From Buttiauxella agrestis (GTDB lineage: Bacteria; Pseudomonadota; Gammaproteobacteria; Enterobacterales; Enterobacteriaceae): a stretch of DNA of 64,000 nt. The notes beneath the pieces were generated by a model, which made no database searches, was not told the DNA's origin, and was given only the letters and a program-made list of their open reading frames with translations. The stretch is taken from positions 4,428,763 to 4,492,762 of the forward strand of contig NZ_UIGI01000001.1 in NCBI RefSeq assembly GCF_900446255.1. The letters run 5' to 3'. The first letter of the stretch is position 1; each line of letters begins with the position of its first letter. Below, piece after piece: positions 1-64,000 of the stretch. A program made the position numbers and the translations under genes.

Positions 1-363
1 TAAAGGAGACAAACCCTCTAACAATGCCTTGAAGTAGAGCATTGTTCCCCCGACTAACAAGGGAATACGCCCTGCCGCGGTAATTTCAGCCATTTCAGCC
101 AACGCATCACGCCGGAAATCAGCGGCGGAATAGGATTGTGCCGGGTCGAGAATATCAAGTAACCGGTGCGGAGCCTGGGCCAGTTCTTCAGCCGTTGGCT
201 TCGCGGTACCAATGTCCATCCCTTGATAGATAAGGGCCGAATCAACGCTTATCAACTCTACCGGCAACGTTTTACGCAAATTAATGGCTAACGCTGTCTT
301 ACCTGAGGCCGTCGGCCCCATCAAAAAAATTGCCTGTGGCAGGCTTTGCTTAACTTCAGTCAT
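1..363 (-). CDS. miaA: tRNA dimethylallyltransferase MiaA (5' part only)
   Basis: MiaA transfers a dimethylallyl group to N6 of A37 in tRNAs that read UNN codons, the first step towards ms2i6A. The reverse strand reads [16 protein letters not shown], followed by the P-loop GPTASGKTA and then the family's [18 protein letters not shown] region, very close to E. coli MiaA. The gene runs off the left edge, so only about the first 121 residues are present. Its ATG lies inside the last codons of mutL (8-nt overlap), implying translational coupling in the amiB-mutL-miaA operon. Identity is secure; the rest of the gene is not visible. Confidence 0.95.
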
Positions 364-2263
364 GTTTCAGGGCGTTCATCGCCATATGTAAATCAACAGG
401 TTGTAACAAACCGCCAGGTGGTAATTTCACCAGCTGCGGACAAAGACGCTCCACATCAGCCAGCAGGGCAATCGCCTGCGCCTGATTCCATTGTTCATGA
501 TTACCGTCCATTTGACGAGCAAACCATTGAGCAATCTGTGTTGCATTCACCTCTGTCTGTCGCGCCAGGTATCCTGGCAGTTCGTGAATCAAGATTTGTA
601 AATTTTGTTTACGCAAAGGTAAAGGTACAGAGCGAATTGTTATCTGACGCGACTCAATGGCGAATTCAATGCCCATTTCCAGTAAAAGCGGCTGATTTTT
701 AATCAGAACGTCCTGTTCTTCTTTGGTGACTTTCAAACGAATGGGGATCAGCAGCGGTTGAGCACGTGCCCCTTCGGAGCCTGGCACTAACTGCGCCATT
801 TTCAACCACCGTTCAGCCACGCTTAAGGAAAGCAGCATGATTTTGCCGTCACGCTCGAGCAATGCGATATCCGGATTGATGACGGTCAGCACGCGCCCAA
901 AACTTTGTGCGTGACCGTCTAAAGCCTCGTAAAGCTCAGACTCAGGTTCAGCAACTCGATGTTTTGAGGCTACGGATGTCGATGTATTTAGCAATTCACG
1001 ATACACCGCCCCTTCTTTCTTCTGAAAACCAGGTGCCGCATGCGGCCATAAAGGCGCACTGCCTTTACTCGCACTTCCTTCACTATAGCCACCAGAAACC
1101 GGGGCCGTATTACGAGGTGTTGATTCGCGAGGTATTGATTCGCGAGAAGCTGTGGGAGCAGCAGGCGTGGCAAACTGGTTACGCCCGGATGCCACGCGGT
1201 TTTCCGGCTGCCAGCGCGGTTGCGGTTCTTCCGCCGTTTCTTCCAGCGGCAGGCGATTTTCACTTTGCTGTTGCAGCACGCTCAACACGCCCTGGTAGAT
1301 AAAATCATGCACCAGACGCGACTGATGAAAACGCACTTCATGTTTTGCAGGATGTACATTCACATCCACTTGATGCGGGTCGATTTCCAGGTACAGCACA
1401 AACGCCGGTTGCTGGTCGGCACCGAGTTTGTCTTCACAGGCCTGGCGGATAGCGTGATTGATCAGGCGGTCGCGCATCATGCGGCCATTCACATAGCAAT
1501 ATTGAATCTCTGCCAGAGCGGAAGTCGTCGCCGTGGGTTCAGCCACCCAGCCGCGTAATGCCAGGTCACCATGCTGCCATTCAATGGCCAGCGCTTGTTC
1601 GAGGAAAGCCGTGCCGCAAATCGAGCCAAGGCGGCGTTCGCGAGGAGCACCCTCCGCCACCGCGCGGTACTGACGAATCACCTTGCCGTTATGGGTGAGG
1701 TTTATCGATACATCAAAACGCGCCAGCGCAATACGTCTGACTATCTCATCAATATGATTAAATTCGGTTTTTTCGGTACGCATGAACTTGCGACGTGCGG
1801 GCGTGTTGTAGAACAAATCCAACACCTCAAGCGTGGTTCCGACTGGATGTGCCGCAGGTTTTACCGTCACATCCTGTTCACGCCCTTCGGCATAGGCTTG
1901 CCACGCTTCGCTTTGCTCGGCGGTACGCGAGGTTAACGTCAGTCGTGCGACCGAGCTAATACTCGCAAGCGCTTCACCACGAAACCCGAGGCTAATAATG
2001 GCCTCAAGGTCATCAAGTGTGGCGATTTTACTGGTCGCATGACGAGCCAGGGCTAATGCCAGCTCATCTTTTTTGATACCGCAGCCGTTATCACGAATAC
2101 GAATGAGCTTGGCGCCACCGCGTTCAATATCAATATCAATACGCGTGGCACCTGCATCAAGACTGTTCTCAACCAGTTCTTTCACCACCGATGCGGGGCG
2201 CTCTACCACTTCGCCAGCAGCAATCTGGTTGGCAAGTTGCGGCGGCAGAACCTGAATCGGCAT
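356..2263 (-). CDS. mutL: DNA mismatch repair protein MutL
   Basis: MutL is the ATP-dependent matchmaker that links MutS at a mismatch to MutH and UvrD. It is 635 aa, slightly longer than E. coli MutL (615). The N-terminal GHKL ATPase motifs are intact: E29 and N33 in [12 protein letters not shown], the DNGCGI loop at 58-63 and GFRGEAL at 93-99. A low-complexity linker (about 345-430, rich in S/P/R/A) precedes the C-terminal dimerisation domain, as is usual. As in E. coli, no DQHA-type endonuclease motif is visible. The start has a good SD (AAGGAG) and lies 9 nt after amiB. Confidence 0.97.
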
Positions 2264-2272
2264 GAAATCTCC

Positions 2273-3604
2273 TTATTGAGTCATCGCGACGGGATCAATA
2301 CCCGCAGCTTGCGAGCGTGCAGTTTGACCAGTTGGGGGCGCGGATTGCAACGGATGCGTCAGGAAATAATCCCTAAGCCCTTGATAAATAGCCTGTGCAA
2401 TTTTTTGCTGGTAGTCATCGCTATCGAGCAGGCGCTCTTCCGAGTTGTTGCTGATAAACCCGGTTTCCACTAACACCGAAGGAATATCCGGCGAACGCAA
2501 TACGCCAAGGCTTGCGTGTTCCGGGCGACGTTTGTGCAACGAGCCTACGCGCTGCATTTGCGCCAGCACTTTTGTTGCCACATCATACCCGACACGCTGG
2601 GAATGGCCGAACTGCAAATCCAGAACCGCTTGGCTTAAATACGGGTCAGCCTGGCTATTGGCCAGCACATCACCCGCCCCGCCCAACAACTCCGATTGTT
2701 TCTCGTGCTGTTCGAGCCAGCCTGCCATTTCACTGTTCGCGCGACGATTCGACAGCACCCAAACGGAGGCGCCCGTCGCATCGCGATTAGGCGCGGCATC
2801 AGCATGAATAGACACCAGAATATTGGCATTCTGTTTACGTGCGACGTCTGAACGCCCCATCACCGAAATAAAATAATCACCATCTCGGGTCAGCACGCCT
2901 TTAAACATCGGGTCGTCATTTAGCAATGAGCGAAGTTTGCGGGCAATCGAAATAGTGACGTTTTTCTCTTTCGTGCCACCAGGGCCAATTGCCCCCGGAT
3001 CCTGCCCACCGTGCCCCGCATCAATAGCCACAACGACGGTATCGGATTGAGTCGTGGTGCGCTGAGTCCGTGCAGGGTGCATCGCCGTATTAGAGCTGAT
3101 GGCTCCCGTCACGGTCTGCGGATTAAAGGGATTTTTTGCCGGCTCGGTTGAACGGGTGACGGGTGGCGCTTCAACACGTTTAGCCACAACCGGAGGTGGT
3201 GGTGGCGGAGGCGGAGCATCGGCGTTGATCGTAAACACTACCGTGTAATTAGAACCATTTTGCTGTTTTACAGCGCGAGTTTTGCCAGGCTCAGTGAGAT
3301 CAACCACCAGGCGTAAAGAATCGCTGTCTTTTGGTTGCCCTGAACGAATGCTTTTCACCAGGTTATTGCCACTGAACAACAGCGGTAAACCTCGGATCAC
3401 ACCCGTTTGTTTGATATCCAGAGCGACGCTTTTCTTATCATCCTGAGAAAAAGCATATTCAGGATCGCCAATAAAACTAAACGTGATCCGCGCCTGAGAA
3501 TCGCCGTTCGATACCTGAATATCCGCTAAACTGGCCGCGCTTGCTTGTGCCGCCAGCACCAATAAACACAACGCCATCCACACACTTTTCACGCGATAGA
3601 TCAT
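2273..3604 (-). CDS. amiB: N-acetylmuramoyl-L-alanine amidase AmiB
   Basis: Periplasmic zinc amidase that cleaves the stem peptide from MurNAc during septum splitting; activated by EnvC in E. coli. The 443-aa product begins [17 protein letters not shown], a signal peptide ending near AQASA. An in-frame start 15 codons upstream would spoil this signal peptide, so the inner ATG was chosen. An AMIN domain (about 25-130) binds peptidoglycan. A proline run and a linker follow, then Amidase_3 with [11 protein letters not shown] (Zn His), KEKNVT (Zn Glu), SIHADA (Zn His) and VETGFISN (catalytic Glu). It sits between tsaE and mutL in the conserved operon. Confidence 0.96.
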
Positions 3605-3617
3605 CCCGTCATCCTTG

Positions 3618-4079
3618 TTATTTGGCCAACCGCGCCAGTAACGACTCACCAGATGAGGAAACTGCTTTCAGGCACGCTTCGCGCCCTTCGGCCTGGTAAC
3701 TTAGGTGGATTTCGACATCCGGTTCTGGAAGCACACCCTGACCTTTTTGCGGCCATTCCACCAGACTGATTGCGTCATTGGTGAAATAGTCACGAATTCC
3801 CATAAACTCGAGTTCTTCTGGATCGGCAAGACGATATAGATCAAAGTGATACACCATCAAATCACCGAGTTCATACGGTTCTACCAACGTATATGTTGGG
3901 CTTTTCACGTTCCCTTTATGACCCAGCGCTTGCACAAAACCACGGCTAAACGTCGTTTTCCCCGCGCCAAGATCACCATACAGATGAATAACGGTGGCAC
4001 CGATGCAGGCTTCTGCCAGGCGTGCGCCCAGTTCTAAGGTCGCGGCTTCATCAGGTAATGCGATAACTCGATTAATCAT
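3618..4079 (-). CDS. tsaE: tRNA threonylcarbamoyladenosine biosynthesis ATPase TsaE
   Basis: Small P-loop ATPase needed, with TsaB, TsaC and TsaD, for the t6A37 modification of ANN-decoding tRNAs. It is 153 aa, the normal size. Walker A is GDLGAGKTT at about 35-43 and is followed by [19 protein letters not shown], typical of the family; the conserved VEWPQKG segment lies near residue 110. It overlaps the 3' end of nnr by 8 nt and ends 13 nt before amiB, so expression is probably coupled to nnr. Confidence 0.97.
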
Positions 4080-5598
4080 TTTTTTGGCTATTCAAATCCG
4101 GGTTAACAAAAGGGTACAACGTCGATAATAAATCGGTCGCTAACATGCCACGTGTACCAAAGCGATGAGCCAGCACATCAGCGGCAGCGCCATGAGCCAC
4201 GCATCCGGCACAGGCTGCATCATACGGGGTTAACTTCTGTGCCAGCAATGCTCCGATGATTCCGGAGAGCACATCCCCCATGCCGCCGCTGCCCATACCT
4301 GCATTACCAACATCAACAATGGCGCATTCACCACACTGACTGGCAACAACCGTACCGACACCTTTTAAGACCACAATTCCGCCATAACGTTTTACCAGGC
4401 GGTCTGCGGCAAGTAAGCGGTCACTCTCAATTTGTGACACGGCGCAATTTAGTAGCCGCGCAGCCTCGCCAGGATGTGGTGTAATCACGCGATTCTGACG
4501 TTTATCGGGATTGATTGCCAGAAGGTTCAGCGCATCTGCATCCCACAGCATCGGTTTACGGCTGTTCTCTACTTTTTGTAAGGCTTTTTTGCCCCACTCT
4601 TGCTGCCCTAATCCTGGGCCAATCACTATCACATCGGCCCACTCAAGACTTTCATCAAGCGTTTGTGAAGTCAGTTCCTGAACCATTAACTCGGGCCGCG
4701 CGGTCAGCAACGGTGCGATATTTTCAGAGCGAGTCAAAACCCTGACCAACCCCGCTCCAGCCCGCAAAGCCGCTTCGCCCGTCATACGAATCGCCCCCGC
4801 CGTGCCGTGGTCGCCGCCTATTATCACCAGTCGCCCGTTATCGCCTTTGTGCGAGGTGGGCTTGCGTGGCGTTAACCAGCCCGCTAACTGTGCGCTATCC
4901 ACGCGAGTTATCGGCGCAGTCTGCCCATTCAGCCAGGTTTCAAGGCCAAGCGCATCAAAGTGCAGTTCACCCACCACATCGCGCGCTTTTCCGGTCAGAA
5001 GACCAGGCTTAAGGGCAATAAACGTAATGGTGTGCGAAGCGTTTATCACCGCACCGGGAATGGCGCCCGTTTCTGCGAGCAAGCCCGAAGGAATATCCAA
5101 GGCAATCACAGGAGCAGAATGGTGATTACATTTTTCAATAAGCTGCGCGGCATTATCTCGTGGCGCGTGCGCAAACCCGGTACCCAGAATGCCATCGATG
5201 ACCAGGTCGATATCATCAGGCCATAAATGCTCCGGCGCATGAATAAGCCCTGCGGCATCCAGCCAGGCATCACGCGCGTACGCCGCCTCCTGCGGCAATG
5301 GCTTCTCACTTTCCAGCGCCAGAAGTGTAACGCGCACACCCGCAGCCTGAGCAAGGCGTGCTAATACATAACCATCGCCGCCGTTATTGCCGTGTCCACA
5401 TGCGACCAGCCAGTGTTGGCTTTGCGGATAAAGTTCGCGGGCAAGGTTAAATGCCGCAGCGCCTGCTCGTTGCATCAATTCATAGAGCGTTAACCCTAAT
5501 TCATCCGCCGCCTGCTTTTCAGCGGTGCGCAACCAGTCTGCTGACCAGACTGAATGTGGTATACTTTTGGCGGTTATTTTTAGGCTCAGGTCCGTCAT
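4072..5598 (-). CDS. nnr: Bifunctional NAD(P)H-hydrate epimerase / ADP-dependent NAD(P)H-hydrate dehydratase
   Basis: Repairs hydrated NAD(P)H. The N-terminal YjeF domain (about 1-215) epimerises the R and S hydrates ([14 protein letters not shown]). The C-terminal ribokinase-like domain (about 225-508) dehydrates S-NAD(P)HX with ADP ([50 protein letters not shown]). I start it at the ATG giving MTDLSLKI, which matches the E. coli N-terminus; a TTG seven codons upstream is also open. That ATG and the queG ATG on the other strand share the palindrome CATG, so the divergent genes overlap at their start codons. Confidence 0.95.
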
Positions 5599-6736
5599 GT
5601 CACAGCCCCTCGATCTCAATCAGTTAGCGCAAAATATCAAACAGTGGGGAATCGAACTCGGCTTCCAGCAAGTGGGGATTACCGATACCGATCTCTCCGC
5701 CAGTGAACCCGCGCTTCAGTTGTGGCTGGATAAACAATACCACGGCGAGATGGACTGGATGGCTCGTCACGGCATGATGCGCGCCCGCCCTCACGAATTG
5801 CTGCCGGGGACATTACGCGTAATTAGCGTGCGAATGAACTATCTCCCGGCAAACGCGGCCTTTGCCTCGACGCTCAAGAACCCCAAAATCGGTTACATCA
5901 GCCGTTACGCCCTCGGACGTGATTACCATAAACTGCTGCGCAATCGACTCAAAAAACTGGGTGAAATGATCCAGTCCCATTGTTCCACGCTGAATTTTAG
6001 ACCTTTTGTGGATTCAGCGCCGATTCTTGAGCGCCCATTAGCGGATAAAGCAGGCCTGGGATGGACAGGTAAGCACTCACTTATCCTGAATCAGGAAGCA
6101 GGATCGTTCTTTTTCCTCGGTGAGCTATTAGTCGATATTCCATTACCCATAGATAAGCCAGTCGAGGAAAAATGCGGGCGCTGCGTGGCTTGCATGACGA
6201 TTTGCCCGACCGGCGCGATAGTTGAACCGTACACGGTCGACGCGCGGCGTTGCATTTCCTATCTCACTATTGAGCTTGAAGGCGCAATCCCCGAAGAATT
6301 CAGACCGCTAATCGGAAACCGAATTTACGGCTGCGACGATTGCCAGCTGATTTGCCCGTGGAATCGCTTCTCACAATTGACCGGGGAAGATGACTTTAGC
6401 CCGCGTCGCGCCTTGCATGCTCCGCCGCTGATTGAACTGTTTGCCTGGAGTGAAGAATATTTCCTGCGCGTGACTGAAGGTTCAGCGATTCGCCGCATCG
6501 GTCATTTACGCTGGCTGCGAAATATTGCAGTCGCATTAGGAAATGCCCCCTGGGAAGAAGTGATTCTGGAAGCATTGCAACAGCGAAAAGGTGAGCACCC
6601 ACTTCTTGATGAGCATATTGACTGGGCGATTGCGCAACAATTAAGCAAACGGAGCGCTAACGCAACTGAGGTTCAGTTACCGCAAAAGCAGCGTCTGGTT
6701 CGGGTCATTGAAAAGGGGTTAAAACGGGATGCGTGA
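5597..6736 (+). CDS. queG: Epoxyqueuosine reductase QueG
   Basis: Cobalamin- and Fe-S-dependent enzyme that reduces epoxyqueuosine to queuosine at position 34 of GUN-decoding tRNAs. The 379-aa product is almost collinear with E. coli QueG. Two ferredoxin-type clusters are visible: CGRCVACMTICP (Cys193, 196, 199, 203) and CDDCQLICP (Cys246, 249, 253), with Cys219 completing the set. FVDSAP (Asp139) is the conserved active-site Asp. The start is [12 protein letters not shown]; an earlier in-frame start (5525) would lie wholly within nnr and is not conserved. Divergent from nnr. Confidence 0.96.
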   Translation: MSQPLDLNQLAQNIKQWGIELGFQQVGITDTDLSASEPALQLWLDKQYHGEMDWMARHGMMRARPHELLPGTLRVISVRMNYLPANAAFASTLKNPKIGYISRYALGRDYHKLLRNRLKKLGEMIQSHCSTLNFRPFVDSAPILERPLADKAGLGWTGKHSLILNQEAGSFFFLGELLVDIPLPIDKPVEEKCGRCVACMTICPTGAIVEPYTVDARRCISYLTIELEGAIPEEFRPLIGNRIYGCDDCQLICPWNRFSQLTGEDDFSPRRALHAPPLIELFAWSEEYFLRVTEGSAIRRIGHLRWLRNIAVALGNAPWEEVILEALQQRKGEHPLLDEHIDWAIAQQLSKRSANATEVQLPQKQRLVRVIEKGLKRDA

Positions 6737-7006
6737 AATGTCCACAGGATGTGAATAAAAATTTGAAAGCCTTGTCCCACAAGCGATGTAAAATCTGCAA
6801 GCGATCGAGTTAACATTTTTAAACATTATAAAAATGAGTTAAATCAACAAGTTAACCTAAAGGTGTAAAAGTTAATAAATAATTAGCGATCGAAGGGAAT
6901 AAACGTAAGCTGTGGATAAGTCTGTTTACAATAGTTTTGGAGGAGCGTAAAAACCACCACCGACGCGACTTAGCGTTGTGGATAATTTGTACTGAAGATT
7001 AGAATT
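6737..7006. promoter_or_regulatory. datA: datA-like DnaA-titration locus (DnaA boxes and IHF site)
   Basis: The 270-bp AT-rich gap between queG and the glycine tRNAs has no gene. It carries two perfect DnaA boxes on the minus strand (TTATCCACA at 6911-6919 and 6977-6985), a third matching TTATNCACA (TTATTCACA at 6750-6758), a weaker forward ATGTCCACA at 6739-6747, and a perfect IHF consensus (AATCAACAAGTTA, 6842-6854) between the boxes. In E. coli the datA locus, where IHF and DnaA drive hydrolysis of DnaA-ATP, lies at the glyVXY region near 94.7 min. Position and content agree; function is inferred. Confidence 0.7.
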
Positions 7007-7082
<76 letters not shown>

Positions 7083-7117
7083 TTGGGTGGTGCTGGCTTT
7101 AAAAGCCAAATCAAATT

Positions 7118-7193
<76 letters not shown>

Positions 7194-7260
7194 ATATTCT
7201 TCGTCTTTCAAGCTGATGCTTAAAAGCCATCGAATTTGGTGGTACTGCTGTAATCAAATT

Positions 7261-7336
<76 letters not shown>

Positions 7337-7377
7337 TCTGTGTAACGCTGCAAATTCTGCATCGGTACGGGAGGCGC

Positions 7378-7405
7378 ATTATACGAGAAATCGTTTTAGT
7401 CGCAA
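7378..7405 (-). promoter_or_regulatory. sigma-70 promoter of the tRNA-Gly cluster
   Basis: On the minus strand TTGCGA (-35), a 16-bp spacer and a perfect TATAAT (-10) are followed by the GC-rich discriminator GCGCCTCCCG. A GC-rich discriminator is typical of stable-RNA promoters under stringent (ppGpp/DksA) control. Confidence 0.8.
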
Positions 7406-7481
7406 GCCCTTCAAAAGGTTTTTTTCACAAAATTAGTTTGAATGGTGATTTAAACGTCAAAATGATTAATTTCTCAGCGAA

Positions 7482-7500
7482 GGAGGAGTTTAGCTCCTCC
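7482..7500 (-). terminator. Hairpin after orn, possible terminator
   Basis: Perfect 7-bp stem GGAGGAG/CTCCTCC with loop TTTAG, 10 nt beyond the orn stop codon. The downstream T-tract on the minus strand is poor, so termination is uncertain. Confidence 0.4.
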
Positions 7501-7510
7501 CGAACGCCTG

Positions 7511-8056
7511 TCAAAGCTTAATAAAATTCTCACGGTAGAACGCAAGCTCTGCCACAGACTCACGAATATCATCCATTGCCTGGTGCGTACCCTGCTTTTT
7601 GAAGTCAGCGAGAATTTCAGGTTTCCAACGACGCGCCAGCTCTTTCAGCGTGCTGACATCCAGATAACGATAGTGGAAGTACTCTTCCAGCTCTGGCATG
7701 TACTTAAACAAGAAACGGCGATCCTGGCCGATACTGTTACCGCAGATTGGCGAGCTATTCGCTGGCACCCATTGCTTCAGAAACTCAAGCGTTGCCAGTT
7801 CAGCCGCGCGATCGTCCAGCTGACTTGCTTTCACACGCTCAACCAGGCCGCTACCGGTATGAGTACGCACATTCCAGTCATCCATCAGCGCCAACTGTTC
7901 GTCAGACTGATGAACCGCAATCGTTGGCCCTTCGGCGAGGATATTCAAATTGGCATCAGTAACCAGCGTGGCAATTTCAATTATGCGATCCCGCTCGGGG
8001 TCCAGGCCGGTCATTTCTAAATCAATCCAAATCAGATTGTTTTCATTTCCACTCAT
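7511..8056 (-). CDS. orn: Oligoribonuclease
   Basis: 3'-5' exoribonuclease of the DEDDh family that degrades 2-5 nt RNAs (and pGpG), essential in E. coli. The 181-aa product carries DEDD motifs: [14 protein letters not shown] (D and E), NSIGQDRRF (D) and [10 protein letters not shown] (H, D). I start it at the ATG giving [10 protein letters not shown], which aligns with E. coli; a start four codons upstream is possible. It diverges from rsgA across a 113-bp promoter region. Confidence 0.97.
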
Positions 8057-8169
8057 GCTATTTTCCACCCTTCTTGTGCGTAGCCCACCGTTGTCGATGG
8101 GTTAATTCGTATAAAATAGTGTGTATCATAGAGGTTTTGCCCATCACGGGCGACCAGGAGCCAGTAAGA

Positions 8170-9225
8170 TTGAGCAAAAATAAACTCTCCAAAGGACAGC
8201 AGCGCCGGGTTTCAGCAAACCACCAGCGTCGGCTTAAACAGACTGTGGAGAAAGCCGATCCTGACGACTCTCAGTTTGGTGAACCACGCGATGGTCGCGT
8301 CATTAGCCGTTTCGGCCAACATGCCGATGTCGAATCACCCGGTGGTGAAATTCACCGCTGCAATATCCGTCGTACCATTCGTTCGCTGGTAACAGGCGAC
8401 AACGTAGTCTGGCGCCCGGCTAAAGAAGCGGCGGCAGGTGTCACGATTAAAGGCATTGTGGATGCAGTACACGAGCGCACCACCGTTCTGACACGCCCTG
8501 ATTTCTATGACGGCGTAAAACCCATTGCCGCTAACATTGATCAGATAATTGTGGTTTCCGCCATTTTGCCTGAGCTGTCGCTAAACATTATCGACCGTTA
8601 TCTGGTGGCGTGCGGAACCCTCGACGTCGAACCACTGTTGGTATTGAACAAAACCGACCTGCTGGACGAAGCAGGCCTGGCGTTCGTCAACGAACAAATG
8701 GATATCTACCGCAAGATTGGTTATCGCGTTCTGTTCGTGTCCAGCCACAAAGTTGAAGGTCTGAAAGAGCTTGAAGAAGCATTGATTGGCCGCGTCAGTA
8801 TTTTTGCCGGGCAATCAGGCGTGGGCAAATCTAGCCTGCTGAACAACCTTCTCGGCTTTAAAGAAGTCCAGATTCTGGTTAATGACGTTTCTGATAACTC
8901 AGGTTTAGGCCAGCACACGACGACCGCTTCGCGTCTTTACCACTTCCCTGGCGGCGGAGATGTTATCGACTCCCCAGGCGTGCGCGAATTTGGTCTCTGG
9001 CACTTAGAGCCGGATCAAGTCACTAATGGGTTTACTGAATTCCACGACTATTTAGGTCGTTGCAAATACCGTGACTGCAGCCACACCAACGATCCAGGCT
9101 GCGCGCTGCGCGAAGCCGTTGAGCGTGGGGAGATCGCTGAAACGCGTTTCGACAACTACCATCGCATACTGGAAAGTATGTCCGAGGTAAAATCGCGTAA
9201 AACCTTTTCCGATACTGACCGCTGA
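8170..9225 (+). CDS. rsgA: Small ribosomal subunit biogenesis GTPase RsgA
   Basis: Circularly permuted GTPase acting late in 30S maturation. The TTG start gives [13 protein letters not shown] as in E. coli, 10 nt after an AGGAG SD; longer upstream frames are not conserved. Domains are an N-terminal OB fold (about 35-105), then the GTPase motifs in permuted order, G4 NKTD (about 159), G1 GQSGVGKSS (about 214) and G3 DSPG, then the C-terminal zinc finger [14 protein letters not shown] (from about 298). It is the first gene of a run with psd and mscM. Confidence 0.96.
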
Positions 9226-9304
9226 CAATTAAGCTGGGCATCGCTAAAATCGCGCTCCTTTTTGTGTATGCCCGCTAAAATGGGTACTTAGCCAGGAGGC
9301 TATC

Positions 9305-10252
9305 TTGTTAGACAACTTTAAACTTTCGCTCCAGTACATCCTGCCTAAACTATGGCTGACCCGCCTGGCAGGCTGGGGTGCAAGCAAACGAGCTGGCTGG
9401 TTGACCAAACTGGTTATCGACCTGTTCGTCAAATACTACAAAGTCGACATGAAGGAAGCACAAAAGCCGGACACTGCCAGCTATCGCACCTTCAACGAAT
9501 TCTTCGTCCGTCCACTGCGTGACGACGTGCGCCCGGTTAACACCGACCCAAGTGTACTGGTGATGCCAGCCGACGGCGTAGTGAGCCAGTTAGGCCCCAT
9601 CGAAGAAGACAAAATCCTGCAAGCAAAAGGCCATAATTACAGCCTGGAAGCCCTGCTTGCCGGAAACTATTTAATGGCCGATCTGTTCCGTAACGGCAGC
9701 TTCGTGACCACTTACCTGTCGCCGCGTGATTACCACCGTGTTCACATGCCGTGTAACGGTATTTTGCGTGAAATGATTTACGTGCCGGGCGATTTGTTCT
9801 CCGTGAACCATTTAACCGCGCAAAACGTACCGAATCTGTTTGCCCGTAACGAACGTGTTATCTGCCTGTTCGATACTGAATTTGGCCCAATGGCGCAAAT
9901 TCTGGTCGGCGCGACCATTGTTGGCAGCATCGAAACCGTCTGGGCTGGCACTATCACGCCACCGCGTGAAGGCGTGATCAAACGCTGGACGTGGCCTGCG
10001 GGTGAAAGCGAAGGCTCTGTAGCTCTGTTAAAAGGCCAGGAGATGGGTCGCTTTAAACTGGGTTCAACGGTGATTAACTTGTTCGCACCAGGCAAAGTGA
10101 ACCTGGCCGAGCTGCTGCAAAACCTGTCTGTGACTAAGATTGGTGAACCGCTGGCCGTATCTACCGAACCTATGGGCGAACCGGAAGTGCCTGTCAGTGA
10201 GATTACTGAAGCAGAAGTTGCTGCCGATCAGGAAACCAAACCGGACGTTTAA
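9305..10252 (+). CDS. psd: Phosphatidylserine decarboxylase proenzyme
   Basis: Inner-membrane, pyruvoyl-dependent enzyme that makes phosphatidylethanolamine from phosphatidylserine. The start is a TTG after AGGAG ([17 protein letters not shown]). The self-cleavage motif LGST falls at residues 252-255, with Ser254 becoming the pyruvoyl group, the same position as in E. coli. [13 protein letters not shown] and NERVICLF, conserved in the bacterial PSD-B class, are present. The 315-aa product has a short acidic tail that varies among enterobacteria. It lies upstream of mscM, as in E. coli. Confidence 0.97.
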
Positions 10253-10315
10253 ATCTCCCTACCCCACAGTCCTTGCGACATCGCCGCAAGGGCTGATTCA
10301 CCTATAGGTATTGAC

Positions 10316-13300
10316 GTGCGCCTGATAATCACACTTCTGATGGCCTGGTGCCTAAGTCTTCCGGCGTATGCCGCCACCGCCCCCGACGCCAAACAAATCT
10401 CCCAGGAACTCGAACAAGCTAAGTCTGCAAAAGACAAACCTGGCAGTGCTGAAACCGTGGAGGCGCTTCAGGCAGCGCTCAACGCACTTGATGAACGAAA
10501 AGTCTCTCTCGAAAGAGCGACGCAATATCAGCAAGTTATAGATAACTTCCCCAAGCTCTCTGACACCTTGCGTCGGCAGATAAATAATCTGCGCGATGAA
10601 CCGCAAAAAGTGCCAGAAACCATGAGCACCGATGCGTTAAACCAGGAAATCCTGCAAGTTAGCAGTCAGTTGCTGGATAAAAGCCGCCTTGCACAGCAAG
10701 AACAGGAACGCACCCGGGAAATCACCGACTCACTCAGCCAACTGCCGCAGCAGCAAACCGATGCCCGCCGTCAGTTAAACGAGGTTGAACGGCGGATGGG
10801 CACGCAAACCGCCACCAGCACGCCGTTATCGCAGGCACAGAATCTCTCTTTGCAGGCTGAATCTTCACGTCTGAAAGCCCTGGTCGATGAACTGGAACTG
10901 GCGCAGCTTTCCGCCAGTAACCGCCAGGAACTTTCTCGCCTGCGGGCTGAACTTGCTCAAAAGCAGAGCACGCAACTGGATGCTTATCTGCAAGCGTTGC
11001 GTAACCAATTGAATAATCAGCGTCAGCGTGAAGCAGAACAAGCGCTGGAAAGCACCGAACTGCTGGCTGAAAGCAGCGCAAATTTACCGCCGGACATTGT
11101 TGCCCAGTTCAAAAATAACCGGGAGCTGTCTCAGGCGTTGAATCAACAGGCTCAGCGCATGGATTTAGTGGCCTCCCAGCAGCGCCAGGCGAGCAGTCAG
11201 ACGTTGCAGGTGCGTCAGGCGCTCAACACGCTGCGTGAACAGTCACAATGGCTTGGGGTCTCTAACGTGCTGGGAGAAGCATTACGTGCCCAGGTGGCTC
11301 GTTTGCCGGAGATGCCAAAGCCGCAGCAGGTGGATACCGAACTGGGCCAGTTGCGTGTTCAGCGGTTGCATTACGAAGATCTGCTAAGCAAACACCAGCA
11401 ACTGCGCCAGATTCGTCAACTCGATGGTCAGCCGCTCACCACCGAGCAAAATCGCATTCTGGAAGCGCAGTTACGTACCCAACGCGAGCTGCTCAACTCC
11501 CTCCTACAAGGGGGCGATAACCTCATTCTCGAGCTAACCAAACTGAAAGTGGCCAACAGCCAACTGGAAGATGCGCTCAAAGAGGTGAACGAAGCGACGC
11601 ACCGTTATCTGTTCTGGACATCAGACGTCAGCCCAATAGGCTTCAGTTGGCCGGTTGAGATCGTGCAAGATTTGCGCCGGCTGGTCTCGATGGACACCTT
11701 CAGCCAGCTTGGCAGCGCCACCGTCATGATGCTGACCAGCAAAGAGACGCTGCTGCCGCTGTTTGCCGCATTGATCCTGGTAGGCTTCAGTATCAGCTCG
11801 CGCCGCCACTTTACGGCTTTCCTTGAGCGCTCCAGCGCCAAAGTGGGGAAAGTGACGCAGGATCATTTCAGTTTAACGCTGCGCACCGTGTTCTGGTCGA
11901 TTCTGGTGGCATTGCCGTTGCCGGTGCTTTGGGCAACGCTTGGTTTCGGGCTGCAAGCCGCCTGGCCATACCCGCTCGCGGTAGCGATTGGCGATGGCGT
12001 AACCGCCACGGTTCCGCTGCTTTGGGCGGTCATGATTTGCGCGACGTTCGCCCGTTCAAACGGTTTGTTCATCGTGCATTTCGGCTGGCCGCCGCAACGT
12101 GTTGCTCGCGCCATGCGTTATTACCTGATGAGCATCGGGCTAATCGTGCCGCTAATTATGGCATTGATTATGTTCGATAATCTCAGTGACCGGGAGTTCT
12201 CCGGTTCGCTTGGGCGGCTGTGCTTTATTTTGATTTGCGGTGCAATGGCCCTGGTCACGTTAAGCCTGAAACGGGCAGGAATTCCACTGTATCTTGATAA
12301 GCAGGGCAACAGCGAAAACATTGCCAACACGATATTATGGAACTTGTTGCTGGCGGCTCCATTGCTGGCTATTTTGGCCGCTGTGGTGGGTTATCTGGCA
12401 ACCGCGCAAGCACTGCTGGCAAGGCTTGAAACCTCGGTCGCCATCTGGTTCTTGTTACTGGTGGTTTATCATATCTTCCGTCGCTGGATGCTCATTCAGC
12501 GCCGCCGCCTGGCATTCGATCGCGCCAAACATCGTCGTGCGGAAATACTCGCCCAACGTGCTCGTGGCGAAGAAGAACCCGCTCACAGCCACAGCACTGA
12601 AGGTTCGGCAGAAACTATCGAAGAGCCAGAAATCGATCTGGATACTATCAGCGTGCAGTCTCTGCGCCTGGTGCGTTCGATTCTGATGCTGATTGCGCTG
12701 CTGTCGGTCATCGTGCTCTGGTCGGAAATCCATTCTGCATTTGGCTTCCTTGAGAACATCACGTTGTGGGATGTCACCTCAACGGTACAAGGTGTAGAAA
12801 GCCTCGAGCCGATTACGCTCGGAGCGGTTCTGATAGCAATTCTGGTGTTGATTATCACCATGCAACTGGTGCGTAACCTCCCTGCTCTGCTTGAACTCGC
12901 ACTCCTCCAGCACCTCGATTTAGCACCTGGCACCGGTTACGCCATCACGACTGTCACCAAATATCTGCTTTTATTGGTGGGGACATTGGTCGGCTTCTCG
13001 ATGATTGGCATTGAGTGGTCGAAATTGCAGTGGCTGGTCGCAGCCCTTGGTGTTGGTTTAGGTTTTGGTTTGCAGGAGATTTTCGCCAACTTTATCTCGG
13101 GCCTGATCATTCTGTTCGAGAAACCGATCCGTATTGGCGACACCGTGACGATTCGCGATCTTACCGGCAGCGTCACTAAAATTAATACGCGAGCCACCAC
13201 CATCAGCGACTGGGACCGCAAAGAAATCATCGTGCCGAATAAAGCGTTTATCACCGAGCAGTTTATCAACTGGTCGCTGTCGGATTCGGTAACGCGTGTG

Positions 13301-13654
13301 GTGCTAACTGTTCCAGCCCCGTCTGATGCAAACAGCGAGGAAGTCACGAAGGTGTTGTTGCAGGCAGCCGAGCGCTGTTCGTTGGTAATTGATAACCCTC
13401 CGCCAGAAGCATTCCTTGTGGACTTGCAGGCGGGTATTCAAATCTTTGAGTTGCGAATTTATGCCGCAGAGATGAACCACCGTATGCCGCTGCGCCATGA
13501 GATTCACCAGCTGATTCTGCAGGGCTTCCGCGAACACGGTATCGAACTGCCGTTCCCACCATTCCAGATGCGTCTGGATAGTCTGGGCGGGCAACGTAGC
13601 AGCAAGACGCTGACATCTTCAGGGAAAGCGGGCAGAACGCCGGGGAGTTTGTAA
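10316..13654 (+). CDS. mscM: Miniconductance mechanosensitive channel MscM (YjeP)
   Basis: Large MscS-family channel that protects against hypo-osmotic shock. It is 1112 aa (E. coli 1107) with a GTG start. An N-terminal signal peptide (MRLIITLLMAWCLSLPAYA) is followed by a Q/E-rich coiled-coil periplasmic region (about 25-430), multiple TM helices (about 470-900) and the MscS core with GVGLGFGLQEIFANFISGL near residue 915 and the beta domain IRIGDTVTIRDLTGSVTKI. It is the last gene of the rsgA-psd-mscM run. Confidence 0.95.
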   Translation: MRLIITLLMAWCLSLPAYAATAPDAKQISQELEQAKSAKDKPGSAETVEALQAALNALDERKVSLERATQYQQVIDNFPKLSDTLRRQINNLRDEPQKVPETMSTDALNQEILQVSSQLLDKSRLAQQEQERTREITDSLSQLPQQQTDARRQLNEVERRMGTQTATSTPLSQAQNLSLQAESSRLKALVDELELAQLSASNRQELSRLRAELAQKQSTQLDAYLQALRNQLNNQRQREAEQALESTELLAESSANLPPDIVAQFKNNRELSQALNQQAQRMDLVASQQRQASSQTLQVRQALNTLREQSQWLGVSNVLGEALRAQVARLPEMPKPQQVDTELGQLRVQRLHYEDLLSKHQQLRQIRQLDGQPLTTEQNRILEAQLRTQRELLNSLLQGGDNLILELTKLKVANSQLEDALKEVNEATHRYLFWTSDVSPIGFSWPVEIVQDLRRLVSMDTFSQLGSATVMMLTSKETLLPLFAALILVGFSISSRRHFTAFLERSSAKVGKVTQDHFSLTLRTVFWSILVALPLPVLWATLGFGLQAAWPYPLAVAIGDGVTATVPLLWAVMICATFARSNGLFIVHFGWPPQRVARAMRYYLMSIGLIVPLIMALIMFDNLSDREFSGSLGRLCFILICGAMALVTLSLKRAGIPLYLDKQGNSENIANTILWNLLLAAPLLAILAAVVGYLATAQALLARLETSVAIWFLLLVVYHIFRRWMLIQRRRLAFDRAKHRRAEILAQRARGEEEPAHSHSTEGSAETIEEPEIDLDTISVQSLRLVRSILMLIALLSVIVLWSEIHSAFGFLENITLWDVTSTVQGVESLEPITLGAVLIAILVLIITMQLVRNLPALLELALLQHLDLAPGTGYAITTVTKYLLLLVGTLVGFSMIGIEWSKLQWLVAALGVGLGFGLQEIFANFISGLIILFEKPIRIGDTVTIRDLTGSVTKINTRATTISDWDRKEIIVPNKAFITEQFINWSLSDSVTRVVLTVPAPSDANSEEVTKVLLQAAERCSLVIDNPPPEAFLVDLQAGIQIFELRIYAAEMNHRMPLRHEIHQLILQGFREHGIELPFPPFQMRLDSLGGQRSSKTLTSSGKAGRTPGSL

Positions 13655-13663
13655 GTCAGAACG

Positions 13664-13746
13664 CCCTCATCCCAACCTTCTCCCCCAGGAGAAGGAGAAG
13701 TGCGATACATCCCCTCTCCCTCAGGGAGAGGCTCAGGGTGAGGGTG
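13664..13746. repeat. REP-like paired palindromes (CCCTCTCC...GGTGAGGG family)
   Basis: The 95-bp gap between the converging mscM and epmA genes holds two related imperfect palindromes, one beginning CCCTCATCCCAACCTTCTCC and the other ending GGGAGAGGCTCAGGGTGAGG, arranged head to head like a BIME. The same family occurs inside dsbD (30732-30766). It may act as a bidirectional transcription barrier. Confidence 0.7.
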
Positions 13747-13749
13747 GAT

Positions 13750-14727
13750 CTAAGCCCTGTCCACCGGGAACGCCAGCACGTCGGCCAGGCTTTCGGCCTT
13801 CAGCGCCAACATAATCAAGCGATCCACGCCTAGCGCAACACCAGAGCAATCAGGCAGCCCTGCTTTGAGTGCTTCGAGCAAATTCACGTCAATCGGCTGC
13901 TGCGGCAAACCGCGAGCGGCACGTTTGCGGTTCTCCTGCTCGAAACGCTGCTGCTGCTCACGCGCATCGGTTAATTCGTGGAAACCATTCGCCAGCTCAA
14001 TACCTCGGAAATAGACCTCAAAGCGCTCTGCTACGCGATGGTCTTCGGTGCTGATCTGCGCCAGGGCGGCCTGGCTTGCCGGGAAGTGGTAAACAAACGT
14101 TGGTTTTTCTTTACCAATATGCGGCTCGACACCCATGCTGAAAAGCAGTTGTAGCAAGGTATCGCGGTCTTCTTCCTGGTCGGCAATGTTGCTTAAATCG
14201 AGTTTTTTCGCAACTTCACGCAACTGGGTTTTGTCCGCAGAAAGCGGGTCAATTTCCAGGTGGCGTTGGAAAGCCTGCTGATAAGAGAGCGTTTCTGCCG
14301 CATCAGTTTCCAGCACCTGTTGCAGTAAATCATCAACTTCATTCATCAAACGATACATGTCGTAGCAGGGGCGATACCACTCCAGCATAGTGAACTCTGG
14401 ATTATGGTGACGGCCCATTTCTTCATTACGGAAACTGCGGCACAGCTGAAATACCGGGCCAATGCCCGCCGCCAACAGGCGTTTCATGTGGTATTCCGGG
14501 CTGGTCATCAGGTACAAATTCACGCCCTGAGCGTGGCCTGGGCCAACAAAACGGGTTTCAAACGGGAACAGATTGATATCCGTTACCGTAGCCTGACTCA
14601 TGCACGGTGTTTCCACCTCCAGTACACCGCGATCGGCAAAAAAGCGCCGAATAACCGCCATGATCGCGGCGCGTTTCAACAGGTTGGGGATGGATGCGCT
14701 CGGCTGCCAGGTGGCCGTTTCGCTCAT
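13750..14727 (-). CDS. epmA: EF-P--(R)-beta-lysine ligase EpmA
   Basis: LysRS-like enzyme that attaches (R)-beta-lysine to Lys34 of EF-P; the substrate comes from EpmB. At 325 aa it is the catalytic core of a class II lysyl-tRNA synthetase without the anticodon-binding domain. Motif 2 is [23 protein letters not shown] and motif 3 is [12 protein letters not shown]. Starting at [12 protein letters not shown] matches E. coli exactly; the reading frame stays open 43 codons further upstream, but those residues are not family-like. It diverges from frdA. Confidence 0.96.
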
Positions 14728-14903
14728 GGGGGAGTCTCCGTATTCATACAAGGCCGAGAAGTCTACCCGCAACGCATAGGCGAGACAAATTTTGCGCAGT
14801 AAATTTTCAACGTTGCTAAGGCCACGATGGCGCGAAGAATCCTGATTTCGTGACATAAATCATCACTACAATTAATTAATTGCTGAACTGAACAGCAAAA
14901 AAA

Positions 14904-14944
14904 TCGAACACGTCAAATTTCCTTAAAAAGCCTGCGGCTATAAT
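14904..14944 (+). promoter_or_regulatory. frdABCD promoter with FNR-type site
   Basis: TCGAACACGTCAAA (14904-14917) is collinear with the E. coli frdA FNR site and is followed by the -10 TATAAT at 14939-14944. The site centre lies about 40 bp before the expected start, the class II FNR position. The left half-site (TCGAA) is weaker than TTGAT. The ACAAAGGAGCAG segment downstream is also conserved in the E. coli leader. The rest of the epmA-frdA gap shows no gene. Confidence 0.6.
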
Positions 14945-15057
14945 CCGCTACCTACAAAGGAGCAGGGAAAACCCTTTCGCTATAGCTGCCGCCGTATCGG
15001 TGAACTACCTTTGGTTAAATTAGCTATGCGAAATAACTAAAAATCTGGAGGAATGTC

Positions 15058-16851
15058 GTGCAAACCTTTCAAGCCGATCTTGCCATAATTGGCGCTGGCG
15101 GAGCGGGCTTACGAGCAGCCATCGCGGCGGCCCAGGCCAATCCACAAGCCAAAATCGCTCTGATCTCCAAAGTCTACCCAATGCGTAGCCACACCGTGGC
15201 CGCCGAAGGGGGTTCTGCTGCCGTTACGCAGGATCACGACAGCTTCGAATATCATTTTAACGACACCGTTTCCGGTGGCGACTGGCTGTGCGAGCAGGAT
15301 GTGGTCGACTATTTCGTCCATAACTGCCCGACCGAAATGACGCAGCTTGAGCAATGGGGTTGCCCATGGAGTCGTCGCCCGGACGGTTCCGTCAACGTGC
15401 GCCGCTTCGGTGGCATGAAGATTGAACGCACCTGGTTTGCCGCGGATAAAACCGGCTTCCATATGCTTCACACCCTGTTCCAGACATCATTACAGTTCCC
15501 GCAAATCCAACGTTTTGACGAGCATTTCGTGCTCGACATTCTGGTTGATGACGGCGCTGCGCGTGGCCTGGTTGCCATGAATATGATGGAAGGCACGCTG
15601 GTACAAATCCGCGCTAATGCGGTCGTGATGGCAACCGGTGGTGCGGGTCGCGTTTATCGCTACAACACCAACGGCGGCATTGTGACCGGTGATGGTATGG
15701 GCATGGCACTCAGCCACGGCGTACCGCTGCGTGATATGGAATTTGTGCAGTATCACCCAACCGGCCTGCCAGGTTCCGGCATTCTGATGACGGAAGGCTG
15801 CCGTGGTGAAGGCGGTATTCTGGTCAACAAAGACGGCTATCGTTACCTGCAAGATTACGGCATGGGCCCAGAAACTCCGCTGGGCGAGCCGCGCAACAAA
15901 TATATGGAACTCGGTCCGCGCGACAAAGTTTCTCAGGCCTTCTGGCACGAATGGCGTGCAGGTCGCACCGTTCCGACTCCGCGTGGCGATGTGGTTTATC
16001 TCGATTTACGTCATCTGGGCGAGAAAAAACTTCTCGAACGTCTGCCGTTTATCTGCGAACTGGCAAAAGCGTATGTTGGCGTCGACCCTGTAAAAGAGCC
16101 GATCCCCGTTCGCCCTACCGCGCACTACACCATGGGCGGTATCGAAACCGACAGCCAGTGCGAATCCCGCATTAAAGGCCTGTTCGCAGTTGGCGAATGT
16201 TCGTCTGTTGGTCTGCATGGCGCAAACCGTTTAGGTTCTAACTCACTGGCAGAACTGGTGGTGTTTGGTCGCCTGGCGGGTGAAGGCGCGATGCGTCGTG
16301 CAAACGAAGCATCGCCCGCCAATGACGCTGCATTGAATGCACAAGCCGCAGACGTAGAAACTCGCCTCAAGAAACTGGTTAATCAGGAAGGCTCTGAGAA
16401 CTGGTCGAAGATTCGCGATGAAATGGGTCTGTCGATGGAAGAAGGTTGCGGCATTTACCGCACGCCAGAGCTGATGCAGAAAACCATTGATAAGCTGGCT
16501 GAGCTGCAAGAGCGCTTCAAACGCGTTCGCATTACTGACACTTCCAGCGTGTTTAATACGGATTTGCTGTACACCATCGAGTTGGGCCACGGCCTGAACG
16601 TTGCGGAATGTATGGCGCACTCAGCGATGGCACGTAAAGAATCACGCGGCGCACACCAGCGCCTGGACGAAGGTTGCACCGAGCGTGATGACGTGAACTT
16701 CCTGAAACATACTCTCGCTTTCCGTGATGCCAATGGAACCACGCGTCTGGAATACAGCGATGTGAAAATCACGACTTTGCCACCGGCTAAACGCGTCTAC
16801 GGTGCGGAATCAGAAGCGGCCGACAAGAAGAAGGAGACGTCGAATGGCTGA
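15058..16851 (+). CDS. frdA: Fumarate reductase flavoprotein subunit
   Basis: Catalytic subunit of quinol:fumarate reductase, the terminal enzyme of anaerobic fumarate respiration on the inner face of the inner membrane. The GTG start has a strong SD (TGGAGGAAT). The FAD dinucleotide fold [10 protein letters not shown] is N-terminal, and His45 in [12 protein letters not shown] is the covalent FAD attachment site. [20 protein letters not shown] and [11 protein letters not shown] are active-site segments. 597 aa against 602 in E. coli. Its last codons overlap frdB by 8 nt. Confidence 0.98.
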
Positions 16852-17581
16852 TGTGATGAAGACCCTGAAGATTGAAATCGTGCGCTATAACCCGGAAACG
16901 GACAACGAGCCGCACAGCGCAATCTACGAAGTGCCTTACGATGAACAAACCTCGCTGCTGGATGCGCTGGGTTACATCAAGGACAATCTGGCACCAGATC
17001 TGACCTACCGCTGGTCATGCCGTATGGCTATCTGCGGCTCTTGCGGCATGATGGTCAACCGCATACCTAAACTGGCATGCAAAACCTTCCTGCGCGAATA
17101 CACGCAGGGCATGAAGGTTGAAGCGTTGGCGAACTTCCCTATCGAGCGCGATTTGGTGGTCGATATGACCCACTTTATCGAAAGCCTGGAAGCGATTAAG
17201 CCGTACATCATTGGCAACCCGCGTACGCCAGATCAGGGGCCAAACAACCAGACTCCGGCACAGATGGCGAAATACCATCAGTTCTCCGGCTGCATCAACT
17301 GCGGCTTGTGCTATTCAGCTTGCCCACAGTTTGGTCTGAACCCTGAGTTTATTGGCCCGGCGGCCATTACGCTGGCTCACCGTTACAACCTGGATAACCG
17401 CGACCATGGCAAGAAAGAGCGTATGGCGCAGTTAAACGGCAAGAATGGCGTCTGGAGCTGTACTTTCGTGGGCTTCTGCTCCGAAGTGTGCCCGAAACAC
17501 GTCGATCCGGCCGCTGCCATCCAGCAGGGTAAAGTCGAAAGTTCGAAAGACTTTTTGATTGCCACCCTGAAACCACGCTAA
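16844..17581 (+). CDS. frdB: Fumarate reductase iron-sulfur subunit
   Basis: Electron-transfer subunit with three clusters. The [2Fe-2S] ligands are Cys59, Cys64, Cys67 and Cys79 ([13 protein letters not shown]...LAC). The [4Fe-4S] and [3Fe-4S] ligands lie in [12 protein letters not shown] and CSEVCPKH. 245 aa (E. coli 244). The ATG giving [11 protein letters not shown] lies inside the end of frdA; a longer upstream frame is not conserved. frdC follows after 10 nt. Confidence 0.98.
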
Positions 17582-17591
17582 GGAGTGCAAA

Positions 17592-17987
17592 ATGACTACG
17601 AAACGTAAGCCTTATGTACGGGCGATGACGCCAACCTGGTGGCAAAAACTCGGCTTCTACCGTTTTTATATGATTCGCGAAGGTACTTCGGTGCCAACGG
17701 TCTGGTTCAGCATTTTGCTGATCTGTGGTCTGTTTTCGCTAAAAAGTGGGCCAGAAAGCTGGGCGGGATTTGTTGCATTCCTGCAAAACCCGATTGTGAT
17801 TATCCTCAATCTCATCACTCTGGCAGCCGCTTTACTGCATACCAAAACCTGGTTTGAACTGGCACCGAAGGCCGCCAATATCATCATTAAAGATGAAAAA
17901 ATGGGACCGGAGCCGGTAATTAAAGGTTTGTGGGCGGTGACGATTGTCGCCACGGTCGTCATTCTGTTTATTGCACTGTTCTGGTAA
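17592..17987 (+). CDS. frdC: Fumarate reductase membrane anchor subunit C
   Basis: 131-aa hydrophobic subunit with three TM helices (about 30-50, 62-85, 110-130). With FrdD it anchors FrdAB and binds menaquinol. [30 protein letters not shown] and the Glu of MIREGTSVP are conserved in the family. It has its own SD (AAGGAG) 10 nt after frdB and is 10 nt from frdD. Confidence 0.97.
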
Positions 17988-17997
17988 GGGGGACGTC

Positions 17998-18357
17998 ATG
18001 ATTAATCCAAATCCAAAACGCTCCGACGAGCCGGTATTCTGGGGTCTGTTTGGCGCAGGCGGCATGTGGGGCGCCATCATCGCGCCAGTTATCGTGCTGC
18101 TGGTTGGCATTATGCTGCCGCTGGGTCTTTTCCCAGGCGACGCATTGGGCTATGACCGTGTGCTGGCATTTTCGCAGAGCTTGATTGGCCGCCTGTTCAT
18201 CTTCCTGATGATTGTGCTGCCGCTGTGGTGCGGGCTGCACCGTATTCACCACGCGATGCATGACCTGAAGATTCACGTGCCATCTGGCAAATGGGTGTTC
18301 TATGGTCTGGCTGCGATTCTGAGCGTCGTGACACTGATTGGCGTCATCACGCTTTAA
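17998..18357 (+). CDS. frdD: Fumarate reductase membrane anchor subunit D
   Basis: 119-aa second anchor with three TM helices. [24 protein letters not shown] and the segment [15 protein letters not shown] (quinone-site His/Asp region) match E. coli. In E. coli the ampC promoter lies in the 3' end of this gene; the corresponding bases here are poorly matched to consensus (see findings). Confidence 0.97.
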
Positions 18358-18376
18358 TCACTCCGATGATTTAAAC

Positions 18377-18410
18377 AAGGCCTGCCATTAATTGCGCAGG
18401 CCTTTTTATT
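18377..18410 (+). terminator. frd operon terminator / ampC attenuator
   Basis: Perfect 9-bp stem AAGGCCTGC/GCAGGCCTT with a 10-nt loop, followed by TTTTTATTT. In E. coli the equivalent hairpin ends the frd transcript and attenuates ampC in a growth-rate-dependent manner. Confidence 0.85.
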
Positions 18411-18415
18411 TGTAG

Positions 18416-19606
<1,191 letters not shown>

Positions 19607-19616
19607 CCTATTTTGT

Positions 19617-19650
19617 GGCGGGTGACGTTATCGATTACCCGCCTTTTTAT
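19617..19650 (+). terminator. ampC terminator
   Basis: 7-bp stem GGCGGGT/ACCCGCC followed by TTTTTATTTC, 10 nt beyond the ampC stop. Confidence 0.8.
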
Positions 19651-19718
19651 TTCTTCCCTCAGCCACCTTTTTTAAAGCCGCAATCTACACTTAGCAAAAA
19701 ACCGAGAAGGAATTTGCT

Positions 19719-20252
19719 ATGCGCATCTGGCCGATTATCTCCGCCCTTGCAGTTGCGTTTCTCGTTGTGTCCTGTAGTTCCCCCACTCCTCCACCTGGCA
19801 CCACGGTAGTTAATCATTTTGAGGCTAAACGGTATCTGGGAAAATGGTATGAAATAGCCCGTATGGACCACAGTTTTGAGCGCGGGCTGGAGCAAGTCAC
19901 GGCAACTTACAGCACCATGGATGACGGGGGCATTCAGGTCATCAACCGAGGTTTTAACCCTGACAGGCAAATGTGGCAGCAAAGTATTGGCAAGGCCTAT
20001 TTCACCGGCGACCCAAACCGGGCTGCCCTGAAGGTTTCATTCTTTGGGCCGTTTTATGGCGGATATAACGTGATAGCCATTGATAAAGATTACCGGCACG
20101 CACTGGTGTGCGGGCCGGATAAAGATTATCTGTGGATCTTGTCCCGCACGCCGACCATCAGCAATGAAGTGAAACAGCAAATGCTGAACATCGCCACGCA
20201 GCAGGGCTTCTCAGTCGATAAACTTATGTGGATTAAACAGCCTGCCAGTTAG
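19719..20252 (+). CDS. blc: Outer-membrane lipocalin Blc
   Basis: 177-aa bacterial lipocalin. The signal peptide ends in lipobox VVSC with Cys19 lipidated and Ser at +2, consistent with outer-membrane sorting. The lipocalin motif [14 protein letters not shown] (GxW) begins about residue 38. [24 protein letters not shown] and [16 protein letters not shown] are the other structurally conserved regions. In E. coli it binds lysophospholipids and is RpoS-induced. The 3' end overlaps the convergent gdx by 4 nt. Confidence 0.96.
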
Positions 20253-20566
20253 TGGGTGCTAAGTTTCAGGCCAATAATACCGATGACAATCAACGCCAGG
20301 CTCGCGATGCGGGCCAGGCTTGCTGATTCACCTAACAGTATAATGCCGGTGGTTGCAGCACCAACGGCGCCAATCCCGGTCCAGACGGCGTAAGCCGTGC
20401 CCGTCGGCAGCGTTTTCATCGACCATGACAACAGCGCGACACTGACAATCATCGCCACAACCGTGATGACACTTGGCCACAAGCGGGTAAAACCGTGGGT
20501 ATATTTCAGGCCAACGGCCCAAACGACTTCTAGCAAACCGGCGATAACAAGAACAAACCAGGCCAT
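20249..20566 (-). CDS. gdx: Guanidinium exporter Gdx (SugE, SMR family)
   Basis: 105-aa four-helix SMR transporter, acting as an antiparallel dimer, that exchanges guanidinium for protons. Glu13 in [13 protein letters not shown] is the conserved substrate/proton Glu; [12 protein letters not shown] and the absence of the QacE/EmrE signature place it in the Gdx subgroup. A guanidine-II riboswitch lies directly upstream, which supports the substrate. Confidence 0.96.
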
Positions 20567-20583
20567 ATACAGCTCCAGTCAAT

Positions 20584-20629
20584 GGGGCCGTCCCCGGAAT
20601 AAAGACGCGCTTATGGGTCGTCCCATAAG
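20584..20629 (-). promoter_or_regulatory. Guanidine-II (mini-ykkC) riboswitch of gdx
   Basis: Reading the minus strand, two hairpins occur in order: CTTATGGG-ACGA-CCCATAAG (8-bp stem) and GGGG-ACGG-CCCC (4-bp stem), 14 nt apart. Both tetraloops are ACGR, the hallmark of the class. The second hairpin lies just before the SD (TGGAG) of gdx, fitting translational control in which guanidine frees the SD. Confidence 0.92.
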
Positions 20630-20794
20630 GCGGGTGAAGGCGCTATTCTAGCAATCAGATGGTGAGTTGTTAAGCCAGGAATTGGCTGCAAAACGACCCG
20701 TATATCCACAATTCACTTTTAGTATTTTTTCATATTATGTGCACTCTTCAGAATTCAGAAAAGGCTGTATCAGTGAGTTACGCGAACGGTAAGT

Positions 20795-21385
20795 ATGCAT
20801 AAGATATTGTTAATTGACCGCTGCCATTATACCCGGCAGGGTTTTAAGAACTGGCTCAGTCAAAATACTGCATTTACTATTTCTGAAACTGATAACTTAC
20901 TTTTAGCACGTGAAAAAATAATACAGTGGCGACCTAATCTGGTTATTGCCGATTTTACAAGTTTTGCCAGCTCGCTACATAATATCCAACAACTCTCGTC
21001 GATTTATTCCGCCTGCGGCACATCGATTCGTTTGATGCTACTTAACAGCATGCGTCATGAAATGATTGAAGAGTATTGCCTGGCGCAAGGCTCACGTTCG
21101 ATATATAACAAAACCGTGCCACTGCCTGAGCTGTACGCAACCATTCACAAACAACTGAGCGCTCGCCCACCCTTTAATTCTGACAGGCAATTCACATCGC
21201 CATTACTCACCTTACGTGAGGAACGCATATTAAAGTTATGGACCGACAGAGCCAATAATGATTTTATTGCCAGCATGATGGGGATTAGCACGAAGACGGT
21301 ATATACCTATAAGCGTAATATTCGTATGAAACTCGGTATTAGCAATCGCTTTTCATTATTTATCGAACAGTATCAGTCATCATGA
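20795..21385 (+). CDS. ecnR: LuxR-family regulator EcnR of the entericidin locus
   Basis: 196-aa response-regulator-like protein. The N-terminal part (1-120) resembles a receiver (MHKILLIDRCHYTRQGFKNWL) but lacks the acidic pair and phospho-Asp context of a true receiver. The C-terminal LuxR HTH (about 135-196) reads LREERILKLWTDRANNDFIASMMGISTKTVYTYKRNIRMKLG. Its position between gdx and the entericidin genes matches ecnR of Citrobacter and Enterobacter. It probably controls ecnA/ecnB. Lower GC than its neighbours. Confidence 0.8.
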   Translation: MHKILLIDRCHYTRQGFKNWLSQNTAFTISETDNLLLAREKIIQWRPNLVIADFTSFASSLHNIQQLSSIYSACGTSIRLMLLNSMRHEMIEEYCLAQGSRSIYNKTVPLPELYATIHKQLSARPPFNSDRQFTSPLLTLREERILKLWTDRANNDFIASMMGISTKTVYTYKRNIRMKLGISNRFSLFIEQYQSS

Positions 21386-21393
21386 AATAAACA

Positions 21394-21419
21394 ACGGTAC
21401 GGCGAAGATACCGTACCGT
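21394..21419. terminator. Bidirectional hairpin between ecnR and ecnB
   Basis: Perfect 9-bp stem ACGGTACGG/CCGTACCGT with an 8-nt loop, in the 45-bp gap between the convergent genes. The T-tract is weak on both sides but better towards ecnR (minus-strand reading). Confidence 0.55.
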
Positions 21420-21430
21420 CCGCTAATACA

Positions 21431-21577
21431 TTAATTCTGCGCTTTTGTTGCGGCACCGGAAATCGCCTGACCACCATCCTGAATATCTTCACCCATACCT
21501 TTGGTGGTATTACACGCAGTAAGTAACGACGAAAGCACTATGAGAGAAAAGAACGCTGCAATAGTTTTCTTAATCAT
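21431..21577 (-). CDS. ecnB: Entericidin B (bacteriolytic lipoprotein)
   Basis: 48-aa lipoprotein, the length of E. coli EcnB. It starts [22 protein letters not shown], giving lipobox LTAC with Asn at +2, then [20 protein letters not shown]. In E. coli and C. freundii EcnB is the toxic, RpoS-dependent member of the EcnA/EcnB pair that affects stationary-phase survival. Confidence 0.93.
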
Positions 21578-21679
21578 GACCGTTTCCTTTTTTGACCATA
21601 TTGTTTGTGTATAGCAGTTAAAGCATAGACAAAAATTGGCAGGCTGAAGGAAAAAGCAGATTTTTAGGAGTGTTGGTAA

Positions 21680-21814
21680 TTACTTGTTTGCAGCGCGTTC
21701 GATGGCACCGCCGAGGTGTTGCAGGTCTTCGCCAAAGCCACGGGTAGCGTTACAGCCAGTGAGAACAGTGGTTAACAACGTGATGAAAAGTAAATGTTTA
21801 ATCAAACGGCTCAT
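21680..21814 (-). CDS. ecnA: Entericidin A (antidote lipoprotein)
   Basis: 44-aa lipoprotein beginning MSRLIKHLLFITLLTT, lipobox LTGC, then NATRGFGEDLQHLGGAIERAA, the shared entericidin motif. SD AGGGAAG lies just upstream. The frame extends 17 codons further upstream but without a signal-peptide-like start. Upstream of ecnB in the same direction, as in E. coli. Confidence 0.93.
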   Translation of the reverse strand: MSRLIKHLLFITLLTTVLTGCNATRGFGEDLQHLGGAIERAANK

Positions 21815-21875
21815 CTTCCCTGCCTTTTGCAAGCGGCGGTGATGCGCAAAGCGCGCCACCGCCAACCTTCACGTA

Positions 21876-22442
21876 TTACTTAACGCGAGAAACGTATTCG
21901 CCAGAGCGGGTATCAACTTTGATGATTTCGCCAGTCTGAACGAACAAAGGTACTTTAACCACAGCACCAGTAGACAGTGTTGCAGGCTTACCGCCAGTAC
22001 CAGCAGTATCACCTTTCAGACCTGGATCGGTTTCCACGATTTCCAGCTCTACGAAGTTTGGTGGCTGAACAGCGATTGGACGGCCGTTCCACAGGGTCAC
22101 GATACACTCGGCCTGATCCAGCATCCATTTAGCGTTGTCGCCAATGGCTTTCTCGTCAGCTGCCAGCTGCTCGAAGGTTTCGTTATTCATGAAGTGGTAG
22201 AACTCACCGTCGTTGTACAGGTAAGTCAGGTTCATATCGATAACGTCTGCGCCTTCAGCGGAGTCGGTAGATTTGAAGGTTTTCTCTACGCGGGTGCCTG
22301 TCAGCAGGCGGCGCATTTTAACGCGAGCAAAGGCCTGGCCTTTACCTGGTTTCACGAACTCACTGGATTCAACCGCGTAAGGTTCGCCTTCGAACATGAT
22401 TTTAAGACCGGCACGGAAATCGTTGCTAGAATAAGTCGCCAT
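21876..22442 (-). CDS. efp: Translation elongation factor P
   Basis: 188-aa three-domain beta-barrel factor that rescues ribosomes stalled at polyproline stretches. Lys34 in [13 protein letters not shown] is the residue modified by EpmA/EpmB. The C-terminal signature [14 protein letters not shown] is intact. The true start is [14 protein letters not shown]; a much longer open frame upstream would run through epmB on the other strand. It diverges from epmB with a 40-bp gap. Confidence 0.97.
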
Positions 22443-22482
22443 AAGGCCCTCTGAAATTGTTAATTGGTAGCTTAGCCAAAAA

Positions 22483-23511
22483 ATGGCACACATTGTAACC
22501 CTAAATCCCCCCCGCAGAGAAGATTGGTTGACGCAACTTGCCGATGTTATAACCGATCCTGATGAACTGCTGCATATTTTAGAGCTAAACGCTGACGAAG
22601 AGCTGTTGGCGGGACGTGATGCGCGTCGACTTTTTGCTTTGCGCGTACCGCGAGCTTTCGTTGCGCGCATGGAAAAAGGCAATCCGAACGACCCACTCTT
22701 ACGCCAGGTCCTAACCTCAAAAGAAGAGTTTATTGCCGCGCCCGGTTTTAGTACCGATCCTCTCGAAGAGCAGCACAGCGTGGTGCCGGGTCTGCTGCAC
22801 AAATACCGCAACCGCGCGTTATTGCTGGTCAAAGGCGGATGCGCGGTTAACTGCCGCTATTGCTTCCGTCGCCATTTCCCGTATTCCGATAACCAGGGAA
22901 ACAAGCGCAACTGGCAGGCCGCTATCTCGTACATCAGTGAACATCCGGAACTGGACGAAATTATTTTCTCCGGCGGTGATCCGCTGATGGCGAAAGATAA
23001 TGAACTGGACTGGTTGATTAGCGAACTGGAAGCCATCGGGCATATTAAGCGGCTACGTATTCACAGCCGTTTGCCTATAGTCATCCCGGCTCGTATCACC
23101 GAAACACTGGTGGCTCGCATTGCGCGTTCACGTTTGCAGGTGATTCTGGTTAATCATATTAATCACGCGCAAGAGATTGGTGACAAGTTCAGAGCAGCGA
23201 TGGCGAATTTGCGCCAGGCTGGCGTGACGTTACTCAACCAAAGCGTTTTGCTGCGCGATGTGAATGACAATGCACAAACTCTCGCGCGGCTGAGTAACGC
23301 GTTATTCGATGCAGGGGTAATGCCGTATTACCTGCATGTGTTGGATAAAGTGCAGGGCGCGGCGCATTTCATGGTGAGTGACGATGAAGCACGCAAGATT
23401 ATGCGTGAATTGCTGACGATGGTATCCGGCTATATGGTGCCTAAACTTGCCCGAGAGATTGGCGGCGAACCGAGTAAAACGCCGATAGATTTGCAGTTAC
23501 GGCAGAGTTGA
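22483..23511 (+). CDS. epmB: L-lysine 2,3-aminomutase EpmB
   Basis: Radical-SAM, PLP-dependent enzyme that converts L-lysine into (R)-beta-lysine for EF-P modification. 342 aa. The SAM cluster is Cys120-x3-Cys124-x2-Cys127 ([13 protein letters not shown]), and ISGGDPLM-like [11 protein letters not shown] and [14 protein letters not shown] near the C-terminus (PLP Lys region) match the family. Divergent from efp, its target. Confidence 0.96.
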
Positions 23512-23523
23512 TTCAGAAATGAG

Positions 23524-23565
23524 TTTTGTAGGTCGGGCAAGCGCAACGCCACACGACCTACAAAA
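23524..23565. repeat. Palindromic repeat after epmB, possible terminator
   Basis: Perfect 12-bp inverted repeat TTTTGTAGGTCG/CGACCTACAAAA around GGCAAGCGCAACGCCACA. The core is REP-like (GGTCGGGCAAGCGCAACGCC) and related palindromes occur at 51.5 and 58.7 kb. It lies between the convergent epmB and yjeI and can end transcription from both sides. Confidence 0.7.
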
Positions 23566-23576
23566 TTAAACTTAGA

Positions 23577-23930
23577 TCAGTTCGGGCACTTATATACCTG
23601 GCCAGTCATGGTGCTGGCAGTCGGAGCGAAGCTCGACAGCAAGTTTTGACTCGGGCTGCTCACGCCGTACAGCACGTTACCGCCCATTGCCGCTGCGTTA
23701 TTACGCAGAGCATTTGCCGCACCACGCATAGAACCGCCTTCACTGCCCTGCTGCCCGGAAAACCAGTTACTTTGCTCACCGGTTGCATTTCCTAATAGCT
23801 GGCATTCAGTGCCTGGCTTATCCTCAACAAAACGGACGCCCTGCCCACCAGCAGAAAGATCATTGCTGGTGCTACAGCCTGCCAGCAGCAGCGCTGCTAC
23901 AGCCATTCCTGCTGAAACTTTAATGCGCAT
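23577..23930 (-). CDS. yjeI: DUF4156 lipoprotein YjeI
   Basis: 117-aa lipoprotein of unknown function, same length as E. coli YjeI. Signal peptide MRIKVSAGMAVAALLL with lipobox LAGC and Ser at +2, then a compact domain with a second Cys pair (ECQLLG...YKCPN) that may form a disulfide. A longer frame upstream does not look like a signal peptide. It lies downstream of the groSL terminator on the same strand. Confidence 0.9.
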   Translation of the reverse strand: MRIKVSAGMAVAALLLAGCSTSNDLSAGGQGVRFVEDKPGTECQLLGNATGEQSNWFSGQQGSEGGSMRGAANALRNNAAAMGGNVLYGVSSPSQNLLSSFAPTASTMTGQVYKCPN

Positions 23931-24011
23931 GTTGTTCCCCGTTATCAATGCTGTCTTGAAAAGTAGCGGGCCGTCTTCGCCCGGTGAGATCTTATACCAG
24001 ACTGCGACCAA

Positions 24012-24050
24012 AAAGAAAAAACCCTCAGACATTTCTGCCTGAGGGTTTTC
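24012..24050 (-). terminator. groSL terminator
   Basis: 11-bp perfect stem AAAACCCTCAG/CTGAGGGTTTT with the A-rich tract AAAAGAAAAA on the low-coordinate side, that is a U-tract for the minus-strand groL transcript 38 nt after its stop. Confidence 0.88.
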
Positions 24051-24087
24051 TTAACACGATGTGACTAGCACATAAGTGTCAGGGCAA

Positions 24088-25743
<1,656 letters not shown>

Positions 25744-25779
25744 TTAAATTCGTTTATGTTCGTTCAGTTAGTGCGCGTA

Positions 25780-26696
<917 letters not shown>

Positions 26697-27036
26697 CGTA
26701 CACTCCTGTAGTTGGGCAAGCGCCTTCAGGCATTTGCGAAAATAGGTTAGCGATTATGCTTAGCCAAAGAGATGGCGACGCCTTAGCCAAAAATCAATCT
26801 TCGTGCCGCATTATTTTTTTGGAAATTTTCAACAATTGATCGGCATCACATATTAATAATTGTTATGTAAGATGACCTTTAATAAGTGATCCAGATTACT
26901 GCTTTTCGCTATCATCAGCATATCATCACGGCACGCAGACCGAATATGGACATAATCGTCGGTCTATTCATCGCACAGCCAGAGATCCTGTGTGTGCAAT
27001 GATCAATCAATGGCAGCTTTAATTAAGAAGGTTCAC
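26697..27036. promoter_or_regulatory. fxsA/aspA divergent regulatory region with FNR-like and CRP-like sites
   Basis: 340 bp without a gene. TTGATCGGCATCAC (26836-26849) matches the FNR consensus except for one base in the right half. ATAAGTGATCCAGATTACTGCT (26882-26903) shares the GTGATCnAGAT core of the CRP consensus. Both would serve aspA, which in E. coli responds to CRP and anaerobiosis. The aspA SD (AAGAAGG) lies just before its ATG. Confidence 0.55.
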
Positions 27037-28473
27037 ATGTTAAATAACATTCGTATCGAAGAAGATTTGTTGGGTACCAGGGAAGTGCCAGCGGATGCCT
27101 ATTATGGTGTTCATACTCTGAGAGCGATTGAAAACTTCTACATAAGCAACAGCAAAATCAGTGACATCCCTGAATTTGTACGCGGCATGGTTATGGTTAA
27201 GAAAGCAGCGGCAATGGCGAACAAGGAGTTGCAAACCATTCCGAAAAGCATTGCAAACACCATTATCCAGGCCTGCGATGAAGTGCTGAATAACGGCAAG
27301 TGCATGGACCAATTCCCGGTGGACGTTTACCAGGGCGGTGCCGGTACTTCCGTCAACATGAATACCAACGAAGTGCTCGCCAACATTGGGCTTGAGCTGA
27401 TGGGCCACCAGAAAGGTGAGTACCAGTACCTGAACCCGAACGACCACGTCAACAAATGCCAGTCCACCAACGATGCCTACCCAACCGGTTTCCGTATCGC
27501 GGTGTACGCTTCTATTGTGAAACTGATTGATGCCATTAATCAGTTAGGCGACGGCTTCCAACGCAAAGCAGTTGAGTTTGAAAACGTTCTGAAAATGGGC
27601 CGTACTCAGTTGCAAGACGCCGTGCCAATGACGCTGGGCCAGGAATTCCATGCTTTCAACGTCTTGTTGAATGAAGAAACCCGCAACCTGCTGCGTACCG
27701 CAGAACTGCTGCTGGAAGTGAACCTCGGTGCGACCGCAATCGGTACTCGCCTGAACACGCCAGAAGGTTATCAGCAACTGGCCGTGCAGAAGCTGGCTGA
27801 AGTCAGCAACCTGCCATGCGTACCCGCCGAAGACCTGATTGAAGCGACCTCCGACTGTGGCGCATACGTCATGGTTCACAGCTCGCTCAAACGCCTGGCA
27901 GTGAAAATGTCGAAGATTTGTAATGACCTTCGCCTGCTTTCTTCCGGCCCACGATCCGGCCTGAACGAAATCAACCTGCCAGAACTGCAAGCCGGTTCTT
28001 CTATTATGCCAGCCAAAGTAAACCCGGTAATTCCAGAAGTGGTTAACCAGGTTTGCTTCAAAGTGATTGGTAATGACATCACCGTTACCATGGCTTCCGA
28101 AGCGGGCCAGTTGCAGCTGAACGTAATGGAACCTGTAATTGGGCAGGCGATGTTTGAGTCCATCCACATCCTGACCAACGCGTGCTACAACCTGCTGGAA
28201 AAATGCATCAACGGCATCACCGCGAATAAAGAAGTGTGTGAAAGCTATGTCTACAACTCGATTGGTATCGTCACCTATCTGAACCCGTTCATTGGTCACC
28301 ACAACGGTGATATCGTCGGCAAGATTTGTGCTGAAACCGGTAAGAGCGTGCGTGAAGTTGTGCTGGAACGCGGCCTGCTCACCGAAGCCGAGCTGGACGA
28401 CATTTTCTCCATCAACAACCTGATGCACCCGGTCTATAAAGCAAAACGTTATACCGATGAAAATGAACAATAA
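27037..28473 (+). CDS. aspA: Aspartate ammonia-lyase
   Basis: Converts L-aspartate to fumarate and ammonia, feeding fumarate respiration. 478 aa, starting [18 protein letters not shown]; longer frames upstream are not conserved. The superfamily signature [11 protein letters not shown] (catalytic Ser loop) and [13 protein letters not shown] are intact. Followed by dcuA, the dicarboxylate antiporter, an association that with frdABCD in the same window makes a coherent anaerobic aspartate-to-succinate route. Confidence 0.97.
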
Positions 28474-28491
28474 TCTTCTTCGGTAGTCGAC

Positions 28492-28523
28492 AAAAGGCAC
28501 GTCCATTGGACGTGCCTTTTTCA
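28492..28523 (+). terminator. aspA terminator
   Basis: Perfect 13-bp stem AAAAGGCACGTCC/GGACGTGCCTTTT with a 3-nt ATT loop and a T-rich 3' side. In E. coli partial read-through from aspA contributes to dcuA. Confidence 0.88.
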
Positions 28524-28586
28524 TTTGCACCAATCACAAAAACACAACAAATAATTATCAAATAATCAAACACAAGGAAGGAAATC

Positions 28587-29888
28587 ATGTTTGGAGCTGA
28601 ACTTGTTATCGTGCTGCTAGCGATATACCTGGGAGCCAGACTCGGCGGCATAGGCATTGGCTTTGCTGGCGGTTTTGGTGTGCTGGTTTTAACGCTATTT
28701 TTCCAGATTAAACCCGGGGCTATCCCCTTCGATGTCATCGAAATCATCATGGCCGTTATTGCCGCCATTGCTGCCATGCAGGTGGCGGGGGGAATGGACT
28801 ACCTCGTCAGCCTCGCCGAAAAACTACTGCGTCGTCATCCCAAATACATCACCTTCCTGGCACCGTTAGTGACCTGGTTTATGACGATTCTTGCCGGAAC
28901 AGGCCACACGGCGTTTTCCACGCTGCCGGTTATTACCGAAGTGGCAAAAGAGCAAGGCATTCGCCCATCTCGTCCACTGTCTATTGCCGTTGTCGCCTCG
29001 CAAATCGCGATTACTGCATCACCGATTTCTGCGGCAGTGGTGTTCTTCGCCGGGATTCTGGAGCCGTTAGGCGTCAGCTATTTGACCCTGCTGTCTATCT
29101 GCATTCCCGTCACACTGGTTGCCGTTATGCTGACGGCTATCGTCTGTAACTTCCTCGGCTGCGAGCTGAAAGACGATCCTGTTTATCAGGAACGCCTCGC
29201 TAAAGGTGAAGTGAAACTGCGTGGCAGCAGCGTCTTTGAGCTGAAACCACACGCCAAACGCTCCGTTTTACTGTTCCTGATCGGTATCGTCGCGGTGATG
29301 TTCTATGCCACCGCCATCAGCGACACCGTGGGCCTGATTCAAAACCCAATTCTGCCGCGTAACGAAGCGATTGTGGTGTTCATGCTGACCATCGCCACCC
29401 TGATTTGCATCACCTGCAAAATCGACACCGGTGAAATTCTCAATGCCAGCACCTTCAAATCAGGCATGAGCGCCTGTATTTGTGTGCTGGGTGTGGCGTG
29501 GCTGGGCGATACCTTCGTCAAAAACCATATTCAGGATATTCAGGCTGTTGCAGGCGACTTGCTGCAAGGCTATCCATGGCTGTTAGCGGTGGTACTGTTC
29601 TTCGCTGCCACTCTGCTTTACTCCCAGGCGGCGACCACCAAAGCGTTGATGCCAGCGGCTCTGATGCTCGGTGTTAGCCCATTGACGGCGATCGCCTCTT
29701 TCGCTGCCGTTTCTGCGCTGTTCGTACTGCCAACTTACCCAACTTTGTTGGCGGCAGTAGAAATGGACGACACCGGTTCCACCCGCATTGGTAAGTACGT
29801 GTTTAACCACGCATTCTTAATTCCTGGCGTGATTGCGATTTCGCTGTGCGTCATCCTCGGCTTCATCGTCGGTGGGCTGATTCTGTAA
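28587..29888 (+). CDS. dcuA: Anaerobic C4-dicarboxylate transporter DcuA
   Basis: 433-aa inner-membrane antiporter of the Dcu family exchanging aspartate, fumarate or malate for succinate. Ten or more TM helices; starts MFGAELVIVLLAIYLGARLGGIG. The loop containing GTGHTAFSTLPVI and the ITASPISAAVV segment are family-typical. SD AAGGAAGG precedes the ATG. Lies downstream of aspA. Confidence 0.96.
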   Translation: MFGAELVIVLLAIYLGARLGGIGIGFAGGFGVLVLTLFFQIKPGAIPFDVIEIIMAVIAAIAAMQVAGGMDYLVSLAEKLLRRHPKYITFLAPLVTWFMTILAGTGHTAFSTLPVITEVAKEQGIRPSRPLSIAVVASQIAITASPISAAVVFFAGILEPLGVSYLTLLSICIPVTLVAVMLTAIVCNFLGCELKDDPVYQERLAKGEVKLRGSSVFELKPHAKRSVLLFLIGIVAVMFYATAISDTVGLIQNPILPRNEAIVVFMLTIATLICITCKIDTGEILNASTFKSGMSACICVLGVAWLGDTFVKNHIQDIQAVAGDLLQGYPWLLAVVLFFAATLLYSQAATTKALMPAALMLGVSPLTAIASFAAVSALFVLPTYPTLLAAVEMDDTGSTRIGKYVFNHAFLIPGVIAISLCVILGFIVGGLIL

Positions 29889-29900
29889 ATCTTTTAAAAC

Positions 29901-29925
29901 ACGGGTCGCCCTGCGGCCCGTTTAA
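29901..29925 (+). terminator. Hairpin after dcuA, likely terminator
   Basis: 9-bp stem ACGGGTCGC/GCGGCCCGT (one G-U pair), loop CCT, followed only by TTTAAC; a weak intrinsic terminator. Confidence 0.5.
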
Positions 29926-29985
29926 CACCTCCCCTCGCTCCCCCATGCTATAGTCACCGCTGACCCACCAGATACGAGGTTAGCT

Positions 29986-30309
29986 ATGCCGACTACCCAG
30001 GCTGTTGTCATCCTTTGTACTGCCCCGGACGAAGCCACCGCGCAGGAACTTGCCGCGCTGGTGCTGGCTGAAAAACTGGCGGCTTGCGTCACCTTATTAC
30101 CCGGTGCCACCTCGTTGTATTACTGGGAAGGGAAAATGGAACAGGAGTATGAGGTGCAAATGCTGCTCAAAAGTGACATTGAGCATCAGGAAGCCCTGCT
30201 GGCTTGCCTGAAATCGCATCACCCATACCAAACCCCTGAATTACTGGTTTTGCCAGTCACCCACGGAGATAGTGACTACCTCTCATGGCTCTACGCATCT
30301 TTGCGCTAA
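29986..30309 (+). CDS. cutA: Divalent-cation tolerance protein CutA
   Basis: 107-aa trimeric ferredoxin-like protein linked to copper tolerance in E. coli; its exact function is unsettled. [42 protein letters not shown] and [13 protein letters not shown] are family blocks. The last 25 nt overlap dsbD, implying coupled expression of the pair. Confidence 0.95.
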
Positions 30310-32000
30310 TCTTTGCGCTCTTCAGTTCACACGCATTCGCTGGTCTGTTCGACAACCAGAGCAAATCTCAGTTTGTTCCCGTCGACCAGGCTTTTGCCTT
30401 TGATTTTCAGCAGTCTGAAAACCAGCTCAACCTGAACTGGCAGATAAAACCGGGCTACTACCTTTATCGCCAGCAAATCAAACTCAACCCCGCCCAGGCC
30501 GAACTCGCGCCGCTGGACCTGCCGAAAGGCACCTGGCATGAAGACGAGTTCTACGGCAAAACCGAGATTTACACCCAACGGCTGAATTTGCCAGTGACGG
30601 TAAAATCGGCGGCCAAAGGGGCGACGGTCAGCGTGACGTATCAGGGCTGCGCCGAAGCCGGATTCTGCTACCCGCCAGAGACGCGCATTGTGCCGCTCAG
30701 TGAAGTGGTGGCATCGGCTGACTCGCCTTCCTCCCTCTCCCCAGGGGAGAGGGACGGGGTGAGGGACTCAAGCAACACCGCCCCCACCCAACTGCCGTTC
30801 TCCGCACTCTGGGCCTTCTTAATCGGTATCGGCATCGCCTTCACGCCCTGCGTGCTGCCGATGTACCCGCTGATTTCCGGCATCGTGCTGGGGGGCAAAC
30901 AGCGTTTATCCACCGCTCGCGCTCTGCTGCTGACCTTCATCTATGTGCAAGGCATGGCGCTGACTTATACCGCGCTCGGCCTTGTCGTCGCTGCCGCTGG
31001 CCTGCAATTCCAGGCCGCGCTGCAACACCCTTACGTGCTGATCGGTTTATCAGCGCTGTTTGTGCTGCTCGCCGCGTCCATGTTTGGCCTGTTTACTCTC
31101 CAACTGCCGTCATCGCTGCAAACACGTCTTACGTTGATGAGTAACCGCCAGCAAGGGGGGTCAGCCGGTGGCGTGTTTGCCATGGGGGCGCTGGCCGGGT
31201 TGATTTGCTCGCCCTGCACCACCGCACCGCTGAGTGCAATCCTGCTGTATATCGCCCAGAGCGGAAACATGTGGCTCGGCGGTGGCACACTGTACCTGTA
31301 CGCTTTAGGCATGGGCTTACCGCTGATGCTGATCACCGTTTTCGGCAACCGTCTGCTGCCAAAAAGTGGCCCGTGGATGGAAACTGTCAAAATCGCGTTC
31401 GGTTTTGTGATCCTCGCCCTGCCGGTTTTCCTGCTGGAACGCATACTGGGAGAACCGTGGGGCATTCGGTTGTGGGGCTTGCTTGGCGTGGCGTTCTTCG
31501 GCTGGGCGTTTATCACCAGCTTGCAGGCGACCAAATCCTGGATGCGCGTGGTGCAGATAATCCTGCTGGGTGCCGCGTTAGTGTCGGCAAAACCGCTGCA
31601 AGACTGGGCGTTTGGTGCCCCCGTCGCCACCAGCCAGGCGCATCTTAATTTCACTAAAATTGCCAACGTTGAGCAGTTGGATAAAGCGCTTGCTGAGGCA
31701 AAAGGTAAGCCGGTGATGCTCGATTTGTACGCCGACTGGTGCGTGGCTTGTAAAGAGTTCGAGAAATACACCTTTAGCAATCCGCAAGTTCAGCAGCAAC
31801 TGGCCAATACCGTTTTACTTCAGGCAGATGTCACCGCTAACAATGCGCAAGACAATGCCCTGTTAAAGCATTTACAGGTTTTAGGGCTGCCAACCATCCT
31901 GTTCTTTGATACAACAGGGCAAGAACAGCCCGATGCACGCGTTACCGGTTTTATGGATGCCAACGATTTCCGTACGCATTTGCAGAAACACGCGCAGTAA
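30285..32000 (+). CDS. dsbD: Thiol:disulfide interchange protein DsbD (with a REP-like insert in its linker)
   Basis: Carries electrons from cytoplasmic thioredoxin across the inner membrane to periplasmic DsbC, DsbG and CcmG. 571 aa. After a signal peptide come the DsbD-alpha domain with Cys122/Cys128 ([11 protein letters not shown]), eight TM helices with Cys189 (TPCVLPMYP) and Cys311 (SPCTTAPL), and a thioredoxin-like C-terminal domain with Cys486-Val-Ala-Cys489. The linker between alpha and TM1 (about 145-167) contains [11 protein letters not shown], encoded by a palindromic repeat that E. coli lacks. All catalytic cysteines remain. Confidence 0.96.
30732..30766. repeat. REP-like palindrome within the dsbD coding region
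   Basis: CCCTCTCCCCAGGGGAGAGGG (inner palindrome) followed by ACGGGGTGAGGG, the same family as the mscM-epmA intergenic element. Read in the dsbD frame it encodes [11 protein letters not shown] without a stop or frameshift. Confidence 0.8.
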
Positions 32001-32046
32001 ACAACACTAATGTGGGACAAACCGTTGAACGACGGAGGAGAAAACC

Positions 32047-32622
32047 GTGCAACGCGAAGACGTACTTGAGCACGCCCTACACGTCCTTGAACGTGAAGGC
32101 ATTGCCAGCACCACCCTTGAGATGGTCGCAACCGAGGCTGACTATCCAGTCAATGAGATTCGAAACTTCTGGCCTAATGGCGAAGCGCTGCTGTACGACG
32201 CCCTGCGTTATTTGAGCCAGCAGGTGGATATCTGGCGTCGCCAGCTCGTGCTTAACGAAGAGCTATCGCTTGAGCAGAAGCTATTGAAACGCTACGAAGC
32301 TCTGACCGAATGCGTCAACAACCATCGTTATCCGGGCTGCCTGTTTATCGCTGCCTGCACGTTTTACCCGGACGCGTCGCACCCGATTCACCAGTTGGCC
32401 GATCAGCAGAAAAAGGCCGCGTGGGAATTCACCCATGAGATGCTGACGCAACTGGAAGTGGACGACCCAACGATGGTGGCTCACCAAATGGAACTGGTGC
32501 TGGAAGGCTGCCTGAGCCGTTTGTTGGTCAAACGCAGTCAGGCGGACATCGATACTGCCCGTCATCTGGCCGAAGACATTCTGCGCTTTGCGCAATGCCG
32601 ACAAGGTGGCGCATTAACCTGA
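32047..32622 (+). CDS. yjdC: TetR-family transcriptional regulator YjdC
   Basis: 191-aa TetR-fold regulator, the same length as E. coli YjdC and ending with the same RQGGALT. The N-terminal HTH spans about 1-47 ([32 protein letters not shown]); the C-terminal domain carries [15 protein letters not shown] and [16 protein letters not shown]. Ligand and targets are not established. It is 46 nt downstream of dsbD, so possibly co-transcribed. Confidence 0.93.
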
Positions 32623-32736
32623 TGAGTGATTTTCTCGCCAATATGAATGAAAAGCAGGCAGTTAAACGCATTTAACCCGTTTTTTATGACAAAGCCGTTG
32701 ACGCCCAACGGCCTTTACGGTTTAATGCGCCCCGTT

Positions 32737-32812
32737 GCCCGGATAGCTCAGTCGGTAGAGCAGGGGATTGAAAATCCCCGTGTCCTTGGTTCGATTCCGA
32801 GTCCGGGCACCA
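32737..32812 (+). tRNA. pheU: tRNA-Phe (anticodon GAA)
   Basis: 76-nt cloverleaf GCCCGGAUAGCUCAGU ... GUCCGGGCACCA. Anticodon loop UUGAAAA lies within the stem GGGGA/UCCCC, and CCA is encoded. The position after yjdC equals E. coli pheU, a frequent integration site, but no integrase or direct repeat of the tRNA 3' end is visible here. Confidence 0.97.
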
Positions 32813-32822
32813 CATTTAGAAG

Positions 32823-32847
32823 AACCCGCCTATGGCGGGTTTTTTGC
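32823..32847 (+). terminator. tRNA-Phe terminator
   Basis: 8-bp stem AACCCGCC/GGCGGGTT, loop TAT, then TTTTTG, 11 nt after the tRNA. Confidence 0.88.
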
Positions 32848-32875
32848 TTTCTGAGATTTGAGTTTCTAACTCCCC

Positions 32876-33334
32876 TCACAAAACCAGCGTCATAAAGCGG
32901 CTGTTCGGGTCGAGTTGATAATCCGCGAACGGTTCGCAATCCACAAAGCCATGCTTGAGATACAGATGATGGCAGGCCGCAAACCCTGGCTGAGTACCTG
33001 TTTCAAGGCTGATGTGCTGAAAACCCCGTTCACGCGCCACGCTCAGGATATGCAGCAAGAACTGATTCGCCACGCCACGGCGTAAAAACTCCGTCGCGGT
33101 GCGCATGGATTTCAGCTCGCAGTGCTCATCATCGAGCATTTTCAGCGCACCAATTCCGGCTAATTGCTCCCCTTCCCACGCCGACCAAAATGTTACGGTC
33201 GGGTCACGGAGTTTTTGCACATCTAAAGCATGGCTGCTTTCTGGCGGAGATTGCTCCAGCATGCCGGAAATATGATAGGCCACTAATGCCTGCACCGCCG
33301 GGTGCGAAAGATCGTCGGTTTTGATGGTGAACAT
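32876..33334 (-). CDS. GNAT-family N-acetyltransferase
   Basis: 152-aa single-domain acetyltransferase. Motif A reads MRTATEFLRRGVANQFLLHIL (R-x-x-G-x-A/G acetyl-CoA loop) and motif B YLKHGF near residue 128. It resembles the YsnE-like group whose acceptors are unknown. SD AGGAAG is present. First gene after pheU, where synteny with E. coli ends. Confidence 0.8.
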   Translation of the reverse strand: MFTIKTDDLSHPAVQALVAYHISGMLEQSPPESSHALDVQKLRDPTVTFWSAWEGEQLAGIGALKMLDDEHCELKSMRTATEFLRRGVANQFLLHILSVARERGFQHISLETGTQPGFAACHHLYLKHGFVDCEPFADYQLDPNSRFMTLVL

Positions 33335-33460
33335 GCTCGGCTTCCTGGTTGTTAGTTACATACTTGTAACATCAAATCGAACAACCGAATGCCAGTCCAA
33401 TAACGATTACTTATGACGCTGATTTTTAAATACGATCACAACTCATTTTTTGAAATGAGT

Positions 33461-33497
33461 ATAAGCAGGAAAATGACAACGCCCTTTTCCTGCTTAT
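33461..33497 (-). terminator. Terminator of the BON-domain lipoprotein gene
   Basis: Perfect 13-bp stem ATAAGCAGGAAAA/TTTTCCTGCTTAT, 20 nt past the stop codon, followed on the minus strand by a second hairpin (ACTCATTT/AAATGAGT, 33441-33460) whose loop is T-rich. Confidence 0.7.
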
Positions 33498-33516
33498 TTG
33501 AAGTTAAATTTTGTTA

Positions 33517-33831
33517 TTACTTCACGATCAGATCGTTCTCAACGGCCTTCACGCCTTTAACCGATTTGGTGACTGAAACGGTTTTATTGGCTTCTGCCGC
33601 AGAAGAGACGAAACCGCTGAGCTGTACGCGGCCTTTGAAGGTTTCAACGCCAATAGCTGTGGATTTAATAGATTTTTCAGCAAGTAACGCAGATTTCACT
33701 TTTGTAGTGATCACGCTGTCGTCAATGTAACCACCGGTGCTTTCTTGTTTTGATGAACCCGCGCAAGCTGTTAATAGAGTCGCCGCCACGGCTAACGCAC
33801 AAATATTAAAAAACGTGTTTTTATTTTTCAC
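33517..33831 (-). CDS. BON-domain lipoprotein
   Basis: 104 aa. Signal peptide with lipobox LTAC (Ala at +2), then a single BON domain (about 36-104): YIDDSVITTKVKSALLAEKSIKSTAIGVETFKGRVQLSGFV. BON domains in OsmY and DolP bind phospholipid or stabilise the envelope under stress. Single-BON proteins of this size are common, often osmotically induced; the role here is inferred. Confidence 0.8.
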   Translation of the reverse strand: MKNKNTFFNICALAVAATLLTACAGSSKQESTGGYIDDSVITTKVKSALLAEKSIKSTAIGVETFKGRVQLSGFVSSAAEANKTVSVTKSVKGVKAVENDLIVK

Positions 33832-33932
33832 AATTAATACCTCACATTGAGTCCAACGAATATATTACCCTACAGATGCCCGGTAGACAGTATCCCTACC
33901 CAGCAGTCATTTCTTATTTTGCACAAATAGAC

Positions 33933-35054
33933 TCACTTCTTCATTTGTTGGAGCTGTATCTGGTCGGCGTATTTGGCTTGTTCTGCCAGCGCCGGGAACT
34001 GTGCCGGAAGGTAAAAACTTTCTGGTACTTTAAGGCCGCGCATGTCACTGCCGGTATGGATTTGCAACTCGCCAAGCTGGCTTATTGTTACACCCGCGAC
34101 GGTTGCCGGCATCAGCAGACGGTAAGGTTTTGCCCTTTCAAATGGCACGGGCGTCGGGAAGCGGTTTTCGCTTAAATCGTAGTTACGATTGAGCACCAGA
34201 AATTTATCCGGCACCCGGCGTTTGCTGTTCCACCAGTCGCCGTCCACTTCGCGAAATTGTCGCTCCGTTTCAGTTTTCCGCACCGCGCCAAGTTGCACCA
34301 GCGCTTTGTGCAACGCTTTATCCATCGCGGCATTGTAGGCCTCAACCGAGCGGCCATGTCCATGCAGAATCACGTTTATCGCAAGCCTGGCTCCCAACAA
34401 ATTCGAGTACAAATCTTCTGGCGAGAAAGCGGAAATTTCCTCAGAAAAGCCGGGGACCGACTGGAACCCATACCACTGGGCAATTTCATGCCATTGCGCC
34501 AGTTGAAATGCGAGATGCCCCGCAAGCCAGGCCGCAATCGTGTAGCGTTCAACCATAGAGGCTGGCGGCGTGAAGGCATGAAGCTGGATACGCCGCACGC
34601 CCAGTTCTTCGCTATAAAACAGGCGCCAGTCCTGGCCGAGTCGGGAATAAATCTGCGTAAAAAGGTAGAAGGTGTTATCGGCAGTATCACGGACGTGGGC
34701 GATATCAATAAAACCCCCACGGTGGGTGTAAATCAGGCCGCTTTTCTCTTCGCTCAGGCCAACGATATTTTTAACCGCCCCCAGCGCGCTGTCATTATAA
34801 CGATGCTGGCCGAGCGTCGAGAGCGTCAGAATATTACCAATCTGATAGACCGGAATCGGCACGCCCACCGCACGGACTTGTAAATCGTAGCCAAACGCGC
34901 AACAAGGGCGCAGCGACTCAGGTGCGGTAAGATCTTGCGCCACCGGCCACACGCGTCTCGCCTGTTCGAAAGGCAAAATATCCGTAGAATTTGGCGGTGC
35001 GCCAATACTTTGAAATGCCACGCCCAATAGCGCTGCCAAAAACCAAACCCGCAT
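33933..35054 (-). CDS. DUF4056 family exported protein
   Basis: 373 aa. A Sec signal peptide (MRVWFLAALLGVAFQSIGA) is followed by a region characteristic of DUF4056: RPCCAFGYDLQVRAVGVPIPVYQIGNI, GLIYTHRGGFIDIAHVRDTADNTFYLF and HEIAQWYGFQSVPGFSEEISAFSPEDLYSNLLGARLA. The HxRGGFIDxAHxRD and HEIAxWYG segments carry conserved His/Asp/Glu that look like a metal or hydrolase site, but no activity is known. It is the last gene of a five-gene envelope operon; its ATG shares one base with the upstream stop (TAATG). Confidence 0.75.
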   Translation of the reverse strand: MRVWFLAALLGVAFQSIGAPPNSTDILPFEQARRVWPVAQDLTAPESLRPCCAFGYDLQVRAVGVPIPVYQIGNILTLSTLGQHRYNDSALGAVKNIVGLSEEKSGLIYTHRGGFIDIAHVRDTADNTFYLFTQIYSRLGQDWRLFYSEELGVRRIQLHAFTPPASMVERYTIAAWLAGHLAFQLAQWHEIAQWYGFQSVPGFSEEISAFSPEDLYSNLLGARLAINVILHGHGRSVEAYNAAMDKALHKALVQLGAVRKTETERQFREVDGDWWNSKRRVPDKFLVLNRNYDLSENRFPTPVPFERAKPYRLLMPATVAGVTISQLGELQIHTGSDMRGLKVPESFYLPAQFPALAEQAKYADQIQLQQMKK

Positions 35055-36187
35055 TAAAATGCCTCCGCCACTTGAAAGTAAAACCCAGCGCTTTCTTTTC
35101 CAAATCCTAAGTCGAGGCGGATGTTCATGTCTGGCTTCACCTCGAAACGATAGCCTGCGCCCACGGTCGGTAGCAGCGGGTTATCTGACAAATGTTGTGG
35201 GCTGTCGCCCAGCGCCCCTGCGCCAATCCATAAAACGTAGCCGTGTCGCCAGTTAAGCTTTTTACGGTATTCCAGTTGCGTGCTCACCACATCTTTATCG
35301 CGATAACGCCCCTGATAATAACCGCGCATTCGGTTGTCATCCCCAGCCTCGGACAAACGATCCCAGGGCACATCACCCCGTGCAAAACGTCCCCAAAGAT
35401 CAAACGCCAGAACGTCCTGATCGTTGAGCGGATAGTAATAATTATATTGCAGCTGCAACACGGTGAAGTGGGTATCTGAGCCAACCGCGGGATCAAACAG
35501 GCTGTATTCCGCACTGAAAAATTGCCCGTGCAGGGGGCGGGTGATCACATCCCGCGAATCGTAGTTAATGGCAGCGGTGACACCGGAACTGTTCGAGTTA
35601 CCGCCCGCATCGTAGCGGGAAAAGTTATCGTCAGGATGTTGATCATCAATATCTTCAGCGTCGTAAGTTGAATAATCCCAGCCTAAGCCTGCATAAAGAT
35701 TATCAACCACCTGACGCATAATCTGCGGATGGAGGCTAAATGACTGCTGAGTATATTTTTGTTCGTTACCTTGCGCGGCGTTGTAGCCAATCCCCCAAAA
35801 CCCGGTTGGGATTTTTGCCAGAGAAGCATCAACAAAAAGTCGCCATTCATCGCCGCTAAAGAAGGTGTAGTTCTTCATACCCATTCCCAACGCGCCGCTG
35901 CTGCTGACGAACCCGGTAAACGATACCGAAGAGTTCTGGGTCACATGATCGTTCGGATCAGTACGATAAATCCCGGCGATCGCCGTTCCTAAACCGAGTT
36001 TCAGCTCCGGGGTATAAAATGGCCCTGGCAGCACGCTCCAGTTAATACCTTTGCTGGCATCATACTGGTTATCGGCACCGAGCTTTCCCAGAAAACCGTC
36101 GATCTCTTCGCGCGTCATTGCGTCCGTGGTGGCCGGTATCATCATGAGGCTTAATAAACTCAAAAATAGCGCGCCACTGTTGTTCAT
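35054..36187 (-). CDS. BamA/TamA-like outer-membrane beta-barrel protein
   Basis: 377 aa with signal peptide. After a short mature N-terminus (ATTDAMTREEIDGFLGKLGA) the rest looks like the Omp85 C-terminal barrel: alternating strands, YDSRDVITRPLHGQFFSAEYSLF (typical D15/bacterial surface antigen motif), RMRGYYQGRYRDKDVVSTQLEYR (the RGY-type motif of strand 12/loop 6) and a C-terminal Phe for BAM recognition. No POTRA domains are present. Fourth gene of the operon. Confidence 0.75.
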   Translation of the reverse strand: MNNSGALFLSLLSLMMIPATTDAMTREEIDGFLGKLGADNQYDASKGINWSVLPGPFYTPELKLGLGTAIAGIYRTDPNDHVTQNSSVSFTGFVSSSGALGMGMKNYTFFSGDEWRLFVDASLAKIPTGFWGIGYNAAQGNEQKYTQQSFSLHPQIMRQVVDNLYAGLGWDYSTYDAEDIDDQHPDDNFSRYDAGGNSNSSGVTAAINYDSRDVITRPLHGQFFSAEYSLFDPAVGSDTHFTVLQLQYNYYYPLNDQDVLAFDLWGRFARGDVPWDRLSEAGDDNRMRGYYQGRYRDKDVVSTQLEYRKKLNWRHGYVLWIGAGALGDSPQHLSDNPLLPTVGAGYRFEVKPDMNIRLDLGFGKESAGFYFQVAEAF

Positions 36188-37161
36188 TAGAATCGGTATT
36201 CGCCTGCGATAAAGAAGCTATTACGCTCGTTAAAACCAATCTCAGTCAGCACATTAAAGTTTTGTGTGAGTTCGTATTGCGCACCGATAAGCGTGTTCCA
36301 CGGTGAGGTAAGGTGCTGCTTAACGTCAAAGCGCCCTTCGTTATCCTTATTCACCGCACTAATCAGCGGCTGAAGTTGGGGAGGCATCTTCAGATCAGCG
36401 AGGCTACCTTTGAACTCCTGCTGAACGTCCTGATACATCGCACCCACCCACACGCTTAAATGCGACGGGCCGGAAATCGATGGCATATCAAAACGATAAC
36501 CCACGCGTGGCGATATCGTTACTGCCGAGATTTTGCCGTCGAGAATGTCGAAATCCGTGCGCGTGTAGTTGGTGTCCACCAGGGTAAACCAGTTTTTATA
36601 GCCGCCCGCCAGCGTAAAACCGGTGCCGTAGGTTCGGCCTTCGAAATCGAGTGTGAAATCAATATCCTGCAAATCACCGCTTTGGTTAAGGCGGTGTACC
36701 GACGAGGCAATAATCCGGTCAATACCGGTATACAGCGACGGATCAGCATCAACCGAAACGTTCGAAACCGACGAGCCTTTGGTGTAGCCCACAATCCCAT
36801 AGATATTCAAAAACGGGAAAACCCACATATCGAGGCGCAAGTTTTCCGATTTGCTGCGCTCGCGTGTGTGGCCGACGTCAATATTAAACATATCGCTGGG
36901 AATCGGGTGCGCCCCCAGTTTCAGCCCGGAGAAAGTAATGCTATCGACATCAACATTCTGGCGCATATTCATGTAGCTGAGATTCACGCCAAACGGCAGC
37001 GGGATGGAGTATCCCCGCGCGCGTGCTTCATCTCCCCAGATAGGAAACGTGCTGCTCTCTGTCGCTGTATCCGTTGCCGCGCCAAAAGCCGCTCCGGATA
37101 AAAACAGTAACGGCAGTGCAATCAATTGACACTGTTGCACGCCCCTTAGCCTTGTTTTCAT
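36187..37161 (-). CDS. Predicted outer-membrane beta-barrel protein of unknown family
   Basis: 324 aa. Signal peptide up to about residue 29 (LSGAAFGA), then WGDEARARGYSIPLPFGVNLSYMNMRQNVDVDSI, many alternating hydrophobic strands and a C-terminal RF, all consistent with an outer-membrane barrel. I do not recognise the family. Its stop shares a base with the next start (TAATG), so it is translationally coupled to the BamA-like protein. Confidence 0.65.
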   Translation of the reverse strand: MKTRLRGVQQCQLIALPLLFLSGAAFGAATDTATESSTFPIWGDEARARGYSIPLPFGVNLSYMNMRQNVDVDSITFSGLKLGAHPIPSDMFNIDVGHTRERSKSENLRLDMWVFPFLNIYGIVGYTKGSSVSNVSVDADPSLYTGIDRIIASSVHRLNQSGDLQDIDFTLDFEGRTYGTGFTLAGGYKNWFTLVDTNYTRTDFDILDGKISAVTISPRVGYRFDMPSISGPSHLSVWVGAMYQDVQQEFKGSLADLKMPPQLQPLISAVNKDNEGRFDVKQHLTSPWNTLIGAQYELTQNFNVLTEIGFNERNSFFIAGEYRF

Positions 37162-37209
37162 TACGTTCTCTTTTAATGTCTGCGTTGTCAGTCAGGCGGC
37201 AAATTCCTT

Positions 37210-38361
37210 TTACAGCCCCGCCCCTACGTTGAAATAGACCGCTTGTTCATTGTCGCTAAACGCAACATCAATTCCGGTATGTAAACCAAACTGGCGAGCA
37301 ATCAGGTAACGGAACCCGCCGCCATAGGCCACTTCGGTTTGCTCATAAAGTTCATCCGCCTCTTTGCTGGCACTCCCCGCGCCGACAAACCCCTGCAATA
37401 CCCAGCGCGGTGTCATCTGCCATTCGAGCTGCGCTTGCACGGTGCTGACGTAATCCCCCTGATAACGATAGCGCGAGATCCCTCGCAAATTAATGTAGGG
37501 CCGCGCCATTGGCGGTAAATGTTTATCGTGACGTGACAGCGATTGATAATTTGCCGCCAGCGCCAGGGTGAAATCCGTGCTCAACGGTTGGAAATATTTC
37601 CCGTCGAGCGTCAGCGTGTCGTAGCGATAATCGCCACCGAGGAAGTTGGTATAAAACTGGTATTCCCCAGTGACGGACACCCCATTACGCGGGTAGAAAA
37701 AGTTGTCCGTGGTGTCATATTCTGCCAGTAACCCGACACCAGAGGTAGAGCTTTCCTCACCCAGGACACGTTGTAACCCACGGTTAATAAAGGTGTTATC
37801 GGCAGAGATTTCCATGTTCGCATAAAACTGCGACGCACCGACAAAAAATGGCGAATCGGCCACACGAAACAGCAGTTTTTGTATTCCGCCGTAGCCTTTC
37901 GTTTGAGTGCTAACGCCCTTTCCCCGGTCAAAGCCTGCAATATCGCCGGAATAGATATCCAGATTAATGTCGGCATAACCGAGCGCCACCAGATAGCGAA
38001 TGCCGTCATTGTTCCACGTGTGGCGATGACCGCCGCCGACAAACCAGGTACCGTTTTGCGTCGCCCCGCCGCCAAATGCCGACATCGCTGGCGGTATTTT
38101 TCGCCCGTCAGTGCGGGATTTTGACGCTTCGCTATCAGCCGTGTCATGCAAGAAAAGACCAAACAAGCCGCCGCCGTAGCCTATCGCCGGTTCGGTGATC
38201 ACCACCGGAATTGGCAAAAAGCCGTAGCGGTTTTCACTCAGATACTGGCTCATGTCCAGCATGCCGTCGGAGTCGTCGATAAAGCCGCTGGCACGCGCAT
38301 CTGCGGGTATCCACAGTCCGACGCAAAGAAGTGCTGCAAAGGTGCGCGTGAAATTATTCAT
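37210..38361 (-). CDS. Second BamA/TamA-like outer-membrane beta-barrel protein
   Basis: 383 aa. Signal peptide (MNNFTRTFAALLCVGLWIPADARA), then a barrel of the Omp85 C-terminal type: YGFLPIPVVITEPAIGYGGGLFGLFLHD, EYDTTDNFFYPRNGVSVTGEYQFY and LRGISRYRYQGDYVSTVQAQLEWQ (the RG-Y-RY motif). No POTRA domains. Ends GAGL rather than an aromatic residue. It overlaps the mscS-like gene by 4 nt (ATGA). Similar proteins are usually annotated only as BamA/TamA family. Confidence 0.75.
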   Translation of the reverse strand: MNNFTRTFAALLCVGLWIPADARASGFIDDSDGMLDMSQYLSENRYGFLPIPVVITEPAIGYGGGLFGLFLHDTADSEASKSRTDGRKIPPAMSAFGGGATQNGTWFVGGGHRHTWNNDGIRYLVALGYADINLDIYSGDIAGFDRGKGVSTQTKGYGGIQKLLFRVADSPFFVGASQFYANMEISADNTFINRGLQRVLGEESSTSGVGLLAEYDTTDNFFYPRNGVSVTGEYQFYTNFLGGDYRYDTLTLDGKYFQPLSTDFTLALAANYQSLSRHDKHLPPMARPYINLRGISRYRYQGDYVSTVQAQLEWQMTPRWVLQGFVGAGSASKEADELYEQTEVAYGGGFRYLIARQFGLHTGIDVAFSDNEQAVYFNVGAGL

Positions 38362-39971
38362 GACGGCTTTTCAGGCTGTATGGCCGGGGGGGCAAACCAA
38401 TTTTCCGGCGTCACCATCACGGCATTTTCCGGCTGGTTGACGAAATTCGGCGACATAATCTGCACGTTAAATTCGTTAAACACATCCTGAATATGGCTAT
38501 GCAATTCACTTTTCACCCCTGCCAACGATTCACCCGGGCGCAGTTTGACCTGCAATTCATAGGCGATATACCAGTCCATCAAATTAAGCTGGCGCACCAG
38601 CGGCGGCGTATTTTTTTCAATGCCGTTGGTACGTTTAGCGGCCAGTTCCAGCATCGCGTGAACCTGCCGCCACGGCGTGTCATAGCCGATGGTGACGCTG
38701 GTGGTCAGATTGACGCCACCACCCGGATTTTGCGCACTGAGATTGGTGATTTTGCCGCTGACCACCACCGCATTTGGCACCGTAACAATGTAGTTTTCAC
38801 GGGTCAGAATTTTGGTCGCCAGCATACCAACTTCATTCACCAACCCTTCGTTATCGCCGATTCGAATCACGTCGCCTTTGCGCAGCGCGCGGGAATAAGT
38901 TAGCACCAGGCCGCTCATGGCGTGGTTCATCACCCCCGCAGAGCCAAGCGTTAACATCAAACCAAAGAACACGCTGATCCCCTTAAAGGCCAGCGAATTC
39001 GCACCGGGCAGGAACGGATAAGCCGCCGAGAGAGCAAACAGCCAGACCATGACGGAAATGAGTTTGCGCGTGGCACCGACCGTTTCAGGATGCAGGCCCG
39101 GCACCATCATCTTGCCGCCCTCAACACGTGTCAGCAGGATTTTCAGCAACTTCAGAATGAAGGCGGTGATTAAAAAGATAATCAAAACAATCAGCAAACC
39201 GGGGAACGCGGAAACTATAGATAACGCGATTTTCTGAAATACATTAATCGACCAGTCACCTAATGATTCTCCCCAGACTCGCGTCCACGGAAAAAGCCGG
39301 AAGATCCAACTCAGCCAGACATAAAACGCGGCGATCCCCAGCAAAATCATCAGTAAACCGTAGAGATAGCCTTCGATTGCACCAACCAACTCACGCCATT
39401 TCGCCGGAATAAGCCCCTTTTTCTGGCTGACTCTAGCCTCAAAGTAACGCTTCACTCTGCGCCAGGATCGGAACGCGCCATAGAACAGCAACCCTAAAGC
39501 GGCCGTTCCGACCAGCGTTTTTACCGTCGCGATGGCGAGATAAGACGAAGAATACTGATCCTTTAACGAAGTGCGCTGTTCATCCATGCGCGTTAATACC
39601 CGCTGTGCGGCCTGGTCGAGAGTTAAATCATCGCCCTCATCCAGATCGCCTTCCGCCAGTAGCATCACGACTTTACCGTTAATGGTGAAGAGCCGTCCTT
39701 GCTGGTTGTAGCGCTGAACCGGGATAATTTGCACAGGATGGCGGATATCGTCTTCACTGAGCGAACGAAGCATCTGGCGGATGCGCAGCACACGTTCTTC
39801 CGGTGTCGTCAGGCCGAATTTGGCCTGCAACATAACAATCGGATGGTGAAAAATATAAACCGTGCGTGCTTTATCCTGTTCAGAAGGAAGTTGCCGTGGT
39901 TCCGCCGCGTGCAACGCACCAGAGGCATACAGAGTGGTCCATGCCAAAAAAATTAGCAGCGCCCTAATCAT
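38358..39971 (-). CDS. MscS-family mechanosensitive channel-like protein
   Basis: 537 aa from the ATG giving MIRALLIFLAWTTLYASGALHAAEPR, a signal peptide with a GGTGA-like SD; a TTG 14 codons upstream is less likely. A periplasmic region (about 25-145) precedes TM helices at about 145-165, 195-225, 250-275 and 305-350. The MscS core follows: pore helix region GLMLTLGSAGVMNHAMSGL, then beta domain LRKGDVIRIGDNEGLVNEVGMLATKI and VPNAVVVSGKITNLS. First gene of the envelope operon, overlapping the next by 4 nt. Confidence 0.82.
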   Translation of the reverse strand: MIRALLIFLAWTTLYASGALHAAEPRQLPSEQDKARTVYIFHHPIVMLQAKFGLTTPEERVLRIRQMLRSLSEDDIRHPVQIIPVQRYNQQGRLFTINGKVVMLLAEGDLDEGDDLTLDQAAQRVLTRMDEQRTSLKDQYSSSYLAIATVKTLVGTAALGLLFYGAFRSWRRVKRYFEARVSQKKGLIPAKWRELVGAIEGYLYGLLMILLGIAAFYVWLSWIFRLFPWTRVWGESLGDWSINVFQKIALSIVSAFPGLLIVLIIFLITAFILKLLKILLTRVEGGKMMVPGLHPETVGATRKLISVMVWLFALSAAYPFLPGANSLAFKGISVFFGLMLTLGSAGVMNHAMSGLVLTYSRALRKGDVIRIGDNEGLVNEVGMLATKILTRENYIVTVPNAVVVSGKITNLSAQNPGGGVNLTTSVTIGYDTPWRQVHAMLELAAKRTNGIEKNTPPLVRQLNLMDWYIAYELQVKLRPGESLAGVKSELHSHIQDVFNEFNVQIMSPNFVNQPENAVMVTPENWFAPPAIQPEKPS

Positions 39972-40080
39972 ATTTATCACCCGGAAAAGAAAGAATTTTG
40001 TTTTATTATTCAATCACACGAGATCAATCGCACCCGTCTCTATACTACGTTGAGCATAGACCAGCGTGAGGCATATTCAA

Positions 40081-40155
40081 GATAACTTGAGAGATGTTAA
40101 GGAGTTGCCTGACGCGCATTTCACCCGGTGGCATCTCAAGGGCACGCAGGTTATC
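40081..40155 (+). other. Long imperfect inverted repeat in the diguanylate cyclase leader
   Basis: GATAACTTGAGAGATG pairs with CATCTCAAG and, beyond a 10-nt bulge, GTTATC. It lies 17 nt before the AAGGAG SD of the diguanylate cyclase gene. It could be an RNA control element or a degenerate repeat. Confidence 0.5.
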
Positions 40156-40186
40156 ATTTGTTAAATTTATAAAAGGAGCGGGATGA

Positions 40187-41281
40187 GTGGACATTAATCA
40201 CAGCACGGGCGAAAGCGTCATTACCAGCACCAAAGGCTATATGTGGTTTTTGTCTTTGAATATTATCTTCTGCGCCTGGTTATTATTACGTGGCACGCAC
40301 CGGAGCGACGTTGAAGACCTGCCGCTGATGCTGCAAATACTGTGCGGATGCATCATTACCCTTTCATTAATCAATCTGCTGATTACGGTAAAATTAAAGA
40401 AGAACATTAACGACGGTTTCTACCACAAACTGCTGCCCTTCGTGGTGCTGGCATTTGGGCTATTGTGGTCAGTGTTATTTTTGAACTTCACGCTTTATTA
40501 TCAAAACCCCCTCATCACGCTGATGTTGACTGTCACGGTATTATTACCGGCGACCATTACCTTCTACATTTCAGGGCGTTTACTGCTGATATTCTCCGCG
40601 CCACTGGTTATCTGCTTGCTGTATGTCGAATTCTTTTTACAGGATAAATTCAGCGTCGCGCAGGTTGTCGGGGCCGTGATCATGCTGATGGTGATTTATT
40701 CTGCCCGCTACATTTTGCTCGAGTGGTACCAGCGCGTTCAGCGCAGCGAATACGAGAAAAATATTCTGATTAAGAAGCTGGTGCAGCAGGCGCATTACGA
40801 TGCGTTGACCGGATTGTTTAACCGACTCAGCATGACGAGTTTCTTTGAAGAGTGTGTCAGCGCGCTTGCTGGCAACAAAAAGAAGCTGTTCATGATTGTG
40901 ATGGATATCGATTTCTTCAAACAATACAACGATATGTATGGTCACGTTGCCGGAGACAAGTGCCTGATTAAAGTCTCACAATGCATTGAAAAATCTTTGC
41001 GTAAAGACAGCGACAGCGCGTTTCGATTTGGCGGTGAGGAGTTCGTGGTGCTGACCGTCTGCGATGACATCTCGCAGGTAAAAGCCATCAGCCACCGGAT
41101 TCAGCAAAATATTGCCCATGCGCATATTCCCCACAAAGGCTCGCGTATCTCCTCGGTGCTCACCATCAGCCAGGGCATAGCACAATGGCAAGAAGGAATG
41201 ACGCTCGAAGCACTGGTTGAAAAGGCCGATCAGCAGCTTTATAAAGCCAAGGAACAAGGTAGAAATCGGGTAAATTACTAA
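40187..41281 (+). CDS. Membrane-bound diguanylate cyclase (GGDEF)
   Basis: 364 aa with a GTG start after AAGGAGCGGGAT. Five or six TM helices (about 20-195) form the sensor part and a GGDEF domain fills about 205-364. The active-site motif is GGEEF at 282-286, which is catalytically competent in the family. DALTGLFNRLSM and MDIDFFKQYNDMYGH are canonical. The inhibitory I-site position carries KDSD in place of RxxD, so product feedback may be weak. It stands alone between the two envelope operons. Confidence 0.9.
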   Translation: MDINHSTGESVITSTKGYMWFLSLNIIFCAWLLLRGTHRSDVEDLPLMLQILCGCIITLSLINLLITVKLKKNINDGFYHKLLPFVVLAFGLLWSVLFLNFTLYYQNPLITLMLTVTVLLPATITFYISGRLLLIFSAPLVICLLYVEFFLQDKFSVAQVVGAVIMLMVIYSARYILLEWYQRVQRSEYEKNILIKKLVQQAHYDALTGLFNRLSMTSFFEECVSALAGNKKKLFMIVMDIDFFKQYNDMYGHVAGDKCLIKVSQCIEKSLRKDSDSAFRFGGEEFVVLTVCDDISQVKAISHRIQQNIAHAHIPHKGSRISSVLTISQGIAQWQEGMTLEALVEKADQQLYKAKEQGRNRVNY

Positions 41282-41667
41282 AATATTTAATTAAGATAAT
41301 TTAAATAATTCCAGAATGTAATTACATTTATATTTGCTCTCCCCATCCCCTTTCACCAATAAAATAGCCGGGCAAAACAATTATTTTGCTCGGTTATTCC
41401 TGTCTATTATCTTGTACTCGCGCCAGATTTTGATTCTTTCCGTTTATTTTTAAATGAGTTACTTAAAATCCTCTTTAGTGAAAATGTTACTGTATATGCC
41501 GCTATTTCTTTTTATTCAAAGAGTTATATAACAACCCGCTATTTATACACTCAAGAACAATCTCATCTCATTTATTTAGCTAATTTTCATGAGAATTCAA
41601 AACGTAATAGCAAATTTCAGGTCTTTACTATACTCACTGAGTCCCTTAAATGAACGGAGTCCCAAAG
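41282..41667. promoter_or_regulatory. AT-rich intergenic region: cyclase terminator and sulfatase-operon promoter region
   Basis: The hairpin AATAGCCGGGCAAAA/TTTTGCTCGGTTATT (41363-41398, 15-bp stem with two G-U pairs) probably ends the cyclase transcript. The remaining 270 bp is very AT-rich and must hold the promoter of the nine-gene operon, but I see no convincing known operator. The sulfatase SD is GGAG at 41653-41656 region, before the ATG at 41668. Confidence 0.55.
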
Positions 41668-43257
41668 ATGCTTAACAACGTCCCTTTCAAAAGGACAATG
41701 ATAGCCAGCATGCTGACATTAATGTCTGGCGCCGTGTCCGCTGTTCATGCCGCTCCTGCAACAGCCTCGCCCGAAAATGCACCGAAACAAGACGCCTCAA
41801 AACCTAACATCGTCGTTATTTTCGGTGATGATATTGGTTACTGGAACCTCAGTACCTATAACCAGGGAATGATGGGTTACAAAACGCCGAACATTGACAG
41901 CATCGCCAGTGAAGGCGCGAAGTTCACATCCTATTACGCTGAACAAAGCTCGACCGCAGGGCGTTCTTCGTTCATTACCGGGCAAATGCCATTCCGTACC
42001 GGGATGAGTAAAGTGGGGATGCCTGGTGCTCCGCAAGGCCTGCAAAAAGAAGACCCAACCATCGCCAACATCCTCAAACAGTTGGGTTACGCGACCGGGC
42101 AGTTTGGTAAAAACCACCTCGGCGACCGCGACGAATTCCTGCCAACCGCGCACGGTTTCGATGAATTCCTCGGCAACCTGTACCACCTGAATGCCGAAGA
42201 AGAACCTGAAAACCCGGATTACCCGAAAGATCCTGAATTCCGTAAACAATTTGGCCCACGCGGCGTGATTAAGAGCACCGCCGACGGCAAAATTGAAGAT
42301 ACCGGCCCACTGACCATTAAACGTATGGGTACGGTTGACGAAGAAACCCTCGCCGCCAACAACGACTTCATGGAACGACAGACCAAAGCCGGGAAGCCAT
42401 TCTTTACCTGGTTTAACACCACGCGTATGCACAACAAAACTCACCTCAAAGATGCCAGCAAAGGCGTGACGGGGCTTGGGGATTATGCAGACGGCATGGT
42501 TGAGCACGACAAAATGGTCGGCGAGGTGCTGCAAAAGATTAAAGACCTCGGTATTGAAGACAACACCATCGTTCTTTACACCACCGATAACGGCCCGATG
42601 ACAGCAACCTGGCCTGATGCGGGTATCACTCCATTCCGCGGTGAGAAAAACACCGGCTGGGAAGGCGGTTTCCGCGTACCAGCGATGATCAAATGGCCGG
42701 GCCATATCAAACCGGGCACGCTGATTAACGACATCTTCGGCAGTAATGACTGGTTCCCTACTCTGGTTGCCGCCGCAGGTATTCCGGATATCAAAGAGCA
42801 GTTGCTGAAGGGCTACAAAACCCCGTCCATCACCTACAAAGTGCATCTTGACGGTTACAACCAGCTCGATTTCATCCAGGGCAAAGGTGAAGACCCGCGT
42901 AAAGAGTTCTTCTACTGGAGCGATGACGGCGACCTGCTGGCGATGCGTTACGGTCGCTGGAAAGCGCACTTCATGATCCAGGAACACACCGGCCTTGATC
43001 TGTGGCGTTATCCGTTCACCAAACTGCGTGCACCGATGATCTTCGACCTGGAAGTGGATCCGCTGGAGAAAGGTTCCGACGGTATGGGTTACCAGAGCTG
43101 GTTCTACGACCGTCTGTTCCTGATGGGCGGCGCGCAGAAATACGTTCAAGAAATGCTGGCAACCTTCAAAGAGTTCCCGCCACGTCAGAAACCAGGTTCA
43201 TTCACGGTTTCCGATGCAGCAGCAATGATCGAACAAGGCTCCAATATCAATAAATAA
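41668..43257 (+). CDS. Serine-type periplasmic sulfatase
   Basis: 529 aa. Starting at the ATG preceded by GGAG gives a clean signal peptide ending near VHAA; another ATG six codons upstream has no SD. Type I sulfatase features: metal-binding FGDDIGY (Asp54, Asp55), the maturation motif Ser95-Thr-Ala-Gly-Arg99 in which Ser becomes formylglycine, GKNHLGD and TTDNGP. A Ser-type motif needs an anaerobic maturase, and one is encoded directly downstream. Close to the arylsulfatase group; the natural sulfate ester is unknown. Confidence 0.9.
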   Translation: MLNNVPFKRTMIASMLTLMSGAVSAVHAAPATASPENAPKQDASKPNIVVIFGDDIGYWNLSTYNQGMMGYKTPNIDSIASEGAKFTSYYAEQSSTAGRSSFITGQMPFRTGMSKVGMPGAPQGLQKEDPTIANILKQLGYATGQFGKNHLGDRDEFLPTAHGFDEFLGNLYHLNAEEEPENPDYPKDPEFRKQFGPRGVIKSTADGKIEDTGPLTIKRMGTVDEETLAANNDFMERQTKAGKPFFTWFNTTRMHNKTHLKDASKGVTGLGDYADGMVEHDKMVGEVLQKIKDLGIEDNTIVLYTTDNGPMTATWPDAGITPFRGEKNTGWEGGFRVPAMIKWPGHIKPGTLINDIFGSNDWFPTLVAAAGIPDIKEQLLKGYKTPSITYKVHLDGYNQLDFIQGKGEDPRKEFFYWSDDGDLLAMRYGRWKAHFMIQEHTGLDLWRYPFTKLRAPMIFDLEVDPLEKGSDGMGYQSWFYDRLFLMGGAQKYVQEMLATFKEFPPRQKPGSFTVSDAAAMIEQGSNINK

Positions 43258-43316
43258 TGACCTGTAACCGGGTGGGCAACCACCCGGTTAATTCGTCGTG
43301 CTCTCAGGGGTTCGCT

Positions 43317-44612
43317 ATGAAGTACAGCACAACATTGCCGGTTAAAGCATTACCGTCAGCAGAGAAATATGATGGCAAAGGCCCTGAATACAAGCGCCGT
43401 TTTCACGTTATGGCGAAGCCTACCGGCTCCACCTGTAATCTCGATTGCACCTACTGTTTTTACCTGAGTAAAGAAGATCTGCTGCATCAAGACCGCCACA
43501 CCGGCATGAGCGACGAAGTGCTGGAAAACTTCATTCGTCAGTACATCGACGGGCAAGATGGCGAGCAAGTGGTTTTCTCCTGGCAAGGTGGCGAACCCAC
43601 ATTGATGGGGCTGGAGTTTTTCGAAAAAGTCGTCAAATTCCAGAAACAGTACCAAAAGCCCGGCCAGCGCATCGAAAACGACTTACAAACCAATGGCGTG
43701 CTGATTAACGACAAATGGGCTGAATTCCTCAAAGAACACCGTTTTCTGGTTGGCTTGTCGATTGACGGCCCACGAGAATTACACGACCGCTACCGCGTCA
43801 CGCGCAGCGGCAAACCGACTTTCGACTTAGTGATGAAAGGCGTCGAAGCGCTCAAAAAATACAAAGTCCCTTTCAACGCGCTCGTCACCGTCAACCGCAC
43901 CAACGCTCGATTCCCGCTGGAAGTTTACCGTTTCGTCACCAAAGAACTGGGCGCGACCTACGTGCAATTTAACCCGTGCGTAGAAGCGGTTGATTTCAAA
44001 GTCACCGCCCCGCAATTCTGGCGCGATGAAACCATCCCCATTACCGGAACGCGCCGCGCAAAACCGGGCGACCTGGACTCCATCGTCACCGACTGGTCAG
44101 TGGATCCTGATGACTGGGGCACCTTCCTGAAAACGGTGTTTGAAGAGTGGGTGAATAACGATTTAGGCCGCGTGCAAGTTAACCTGTTTGAAACCGCCGT
44201 CGCCCAAACCATGGGTATGCCCGCGCAAATTTGTACCGCCTCCGAGTTTTGCGGCAAAGGTCTGGCCATCGAAAAAAATGGCGATATCTATTCCTGCGAC
44301 CACTACGTTTACCCCGAATATCAGATTGGCAATATCGAAGACACCAAACTCGCGCACCTGGCATTTTCCGAACGCCAGAAAGCCTTTGGCATGGGGAAAA
44401 AAGACACGCTGCCGGAATACTGTAAACAGTGCCCGTATCTGAAATTATGCTGGGGCGAATGCCCGAAAAACCGCCTTGTCCGCACGCCAGACGGCGAGCA
44501 AGGCCTTAATTATCTTTGCCCAGGCATCAAAGCTTTCTTCAATTACGCCGAGCCGATTCTTGTCGGACTCGCCACGCTTTTGAAACGTGACTTTGCAGGA
44601 TTGCGCAAATGA
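43317..44612 (+). CDS. Anaerobic sulfatase-maturating enzyme (radical SAM, SPASM)
   Basis: 431 aa, starting at MKYSTTLPVK after AGGGG. It oxidises the sulfatase active-site Ser (or Cys) to C-alpha-formylglycine. The radical SAM cluster is CNLDCTYC (CxxxCxxC); FSWQGGEPTLMGLEFF and QTNGVLIND are typical. The SPASM part provides two auxiliary clusters: CTASEFCGKGLAIEKNGDIYSCD and YCKQCPYLKLCWGECPKNR, then YLCPG. The gene overlaps the next by 4 nt. Functional partner of the sulfatase upstream; resembles Klebsiella AtsB and AslB. Confidence 0.92.
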   Translation: MKYSTTLPVKALPSAEKYDGKGPEYKRRFHVMAKPTGSTCNLDCTYCFYLSKEDLLHQDRHTGMSDEVLENFIRQYIDGQDGEQVVFSWQGGEPTLMGLEFFEKVVKFQKQYQKPGQRIENDLQTNGVLINDKWAEFLKEHRFLVGLSIDGPRELHDRYRVTRSGKPTFDLVMKGVEALKKYKVPFNALVTVNRTNARFPLEVYRFVTKELGATYVQFNPCVEAVDFKVTAPQFWRDETIPITGTRRAKPGDLDSIVTDWSVDPDDWGTFLKTVFEEWVNNDLGRVQVNLFETAVAQTMGMPAQICTASEFCGKGLAIEKNGDIYSCDHYVYPEYQIGNIEDTKLAHLAFSERQKAFGMGKKDTLPEYCKQCPYLKLCWGECPKNRLVRTPDGEQGLNYLCPGIKAFFNYAEPILVGLATLLKRDFAGLRK

Positions 44613-45607
44613 CAAACAGAGAGAAACTGCTCGAACTTGAGCAGCGTATGAATCAACAGGTTTTGGGTCAGGAATCGCTGGTACGCATGTTAATTGTCGC
44701 GCTGCTTTGCGACGGACACGTACTGCTCGAAGGCTTGCCGGGTCTGGCAAAAACCCGTGCGGTGCGTGAACTCGCCCGCCATGTGGAAGGTGAATTCCGC
44801 CGCATACAGTTCACGCCAGATCTTCTGCCGTCAGACATTACCGGCAGCGAGATTTACCAGCAAAATGCCACGCGTGAAGAAGACCAGTTCCGTTTCCGCC
44901 CAGGCCCGGTGTTCGGCAATATTATTCTTGCCGATGAGATAAACCGCGCCTCGGCACGTGTGCAATCGGCATTGCTCGAAGCCATGGAAGAACGCCACGT
45001 CACGGTGGCCGGGAAAACCTGGCCGCTACCGGGCATTTTCATGGTGCTGGCGACGCAAAACCCGGTGGATCAAGAAGGCACCTGGCCGTTGCCCGAAGCG
45101 CAGCTTGACCGCTTTTTGATGAAAGTTCTGGTGGATTATCCGTCCAAAGAAAACGAGCAAAAAGTGATGCAACTGGTGCGTTCGGAGCAGCAGCAAAAAT
45201 ATCTGGCAAGCGGCGATGGACAAACGGAAAAACCGGCTGAAACGCTGATGTTATCGCAGCAAGATATTGCCACCTGCTGGCAGGAAATCTCGGCGGTTTA
45301 CGTCGCGCCAACTATTGAAAACTACATCGTCAATCTGGTGGATATGACCCGCCATCCGCAGGGTATCAGCGACACGCTCGCCAGTTACATCACGTTTGGC
45401 GTCAGCCCGCGCGGCACCTTAGCACTCGATCGTTGTGGCCGCGCACTGGCCTGGCTCGAAGGCCGCGACGCGGTATTGCCAGAAGATATCAAGCTCGTCG
45501 CCCCGGCAGTGTTACGCCATCGCCTGATGCTCAGTTACCAGGCCAACGCCGATAATACCTCTCCGGACGACGTAATCCGGATGTTGCTCGACGCAGTGGT
45601 GGCGTAA
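44609..45607 (+). CDS. MoxR-family AAA+ ATPase
   Basis: 332 aa. Walker A is GLPGLAKT (about 40-47), Walker B IILADEINRA, and LATQNPVDQEGTWPLPEAQLDRF is the MoxR signature with the sensor region. MoxR proteins are cytoplasmic chaperone-like ATPases that work with VWA proteins on maturation or metal loading of enzymes. All the usual partners follow without gaps. One-base overlap with the DUF58 gene (TAATG). Confidence 0.92.
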   Translation: MTNREKLLELEQRMNQQVLGQESLVRMLIVALLCDGHVLLEGLPGLAKTRAVRELARHVEGEFRRIQFTPDLLPSDITGSEIYQQNATREEDQFRFRPGPVFGNIILADEINRASARVQSALLEAMEERHVTVAGKTWPLPGIFMVLATQNPVDQEGTWPLPEAQLDRFLMKVLVDYPSKENEQKVMQLVRSEQQQKYLASGDGQTEKPAETLMLSQQDIATCWQEISAVYVAPTIENYIVNLVDMTRHPQGISDTLASYITFGVSPRGTLALDRCGRALAWLEGRDAVLPEDIKLVAPAVLRHRLMLSYQANADNTSPDDVIRMLLDAVVA

Positions 45608-46512
45608 TGAATAGCGCGTTACAGGTGGATCGCCAAACCCTGATGGCGCTGGCAGGCGAAGCACGTTTGCTGTCGAACCCGCCTGGGCAGATCCCACCGG
45701 GAGCGCTGGCGGGTGAGCGTGTTTCACGCCAGCAGGGGCGCGGGCTTAATTTTGATAGTCTCCGTCGCTACCAACCAGGTGATGACGTGCGGTTGATCGA
45801 CTGGCAAGCCACCGCCCGCCTGCGATCGCCGTGGATCCGCATGTATAACGAAGAGCGCGAGCGCCCGGTGTTCTTGATCGTCGATCAGCGGCTGGATATG
45901 TTTTTTGCCACCCGCGGGCAAACCAAATCTGTCGCAGCCGCCAAAATTGCGGGCCTGCTCGCATGGCGAAGCTGGCACGATGGCGACCGCATCGGCAGCG
46001 CGGTGTTCAGCGATGCAAATTACAGCCTGCAAAAATGCCGCGCCCCACGCACCAATCTGCCCGCAGTGCTCGATGACCTGCTGCAATACAACCAACAATT
46101 ACCCGAACGCTACCCTGATGAAACACCCGCAACCGTGACGCTCGGCAGCGTGCTGCAACACGCCATGCATCTGATCCCCGCCGGTTCCTGGGTGGCCGTC
46201 ATCAGTGATTTCCACGATCTCGATGCGTCCGGTGAAGCCTTGCTGGCTGCCCTGCGGCGGCGCTGCGAGATTAGCGCATTTGTCACGCTCGACAACCTGC
46301 ATCTCACCCTCCCGACGCAAGGAAACCTGGCCGCCAGCTATCAGGGTCATGAAGCCGCGTTTTCGCTTTCGCCACGGCTAAAAGATGAGATTCAACAGAG
46401 CGTGACTGCGCGGCTTTCCGGCCTGCAAAACCGACTGACACGGCTTGGCGTCCGCGTGAATCAGATAGTCGTCACAGACGATCTTCTCAAGCAGCTACAA
46501 AAGGGAGTCTGA
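45607..46512 (+). CDS. DUF58 domain protein
   Basis: 301 aa, cytoplasmic, with no TM segment predicted by eye. The DUF58 signature is LRRYQPGDDVRLIDWQATAR (about 55-75) followed by ERPVFLIVDQRLDMFF, which occupies the place of a VWA MIDAS but reads DQRLD rather than DxSxS. DUF58 proteins are obligate neighbours of MoxR ATPases. The stop abuts the ATG of the next gene. Confidence 0.9.
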   Translation: MNSALQVDRQTLMALAGEARLLSNPPGQIPPGALAGERVSRQQGRGLNFDSLRRYQPGDDVRLIDWQATARLRSPWIRMYNEERERPVFLIVDQRLDMFFATRGQTKSVAAAKIAGLLAWRSWHDGDRIGSAVFSDANYSLQKCRAPRTNLPAVLDDLLQYNQQLPERYPDETPATVTLGSVLQHAMHLIPAGSWVAVISDFHDLDASGEALLAALRRRCEISAFVTLDNLHLTLPTQGNLAASYQGHEAAFSLSPRLKDEIQQSVTARLSGLQNRLTRLGVRVNQIVVTDDLLKQLQKGV

Positions 46513-46953
46513 ATGCTCGAGAAAGGATTTAGCGTGCCGGAGCTGTTAAACCCGGCGCTTCCACGAAGTATCTCCTGGTTTCCCTTGCCGCCCGGCTGGT
46601 TTGTGCTCGGCGGCGTGTTACTTATCGCGCTGATTATCTTCGGGTTATTCCACCTGGCGAGATGGCGGCGCAACGTGTGGCGTCGTGAAGCGCTGGCGGC
46701 ATTGCAGCAGCCGCACAGCGCCGATAGCTGGCTGGAACTGATAAAACGCATTCTGCTGATGCACCAGCCGCGCAGCCAAATTAGCCACACGCTTTCGCCA
46801 GAACAACTCTTGCAGCATGTTGAAATCGACGCCGATTTGCGCCAGCAATTGAGCGCCAAATATTGCCAGCCGGATAACCAGCTCGAGGCGAATCAAAACG
46901 CACGTCTGCAAACACAACTGAAACACTGGCTGGAGAAACTGCCTTATGTCTGA
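46513..46953 (+). CDS. DUF4381 domain membrane protein
   Basis: 146 aa with one TM helix (about 28-52, FPLPPGWFVLGGVLLIALIIFG) and a cytoplasmic tail rich in Q and R. The WFPLPPGW segment before the helix is characteristic of DUF4381, always found in MoxR-VWA operons. Role unknown, probably a scaffold. Overlaps the following VWA gene by 8 nt. Confidence 0.85.
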   Translation: MLEKGFSVPELLNPALPRSISWFPLPPGWFVLGGVLLIALIIFGLFHLARWRRNVWRREALAALQQPHSADSWLELIKRILLMHQPRSQISHTLSPEQLLQHVEIDADLRQQLSAKYCQPDNQLEANQNARLQTQLKHWLEKLPYV

Positions 46954-47923
46954 GTTTCTGAGCCGCCTCGATTTCGCCTGGCCGTGGGCGTGGTTACTGA
47001 TTTTCCTGCCGCTGCTTGGTCGCTATTTTTTACCGCAGGATCGCGAAGTGAAAGAACATGTTCGCGTACCGTTCTTGCCGGAATTAATTGATGAGCTGAA
47101 ACTCAACAGCCAGCCGGTGCGCACCAGCAAACTCTCAAGCCTGATTTTTTGGCTGACGTGGATTCTGCTGGTTGCCGCCCTCTCGCGCCCGGAATACCTG
47201 ACTCCGCCGCAGCATATTCAAAAACCGATGCGCGATGTGGTGCTGATTCTGGATGTCTCCGGTTCGATGGGCAAAAACGACGTTCAGGGTGGGATCACGC
47301 GCTTACAGGCCGTTCAGGAATCGGTGCGAAAATTCGTGGCGGCGCGTAAAACCGACCGCATCGGGCTGGTGATTTTTGCCAGCCAGGCGTGGCCATTCGC
47401 CCCGGTTAGCGAAGACAAACAGGCGCTGCAAACGCGCATTAACCAACTCGCGCCCGGCATGATTGGTCAACAAACCGCGATTGGCGACGCGCTGGGAATC
47501 GGTGTGAAACTGCTCGATACCACCGCTAACAAAGACGCCAGCAAACTGGCGATTTTACTCACCGACGGCAACGACACCGCATCGCAATTAGCGCCACCGC
47601 TCGCCGCACAACTGGCGGCAACGCATCACGTTCAGGTACATACCATCGCCTTTGGCGATCTGAACAGCACTGGCGATGACAAAGTAGATTTGCCGCTGAT
47701 GCAGGATATCGCGCGCATTACCGGCGGAAAATCCTGGACTGCCGCCGGTTCCGGTGCGGCTCTCGACAGCGTATGGCAGGAAATCGACGCCATCACCCCC
47801 GTGCAGGTGAAATCCATCGGCTGGTCGTGGCACATCCCGCTGTTCCAGTGGCCGCTGCTACTGGCGCTGGCTTTGCTGATTTTGCTCGCGGTCACGCGAT
47901 TCGTGCGGGAGAAAACAGCATGA
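46946..47923 (+). CDS. VWA-domain membrane protein (BatA-like)
   Basis: 325 aa. N-terminal TM helix pair (about 10-30 and 65-85), a periplasmic or cytoplasmic VWA domain (about 90-290) and a C-terminal TM helix (about 298-318). The metal-ion-dependent adhesion site is complete: DVSGSMGKND (DxSxS), with the conserved Thr in GQQTAIGDALGIG and Asp in LLTDGND. This is the Aerotolerance BatA topology. Overlaps the next gene by 4 nt. Confidence 0.9.
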   Translation: MSEFLSRLDFAWPWAWLLIFLPLLGRYFLPQDREVKEHVRVPFLPELIDELKLNSQPVRTSKLSSLIFWLTWILLVAALSRPEYLTPPQHIQKPMRDVVLILDVSGSMGKNDVQGGITRLQAVQESVRKFVAARKTDRIGLVIFASQAWPFAPVSEDKQALQTRINQLAPGMIGQQTAIGDALGIGVKLLDTTANKDASKLAILLTDGNDTASQLAPPLAAQLAATHHVQVHTIAFGDLNSTGDDKVDLPLMQDIARITGGKSWTAAGSGAALDSVWQEIDAITPVQVKSIGWSWHIPLFQWPLLLALALLILLAVTRFVREKTA

Positions 47924-49443
47924 GTGACTTCCATTTTGTTTACCCATGGCGGCTGCTCGGTCTGCTGATTTGCGCGCTGCTGTGGTTTGTTGCCAGCAGC
48001 CAACGTAGCGCCTGGCACCAGATTATGGATAAGCCGTTTGCCAAAGCGCTGATTATTGGGCGACAAAAACGCCTGACCCAGATTTTACCGTGGTTGTGCG
48101 CACTCGGTGTCATCGCTCTGGCAGGCCCGACCTGGCAGCGTGAACTCCCGGCCGCACTGACGCAGCAAAGCAACATGATGGTGGTGTTACAGCAAGATCC
48201 GGCGATGTACGCGCAGGATTTAGCTCCGAGCCGCCACCAGCGTATGCAGAGCAAAATCATGGACCTGATGAACCGTTCAACAGGCACGCATTTCGGCCTG
48301 GTGGTTTACAACGCTCATGCATATCTGACCACACCACTCACTTCCGACCCGACGTTTTACGCGCTGTTCTTGCATGCCCAAAGCCCAAATTTATTGCCAG
48401 AAGGTGAAGGCTCGGGGCTAAAACAGGCTATCGCCCTGGCGATGAAAAACATGCCAGAAACGCCGAATATGCCGCGCAATATTTTACTGATTGCCGACAC
48501 CGTTTCGGCGCAAGACGCAACGTGGCTTGCCCAACAAAAAGCGCCCATTCAAATCTGGGTTCCGGGGACCGCACGCGGGGGTGAATTACCCGAAAGCTAC
48601 GCCCAGCGTGGGATTGATACGCGTCTGAACGTCGAACGCTTTAGCCAAATTCGCGATGGCGGCATTCCGGTCACGCTCGTCACCAGCGACGACAGCGATT
48701 TATCGGTACTCGCCAGCCACATCCAACAATCGGTGAGCGCGCAAAATAACGCTCGCGGCGATTTGCACTGGAAAAACAGCGGCTATCTGCTGGTGATCCC
48801 AATGCTTTTGCTACTGCTTCTCGGGCGGCGACAGCTGATTTGCTGGCTGATTGTGCTGGTGCCGCTGCTGTATCTGCCCCAAAGCCAGGCCGCATGGCAG
48901 GATGCGTGGATTAGCCCGGATATGCAGGGGCAACTCGCCTTCAATAAAGGCGAATATAAAAAAGCCGCAGAGCGTTTTCAGGACCCGCTGTGGCAAGGCA
49001 TCGCCTACTACCGCGCCGAAGATTTTGTCGCGGCCACCTCCGCATTTCGCCAGGCACCGCAAACCGCTGAATCGCTATTATGGACGGGCAACAGCTACGC
49101 CCAGCAAAAGCAGTGGCAGCAGGCCATTAACAGCTATGACCGCGCCTTAAGCCTGCGCCCGGACTGGAAAACGGCGCAACAAAACCGCGCTGCCATCGCC
49201 AAAATCATTATGGAATTGCGCCAGAAAGAACGCGATCGCCAGGCGGCTCAGGGCAAAGAACAGGACTATAAACCGGACGAAATTAAACACGATTTAAGGA
49301 AAGATCAGGGCGTCAATCAGAAGGATATCCAACCCGTTGCCAGCAGCAGCCCGCAGGTCAATCAGTGGTTTGAAAACCTGGAGGTTTCCCCTTCCGGCCT
49401 GCTGGAAAATCTCTACCGCGCCAACACGGAGGAGGCTCCATGA
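47920..49443 (+). CDS. VWA-like plus TPR membrane protein (BatB-BatC fusion)
   Basis: 507 aa. Two N-terminal TM helices, a VWA-like domain (about 85-285), two TM helices (about 290-330) and a C-terminal TPR region (about 340-440: LAFNKGEYKKAAERF, YYRAEDFVAATSAFRQ, YAQQKQWQQAINSYDRALSLRPD) followed by a charged tail. The place of the MIDAS reads VVLQQDPAMY instead of DxSxS, so metal binding is probably lost. It starts at MSDFHFVYPW, the ATG inside the end of the previous gene. Confidence 0.88.
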   Translation: MSDFHFVYPWRLLGLLICALLWFVASSQRSAWHQIMDKPFAKALIIGRQKRLTQILPWLCALGVIALAGPTWQRELPAALTQQSNMMVVLQQDPAMYAQDLAPSRHQRMQSKIMDLMNRSTGTHFGLVVYNAHAYLTTPLTSDPTFYALFLHAQSPNLLPEGEGSGLKQAIALAMKNMPETPNMPRNILLIADTVSAQDATWLAQQKAPIQIWVPGTARGGELPESYAQRGIDTRLNVERFSQIRDGGIPVTLVTSDDSDLSVLASHIQQSVSAQNNARGDLHWKNSGYLLVIPMLLLLLLGRRQLICWLIVLVPLLYLPQSQAAWQDAWISPDMQGQLAFNKGEYKKAAERFQDPLWQGIAYYRAEDFVAATSAFRQAPQTAESLLWTGNSYAQQKQWQQAINSYDRALSLRPDWKTAQQNRAAIAKIIMELRQKERDRQAAQGKEQDYKPDEIKHDLRKDQGVNQKDIQPVASSSPQVNQWFENLEVSPSGLLENLYRANTEEAP

Positions 49444-50456
49444 GAACCTTGCTGATGGTGCTTTTGCTGGCCGTTCTGCCAGCCCGAGCGGCGATGGACA
49501 TTACGCGGGAGCTTGAAGCGCCAGAGCATGTCGCGCCCGGTCAGCCCGTGCGGGTGGCTATCACCTTCTGGACGGATAGCTGGTTTAATCCGCCGCCGCA
49601 ATGGCCTGATTTTAAAATTGAGAACGGCTCGTTACTCACCACGCCGCTGCCAAACCAACTGCTGAGTCGCCAGAAAAATGGTATTAGCTGGAGCGGCGTG
49701 CGCCTTGAACGACAAATCACCGCGTGGGATCAGGGCGTGCTGCTGATGCCTGCGGTGGAAATCACCCTCACTTCACCCAACCAACCGCCCGTCACGGTGC
49801 AATTACCCGAGCTGAAAAAAGAGGTGGTCTGGCCGAAAGGTGTGGAGCAGCCGGATCGCTTCCTGCCCGCCAGCAACTTAACGCTCACCCAGAAAATCAC
49901 CCAGTATCACGCAAGCAAAGACGACAAACTCCACGCTGGTGACGTGATCGAGCGCACCGTCACGGTTAAGGCCAACGGGATTGTTGCCACACAAATCCCG
50001 CAATTGCTGTACGCCATTCCTGGCACCGAAACCCAGCGCCTGACGCCCGTGAACACCATGCTGAAAACGGGACGGGGTGAAATCGAAGGCGCACAGCGTG
50101 AAGAAACCCTGCGTTATTTACCTTCACAAGCGGGCGCCATCACCATTCCGCCGCTGAAATTACGCTGGTGGGACACGGCAAATCAGCAATGGCAAGTGGC
50201 GCAATTACCCGGCTCCACCCTGCAAGTTGCCGAAGCGCGCGCCGCAGGAAGTGAATCGGCACTGCGCGGCGCCACCGATGATGGAAAATGGCGCATCGCG
50301 ACGATGATCATCACCGTCGTACTAATGGCGCTGCTTCTCTGGTTTACGCGCCGCCCGCTGCGGCGCAGTTTGAGGTATCTGCACCGTGTCTGGCAGCGCT
50401 TCTGGAACCCTGTCCCATTGCCCAAACTAACTCCCACCAAAAGGGGTGAACGATGA
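49440..50456 (+). CDS. BatD-like exported membrane protein
   Basis: 338 aa. Signal peptide MRTLLMVLLLAVLPARA, a periplasmic beta-rich region with two similar halves (about 20-270; PGQPVRVAITFW and HAGDVIERTVTVKANGI are corresponding strands) and one C-terminal TM helix (about 283-303) followed by a basic cytoplasmic tail. This is the BatD architecture of MoxR/VWA systems. Overlaps neighbours by 4 nt on both sides. Confidence 0.82.
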   Translation: MRTLLMVLLLAVLPARAAMDITRELEAPEHVAPGQPVRVAITFWTDSWFNPPPQWPDFKIENGSLLTTPLPNQLLSRQKNGISWSGVRLERQITAWDQGVLLMPAVEITLTSPNQPPVTVQLPELKKEVVWPKGVEQPDRFLPASNLTLTQKITQYHASKDDKLHAGDVIERTVTVKANGIVATQIPQLLYAIPGTETQRLTPVNTMLKTGRGEIEGAQREETLRYLPSQAGAITIPPLKLRWWDTANQQWQVAQLPGSTLQVAEARAAGSESALRGATDDGKWRIATMIITVVLMALLLWFTRRPLRRSLRYLHRVWQRFWNPVPLPKLTPTKRGER

Positions 50457-51463
50457 AACATAAACTGTTACTCACAACGCTAATTCTGGGTGCAATGGGT
50501 GCGGCTCACGCCGCCGACCCGCTGTCTGCGTGGAAGGATACGGCGGCGAAACAATCCATTGAACAATGGGTGCAAAATGCGACCAATCAAGACCGCTCAA
50601 CCTATATTCCGCCCCAGAAGCGCTATGTGGTGTTTGATAACGACGGCACGTTGTGGCCCGAAGCACCGCTGACATTCCAGCTCCAGTTCGCTATTGATGA
50701 AGTAAAACGCCTCGCGCCAGAGCACCCGGAATGGAAAAACGATCCCATTGTGAGCGCGGTGCTGAATAACGATTTAAAAACCGTTGCTGCCGCGGGTGAA
50801 AAAGGGCTGATGCAGCTTTTAGAGCTGACGCACAGCAACATCACCACCGACGAATTCGACCAGCGCGTCGCCAATTGGGTCGGTAGCCACCGGGATAATC
50901 GCTTTGGCTGCCGGTACGATCAAATGGGCTACCAGCCGATGCGCCAGTTGCTCGATTACCTGCGTGAAAACGGCTTCAAAACGTGGATTGTGTCCGGCGG
51001 CGGCATTGATTTTATGCGCGTGATAGCGGAGAAAATGTACGGCATTCCACCCGAGCAGGTGATCGGCTCGTTCTCACTTAGCGAGTTTTCCCTGACCGAC
51101 AACGGCACGCAGTTGCGTAAAACCATGAAAGGCGCGTTTAACGACGATGCAACCGCCAAGCCCGTCGCGATCCATCTGTTTATGGGCCAGCGCCCGGTTG
51201 CGGCGTTTGGTAACAGCGACGGCGATTTAGCGATGATGCAGTACACCGCAGCCAACCCGGACTATAAAACCTTCGGTTTGCTGGTTCACCATACCGATGC
51301 CGAGCGTGAATATGCTTACGATAGCCATCCACCTGCCAGCGGTAAACTGGTCGAAGGACTAAGTATGGCGAAGGAAAAAGGCTGGACGGTGGTGGATATG
51401 AAGCAGGACTGGAGAACGGTGTTTGACCCGAAATCGTGTGTTCCGGAATCGCCAAAACAGTAA
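50453..51463 (+). CDS. Exported HAD-superfamily phosphatase
   Basis: 336 aa with a Sec signal peptide (MKHKLLLTTLILGAMGAAHA). HAD motif I is VVFDNDGTLWPEAP (Asp-x-Asp), motif II the Ser in WIVSGGGIDF, motif III the Lys in KPVAIH and motif IV GNSDGDLAMMQY. It belongs to the phosphoserine phosphatase-like HAD group, which is rarely periplasmic. It is the last gene of the sulfatase/MoxR operon. The 3' 148 bp are overlapped on the opposite strand by the extended AtaT frame. Confidence 0.85.
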   Translation: MKHKLLLTTLILGAMGAAHAADPLSAWKDTAAKQSIEQWVQNATNQDRSTYIPPQKRYVVFDNDGTLWPEAPLTFQLQFAIDEVKRLAPEHPEWKNDPIVSAVLNNDLKTVAAAGEKGLMQLLELTHSNITTDEFDQRVANWVGSHRDNRFGCRYDQMGYQPMRQLLDYLRENGFKTWIVSGGGIDFMRVIAEKMYGIPPEQVIGSFSLSEFSLTDNGTQLRKTMKGAFNDDATAKPVAIHLFMGQRPVAAFGNSDGDLAMMQYTAANPDYKTFGLLVHHTDAEREYAYDSHPPASGKLVEGLSMAKEKGWTVVDMKQDWRTVFDPKSCVPESPKQ

Positions 51464-52035
51464 AATAAGGGGTGGATAAGCGTGAGCGCCATCCACCTTA
51501 AAATGAAGTGTTGTTGTTCTGCAAACAGCTGTTCGATGGACTTAGTGGGGTAGAACAGTGAGTTCGCATTGTCGCCGACCAATGCAGTAAAGCCGAGTTT
51601 GAGATAGAACTGCATCGCCCCCGCATTGACGGCATCCACAAACATTCCATGAATCCCCACCGCCTGCGATGCAAGCCAGGTGATTTTCATCGCGTGCGCG
51701 ACAAGCGTTGTACCCCACTCTTGCCCATGAAGGTCTTTATGAACCGCCAGACGCCCTAAAGTGACGCTGGGAACATTGGCATAAGGGACTTTCCGCTTCT
51801 GCGTATTCGACGGAAGTGTCGCCTTTTCAAAGCAGCTGCCCGACAACGTATAGTAGCCTAACACTTTCGATTTCTGCTCTTTAGCAACAAGCAAATAGCC
51901 GCGTAAGATCCGGCCACTATGCTGACGTGCAAGATGATCGGTTAGAAAAGTATTCAACGGTTCTTCACCGCAGTCGAAACCTGAAAAATCGTATTCTGCA
52001 TCCTGCGAAAAAATCTCAATCATCAGGTCAGCCAC
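51316..52035 (-). CDS. ataT: AtaT-like GNAT toxin with REP-derived C-terminal extension
   Basis: 239 aa from a GTG start 3 nt after the antitoxin stop. Residues 1-174 match AtaT, the E. coli toxin that acetylates the amino group on initiator tRNA: FDCGEEPLNTFL, VLGYYTLSGSCFE, VPSVTLGRLAV and catalytic Tyr144 in FYLKLGF. AtaT normally ends about residue 175. Here the stop is missing and the frame runs through a palindrome (RWMALTLIHPLFY) into the complement of the HAD gene. The acetyl-CoA loop reads HGQEWG instead of QGQGWG. Possibly weakened or inactive. Confidence 0.75.
   Translation of the reverse strand: MADLMIEIFSQDAEYDFSGFDCGEEPLNTFLTDHLARQHSGRILRGYLLVAKEQKSKVLGYYTLSGSCFEKATLPSNTQKRKVPYANVPSVTLGRLAVHKDLHGQEWGTTLVAHAMKITWLASQAVGIHGMFVDAVNAGAMQFYLKLGFTALVGDNANSLFYPTKSIEQLFAEQQHFILRWMALTLIHPLFYCFGDSGTHDFGSNTVLQSCFISTTVQPFSFAILSPSTSLPLAGGWLS
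51466..51500. repeat. REP-like palindrome at the HAD/ataT junction
   Basis: TAAGGGGTGGATAAGCGTGA followed by GCGCCATCCACCTTA forms a GGTGGAT/ATCCACC hairpin of the same family as 58738-58766. It starts immediately after the HAD stop and marks the point where AtaT homology ends. Confidence 0.75.
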
Positions 52036-52038
52036 GCG

Positions 52039-52308
52039 TTACTCCATATTTTGTAAGCGTTTAGCGGCACTTTTAAGCCTGGCGTTCGGTGCGGGCGGAT
52101 TGCTGAGAGCCTCCATCACCAAATCCCACGATTCTTCATTCAGAACCAGGCGACGATGTTGCTCAATGACTTGCGCGGCACGTTCAGAAGCGCTGGCTAC
52201 CATAAACTGAGTGATAGTCTGGTTGGACATTGCCGCAGCTTCTTCGATTAAGCGCTTGTCGTCGTCAGTTAATCTGAGATCGATGCGCTGTTTTTTTAAT
52301 GCTGGCAT
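52039..52308 (-). CDS. ataR: AtaR-like DUF1778 antitoxin
   Basis: 89-aa ribbon-helix-helix antitoxin that neutralises the GNAT toxin and represses the operon. The ATG giving MPALKKQRIDLRLTDDDKRL has GGAG 8 nt upstream and matches the AtaR N-terminus; upstream starts are not conserved. RHH region about 5-45; the toxin-binding tail includes LNEESWDLVMEALSNPPAPN, shared by the DUF1778 family. Confidence 0.88.
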   Translation of the reverse strand: MPALKKQRIDLRLTDDDKRLIEEAAAMSNQTITQFMVASASERAAQVIEQHRRLVLNEESWDLVMEALSNPPAPNARLKSAAKRLQNME

Positions 52309-52440
52309 AGTGCGCTCCATAACTGCTCGCGTTGTGCATCGGAAATTGTGTACGGTGTTTTTCCGTACGCAGACTATAGAGTGGAATGAATGAATTTTCA
52401 ACAAGTGATCCGGCGGGGAACCGTATCGGACAGAAACGAA

Positions 52441-52465
52441 AAAACCCGCCGAAGCGGGTTTTTAA
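52441..52465 (-). terminator. cspA terminator
   Basis: 9-bp stem AAAACCCGC/GCGGGTTTT, loop CGAA, flanked by an A tract on the cspA-distal side (U-tract for the minus strand); also T-rich on the plus side. Confidence 0.85.
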
Positions 52466-52493
52466 ATTCTTTAGAGCTTAGTTAACGCTAACC

Positions 52494-52706
52494 TTACAGG
52501 CTAGTTACGTTACCAGCTGCTGGGCCTTTAGCGCCGTTCTCGATGGTGAAGGAAACTTTCTGGCCTTCATCAAGAGATTTGTAACCGTCGTTCTGGATTG
52601 CAGAGAAGTGAACGAACAGGTCTTTAGAACCGTCGTCTGGAGTGATGAAGCCGAAACCTTTATCAGCGTTGAACCATTTTACCAGACCAGTCATTTTGTT
52701 AGACAT
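52494..52706 (-). CDS. cspA: Major cold-shock protein CspA-type
   Basis: 70-aa OB-fold RNA chaperone nearly identical to E. coli Csp[25 protein letters not shown]1 KGFGFI, RNP2 LFVHF, ending [10 protein letters not shown]. The long leader with a cold box also matches cspA, so I prefer cspA over cspB or cspG; other paralogues outside the window could not be checked. Confidence 0.92.
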
Positions 52707-52862
52707 GTGTATTACCTTTTGAATTGAGTGTGCCTTACGGCGATTTGGTATGCTTTACAGATTTTATGAAGCGGTAGAGGAGCACACGACAAAGGGTATC
52801 CAGGGATGACTCTTGAAGGACTGCTTTACTAGGTTGCTTTAAAGGTCTGTACGTCAAACCGA
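52707..52862 (-). promoter_or_regulatory. cspA cold-shock 5' leader (thermosensor) with cold box
   Basis: About 156 nt of untranslated leader. The perfect cold box TGACGTACAGA occurs at 52846-52856, and GGTTTGACGTACAGAC, CTTCAAGAGTCATC, AAATCTGTAAAGCA and CGCCGTAAGGCACACT are recognisable from the E. coli cspA leader, which refolds at low temperature. The transcription start is inferred from that alignment. The 150 bp beyond, up to 53014, hold no gene. Confidence 0.85.
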
Positions 52863-53014
52863 TGGGGCGTATTAACTCATGCTTAGGCGATGAATGACAA
52901 GGATTATTTTAGCCGTCCACAGCTCTGTAGTTAAATTACGTCTCATTTAGCGCTTCGCTTAGCGGGTGTAAATCATACGAAGTTACACCCGCCTCGCTAT
53001 GTTCTAATGCGTTG

Positions 53015-53851
53015 TTAATAATCTATTTTTGCGACTTTCCGCAGGGCTTCTGGCGTCACTTCCGGCAGGCCAAAAAACTCCATATATGCAGGAATCATCT
53101 CAAATAACATATCTGTTCCAGGTTGTATCTGGCAGTCTCTTTTCATTGCAGCGCGCAGAAATGGCGTGATTTCGCTCTTCATCACCACCTCGCCAACGAA
53201 ACTTCCGGGCGTGAGCGCGTGAATATCCACGGGCAATTCATCCCCTGCATCCATGCCCAGCGGCGTTGCGTTCACCACTATCGAAAACCCCTGCGGGTTG
53301 CGCAAACCGGTTTGCACCGTCAGCGCCGGGTAGTGCCTACGCAGGCGAATGGCCAACTCTTCGCTGCTTGACGGGCGGCTGTCATAAAGCGCCAGAGATT
53401 CAACGCCTGCCGCCGCCAGTGAGGCCGCAATCGCCGACCCCACCCCGCCGCTACCGACCACCAACGCACGCGCTCCTTGCGCCTGAATCCCTTTGCGCAA
53501 CATGCCACGCACAAAGCCGTCGCCATCGAACATATCACCGCGAAGATGACCGTCCGGTTCCAGGCGAATGGCGTTACAGGCTCCGGCAATTTGCGCCGCC
53601 GGGCTGAGGCTTTGCACTAAGTCGCAGGTCGAGACTTTGTGCGGCATCGTCACCAGCGCGCCAATGATGTTGGTCATGCGAAATAAAGAAGGAATCAGTT
53701 GCGCGTAATCCTCAGCCCTGACCCCCATCGGCACCACCTTGATATCAATGCCCTGGCTTTCAAACCACGGGTTGTAAATCATCGGCGCTTTAAACGTGGT
53801 GGTGGGATAGCCCAGGTGCGCGATTAAACGGGTATTGCCACTGATTTCCAT
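53015..53851 (-). CDS. Shikimate/quinate dehydrogenase-like protein (AroE family)
   Basis: 278 aa. N-terminal substrate domain (1-105) and C-terminal Rossmann domain with VVGSGGVGSAIAASLA (about 129-144). Catalytic Lys is in TMPHK (about 71), and NATPLGMD and GxDMLFEM are family motifs. The SxS substrate-binding motif of AroE is replaced by TTTFKA. Third gene of an operon with a dehydroshikimate dehydratase and transporter, which favours a catabolic role (quinate or shikimate oxidation) rather than aromatic biosynthesis. Confidence 0.82.
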   Translation of the reverse strand: MEISGNTRLIAHLGYPTTTFKAPMIYNPWFESQGIDIKVVPMGVRAEDYAQLIPSLFRMTNIIGALVTMPHKVSTCDLVQSLSPAAQIAGACNAIRLEPDGHLRGDMFDGDGFVRGMLRKGIQAQGARALVVGSGGVGSAIAASLAAAGVESLALYDSRPSSSEELAIRLRRHYPALTVQTGLRNPQGFSIVVNATPLGMDAGDELPVDIHALTPGSFVGEVVMKSEITPFLRAAMKRDCQIQPGTDMLFEMIPAYMEFFGLPEVTPEALRKVAKIDY

Positions 53852-53853
53852 GA

Positions 53854-55170
53854 TTAATCTTCCATCTCAATACGTTTGATATCGCCAAGAATAAAGACGT
53901 AAGCGAAGACGCCCAGCAGCGCAGCACTGCCGATGTACACCAGCGCGTAGAAGAAGTTGCCGGTTGCCGCGACGATAAAACCGACGATCAGCGGCGTGAT
54001 AATGGAAGCCAGGTTGGAGCAGAAGTTGAATAAGCCACCGGTCAGTCCTGCCAGGTTCTTCGGCGCCATATCGGAAATCAGCGTCCAGCCAAGTCCGACC
54101 ATACCCTGCCCGAAGAAAGCGACGGACATCACCGTAATTACCAGCGCGTCGGTTGGCATCCAGTTCGCTGAGATAATCAGGCTCGCCATCAGCAGGCCAG
54201 AAATAATCGGCAGCTTACGGGCAATATTCACCGACCCGGTGCGTTTCAGGATTTGGTCTGAAACCCAACCGCCAAACATCACGCCCACGGCCGCCGCGAG
54301 GAACGGCAGGATCGCGAAGAAGCCCACTTTCAGCCACGGCATATGGCGTTCCGTCGCGAGATACGTCGGGAACCAGGTGAGGAAGAACACCAGCGTCGTG
54401 TTTCCGGCAAACTGCCCGATACCCGCGCCGAGAATTTGACGGCATTTCACCAGCTTGCCGACGTTCGCCCAGCTAAAGTTCATTTTCGGTTCAGGTTCGG
54501 CCGATTGCTGGTCGTGGCCGATGTATTCAAGCTCGAGCTGGTTAGCCGTTTTAGACTCATGCGGCTCGTGGTAATAACGCCACCACACCAGCACAAATAA
54601 AATGCCTACCACGCCCACGGAGATAAACAGCGCGCGCCAGCCGAAGGTTTCCATAATAAAGAACAACAGCGGCGCAAACGCGGCAAGACCGACGTATTCT
54701 CCGACCGTGTACACGGCCGTGGCGCGAGCGCGTTCATGTTGCGGGAACCATTTTCCCACGACACGGCTATTGACCGGGAAACACGGCGCTTCACTAATGC
54801 CCAATCCCAGGCGGCACAGCAGCAAGGTTTTCAGGCCCATCGTCAAGCCGTGGAATAAGGTAAATGCCGACCAGAAAAACAGCGCCAGCGCGTAGGTAAT
54901 TTTATTGCCGAAGCGGTCCAGGAAGATGCCGCCGGGAATTTGCATTGCGGCGTACGTCCACGCAAATGCCGAGAATACGATGCCCATAGTGGCGGCACCG
55001 ATTCCAAGATCGGCACTCAGTTGCGGCGCAGCAATACCTAATACCGTCCGGTCGAGGTAGTTAATCATGGTCCCGATAGCCAGCAGCGTCAGGATGACCA
55101 TTCGAGTGCGCGAACGTTTTTCAACAGCAGTTTTCGGGGCGGCGATATCGCCCTGTTCATAACTTGCCAT
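53854..55170 (-). CDS. MFS transporter (anion:cation symporter family), probably for shikimate/quinate
   Basis: 438 aa with 12 TM helices. MINYLDRTVLGIAAPQLSADLG in TM1 and the DRFGNK loop between TM2 and TM3 place it in the ACS group of phthalate, hexuronate and glucarate transporters. The start MASYEQGDIAAP follows an AAGGAA SD; a frame 19 codons longer is less likely. Two nt upstream of the AroE-like gene and 75 bp after the dehydratase gene. Substrate inferred from neighbours. Confidence 0.85.
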   Translation of the reverse strand: MASYEQGDIAAPKTAVEKRSRTRMVILTLLAIGTMINYLDRTVLGIAAPQLSADLGIGAATMGIVFSAFAWTYAAMQIPGGIFLDRFGNKITYALALFFWSAFTLFHGLTMGLKTLLLCRLGLGISEAPCFPVNSRVVGKWFPQHERARATAVYTVGEYVGLAAFAPLLFFIMETFGWRALFISVGVVGILFVLVWWRYYHEPHESKTANQLELEYIGHDQQSAEPEPKMNFSWANVGKLVKCRQILGAGIGQFAGNTTLVFFLTWFPTYLATERHMPWLKVGFFAILPFLAAAVGVMFGGWVSDQILKRTGSVNIARKLPIISGLLMASLIISANWMPTDALVITVMSVAFFGQGMVGLGWTLISDMAPKNLAGLTGGLFNFCSNLASIITPLIVGFIVAATGNFFYALVYIGSAALLGVFAYVFILGDIKRIEMED

Positions 55171-55245
55171 CAGTAATTCCTTCTTATGTCGTAGGTTACA
55201 GGTGCCTTTTTGAACCTTAAGGTTCATTTATTGTTTTAAATCGAG

Positions 55246-57111
55246 TTACCGCATCTGCATTGCAGCCAGACGAACCGCCGCATTAGTCGCACCGTACTGT
55301 TGATAATCACCCCGCCGTTCGACCAGTTCAAAGAAGAAACGGTCAGGACGGAATGCCGGTGTGTAGGCATGCAAAAACTCATGCTGCTGCGCATCCCGCT
55401 CATATAGAATATCCAGACGCTCAAGCCCTTGTAATAACGCGTTATTGACTCCGTAGCGCGCCAATAAATCGCCGTAATAATTCGCCGGAATAGGAAGTAA
55501 CTTCAGTCCTTTAGATTGCAGGCTTTCTACCGTCGAAGGTAAATCATCACAGGCAAATGCCGCATGTTGCAGGCCGGTTCCCTGATAACTCGCCACCGAC
55601 CGGGCAATTTGCGTATCGAGACTGTGCGACATATTCAGCGGCAGGCGAATCGAATGACACGGGCTGTGCATCACCTGGCTCCTGACCAGACCATACGGGT
55701 CCGGCACGCTCAGTTCGGTATCCAGCTCGAACCCAAATACCGCCCGGAAGAACATAATCCAGTTATCGCGACTGCCTTCCACCAGGCCAAGCGCCAGGTG
55801 ATCAATGCCGCGCAGCATGCCTTTGGCGGCAGTTTCTGAGAGCGTGAAATCGGTTTGATAAATGTCGCTTTCGCCCTGCTCAGGCGCTTCAATCAAGTAA
55901 ATCAAGCTGCCATCTGGCGCACAAACCGCTGCCAGTGCACGCTCATCCGGGCCGTGTTTTTCATGCCAGACGGGGTAGCCGTAATCTTGCGCGCGCTGCA
56001 AAACGTTTGCAGCGCCCTGCACCCGCCACGCCATCGCGCACAGCGAAACACCGTGGCGGCGATGAAATTCATCCGCCCAACTGTGCGACTGGTGGTTGAT
56101 AATGATATTCACGCCGCCGTTGCGCCACAGCGAAACGTCTTTGGAACGGTGCTCTCCGGCATGGTCGAAACCCAGCGGTTGCAAGGCTTCGCCCATTGCC
56201 ACGGCATCTTTATCATCGGTGGCAAACTCTAAAAACTCAATGCCCTGATAGCTCGCCTGCGGTGCACTGTGAAAAAGTGGCGCGTCAATTTGCGGGTTGG
56301 TCTGCCAGGTTTGCTCCTCCAGCCATAACAGCGAGCGATAACCATCTTTGGCCGTTGGCGCGTTCGGCGTGGCGCGGAAACTGTCGTTGAAAATCTCCAG
56401 CGACCATGGCCCGCGGAAACCTTTCTCAGTCAGCAAACGAGTGAACTCCACCACCGGCAATTCACCCTGCCCTGGGAAGCAACGGAAATGGCGGCTCCAC
56501 TCCAGCACATCCATTTTCATCAGCGGCGCATCGGCCAGTTGCAGGAAGGTGATCTTCTCGACAGGAATATCGTCGAGATTAATCAATTGATCGCCGAGCG
56601 AAAGCACGTGGAAGCTGTCGAGCACCAGCCCCAACGCCGGGCTGTTAACCTGTTTTACCCGCTCCCACGCCTGGCGATAACGATTCACGTGCGTGCCCCA
56701 CGCTAACGCTTCATAACCGACGGTGATTTCATTAAGGTGTGCAAGTTCAGCAAGATGGGCGAGATCGCTGACCTGCAAATCAATGTTGGCGGAGCAATCG
56801 GGTGCCACATTGCTGCACAGCAGCATGGTGTCGCAGCCCAGCTCATGCATCAGAGCGAATTTGCGGCGCGCCCGTTCCAGATTGTTGGCAAACTGCGGGC
56901 GCGATGCTCCTTCAAAATCGCGAAACGGCTGGAAGAGCGTGATGGTCAGTCCCAAATCCGCCGCCATTTTGCGCACGTCGGCCGGGGAGCCTGGGTAATA
57001 AAGCAGGTCGTTTTCAAAGATTTCGACACCGTCAAAACCAGCAGCCGAAATTGCGGCCAGTTTTTCAGGCAACGTGCCAGAGATAGATACGGTTGCAATT
57101 GAACGCTGCAT
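55246..57111 (-). CDS. quiC: 3-dehydroshikimate dehydratase, bifunctional isomerase-HPPD-like type (QuiC)
   Basis: 621 aa. The N-terminal half (1-285) is a xylose-isomerase-like TIM barrel (GFDGVEIFENDLLYYPG, LGLVLDSFHVLSLGD, FLQLADAPLMKMD, GFRGPWSLEIFND). The C-terminal half (about 290-621) is a VOC/4-hydroxyphenylpyruvate dioxygenase-like domain (GIDHLALGL, GTGLQHAAFACDDL, FFFELVERRGDY). This fusion is characteristic of QuiC enzymes that turn 3-dehydroshikimate into protocatechuate. First gene of the operon; no pca genes or regulator are in the window. Confidence 0.85.
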   Translation of the reverse strand: MQRSIATVSISGTLPEKLAAISAAGFDGVEIFENDLLYYPGSPADVRKMAADLGLTITLFQPFRDFEGASRPQFANNLERARRKFALMHELGCDTMLLCSNVAPDCSANIDLQVSDLAHLAELAHLNEITVGYEALAWGTHVNRYRQAWERVKQVNSPALGLVLDSFHVLSLGDQLINLDDIPVEKITFLQLADAPLMKMDVLEWSRHFRCFPGQGELPVVEFTRLLTEKGFRGPWSLEIFNDSFRATPNAPTAKDGYRSLLWLEEQTWQTNPQIDAPLFHSAPQASYQGIEFLEFATDDKDAVAMGEALQPLGFDHAGEHRSKDVSLWRNGGVNIIINHQSHSWADEFHRRHGVSLCAMAWRVQGAANVLQRAQDYGYPVWHEKHGPDERALAAVCAPDGSLIYLIEAPEQGESDIYQTDFTLSETAAKGMLRGIDHLALGLVEGSRDNWIMFFRAVFGFELDTELSVPDPYGLVRSQVMHSPCHSIRLPLNMSHSLDTQIARSVASYQGTGLQHAAFACDDLPSTVESLQSKGLKLLPIPANYYGDLLARYGVNNALLQGLERLDILYERDAQQHEFLHAYTPAFRPDRFFFELVERRGDYQQYGATNAAVRLAAMQMR

Positions 57112-57304
57112 GATGGCTCCTGGTCTGTCGGGATAAGTCGGTTAATGTTGTATCATTTGGTTCATATTGCAAATTTATAGTTAATTAATTGTTACCCCAG
57201 ATCACACGCCCGGAAGTTAAAAAAAATAGCGGGCGATTACCGAACAAAACAAAGTGGGGTTACACTTTCCAGTCACTCCCTGGCAACTTAAAGGCAAACA
57301 CAAC
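57112..57304. promoter_or_regulatory. Divergent promoter region between quiC and yghU
   Basis: About 190 bp, AT-rich in the middle, with no gene. No clear operator recognised and no adjacent regulator gene. Confidence 0.4.
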
Positions 57305-58171
57305 ATGTCAGATAACAACTATCAGCCACCAAAAGTCTGGACGTGGATAAAAGGCGAAGGCGGCACCTTCTCTAATATCAACCGCCCCATTGCAGGCCCG
57401 ACCCACGAGCGCACGCTGCCGATTGGCAAGCACCCGTTGCAGCTTTATTCCCTCGGCACACCGAACGGGCAGAAGGTCACTATTCTGCTTGAGGAGTTGC
57501 TGGCGCTGGGCGTGAGTGAGGCTGAGTACGACGCGCATTTGATTCGCATCGGTGAAGGAGATCAGTTCTCAAGTGGCTTTGTGGACGTGAACCCGAACTC
57601 GAAAATCCCGGCATTGATGGACCATTCGGCGACACCACCGATTCGCGTGTTTGAGTCCGGTGCCATCCTGTTTTACCTGGCAGAGAAGTTTGGTCACTTC
57701 TTGCCAAAAGAGATTGCGGCGCGGACTGAAACGCTGAATTGGCTCTTCTGGCTGCAAGGCTCCGCGCCGTATCTGGGCGGTGGTTTTGGCCATTTCTACA
57801 ATTACGCACCGATGAAAATTGAGTACGCAATTAACCGCTTCGCCATGGAAGCCAAGCGCCAGTTGGACGTGCTCGACAGGCAACTGGCTACGCATCGTTT
57901 TATTGCCGGCGATGAATACACCATTGCAGATATCGCGATTTGGCCGTGGTACGGATCTCTTGCAAAAGGTGGGCTGTACGACGCGGCGGAATTCCTCGAT
58001 GTTGCCTCGTACAAAAACTTTGTCCGCTGGGCCGATGAAGTGGCAAGCCGCCCGGCGGTGAAGCGTGGGCGTATTGTGAACCGCACCTTTGGCGAACCGT
58101 CACAGCAATTGCATGAGCGCCATGATGCATCAGACTTTGAGTTACGCACTCAGGATAAATTAGAGAAGTAA
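57305..58171 (+). CDS. yghU: Glutathione S-transferase-like disulfide-bond reductase YghU
   Basis: 288 aa, the same length as E. coli YghU. Nu-class GST: an N-terminal extension, thioredoxin-like domain (LYSLGTPNGQKVTILLEEL, with the TPN motif that binds glutathione; NPNSKIPAL; ESGAILFYLAEKFG) and an alpha-helical domain (GGGFGHFYNYAPMKIEYAINRF, AGDEYTIADIAIWPW). Start MSDNNYQPPKVWTW aligns with E. coli; a longer frame upstream does not. YghU reduces organic hydroperoxides and disulfides with glutathione. Confidence 0.95.
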   Translation: MSDNNYQPPKVWTWIKGEGGTFSNINRPIAGPTHERTLPIGKHPLQLYSLGTPNGQKVTILLEELLALGVSEAEYDAHLIRIGEGDQFSSGFVDVNPNSKIPALMDHSATPPIRVFESGAILFYLAEKFGHFLPKEIAARTETLNWLFWLQGSAPYLGGGFGHFYNYAPMKIEYAINRFAMEAKRQLDVLDRQLATHRFIAGDEYTIADIAIWPWYGSLAKGGLYDAAEFLDVASYKNFVRWADEVASRPAVKRGRIVNRTFGEPSQQLHERHDASDFELRTQDKLEK

Positions 58172-58321
58172 TTCCTCCACATATATGTCCGTGATACTGC
58201 AACTTGCAATATTACGGATATATAAAATTTAAAATTAAACAAACTTTTTATAGTTTCAGCCTGACCGTTGCAGGTAACTTGCCGTCTGAATTATTAAGTC
58301 AGCAAACTGCAAGGAACTACT

Positions 58322-58714
58322 GTGTTAAAGAACTGCGTATTACTACTCGCCTTTGTTATTGTCGGATGTGCTGAACCAGCAGATAAAACCGTAGAAGCAT
58401 TGAATACGATTAATTTCCAGCCGGTTACATCAGCCCCAAGTGAAAGCAAGAATCCGGAAGAGTTAAAAAACCTGCACACTCTGAATAAAAACACCATTGC
58501 CAACCTGACCGCAGGCATTAAATCAGCGCGGGTTGATGATCTCAGAAGCGTGGATGTTTTTGATAATCGTTATGGTATTGATAATGTGTTCCAGGCGTTA
58601 ACCAAACTGGAAGAAATTAATGAACTCAATGATATCTATCTACACGACGAGAATAAGAGCGGACTGATTCAGATTAGTAAGATATTAAAACCGGTATCGG
58701 ATACCGCGTCATGA
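58322..58714 (+). CDS. Small lipoprotein of unknown function
   Basis: 130 aa from a GTG with AAGGA SD. Signal peptide MLKNCVLLLAFVIVGC gives lipobox VGC with Ala at +2. The mature part is acidic, helical and low in aromatic residues, with no domain I recognise. GC is lower than in the neighbouring yghU. It stands alone and is followed by REP-like palindromes. Confidence 0.65.
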   Translation: MLKNCVLLLAFVIVGCAEPADKTVEALNTINFQPVTSAPSESKNPEELKNLHTLNKNTIANLTAGIKSARVDDLRSVDVFDNRYGIDNVFQALTKLEEINELNDIYLHDENKSGLIQISKILKPVSDTAS

Positions 58715-58737
58715 TGAAAATAAAAAGGAGTTTTGTA

Positions 58738-58813
58738 GGGTGGATACGCGCAAGCGTCATCCACCCTTCTTCCTGTTTTGTCGGATGACGCTACCGCTTA
58801 TCCGACCGACAAA
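58738..58813. repeat. Pair of REP-like palindromes
   Basis: Unit A (58738-58766): GGGTGGAT...ATCCACCC. Unit B (58777-58813): TTTGTCGGATGACGC...TTATCCGAC..ACAAA, close to the enterobacterial REP core. Between the convergent lipoprotein gene and the Spy-like gene, a typical BIME position. Confidence 0.75.
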
Positions 58814-58823
58814 GAGAGTTCAT

Positions 58824-59225
58824 TTAATAGAGCTGTTTCTCAATCAATATTTGCTGCAAATGTTGCTTTTGCTCTCGGTTCAGTATCTGACTGACCTGAA
58901 AAAGATATTTTGCTCTCTGGAACCGCACCTGATTCTGAATATCACCAACGGCATCGAGCTGCTTCTTAGCCTCAGCATCACTCCACATTCCGGAACTGAA
59001 CATATCAATGATCGCATCTTGCTTTAAAGCATCGGTGTTGATTTTGCCAATTTCTTGTTCCGTGTTCTTACGCAGTGATTTTACTTGCTGAATTTGTTCA
59101 GGTGTCAGCTGTAATTGTTTAACCAGCGAATCTTGCGGTAGCGTGTCAGTAGAATGAGAAGCCAAAGCCACACCGCAAAATGACAGCACAGTTGCCATCA
59201 CGACAAGCTTAAATATTTTATTCAT
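58824..59225 (-). CDS. Spy/CpxP-family periplasmic protein
   Basis: 133 aa. Signal peptide ends near ALAS; the mature part is an all-helical LTxxQ protein with LQLTPEQIQQVKSL (about 38-51) and a second, altered copy ILNREQKQHLQQIL (about 113-126). Spy and CpxP are envelope-stress chaperones or sensor modulators. It lacks the long basic concave signature needed to call it Spy, so only the family is assigned. Confidence 0.78.
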   Translation of the reverse strand: MNKIFKLVVMATVLSFCGVALASHSTDTLPQDSLVKQLQLTPEQIQQVKSLRKNTEQEIGKINTDALKQDAIIDMFSSGMWSDAEAKKQLDAVGDIQNQVRFQRAKYLFQVSQILNREQKQHLQQILIEKQLY

Positions 59226-59415
59226 TCCATATCCTTAAATTTTAAACACAGGACGCCACACTATGTTGCCATAGTGTGGCGTTTGCTGCTTACTATTTGC
59301 GACTGACTATTTGATGATTGCTTACATATCCCACATCCGTATGGGATAAATGAAGAATAAGGCTAGCGAGGCTGGCATTCAATTCGCTTTTCGTTTAAAA
59401 ATAAACTCCCCGCTT

Positions 59416-59542
59416 TATACCAAAAATAATTCAAGTTGCATCGCGGCGGCAAGAGAAAGAATCCCGATGAGCTTAGTAAACTAAGTGATTCGGGTGAATG
59501 AACGCAGCCAACAAAGAGGCAGTTTGAAGTATGAAGGGTATA
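59416..59542. repeat. ERIC element (127 bp)
   Basis: Exactly 127 bp from TATACC to GGGTATA. The centre GAATCCCGATGAGCTTAGTA and AAGTGATTCGGGTGAATGAACGC corresponds to the ERIC1/ERIC2 core, and the ends (CAAAAATAATTCAAGTTGCA and GAAGTATGAAGGGTA) are the usual near-inverted termini. Full length. Confidence 0.85.
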
Positions 59543-59567
59543 AAAAAAACCCGCCGGACAGGCGGGT
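59542..59567 (-). terminator. Terminator of the yfaZ-like gene
   Basis: 7-bp stem ACCCGCC/GGCGGGT with loop GGACA preceded by seven A residues, i.e. a U-tract on the minus strand. It abuts the ERIC element and lies about 150 bp beyond the yfaZ-like stop; the gap 59568-59718 contains no gene. Confidence 0.75.
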
Positions 59568-59718
59568 ATACTGCATTGGCATAAATATATGCGCTAACAA
59601 TATTAAAGGATCGATTGCTCGAGGTTGATAATAGCAATGAGACTCAGTGCATCAACATAATAATTTTAACCAGATACTTATTAACCAGCAATTATATAAA
59701 TGTATAAAAATAAATAGA

Positions 59719-60261
59719 TCAGAAATTGAAATTAACCCCGGCATAAGCGCCGTCCGCTAAGATATTATCACTATGCCCATCTTTCCCTTCCATTCCCAAA
59801 TAGCGGTATCCGGCATCAACAGAGAAGGTTGGGTTCACTTTCCAGCGCACACCCGCGTTCGCTTCACCATATTGTTTCACGCCGCTTGAAAGCGAGTCAG
59901 GCGAGAAATAGGCATCGCCATATAAAGAAAAGTGATCGCCAAGGGGAAGTTGCGCGCCGCCGCCGACTGCCACGGCATAACCTTCATCGTTATCATCCGG
60001 GTTGAGATAAAGCGTCTTGCCGCCCAGCGTCACGAGTACCGAACCCAACGGAATATTCCATCCCATTCCCAGGCTGGCGACGTCGCCGTCGTTATCGTTG
60101 TGCGCCCAATTTCCGCTGAACGTAAAACCCGGTTCGTTCGCGCCAAAGCTCACGCCGAAATTGGTCCATTTGGAACCCGCCTCACCATGAATCGACACGG
60201 CATGAGCCGAATTTGCGGCGCATACCGCACCAATCAGAAAAACCATTTTTAATAATTTCAT
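59719..60261 (-). CDS. yfaZ: YfaZ-family outer-membrane protein
   Basis: 180 aa, the length of E. coli YfaZ. Signal peptide ends ANSAHA; the mature barrel carries IHGEAGSKWTNFGVSFG, FSGNWAHNDNDGDVASLGMGWNIPLG, SPDSLSSGVKQYGEANAGVRW and C-terminal NFNF. Predicted outer-membrane porin-like protein with unknown substrate. Assigned by similarity to YfaZ; it could be a paralogue. Confidence 0.85.
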   Translation of the reverse strand: MKLLKMVFLIGAVCAANSAHAVSIHGEAGSKWTNFGVSFGANEPGFTFSGNWAHNDNDGDVASLGMGWNIPLGSVLVTLGGKTLYLNPDDNDEGYAVAVGGGAQLPLGDHFSLYGDAYFSPDSLSSGVKQYGEANAGVRWKVNPTFSVDAGYRYLGMEGKDGHSDNILADGAYAGVNFNF

Positions 60262-60296
60262 CGCGTTCCTTATTTTTACTCGTGGGGTTAGCAGAC

Positions 60297-60330
60297 AAAA
60301 AAAAGCCCGACTGGCACAAATGCATCGGGC
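60297..60330 (-). terminator. Terminator of the OmpA-like gene
   Basis: 6-bp stem GCCCGA/TCGGGC with a 14-nt loop and eight consecutive T residues on the minus strand, 46 nt past the OmpA-like stop. Confidence 0.85.
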
Positions 60331-60375
60331 AAAACGAACATCACTGCTTTTTTATGACTACTGGGATTATTAAGG

Positions 60376-61425
60376 TTATTCGCCGACACCGGCGATTTCG
60401 ACCACCACGCGGCGGTCAGGTGCCAGGCAATTAATCAGTTCGCTGCGTTCTTGCAGCGCATCACACGTTGTTCCGGTCACTGGTTCACTTAAACCGCGGC
60501 CTTCGGCCTGCACGTTTTGAGCGGGCATCCCTAAACGCACCAGTTCATCGGCCACGGCCTGGGCGCGTTTTGTCGAAAGGTTGAGGTTGTATTCAGCCGA
60601 TCCGAGGCGATCGCTAAAGCCAATCACCATCGTGGTTTTTTCTTTAGCGACCTGAATTTCAGGGCGATTGTAGAGATCACGTACCGCCGATTCCCCCTGT
60701 GCAGAAAGCACCGCAGAGTTGAATTCAAACATCACGTCAGATTTGAGGTTAAAGCGCTGTGGTTCTGGCGGGCCTTCTACCACTGGCGCTGATTCAGCAA
60801 CCGGTGCTGCGGAATTTTGCCCAAAGCGATAGACCACGCCTGCGGTGACGGTATTGATATCAGCGGACATGCCAATCTGGTTTGAATTTCCGACGTTGCT
60901 CACCCACTGATATTCCAGGCGGCCAGCCCAGTTATCATTAAATTCGTATTCCGTACCAATGGCGGCCAATGGACGAACACCGGTTTCAAAATTACTGTGT
61001 TCAGCCTGGTCAGTTTCCGCACGATACCCCATGGCACCCGCGCGACCGTAGATATCCCAATTTTCGTTGAATGAGTAGCTGGCTTTCATCGAAAATTGCA
61101 GACCCTGAGCCTTCATTTTGCCATTCTCTGCGCCGTTATTTCCCTGAACCTGCATATTACCGAGATAATCGTATCCGCTTTCTACCGCCAACCAGGGAAG
61201 AATTTGATAGCCCCAGAATACGCCGCCACCCACATTGTCACTGTCAGTATCAAATTCGGTAGAGTTATTCTGGTTGCCATTAAAATTATTATTGCCACTG
61301 ATATCTGAGTAATGTGACCAACCTAATTTCGCACCACTGTACCAGGTATTAGCATCCGCTGCGGCATTAGCATTGGTTACTGCGCAGGCATTGATGACGA
61401 TTAACGCAATAAGAGTCTTTTTCAT
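60376..61425 (-). CDS. OmpA-family outer-membrane protein (OmpA paralogue)
   Basis: 349 aa, starting MKKTLIALIVINACAVTNANAA; a frame 14 codons longer is not signal-like. Residues about 22-195 form an eight-stranded OmpA barrel (NTWYSGAKLGWSHYSD ... RLEYQWVSNVG ... VVYRFGQ). A Pro/Ala hinge leads to the peptidoglycan-binding OmpA domain (about 225-349) with LNLSTKRAQAVADELVRLG and the conserved Asp and Arg. It is clearly diverged from the main OmpA, normally next to sulA, so it is probably a second copy. Confidence 0.88.
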   Translation of the reverse strand: MKKTLIALIVINACAVTNANAAADANTWYSGAKLGWSHYSDISGNNNFNGNQNNSTEFDTDSDNVGGGVFWGYQILPWLAVESGYDYLGNMQVQGNNGAENGKMKAQGLQFSMKASYSFNENWDIYGRAGAMGYRAETDQAEHSNFETGVRPLAAIGTEYEFNDNWAGRLEYQWVSNVGNSNQIGMSADINTVTAGVVYRFGQNSAAPVAESAPVVEGPPEPQRFNLKSDVMFEFNSAVLSAQGESAVRDLYNRPEIQVAKEKTTMVIGFSDRLGSAEYNLNLSTKRAQAVADELVRLGMPAQNVQAEGRGLSEPVTGTTCDALQERSELINCLAPDRRVVVEIAGVGE

Positions 61426-61734
61426 ATTAATCCTTGAAGTGGTCCCGGAGAGATTACTCAGTAGCATGACTATTTCAGCGACGGATGGTATGCAGAGATC
61501 ACGACGGAAGGAATTTCATTTTTATTTAATTTTACATTAAAAAAGGCAAGCAAAATTATCTGATTATTATAAGAAGATCGACATGCGGCTTTCAAATGAA
61601 GCAAAGCCATCCTGACTTCATAATTTTGATTAGCAGGATAGCTATTACCTGTGGAATTAATTTTAATAGCGATGTGTTGGCAGGTAGCGGAAAGCGTAAG
61701 TCTCTTCCGTTTGAATATTTACAGTGAAATAATC
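61426..61734. other. Gene-free AT-rich region between the OmpA-like and IprA-like genes
   Basis: 309 bp with no convincing open frame. It must contain the promoter of the OmpA-like gene, and the 3' end of the regulator transcript; no clear terminator or operator recognised. Confidence 0.5.
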
Positions 61735-62364
61735 TCAGAACCTCTCGGGTAAATTAATCACCTCGATCAAATAGCCACCCCGTTTGATTTCAATGTAACC
61801 ACCGCTCTTTAAGGCAAACATCACATTCAAAATACTGCTACGGGATAAATGCGTTCGTTCCTGAATATAGTCAAGAATAGAAACTCTTGAACGTAATTCT
61901 GTTGAAAGGCGGTTCATTTCAAGAAGATGACCGCGAATTATCGAATAGGTCCGCTGCTGCACAACGACTGAATCACGATAGAAAAGATGAGTGGTGTAAT
62001 AAGCCAGAATGATAGCAATATCTTTCCATAACCCTTTCTCGGTGATGAGTTCATGCCCGAGGCTGGCATCAAGACGCAGCATGGTACATTCAGTTTCTGC
62101 ACGCAGAATATGGCTGCGCAGTGGCTGGATGCTCTCTGCAATGCCAAACAAATTCTGATCATACACCGTGGTGATGACCAGACCGTCTGTGGCTCGCAGA
62201 ACAGAAAGCTCACCACTTTTAAAGACATAGAACTGAGGGATCTCTTTATATTCCCAGTTTATCCTTTTACGCGGAATAACCTCCATGGGGGTTCCATAGG
62301 GTTCCAGGGCTGTAATGAGATTCTGAATGGCAGCTTCTGGCCGCGTGGGAGGGGGTATAATCAT
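61735..62364 (-). CDS. IprA/YaiV-type winged-helix regulator (Crp-like fold)
   Basis: 209 aa. N-terminal cyclic-nucleotide-binding-like beta roll (about 30-110: FYVFKSGELSVLRATDGLVI, NLFGIAESIQP) without the cAMP-binding residues of CRP. C-terminal HTH (about 155-209): RSRVSILDYIQERTHLSRSSILNVMFALKSGGYIEIKRGGYLIEVINLP. It matches the E. coli IprA (YaiV) architecture, a regulator linked to oxidative stress. Targets unknown; the divergent yiaW/yiaV or the OmpA-like gene are candidates. Confidence 0.8.
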   Translation of the reverse strand: MIIPPPTRPEAAIQNLITALEPYGTPMEVIPRKRINWEYKEIPQFYVFKSGELSVLRATDGLVITTVYDQNLFGIAESIQPLRSHILRAETECTMLRLDASLGHELITEKGLWKDIAIILAYYTTHLFYRDSVVVQQRTYSIIRGHLLEMNRLSTELRSRVSILDYIQERTHLSRSSILNVMFALKSGGYIEIKRGGYLIEVINLPERF

Positions 62365-62548
62365 TTTTAATCCTAAGATGCCTAATCTTTCCTTGAAGTA
62401 TATACCATGCCAACGATCTGGCAGGGAGCCATACCATGCGGTGTTTCACTCATAGATTCAACTGTCCATAATAAAATCTAAACAAGTTGTAGCAATTTTC
62501 TCACAACTGTTTCAGCGATGAAAAGAAGTGTAATTTTCCGTTCTTCCT

Positions 62549-62576
62549 ATTGCACAATATTGGCGCTTTGTGCAAT
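62549..62576. promoter_or_regulatory. Perfect inverted repeat, candidate operator
   Basis: ATTGCACAA and TTGTGCAAT, 9-bp arms 10 nt apart, in the 311-bp divergent gap between the IprA-like regulator and yiaW. A second, smaller IR AGTTGT/ACAACT lies nearby (about 62485-62510). No T-tract follows, so an operator is more likely than a terminator. The remainder of the gap shows no gene. Confidence 0.5.
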
Positions 62577-62675
62577 TGAAAAATGACTCATTATTTATTT
62601 TTAAACAAAATAAAAGTGGTGCCATTCACGCCTTCTCATTAGTGTCTGCTGAAATTTCTTCATGGGACTCCAGGT

Positions 62676-63005
62676 ATGTTTCTCGATTATGTTGCCTTAG
62701 TGGCACTTATCTTTGTTGGGTTGACGCTATTTTATGGCGTGATTGTGGTACACGATATTCCCTATGAAATAGCCGTGCATCGGAATCATCCTCATCAGGA
62801 TGCTATTCATGCTGCGGGCTGGGTAAGTTTATTCACTCTCCATGTTTTGTGGCCATTTTTGTGGATCTGGGCAATGTTATATCGCGAAGACCGGGGCTGG
62901 GGATTCACGGTTAAAAATAACGAAATGGATGCCTTGCGAGAAAGAATAGCGCAACTCGAAGCCCAGCATCAAAAAACGCAAACAAAGCCATCAACGGCCG
63001 AATAA
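62676..63005 (+). CDS. yiaW: DUF3302 inner-membrane protein YiaW
   Basis: 109 aa with two TM helices (about 5-26 and 46-66) and a helical cytoplasmic tail ending in a heptad-like MDALRERIAQLEAQHQK. VHDIPYEIAVHRNHPHQDAIHAAGWVSLFTLHVLWPFLW is the DUF3302 core. In E. coli it is paired with yiaV, as here; function unknown, probably an accessory of the efflux protein. SD CAGG precedes the ATG. Confidence 0.9.
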   Translation: MFLDYVALVALIFVGLTLFYGVIVVHDIPYEIAVHRNHPHQDAIHAAGWVSLFTLHVLWPFLWIWAMLYREDRGWGFTVKNNEMDALRERIAQLEAQHQKTQTKPSTAE

Positions 63006-63021
63006 CCGATCAGGATTTATT

Positions 63022-64000
63022 GTGGACTTATTACTTATTCTGACTTATACCGCGATCTGTTTCGGTATATTTAAATTTTTCAAAATCCCGTTAAATAAAT
63101 GGACGGTTCCTACCGCAGTCTTGGGCGGTATTGTTCTGATTGGTTCGCTACTGTTATTAATGAATTATAACCATCCGTATTCTGAGCGAGCGCAGATGGT
63201 GACGGTGACGCTGCCGATCATTCCTGAAGTGGAAGGCGTGGTGGTTGAAGTCACCCCACACGCAAATCAGAAATTGAAAAAAGGCGATTTCCTGTTCCGT
63301 ATCGACCCGACGGCCTACGAGGCAAAAGTCGAAGCGCTAAAAGGTGAGGTAGAAACCGCCCAGCAAAACGTGGAAATGCTTAAAGCGCGCCTGGCTTCCG
63401 AAAATGCGGATATCGCCCAGGCAAAAGCCGTTCGCGATTTAGCATTGAAAGATGCCAATCGCTACCAGAACGGTAGCAAAGACAAAATGAAAAGCCCGTT
63501 TACCGACCAGGAAGTGGTTCGCGCGCAACAAAATTACCTCGCAGCACAGGCCCAGTGGCGCTCGGTTCTCTCAAAACGAGATGAAACCGCGGCCCAGTTA
63601 AATGCCATGATCAACGGCGAAAACGCGGCAGTCTACCGGATTAAATCTAAACTCAAAGAAGCGGAATATTTCCTGGCAAGAACCGTCGTTTACGCGCCGA
63701 GCGATGGCTACGCTACACAGCTTCTTCTGAAGCCTGGTATGTTCGTGCGCCCGCTCCCGCTGCGCCCGGTGATGGTGTTCGTTCCGGAGCAGAAAAACAG
63801 CGTGTATGCCGTCTTCCGCCAAAACTCAGCCCTGCGTTTAACCGCTGGTGATGAAGCGGAAGTGGTGTTTAACGGCCTGCCAGGCAGCGTGGTGAAAGGG
63901 AAAGTGAAGCAAATTCTGCCGGTAGTCGCCAGCAGTAGCTACCAGGCGCAAGGCCATCTACAAGGCTTAAGTCTCGACCCGAAACTCGACGGTATTTATG
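63022..64000 (+). CDS. yiaV: HlyD-family membrane fusion protein YiaV (partial, 3' end off window)
   Basis: GTG start after AGGA, 16 nt past yiaW. MDLLLILTYTAICFGIFKFF and WTVPTAVLGGIVLIGSLLLLM form two N-terminal TM helices, followed by the biotinyl-lipoyl-like hairpin halves (PIIPEVEGVVVEVTPHANQKLKKGDFLFRID and VYAPSDGYATQLLLKPGMFV) around an alpha-helical hairpin. E. coli YiaV is 378 aa; 326 codons are visible here. Probably the periplasmic adaptor of an uncharacterised exporter. Confidence 0.92.
   Translation, partial: MDLLLILTYTAICFGIFKFFKIPLNKWTVPTAVLGGIVLIGSLLLLMNYNHPYSERAQMVTVTLPIIPEVEGVVVEVTPHANQKLKKGDFLFRIDPTAYEAKVEALKGEVETAQQNVEMLKARLASENADIAQAKAVRDLALKDANRYQNGSKDKMKSPFTDQEVVRAQQNYLAAQAQWRSVLSKRDETAAQLNAMINGENAAVYRIKSKLKEAEYFLARTVVYAPSDGYATQLLLKPGMFVRPLPLRPVMVFVPEQKNSVYAVFRQNSALRLTAGDEAEVVFNGLPGSVVKGKVKQILPVVASSSYQAQGHLQGLSLDPKLDGIY

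Follow-up and report, generated by a model that had tools for sequence, protein, structure and literature searches.

A nine-gene operon of Buttiauxella agrestis and a group of MoxR/Bat gene sets associated with one family of exported sulfatases

We found that one group of MoxR/Bat gene sets is associated with a single family of predicted exported sulfatases, and that these sets occur in Enterobacterales, Aeromonas, Vibrionaceae, Rhizobiales, Planctomycetes and Desulfobacterota. The example studied here is an operon of nine genes, all on the plus strand, at 41668-51463 in the ORF list of the window, which is the whole 64,000-nucleotide stretch of Buttiauxella agrestis DNA that was analysed. The best explanation of the whole, in which we place modest confidence, is that a dedicated MoxR/Bat machine acts on the sulfatase after its export. 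Domains were called by Pfam and NCBIfam profile scores against the family cut-offs, and the features are as follows.

41363..41398, plus strand, terminator-like hairpin with a 15-pair stem, between the upstream GGDEF gene and the operon
41668..43257, plus strand, exported Ser-type S1 sulfatase of 529 aa (PF00884, 168 bits; formylglycine motif QSSTAGR at residues 93-99)
43257..44612, plus strand, anSME, a radical SAM/SPASM anaerobic sulfatase maturase (TIGR03942, 514 bits, cut-off 349)
44609..45607, plus strand, MoxR AAA+ ATPase (AAA_3, PF07726, 207 bits; Walker A GLPGLAKT, Walker B ILADEINR)
45607..46512, plus strand, DUF58 protein with a DQR signature (PF01882; no transmembrane helix found)
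46513..46953, plus strand, DUF4381 protein (PF14316; one transmembrane helix, 30-48)
46946..47923, plus strand, BatA-like VWA protein, VWA1 (PF00092, 72 bits; intact MIDAS DVSGSM at 103)
47920..49443, plus strand, BatB/BatC-like VWA and TPR protein, VWA2 (PF13519, VWA_2, plus TPR)
49440..50456, plus strand, BatD-like protein (PF13584, 20.1 bits, below the cut-off of 24.1)
50453..51463, plus strand, exported HAD-IB phosphatase-like protein (PF12710; PDB 4ovy, E 1.5e-86; motifs FDNDGT and GNSDGD)

The gene junctions are, in order, -1, -4, -1, 0, -8, -4, -4 and -4 nt, so that overlap or abutment is seen at all eight if the anSME starts at 43257. The tight packing described in the initial annotation was confirmed, although its count of seven such junctions is corrected to eight. 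All nine genes were present in the same order in 28 of 32 close loci, which together with the tight junctions bears out the earlier reading of a real nine-gene operon. Among 149 genomes of the same bacterial family, the five encoding the sulfatase at 86-99% identity were the same five that encode an intact MoxR at 74-99%, and the two genes lay on one contig about 1.4 kb apart every time; in five further genomes of the 149 the MoxR was of the ordinary kind (43-45%), and in G066 it was broken. The conserved order and this five-of-five match indicate that the operon is more than a chance arrangement. No match was found in the E. coli genomes searched, and six of the eight matching plasmid records were from Pantoea. 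A further ATG at 41650 could start the sulfatase gene, and 41668 is favoured because GGAG stands before it. The hairpin upstream fits a transcription unit separate from the GGDEF gene, albeit weakly, since the region contains 18 terminator-like sites compared with 15.7 in shuffled sequences.

The sulfatase possesses a Sec-like signal peptide, as judged by eye, and arylsulfatase A can be aligned with it at QSSTAGR and at the stretches FGDD, GKNH, TDNG and EKNT; we take the last four to be the metal and catalytic residues. Domain, motif and residues thus agree in predicting an S1 formylglycine sulfatase. Assignment to a named activity failed, as the scores were far below the NCBIfam equivalog cut-offs for choline sulfatase (73.5 bits versus 433), PehA (30.7 versus 900) and PRK13759 arylsulfatase (83.6 versus 481). 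The acesulfame sulfatase described in the available part of PMC11500405 is of the CxPxR type and belongs to another family. The maturase carries the CxxxCxxC motif as CNLDCTYC and, with its TIGR03942 score, is assigned as an anaerobic sulfatase maturase whose closest solved structure is 4k36; the pair of a Ser-type sulfatase and a radical-SAM maturase was therefore correctly recognised at the outset.

MoxR, whose closest solved structure is 2r44, has the AAA_3 domain and both Walker motifs expected of a MoxR AAA+ ATPase. From hydropathy and K/R counts, the C-terminal part of the DUF4381 protein is probably cytosolic. The VWA domain of the BatA-like protein is probably periplasmic, and a periplasmic VWA domain is reported for a BatA-like protein in the portion of PMC5700661 consulted. 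An alignment with other sets revealed that the BatB/BatC-like protein has lost its MIDAS, DxSxS being replaced by QQDPAM at residue 91. The Rhizobium set, which has FGE as its maturase, retains the MIDAS of VWA2. The AlphaFold2 model of the BatD-like protein (pLDDT 86) consists of a signal peptide, two Ig-like beta-sandwiches, a C-terminal transmembrane helix and a positive tail, and a fold search returned generic Ig-like matches only. It was called BatD despite the sub-cut-off score because homologous genes occupy the same position in relatives. With this member assigned by position, homologues and model only, the operon contains MoxR, DUF58, two VWA proteins, TPR and BatD in the order of a Bat-type operon, and profiles, Walker motifs and gene order agree with the MoxR/VWA/Bat set proposed initially.

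Phylogenetic analysis placed the MoxR/DUF58/DUF4381/VWA/VWA/BatD sets found beside the sulfatase family (linked sets) on one side of a single branch and the other Bat sets on the opposite side. The trees were unrooted, and near-duplicate and some long-branch rows were removed beforehand. The first tree separated 24 linked from 22 other rows with an SH-aLRT of 100, where L177 and L179 owed their linked label solely to a cytochrome-TPR neighbour, and L180 to a contig that runs on to the sulfatase in L071. The larger tree separated 35 linked from 24 other rows with an SH-aLRT of 99; the sulfatase is in the locus for 29 of these 35, counting L180 with L071, and L211, L222, L226 and L227 were labelled linked as well, being high-scoring DUF58 sets with the sulfatase absent from the stretch. 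In a tree of MoxR only, linked MoxRs formed one clade in 15% of bootstraps, a grouping that was not rejected (AU p 0.377), and the single branch became visible because more rows and more genes were used. Single-gene trees of MoxR, VWA1 and VWA2 each required one change between linked and other sets, whereas the DUF58 tree required two and lacked the single split. Of the sets in the larger tree, 33 of the 35 linked ones and none of the 24 others had the DUF58 DQR signature; for the first tree the figures were 21 of 24 and 0 of 22, with L186 (DQS) included, a set left out of the larger tree. Planctomycete MoxRs at 37-38% identity beside a sulfatase (L061, L062, L065, L068, L080) were considered as linked and rejected, as the three in the tree (L061, L065, L080) belong to a different MoxR group.

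In a prospective test, a search with a single DUF58 protein as the only query predicted the sulfatase: it adjoined 17 of the 22 high-scoring loci and none of the 18 low-scoring ones (Fisher 3.3e-7, ignoring relatedness among genomes); 15 of these 18 controls are planctomycete loci and they hold no Bat set in the stretch, so that the comparison concerns the DUF58 score rather than Bat sets as such. The remaining five high-scoring loci had no sulfatase within the stretch, and all five genomes carry one elsewhere; in the four planctomycete sets without an adjoining sulfatase, none of the eight neighbouring proteins scanned was a sulfatase. Bat sets used as controls had the sulfatase in 0 of 20 loci (L112-L131, 20 of the closest MoxR places in the gammaproteobacterial search, not strictly the top 20) and in 0 of 3 (L229-L231). 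All 24 machine-bearing genomes, of which two were seeds, encoded the sulfatase family, compared with 69 of 195 other genomes, where planctomycete absences are soft because at most 12 candidates were scored per genome. Measured between gene mid-points, 9 of 48 MoxR loci lay within 10 kb of a family sulfatase against 0.76 expected (Poisson, relatedness ignored) in ten genomes selected for a sulfatase locus that lacks a MoxR set; this ten-genome figure is the fairer one, since 9 of the 19 genomes had been picked for loci in which the set had been seen beforehand (L071 and L024 in part). Sampling for all tests was centred on genomes in which the set was known to occur. The tie between MoxR/Bat set and sulfatase suggested earlier thus recurs across phyla, and it is one group of Bat sets that carries it.

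The dependence is one-way, for many genomes hold the sulfatase without the machine: 6 of 17 rhizobial and 63 of 76 planctomycete sulfatase genomes lacked it. MoxR was found nearby in 0 of 20 gammaproteobacterial loci of the sulfatase family, where 8 of the 20 stretches were only 3.4-11.4 kb long and ran to contig ends, and two Polynucleobacter MAGs (completeness not stated) with a Ser-type sulfatase, anSME and HAD gave no MoxR match at 1e-30. The sulfatase/anSME pair also occurs without MoxR in L024, in a genome that carries a full set as well, in L046-L050 and, with another sulfatase, in L101/L102. Free separation of pair and MoxR set, named at the outset as evidence against a link, was therefore observed in one direction, whereas the machine without the sulfatase family was seen in 0 of the 24 genomes, including the two seeds.

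The formylglycine-making enzyme beside linked sets was exchangeable. A local anSME accompanies the set in enterics, L039 and some Vibrio (L184-L186, L189, L205), a local FGE does so in rhizobial L183, L207 and L212, and a local maturase was detected neither in L073 and L079 nor in the planctomycete loci with the sulfatase. Since the maturase changes while the machine stays, the machine is not tied to the making of formylglycine. A rule of Ser-type sulfatases with anSME and Cys-type without held for the first 80 loci and was broken by Cys-type sulfatases with a local anSME in L184 and L205; for seven linked loci (L182, L185, L186, L189, L207, L210, L212) the script gave no motif reading. The HAD gene is likewise optional, being absent or relocated in L006, L008, L016, L024 and L109. 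The initial proposal of one unit joining both maturation routes and a phosphatase thus finds no support in its original form. With the formylglycine maker swapped and HAD optional, the recurrent partner of the machine is the sulfatase.

In the mechanism that we propose, anSME would convert the active-site Ser of the sulfatase to formylglycine in the cytosol. A MoxR hexamer with DUF58, seated on the cytosolic part of DUF4381, would use ATP to drive a membrane assembly of VWA, VWA-TPR and BatD proteins, whose VWA, TPR and Ig-like domains would be directed to the periplasm; both this topology and direct contact of machine and sulfatase are what we infer. The assembly would complete, load or proofread the sulfatase, the load most likely being the active-site Ca2+; loading by the machine is perhaps to be expected by analogy with methanol dehydrogenase. 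A folding role is less likely for some rhizobial sulfatases, which look Tat-exported and hence would be already folded. The HAD protein may be a periplasmic phosphatase that takes part in the same ester-scavenging pathway as an optional member.

The machine may instead share pathway and regulation with the sulfatase and serve another envelope protein, such as a FadL-type outer-membrane channel, a multihaem cytochrome-TPR protein or the HAD phosphatase. In several loci the sulfatase is directly preceded by a gene of FadL type, and Vibrionaceae and Desulfoluna share a recurrent multihaem cytochrome/TPR gene, which accompanies the machine in L177-L179 with no sulfatase within 20 kb. All of these partners were, however, rarer than the sulfatase, which was present in 42 of 50 clustered loci compared with 15 for HAD at the threshold used, 9 for FadL and 6 and 4 for the two cytochrome-TPR clusters; we regard such a client as unlikely, though with an appreciable chance. 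Another account, which we consider quite unlikely, is that a sulfatase operon captured a general Bat stress or envelope set and that the association reflects only the shared descent of one transferred block. In its favour, enterics inherit the block whole, 272 of 369 gammaproteobacterial genomes have a MoxR (at 1e-40) with no sulfatase required, and related genomes in the samples are non-independent. Against it, linked sulfatases are found at several separate places in the sulfatase tree and lie before, after or divergent from the machine, indicating that several phyla either re-formed the link or preserved it through rearrangement; the absence of the sulfatase from every low-scoring DUF58 locus points the same way. 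That the machine serves HAD, or both exported hydrolases as first suggested, is very improbable: HAD closes the operon, overlapping the gene before it by 4 nt, and recurs in rhizobial and some planctomycete linked loci, but it went undetected in many linked loci, accompanied the sulfatase without the MoxR set in 17 of 48 distant loci, joined a different sulfatase without MoxR in L101/L102, and persists beside a decayed machine in L103.

Action on the exported sulfatase thus remains our preferred reading. Its extension, a cross-phylum machine family dedicated to one sulfatase family and providing an unrecognised ATP-driven last periplasmic step (Ca2+ loading or proofreading) after formylglycine, whether made by anSME or FGE, is put forward tentatively. 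Our search of the open-access literature found no paper on a MoxR/Bat machine acting on an exported sulfatase. MoxR-like ATPases are very common and the clients of Bat sets largely unknown, so that a Bat group tied to an exported enzyme easily assayed by colour would make the client question directly testable. If the proposal is true, some sulfatases require more than formylglycine, which could bear on the difficulty of making active bacterial sulfatases elsewhere.

Known sulfatase maturation ends at formylglycine. The present loci resemble it in that a Ser-type sulfatase adjoins a TIGR03942 anSME, or a Cys-type one an FGE in rhizobia, and differ by the addition of an ATP-driven membrane machine. 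Methanol dehydrogenase is an exported enzyme with the accessory genes MxaR/S/A/C/K/L. In the parts of the sources consulted, an MRP-type MoxR is important for its activation (PMC3893208) and MoxR-MoxC/L pairs are said to support its calcium insertion (PMC12657314); the likeness lies in a MoxR ATPase with VWA partners and an exported Ca2+ enzyme as client, whereas the client here would be a formylglycine sulfatase. A search of 200 genomes with TIGR03075, followed by tblastn of the operon proteins (rather than mxa sequences) on 20 wider dehydrogenase loci, found no mxa-like set there; it gave one ordinary Bat set, next to a PQQ dehydrogenase (L167), and one weak MoxR match of 24% (L157). RavA-ViaA, NorQ-NorD, CbbQ-CbbO and MSMEG_0748-0751 similarly combine a MoxR-type ATPase with a VWA protein for one enzyme, and the same parts of PMC12657314 and PMC3893208 name nitric oxide reductase, fumarate reductase, complex I, Rubisco and CO dehydrogenase as clients and mention no sulfatase. 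In Leptospira biflexa, according to the available text of PMC3557215, deletion of all bat genes left growth, morphology and oxidative-stress tolerance unchanged and altered only HtpG abundance. The sets described here share the families and order of the Bat (Bacteroides aerotolerance) sets, MoxR-DUF58-BatA-BatB/C-BatD, and are distinguished from other Bat sets by one separating branch in unrooted trees, the DUF58 DQR signature and the sulfatase alongside.

The nine genes of the operon were confirmed on the plus strand at the positions and with the families given in the initial annotation, and the overlapping or abutting junctions also hold (-1, -4, -1, 0, -8, -4, -4, and -4 nt, in order). The operon and its neighbors are as follows:

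40187-41281, plus strand: MASE5-GGDEF diguanylate cyclase gene, just 5' of the operon, with a terminator-like hairpin in between
41668-51463, plus strand: operon of sulfatase, anSME, MoxR, DUF58, DUF4381, VWA1 (BatA-like), VWA2-TPR, BatD, and HAD phosphatase genes
51316-52404, minus strand: GNAT acetyltransferase/TacA-type antitoxin pair, immediately 3' of the HAD gene

The sulfatase motif QSSTAGR is of the Ser type, and alignment with arylsulfatase A matched its FGDD, GKNH, TDNG, and EKNT stretches to their counterparts. The anSME scored 514 bits (cut-off 349). BatD scored below the Pfam cut-off, but the assignment is supported by its position, by its homologues, and by a structural model (pLDDT 86) that shows a pair of Ig-like sandwiches with a helix at the C-terminus. 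Eight of the nine proteins are 99% identical to those of the closely related locus L001, and BatD is 96% identical; the flanks on either side of the operon also match. The GNAT/TacA-type pair looks like an insertion 3' of the HAD gene, because the match to the flanking DNA of L001, L004, L005, and L007 resumes only ~960-970 bases beyond this gene. The pair is present in L002.

The sulfatase has 343 relatives in named genomes, and the best 80 of them were fetched as loci. All nine genes were found on one strand and in the same order in 28 of the 32 loci with >80% sulfatase identity (L001-L031 and L036). The exceptions were L006 and L008, which have no HAD gene downstream, L016, in which the HAD gene is inverted and adjoins a second anSME gene, and L024, which holds only the sulfatase and anSME genes in a genome carrying the full set elsewhere (L019). 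Among 149 genomes of the window's family (148 genera), a close sulfatase was present in five, and the same five had a close and intact MoxR gene ~1.4 kb away. A MoxR match at 1e-20 was present in six further genomes: those of L104-L108 are ordinary (43-45%), and the sixth belongs to a decayed set. In this decayed copy (L103) anSME, MoxR, VWA2, and BatD are fragments, the HAD (81%) and FadL-type genes survive, and no sulfatase was found.

The initial annotation had treated maturase, machine, and phosphatase as a single joined unit, which was not borne out in more distant loci. The remaining 48 loci are more distant (L032-L080 except L036). MoxR was nearby in 13 of them, being of the sulfatase-linked type in seven (L033-L035, L039, L052, L073, and L079), and HAD was present in 17 of the 48. 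Within the 80 loci, anSME was found beside Ser-type sulfatases and by no Cys-type sulfatase; FGE adjoins rhizobial Cys-type sulfatases in L045, L053, L057, and L064. L101 and L102 come from the same family as the window; there, anSME (72-74%) and HAD (71-79%) occur with a different Ser-type sulfatase (35%, PSSTPGR), and these loci have no MoxR set. Since similar anSME and HAD genes are kept there with a different sulfatase and without the set, the machine tracks the sulfatase type and not the maturase or phosphatase. HAD, maturase, and machine are thus separable modules around a sulfatase.

Other neighbors recur. In Vibrionaceae and Desulfoluna (L033-L035, L073, L079, L071, and L177-L179) a multihaem cytochrome c/TPR protein of ~770 aa is encoded next to the MoxR set, and its gene often lies between the set and the sulfatase. 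A FadL/TodX outer-membrane channel gene is directly 5' of the sulfatase in L008, L014, L019, L021-L024, L027, L029, and L031, which suggests that the substrate or the product may be hydrophobic.

MoxR was present in 272 of 369 gammaproteobacterial genomes. None of 20 MoxR loci from among those closest to the window's MoxR in this sample contained the sulfatase; most are ordinary Bat sets, L114 is MoxR alone, and L119 and L127 are ~5 kb stretches. Nor was MoxR nearby at any of 20 sulfatase loci of the sample, eight of which are stretches of just 3.4-11.4 kb bounded by contig ends. The whole genomes behind 19 loci were then searched for MoxR. Where no MoxR accompanied the first sulfatase locus of a genome, the best matches often adjoined another sulfatase of the family. 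In Rhizobium (L183) the order is MoxR-DUF58-DUF4381-VWA-VWA-BatD-FGE-sulfatase-HAD, and a sulfatase accompanies the set in planctomycetes (L181, L182) and Vibrio (L184-L186). Six of the first 10 MoxR stretches contained a sulfatase, L180 extends to the sulfatase in L071, and L177-L179 contained none within their stretches. Three of 20 further MoxR loci from these genomes had one (L187, L189, and L205), weak partial matches of 26-33% (L196, L197) being left out. In total, a sulfatase lay within 10 kb of MoxR at 17 of 65 loci against 0.9 expected, although nine of the 19 genomes had been selected on loci in which the sulfatase, or at least some of the set, was already known. For the ten genomes selected on a sulfatase locus without the MoxR set, the count was 9 of 48 loci, spread over six genomes, against 0.76 expected (Poisson 1.2e-7).

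In a prospective test, a single query, the L183 DUF58 protein, was run against 101 genomes of the family of the Rhizobium locus and 118 of one planctomycete class, both samples being drawn around genomes known to carry the set. Scores at E ≤1e-25 were bimodal, at least ~230 bits or at most 131 bits. Stretches were fetched for every one of the 22 new high scorers and for 18 of the 29 low scorers (rhizobial 3/3, planctomycete 15/26), and a sulfatase of the family was in the stretch for 17/22 high and 0/18 low scorers (Fisher 3.3e-7, relatedness ignored). The high scorers with a sulfatase were 9 of 10 in rhizobia, the tenth having HAD and FGE only, and 8 of 12 in planctomycetes. Genomes with a sulfatase amounted to 11/11 machine-bearing (one the seed genome) versus 6/90 machine-less in rhizobia, and 13/13 (again including one seed genome) versus 63/105 in planctomycetes. 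Two Polynucleobacter MAGs with a Ser-type sulfatase, HAD, and anSME had no MoxR at 1e-30. The relation is one-way: the machine implies the sulfatase, and the converse fails.

Sets were counted as linked when a sulfatase lay alongside, together with L177 and L179 (cytochrome-TPR neighbor), L180 (via L071), and, in the enlarged tree below, L211, L222, L226, and L227 (high-scoring DUF58). In a joined MoxR, DUF58, VWA1, and VWA2 tree a single branch parts 24 linked from 22 other sets (SH-aLRT 100), as it does in an enlarged tree of 35 versus 24 rows (99); the trees are unrooted, so that the linked sets form a lineage only with the root outside them. An earlier MoxR-only tree did not settle the grouping. 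With 35 versus 24 rows, one branch sufficed for MoxR (99), VWA1 (92), and VWA2 (96), and DUF58 alone gave no single split, requiring two changes. DUF58 carries DQR in 33/35 linked and 0/24 other sets of the larger sample, and in 21/24 and 0/22 of the smaller. The sulfatases of linked loci are scattered over several places in their own tree. The L011 record is titled Chryseobacterium, yet its operon is enteric-like and falls with Enterobacteriaceae in the trees; it is probably contamination or a mislabelled record.

Export signals, chiefly Sec-like, were recognized by eye in the linked sulfatases of most loci with a readable start; Tat-like signals were flagged by script in L183 and seen by eye in L208 and L209. 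Hydropathy and K/R counts suggest that MoxR, DUF58, and the main part of DUF4381 are in the cytosol and that VWA1, VWA2-TPR, and BatD are mostly periplasmic, the charge signal being clear in BatD and VWA2 and weak in VWA1 (loop with 5 K/R versus 6 D/E). DxSxS is conserved in VWA1 throughout the 46 rows (24 linked and 22 other sets), whereas the VWA2 MIDAS is lost in enterics and Aeromonas (QQDxxM; DQRPAM in L109), so a single metal-binding VWA would be expected in these sets. The VWA2 site is also lost in L180-L182 and mostly kept in L183 and the Vibrio sets. S1 sulfatases bind Ca2+ beside the formylglycine. By analogy with the MoxR systems of methanol dehydrogenase (below), the simplest reading is that the machine would activate the exported sulfatase, or load its Ca2+, after export.

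An MRP-subfamily MoxR is described as important in activating methanol dehydrogenase (PMC3893208), and MoxR-MoxC/L are said to aid calcium insertion into this enzyme (PMC12657314). The predicted periplasmic VWA placement agrees with that reported for the VWA domain of Borrelia BB0173 (PMC5700661). Among the open-access papers listed, judged by title and abstract opening, none was on a sulfatase-coupled MoxR/VWA system; PMC7159879 deals with an FGE-like effector domain and PMC11500405 with a different sulfatase type. We rate the MoxR/VWA machine as one of a known kind and its dedicated sulfatase partner as newly recognized.
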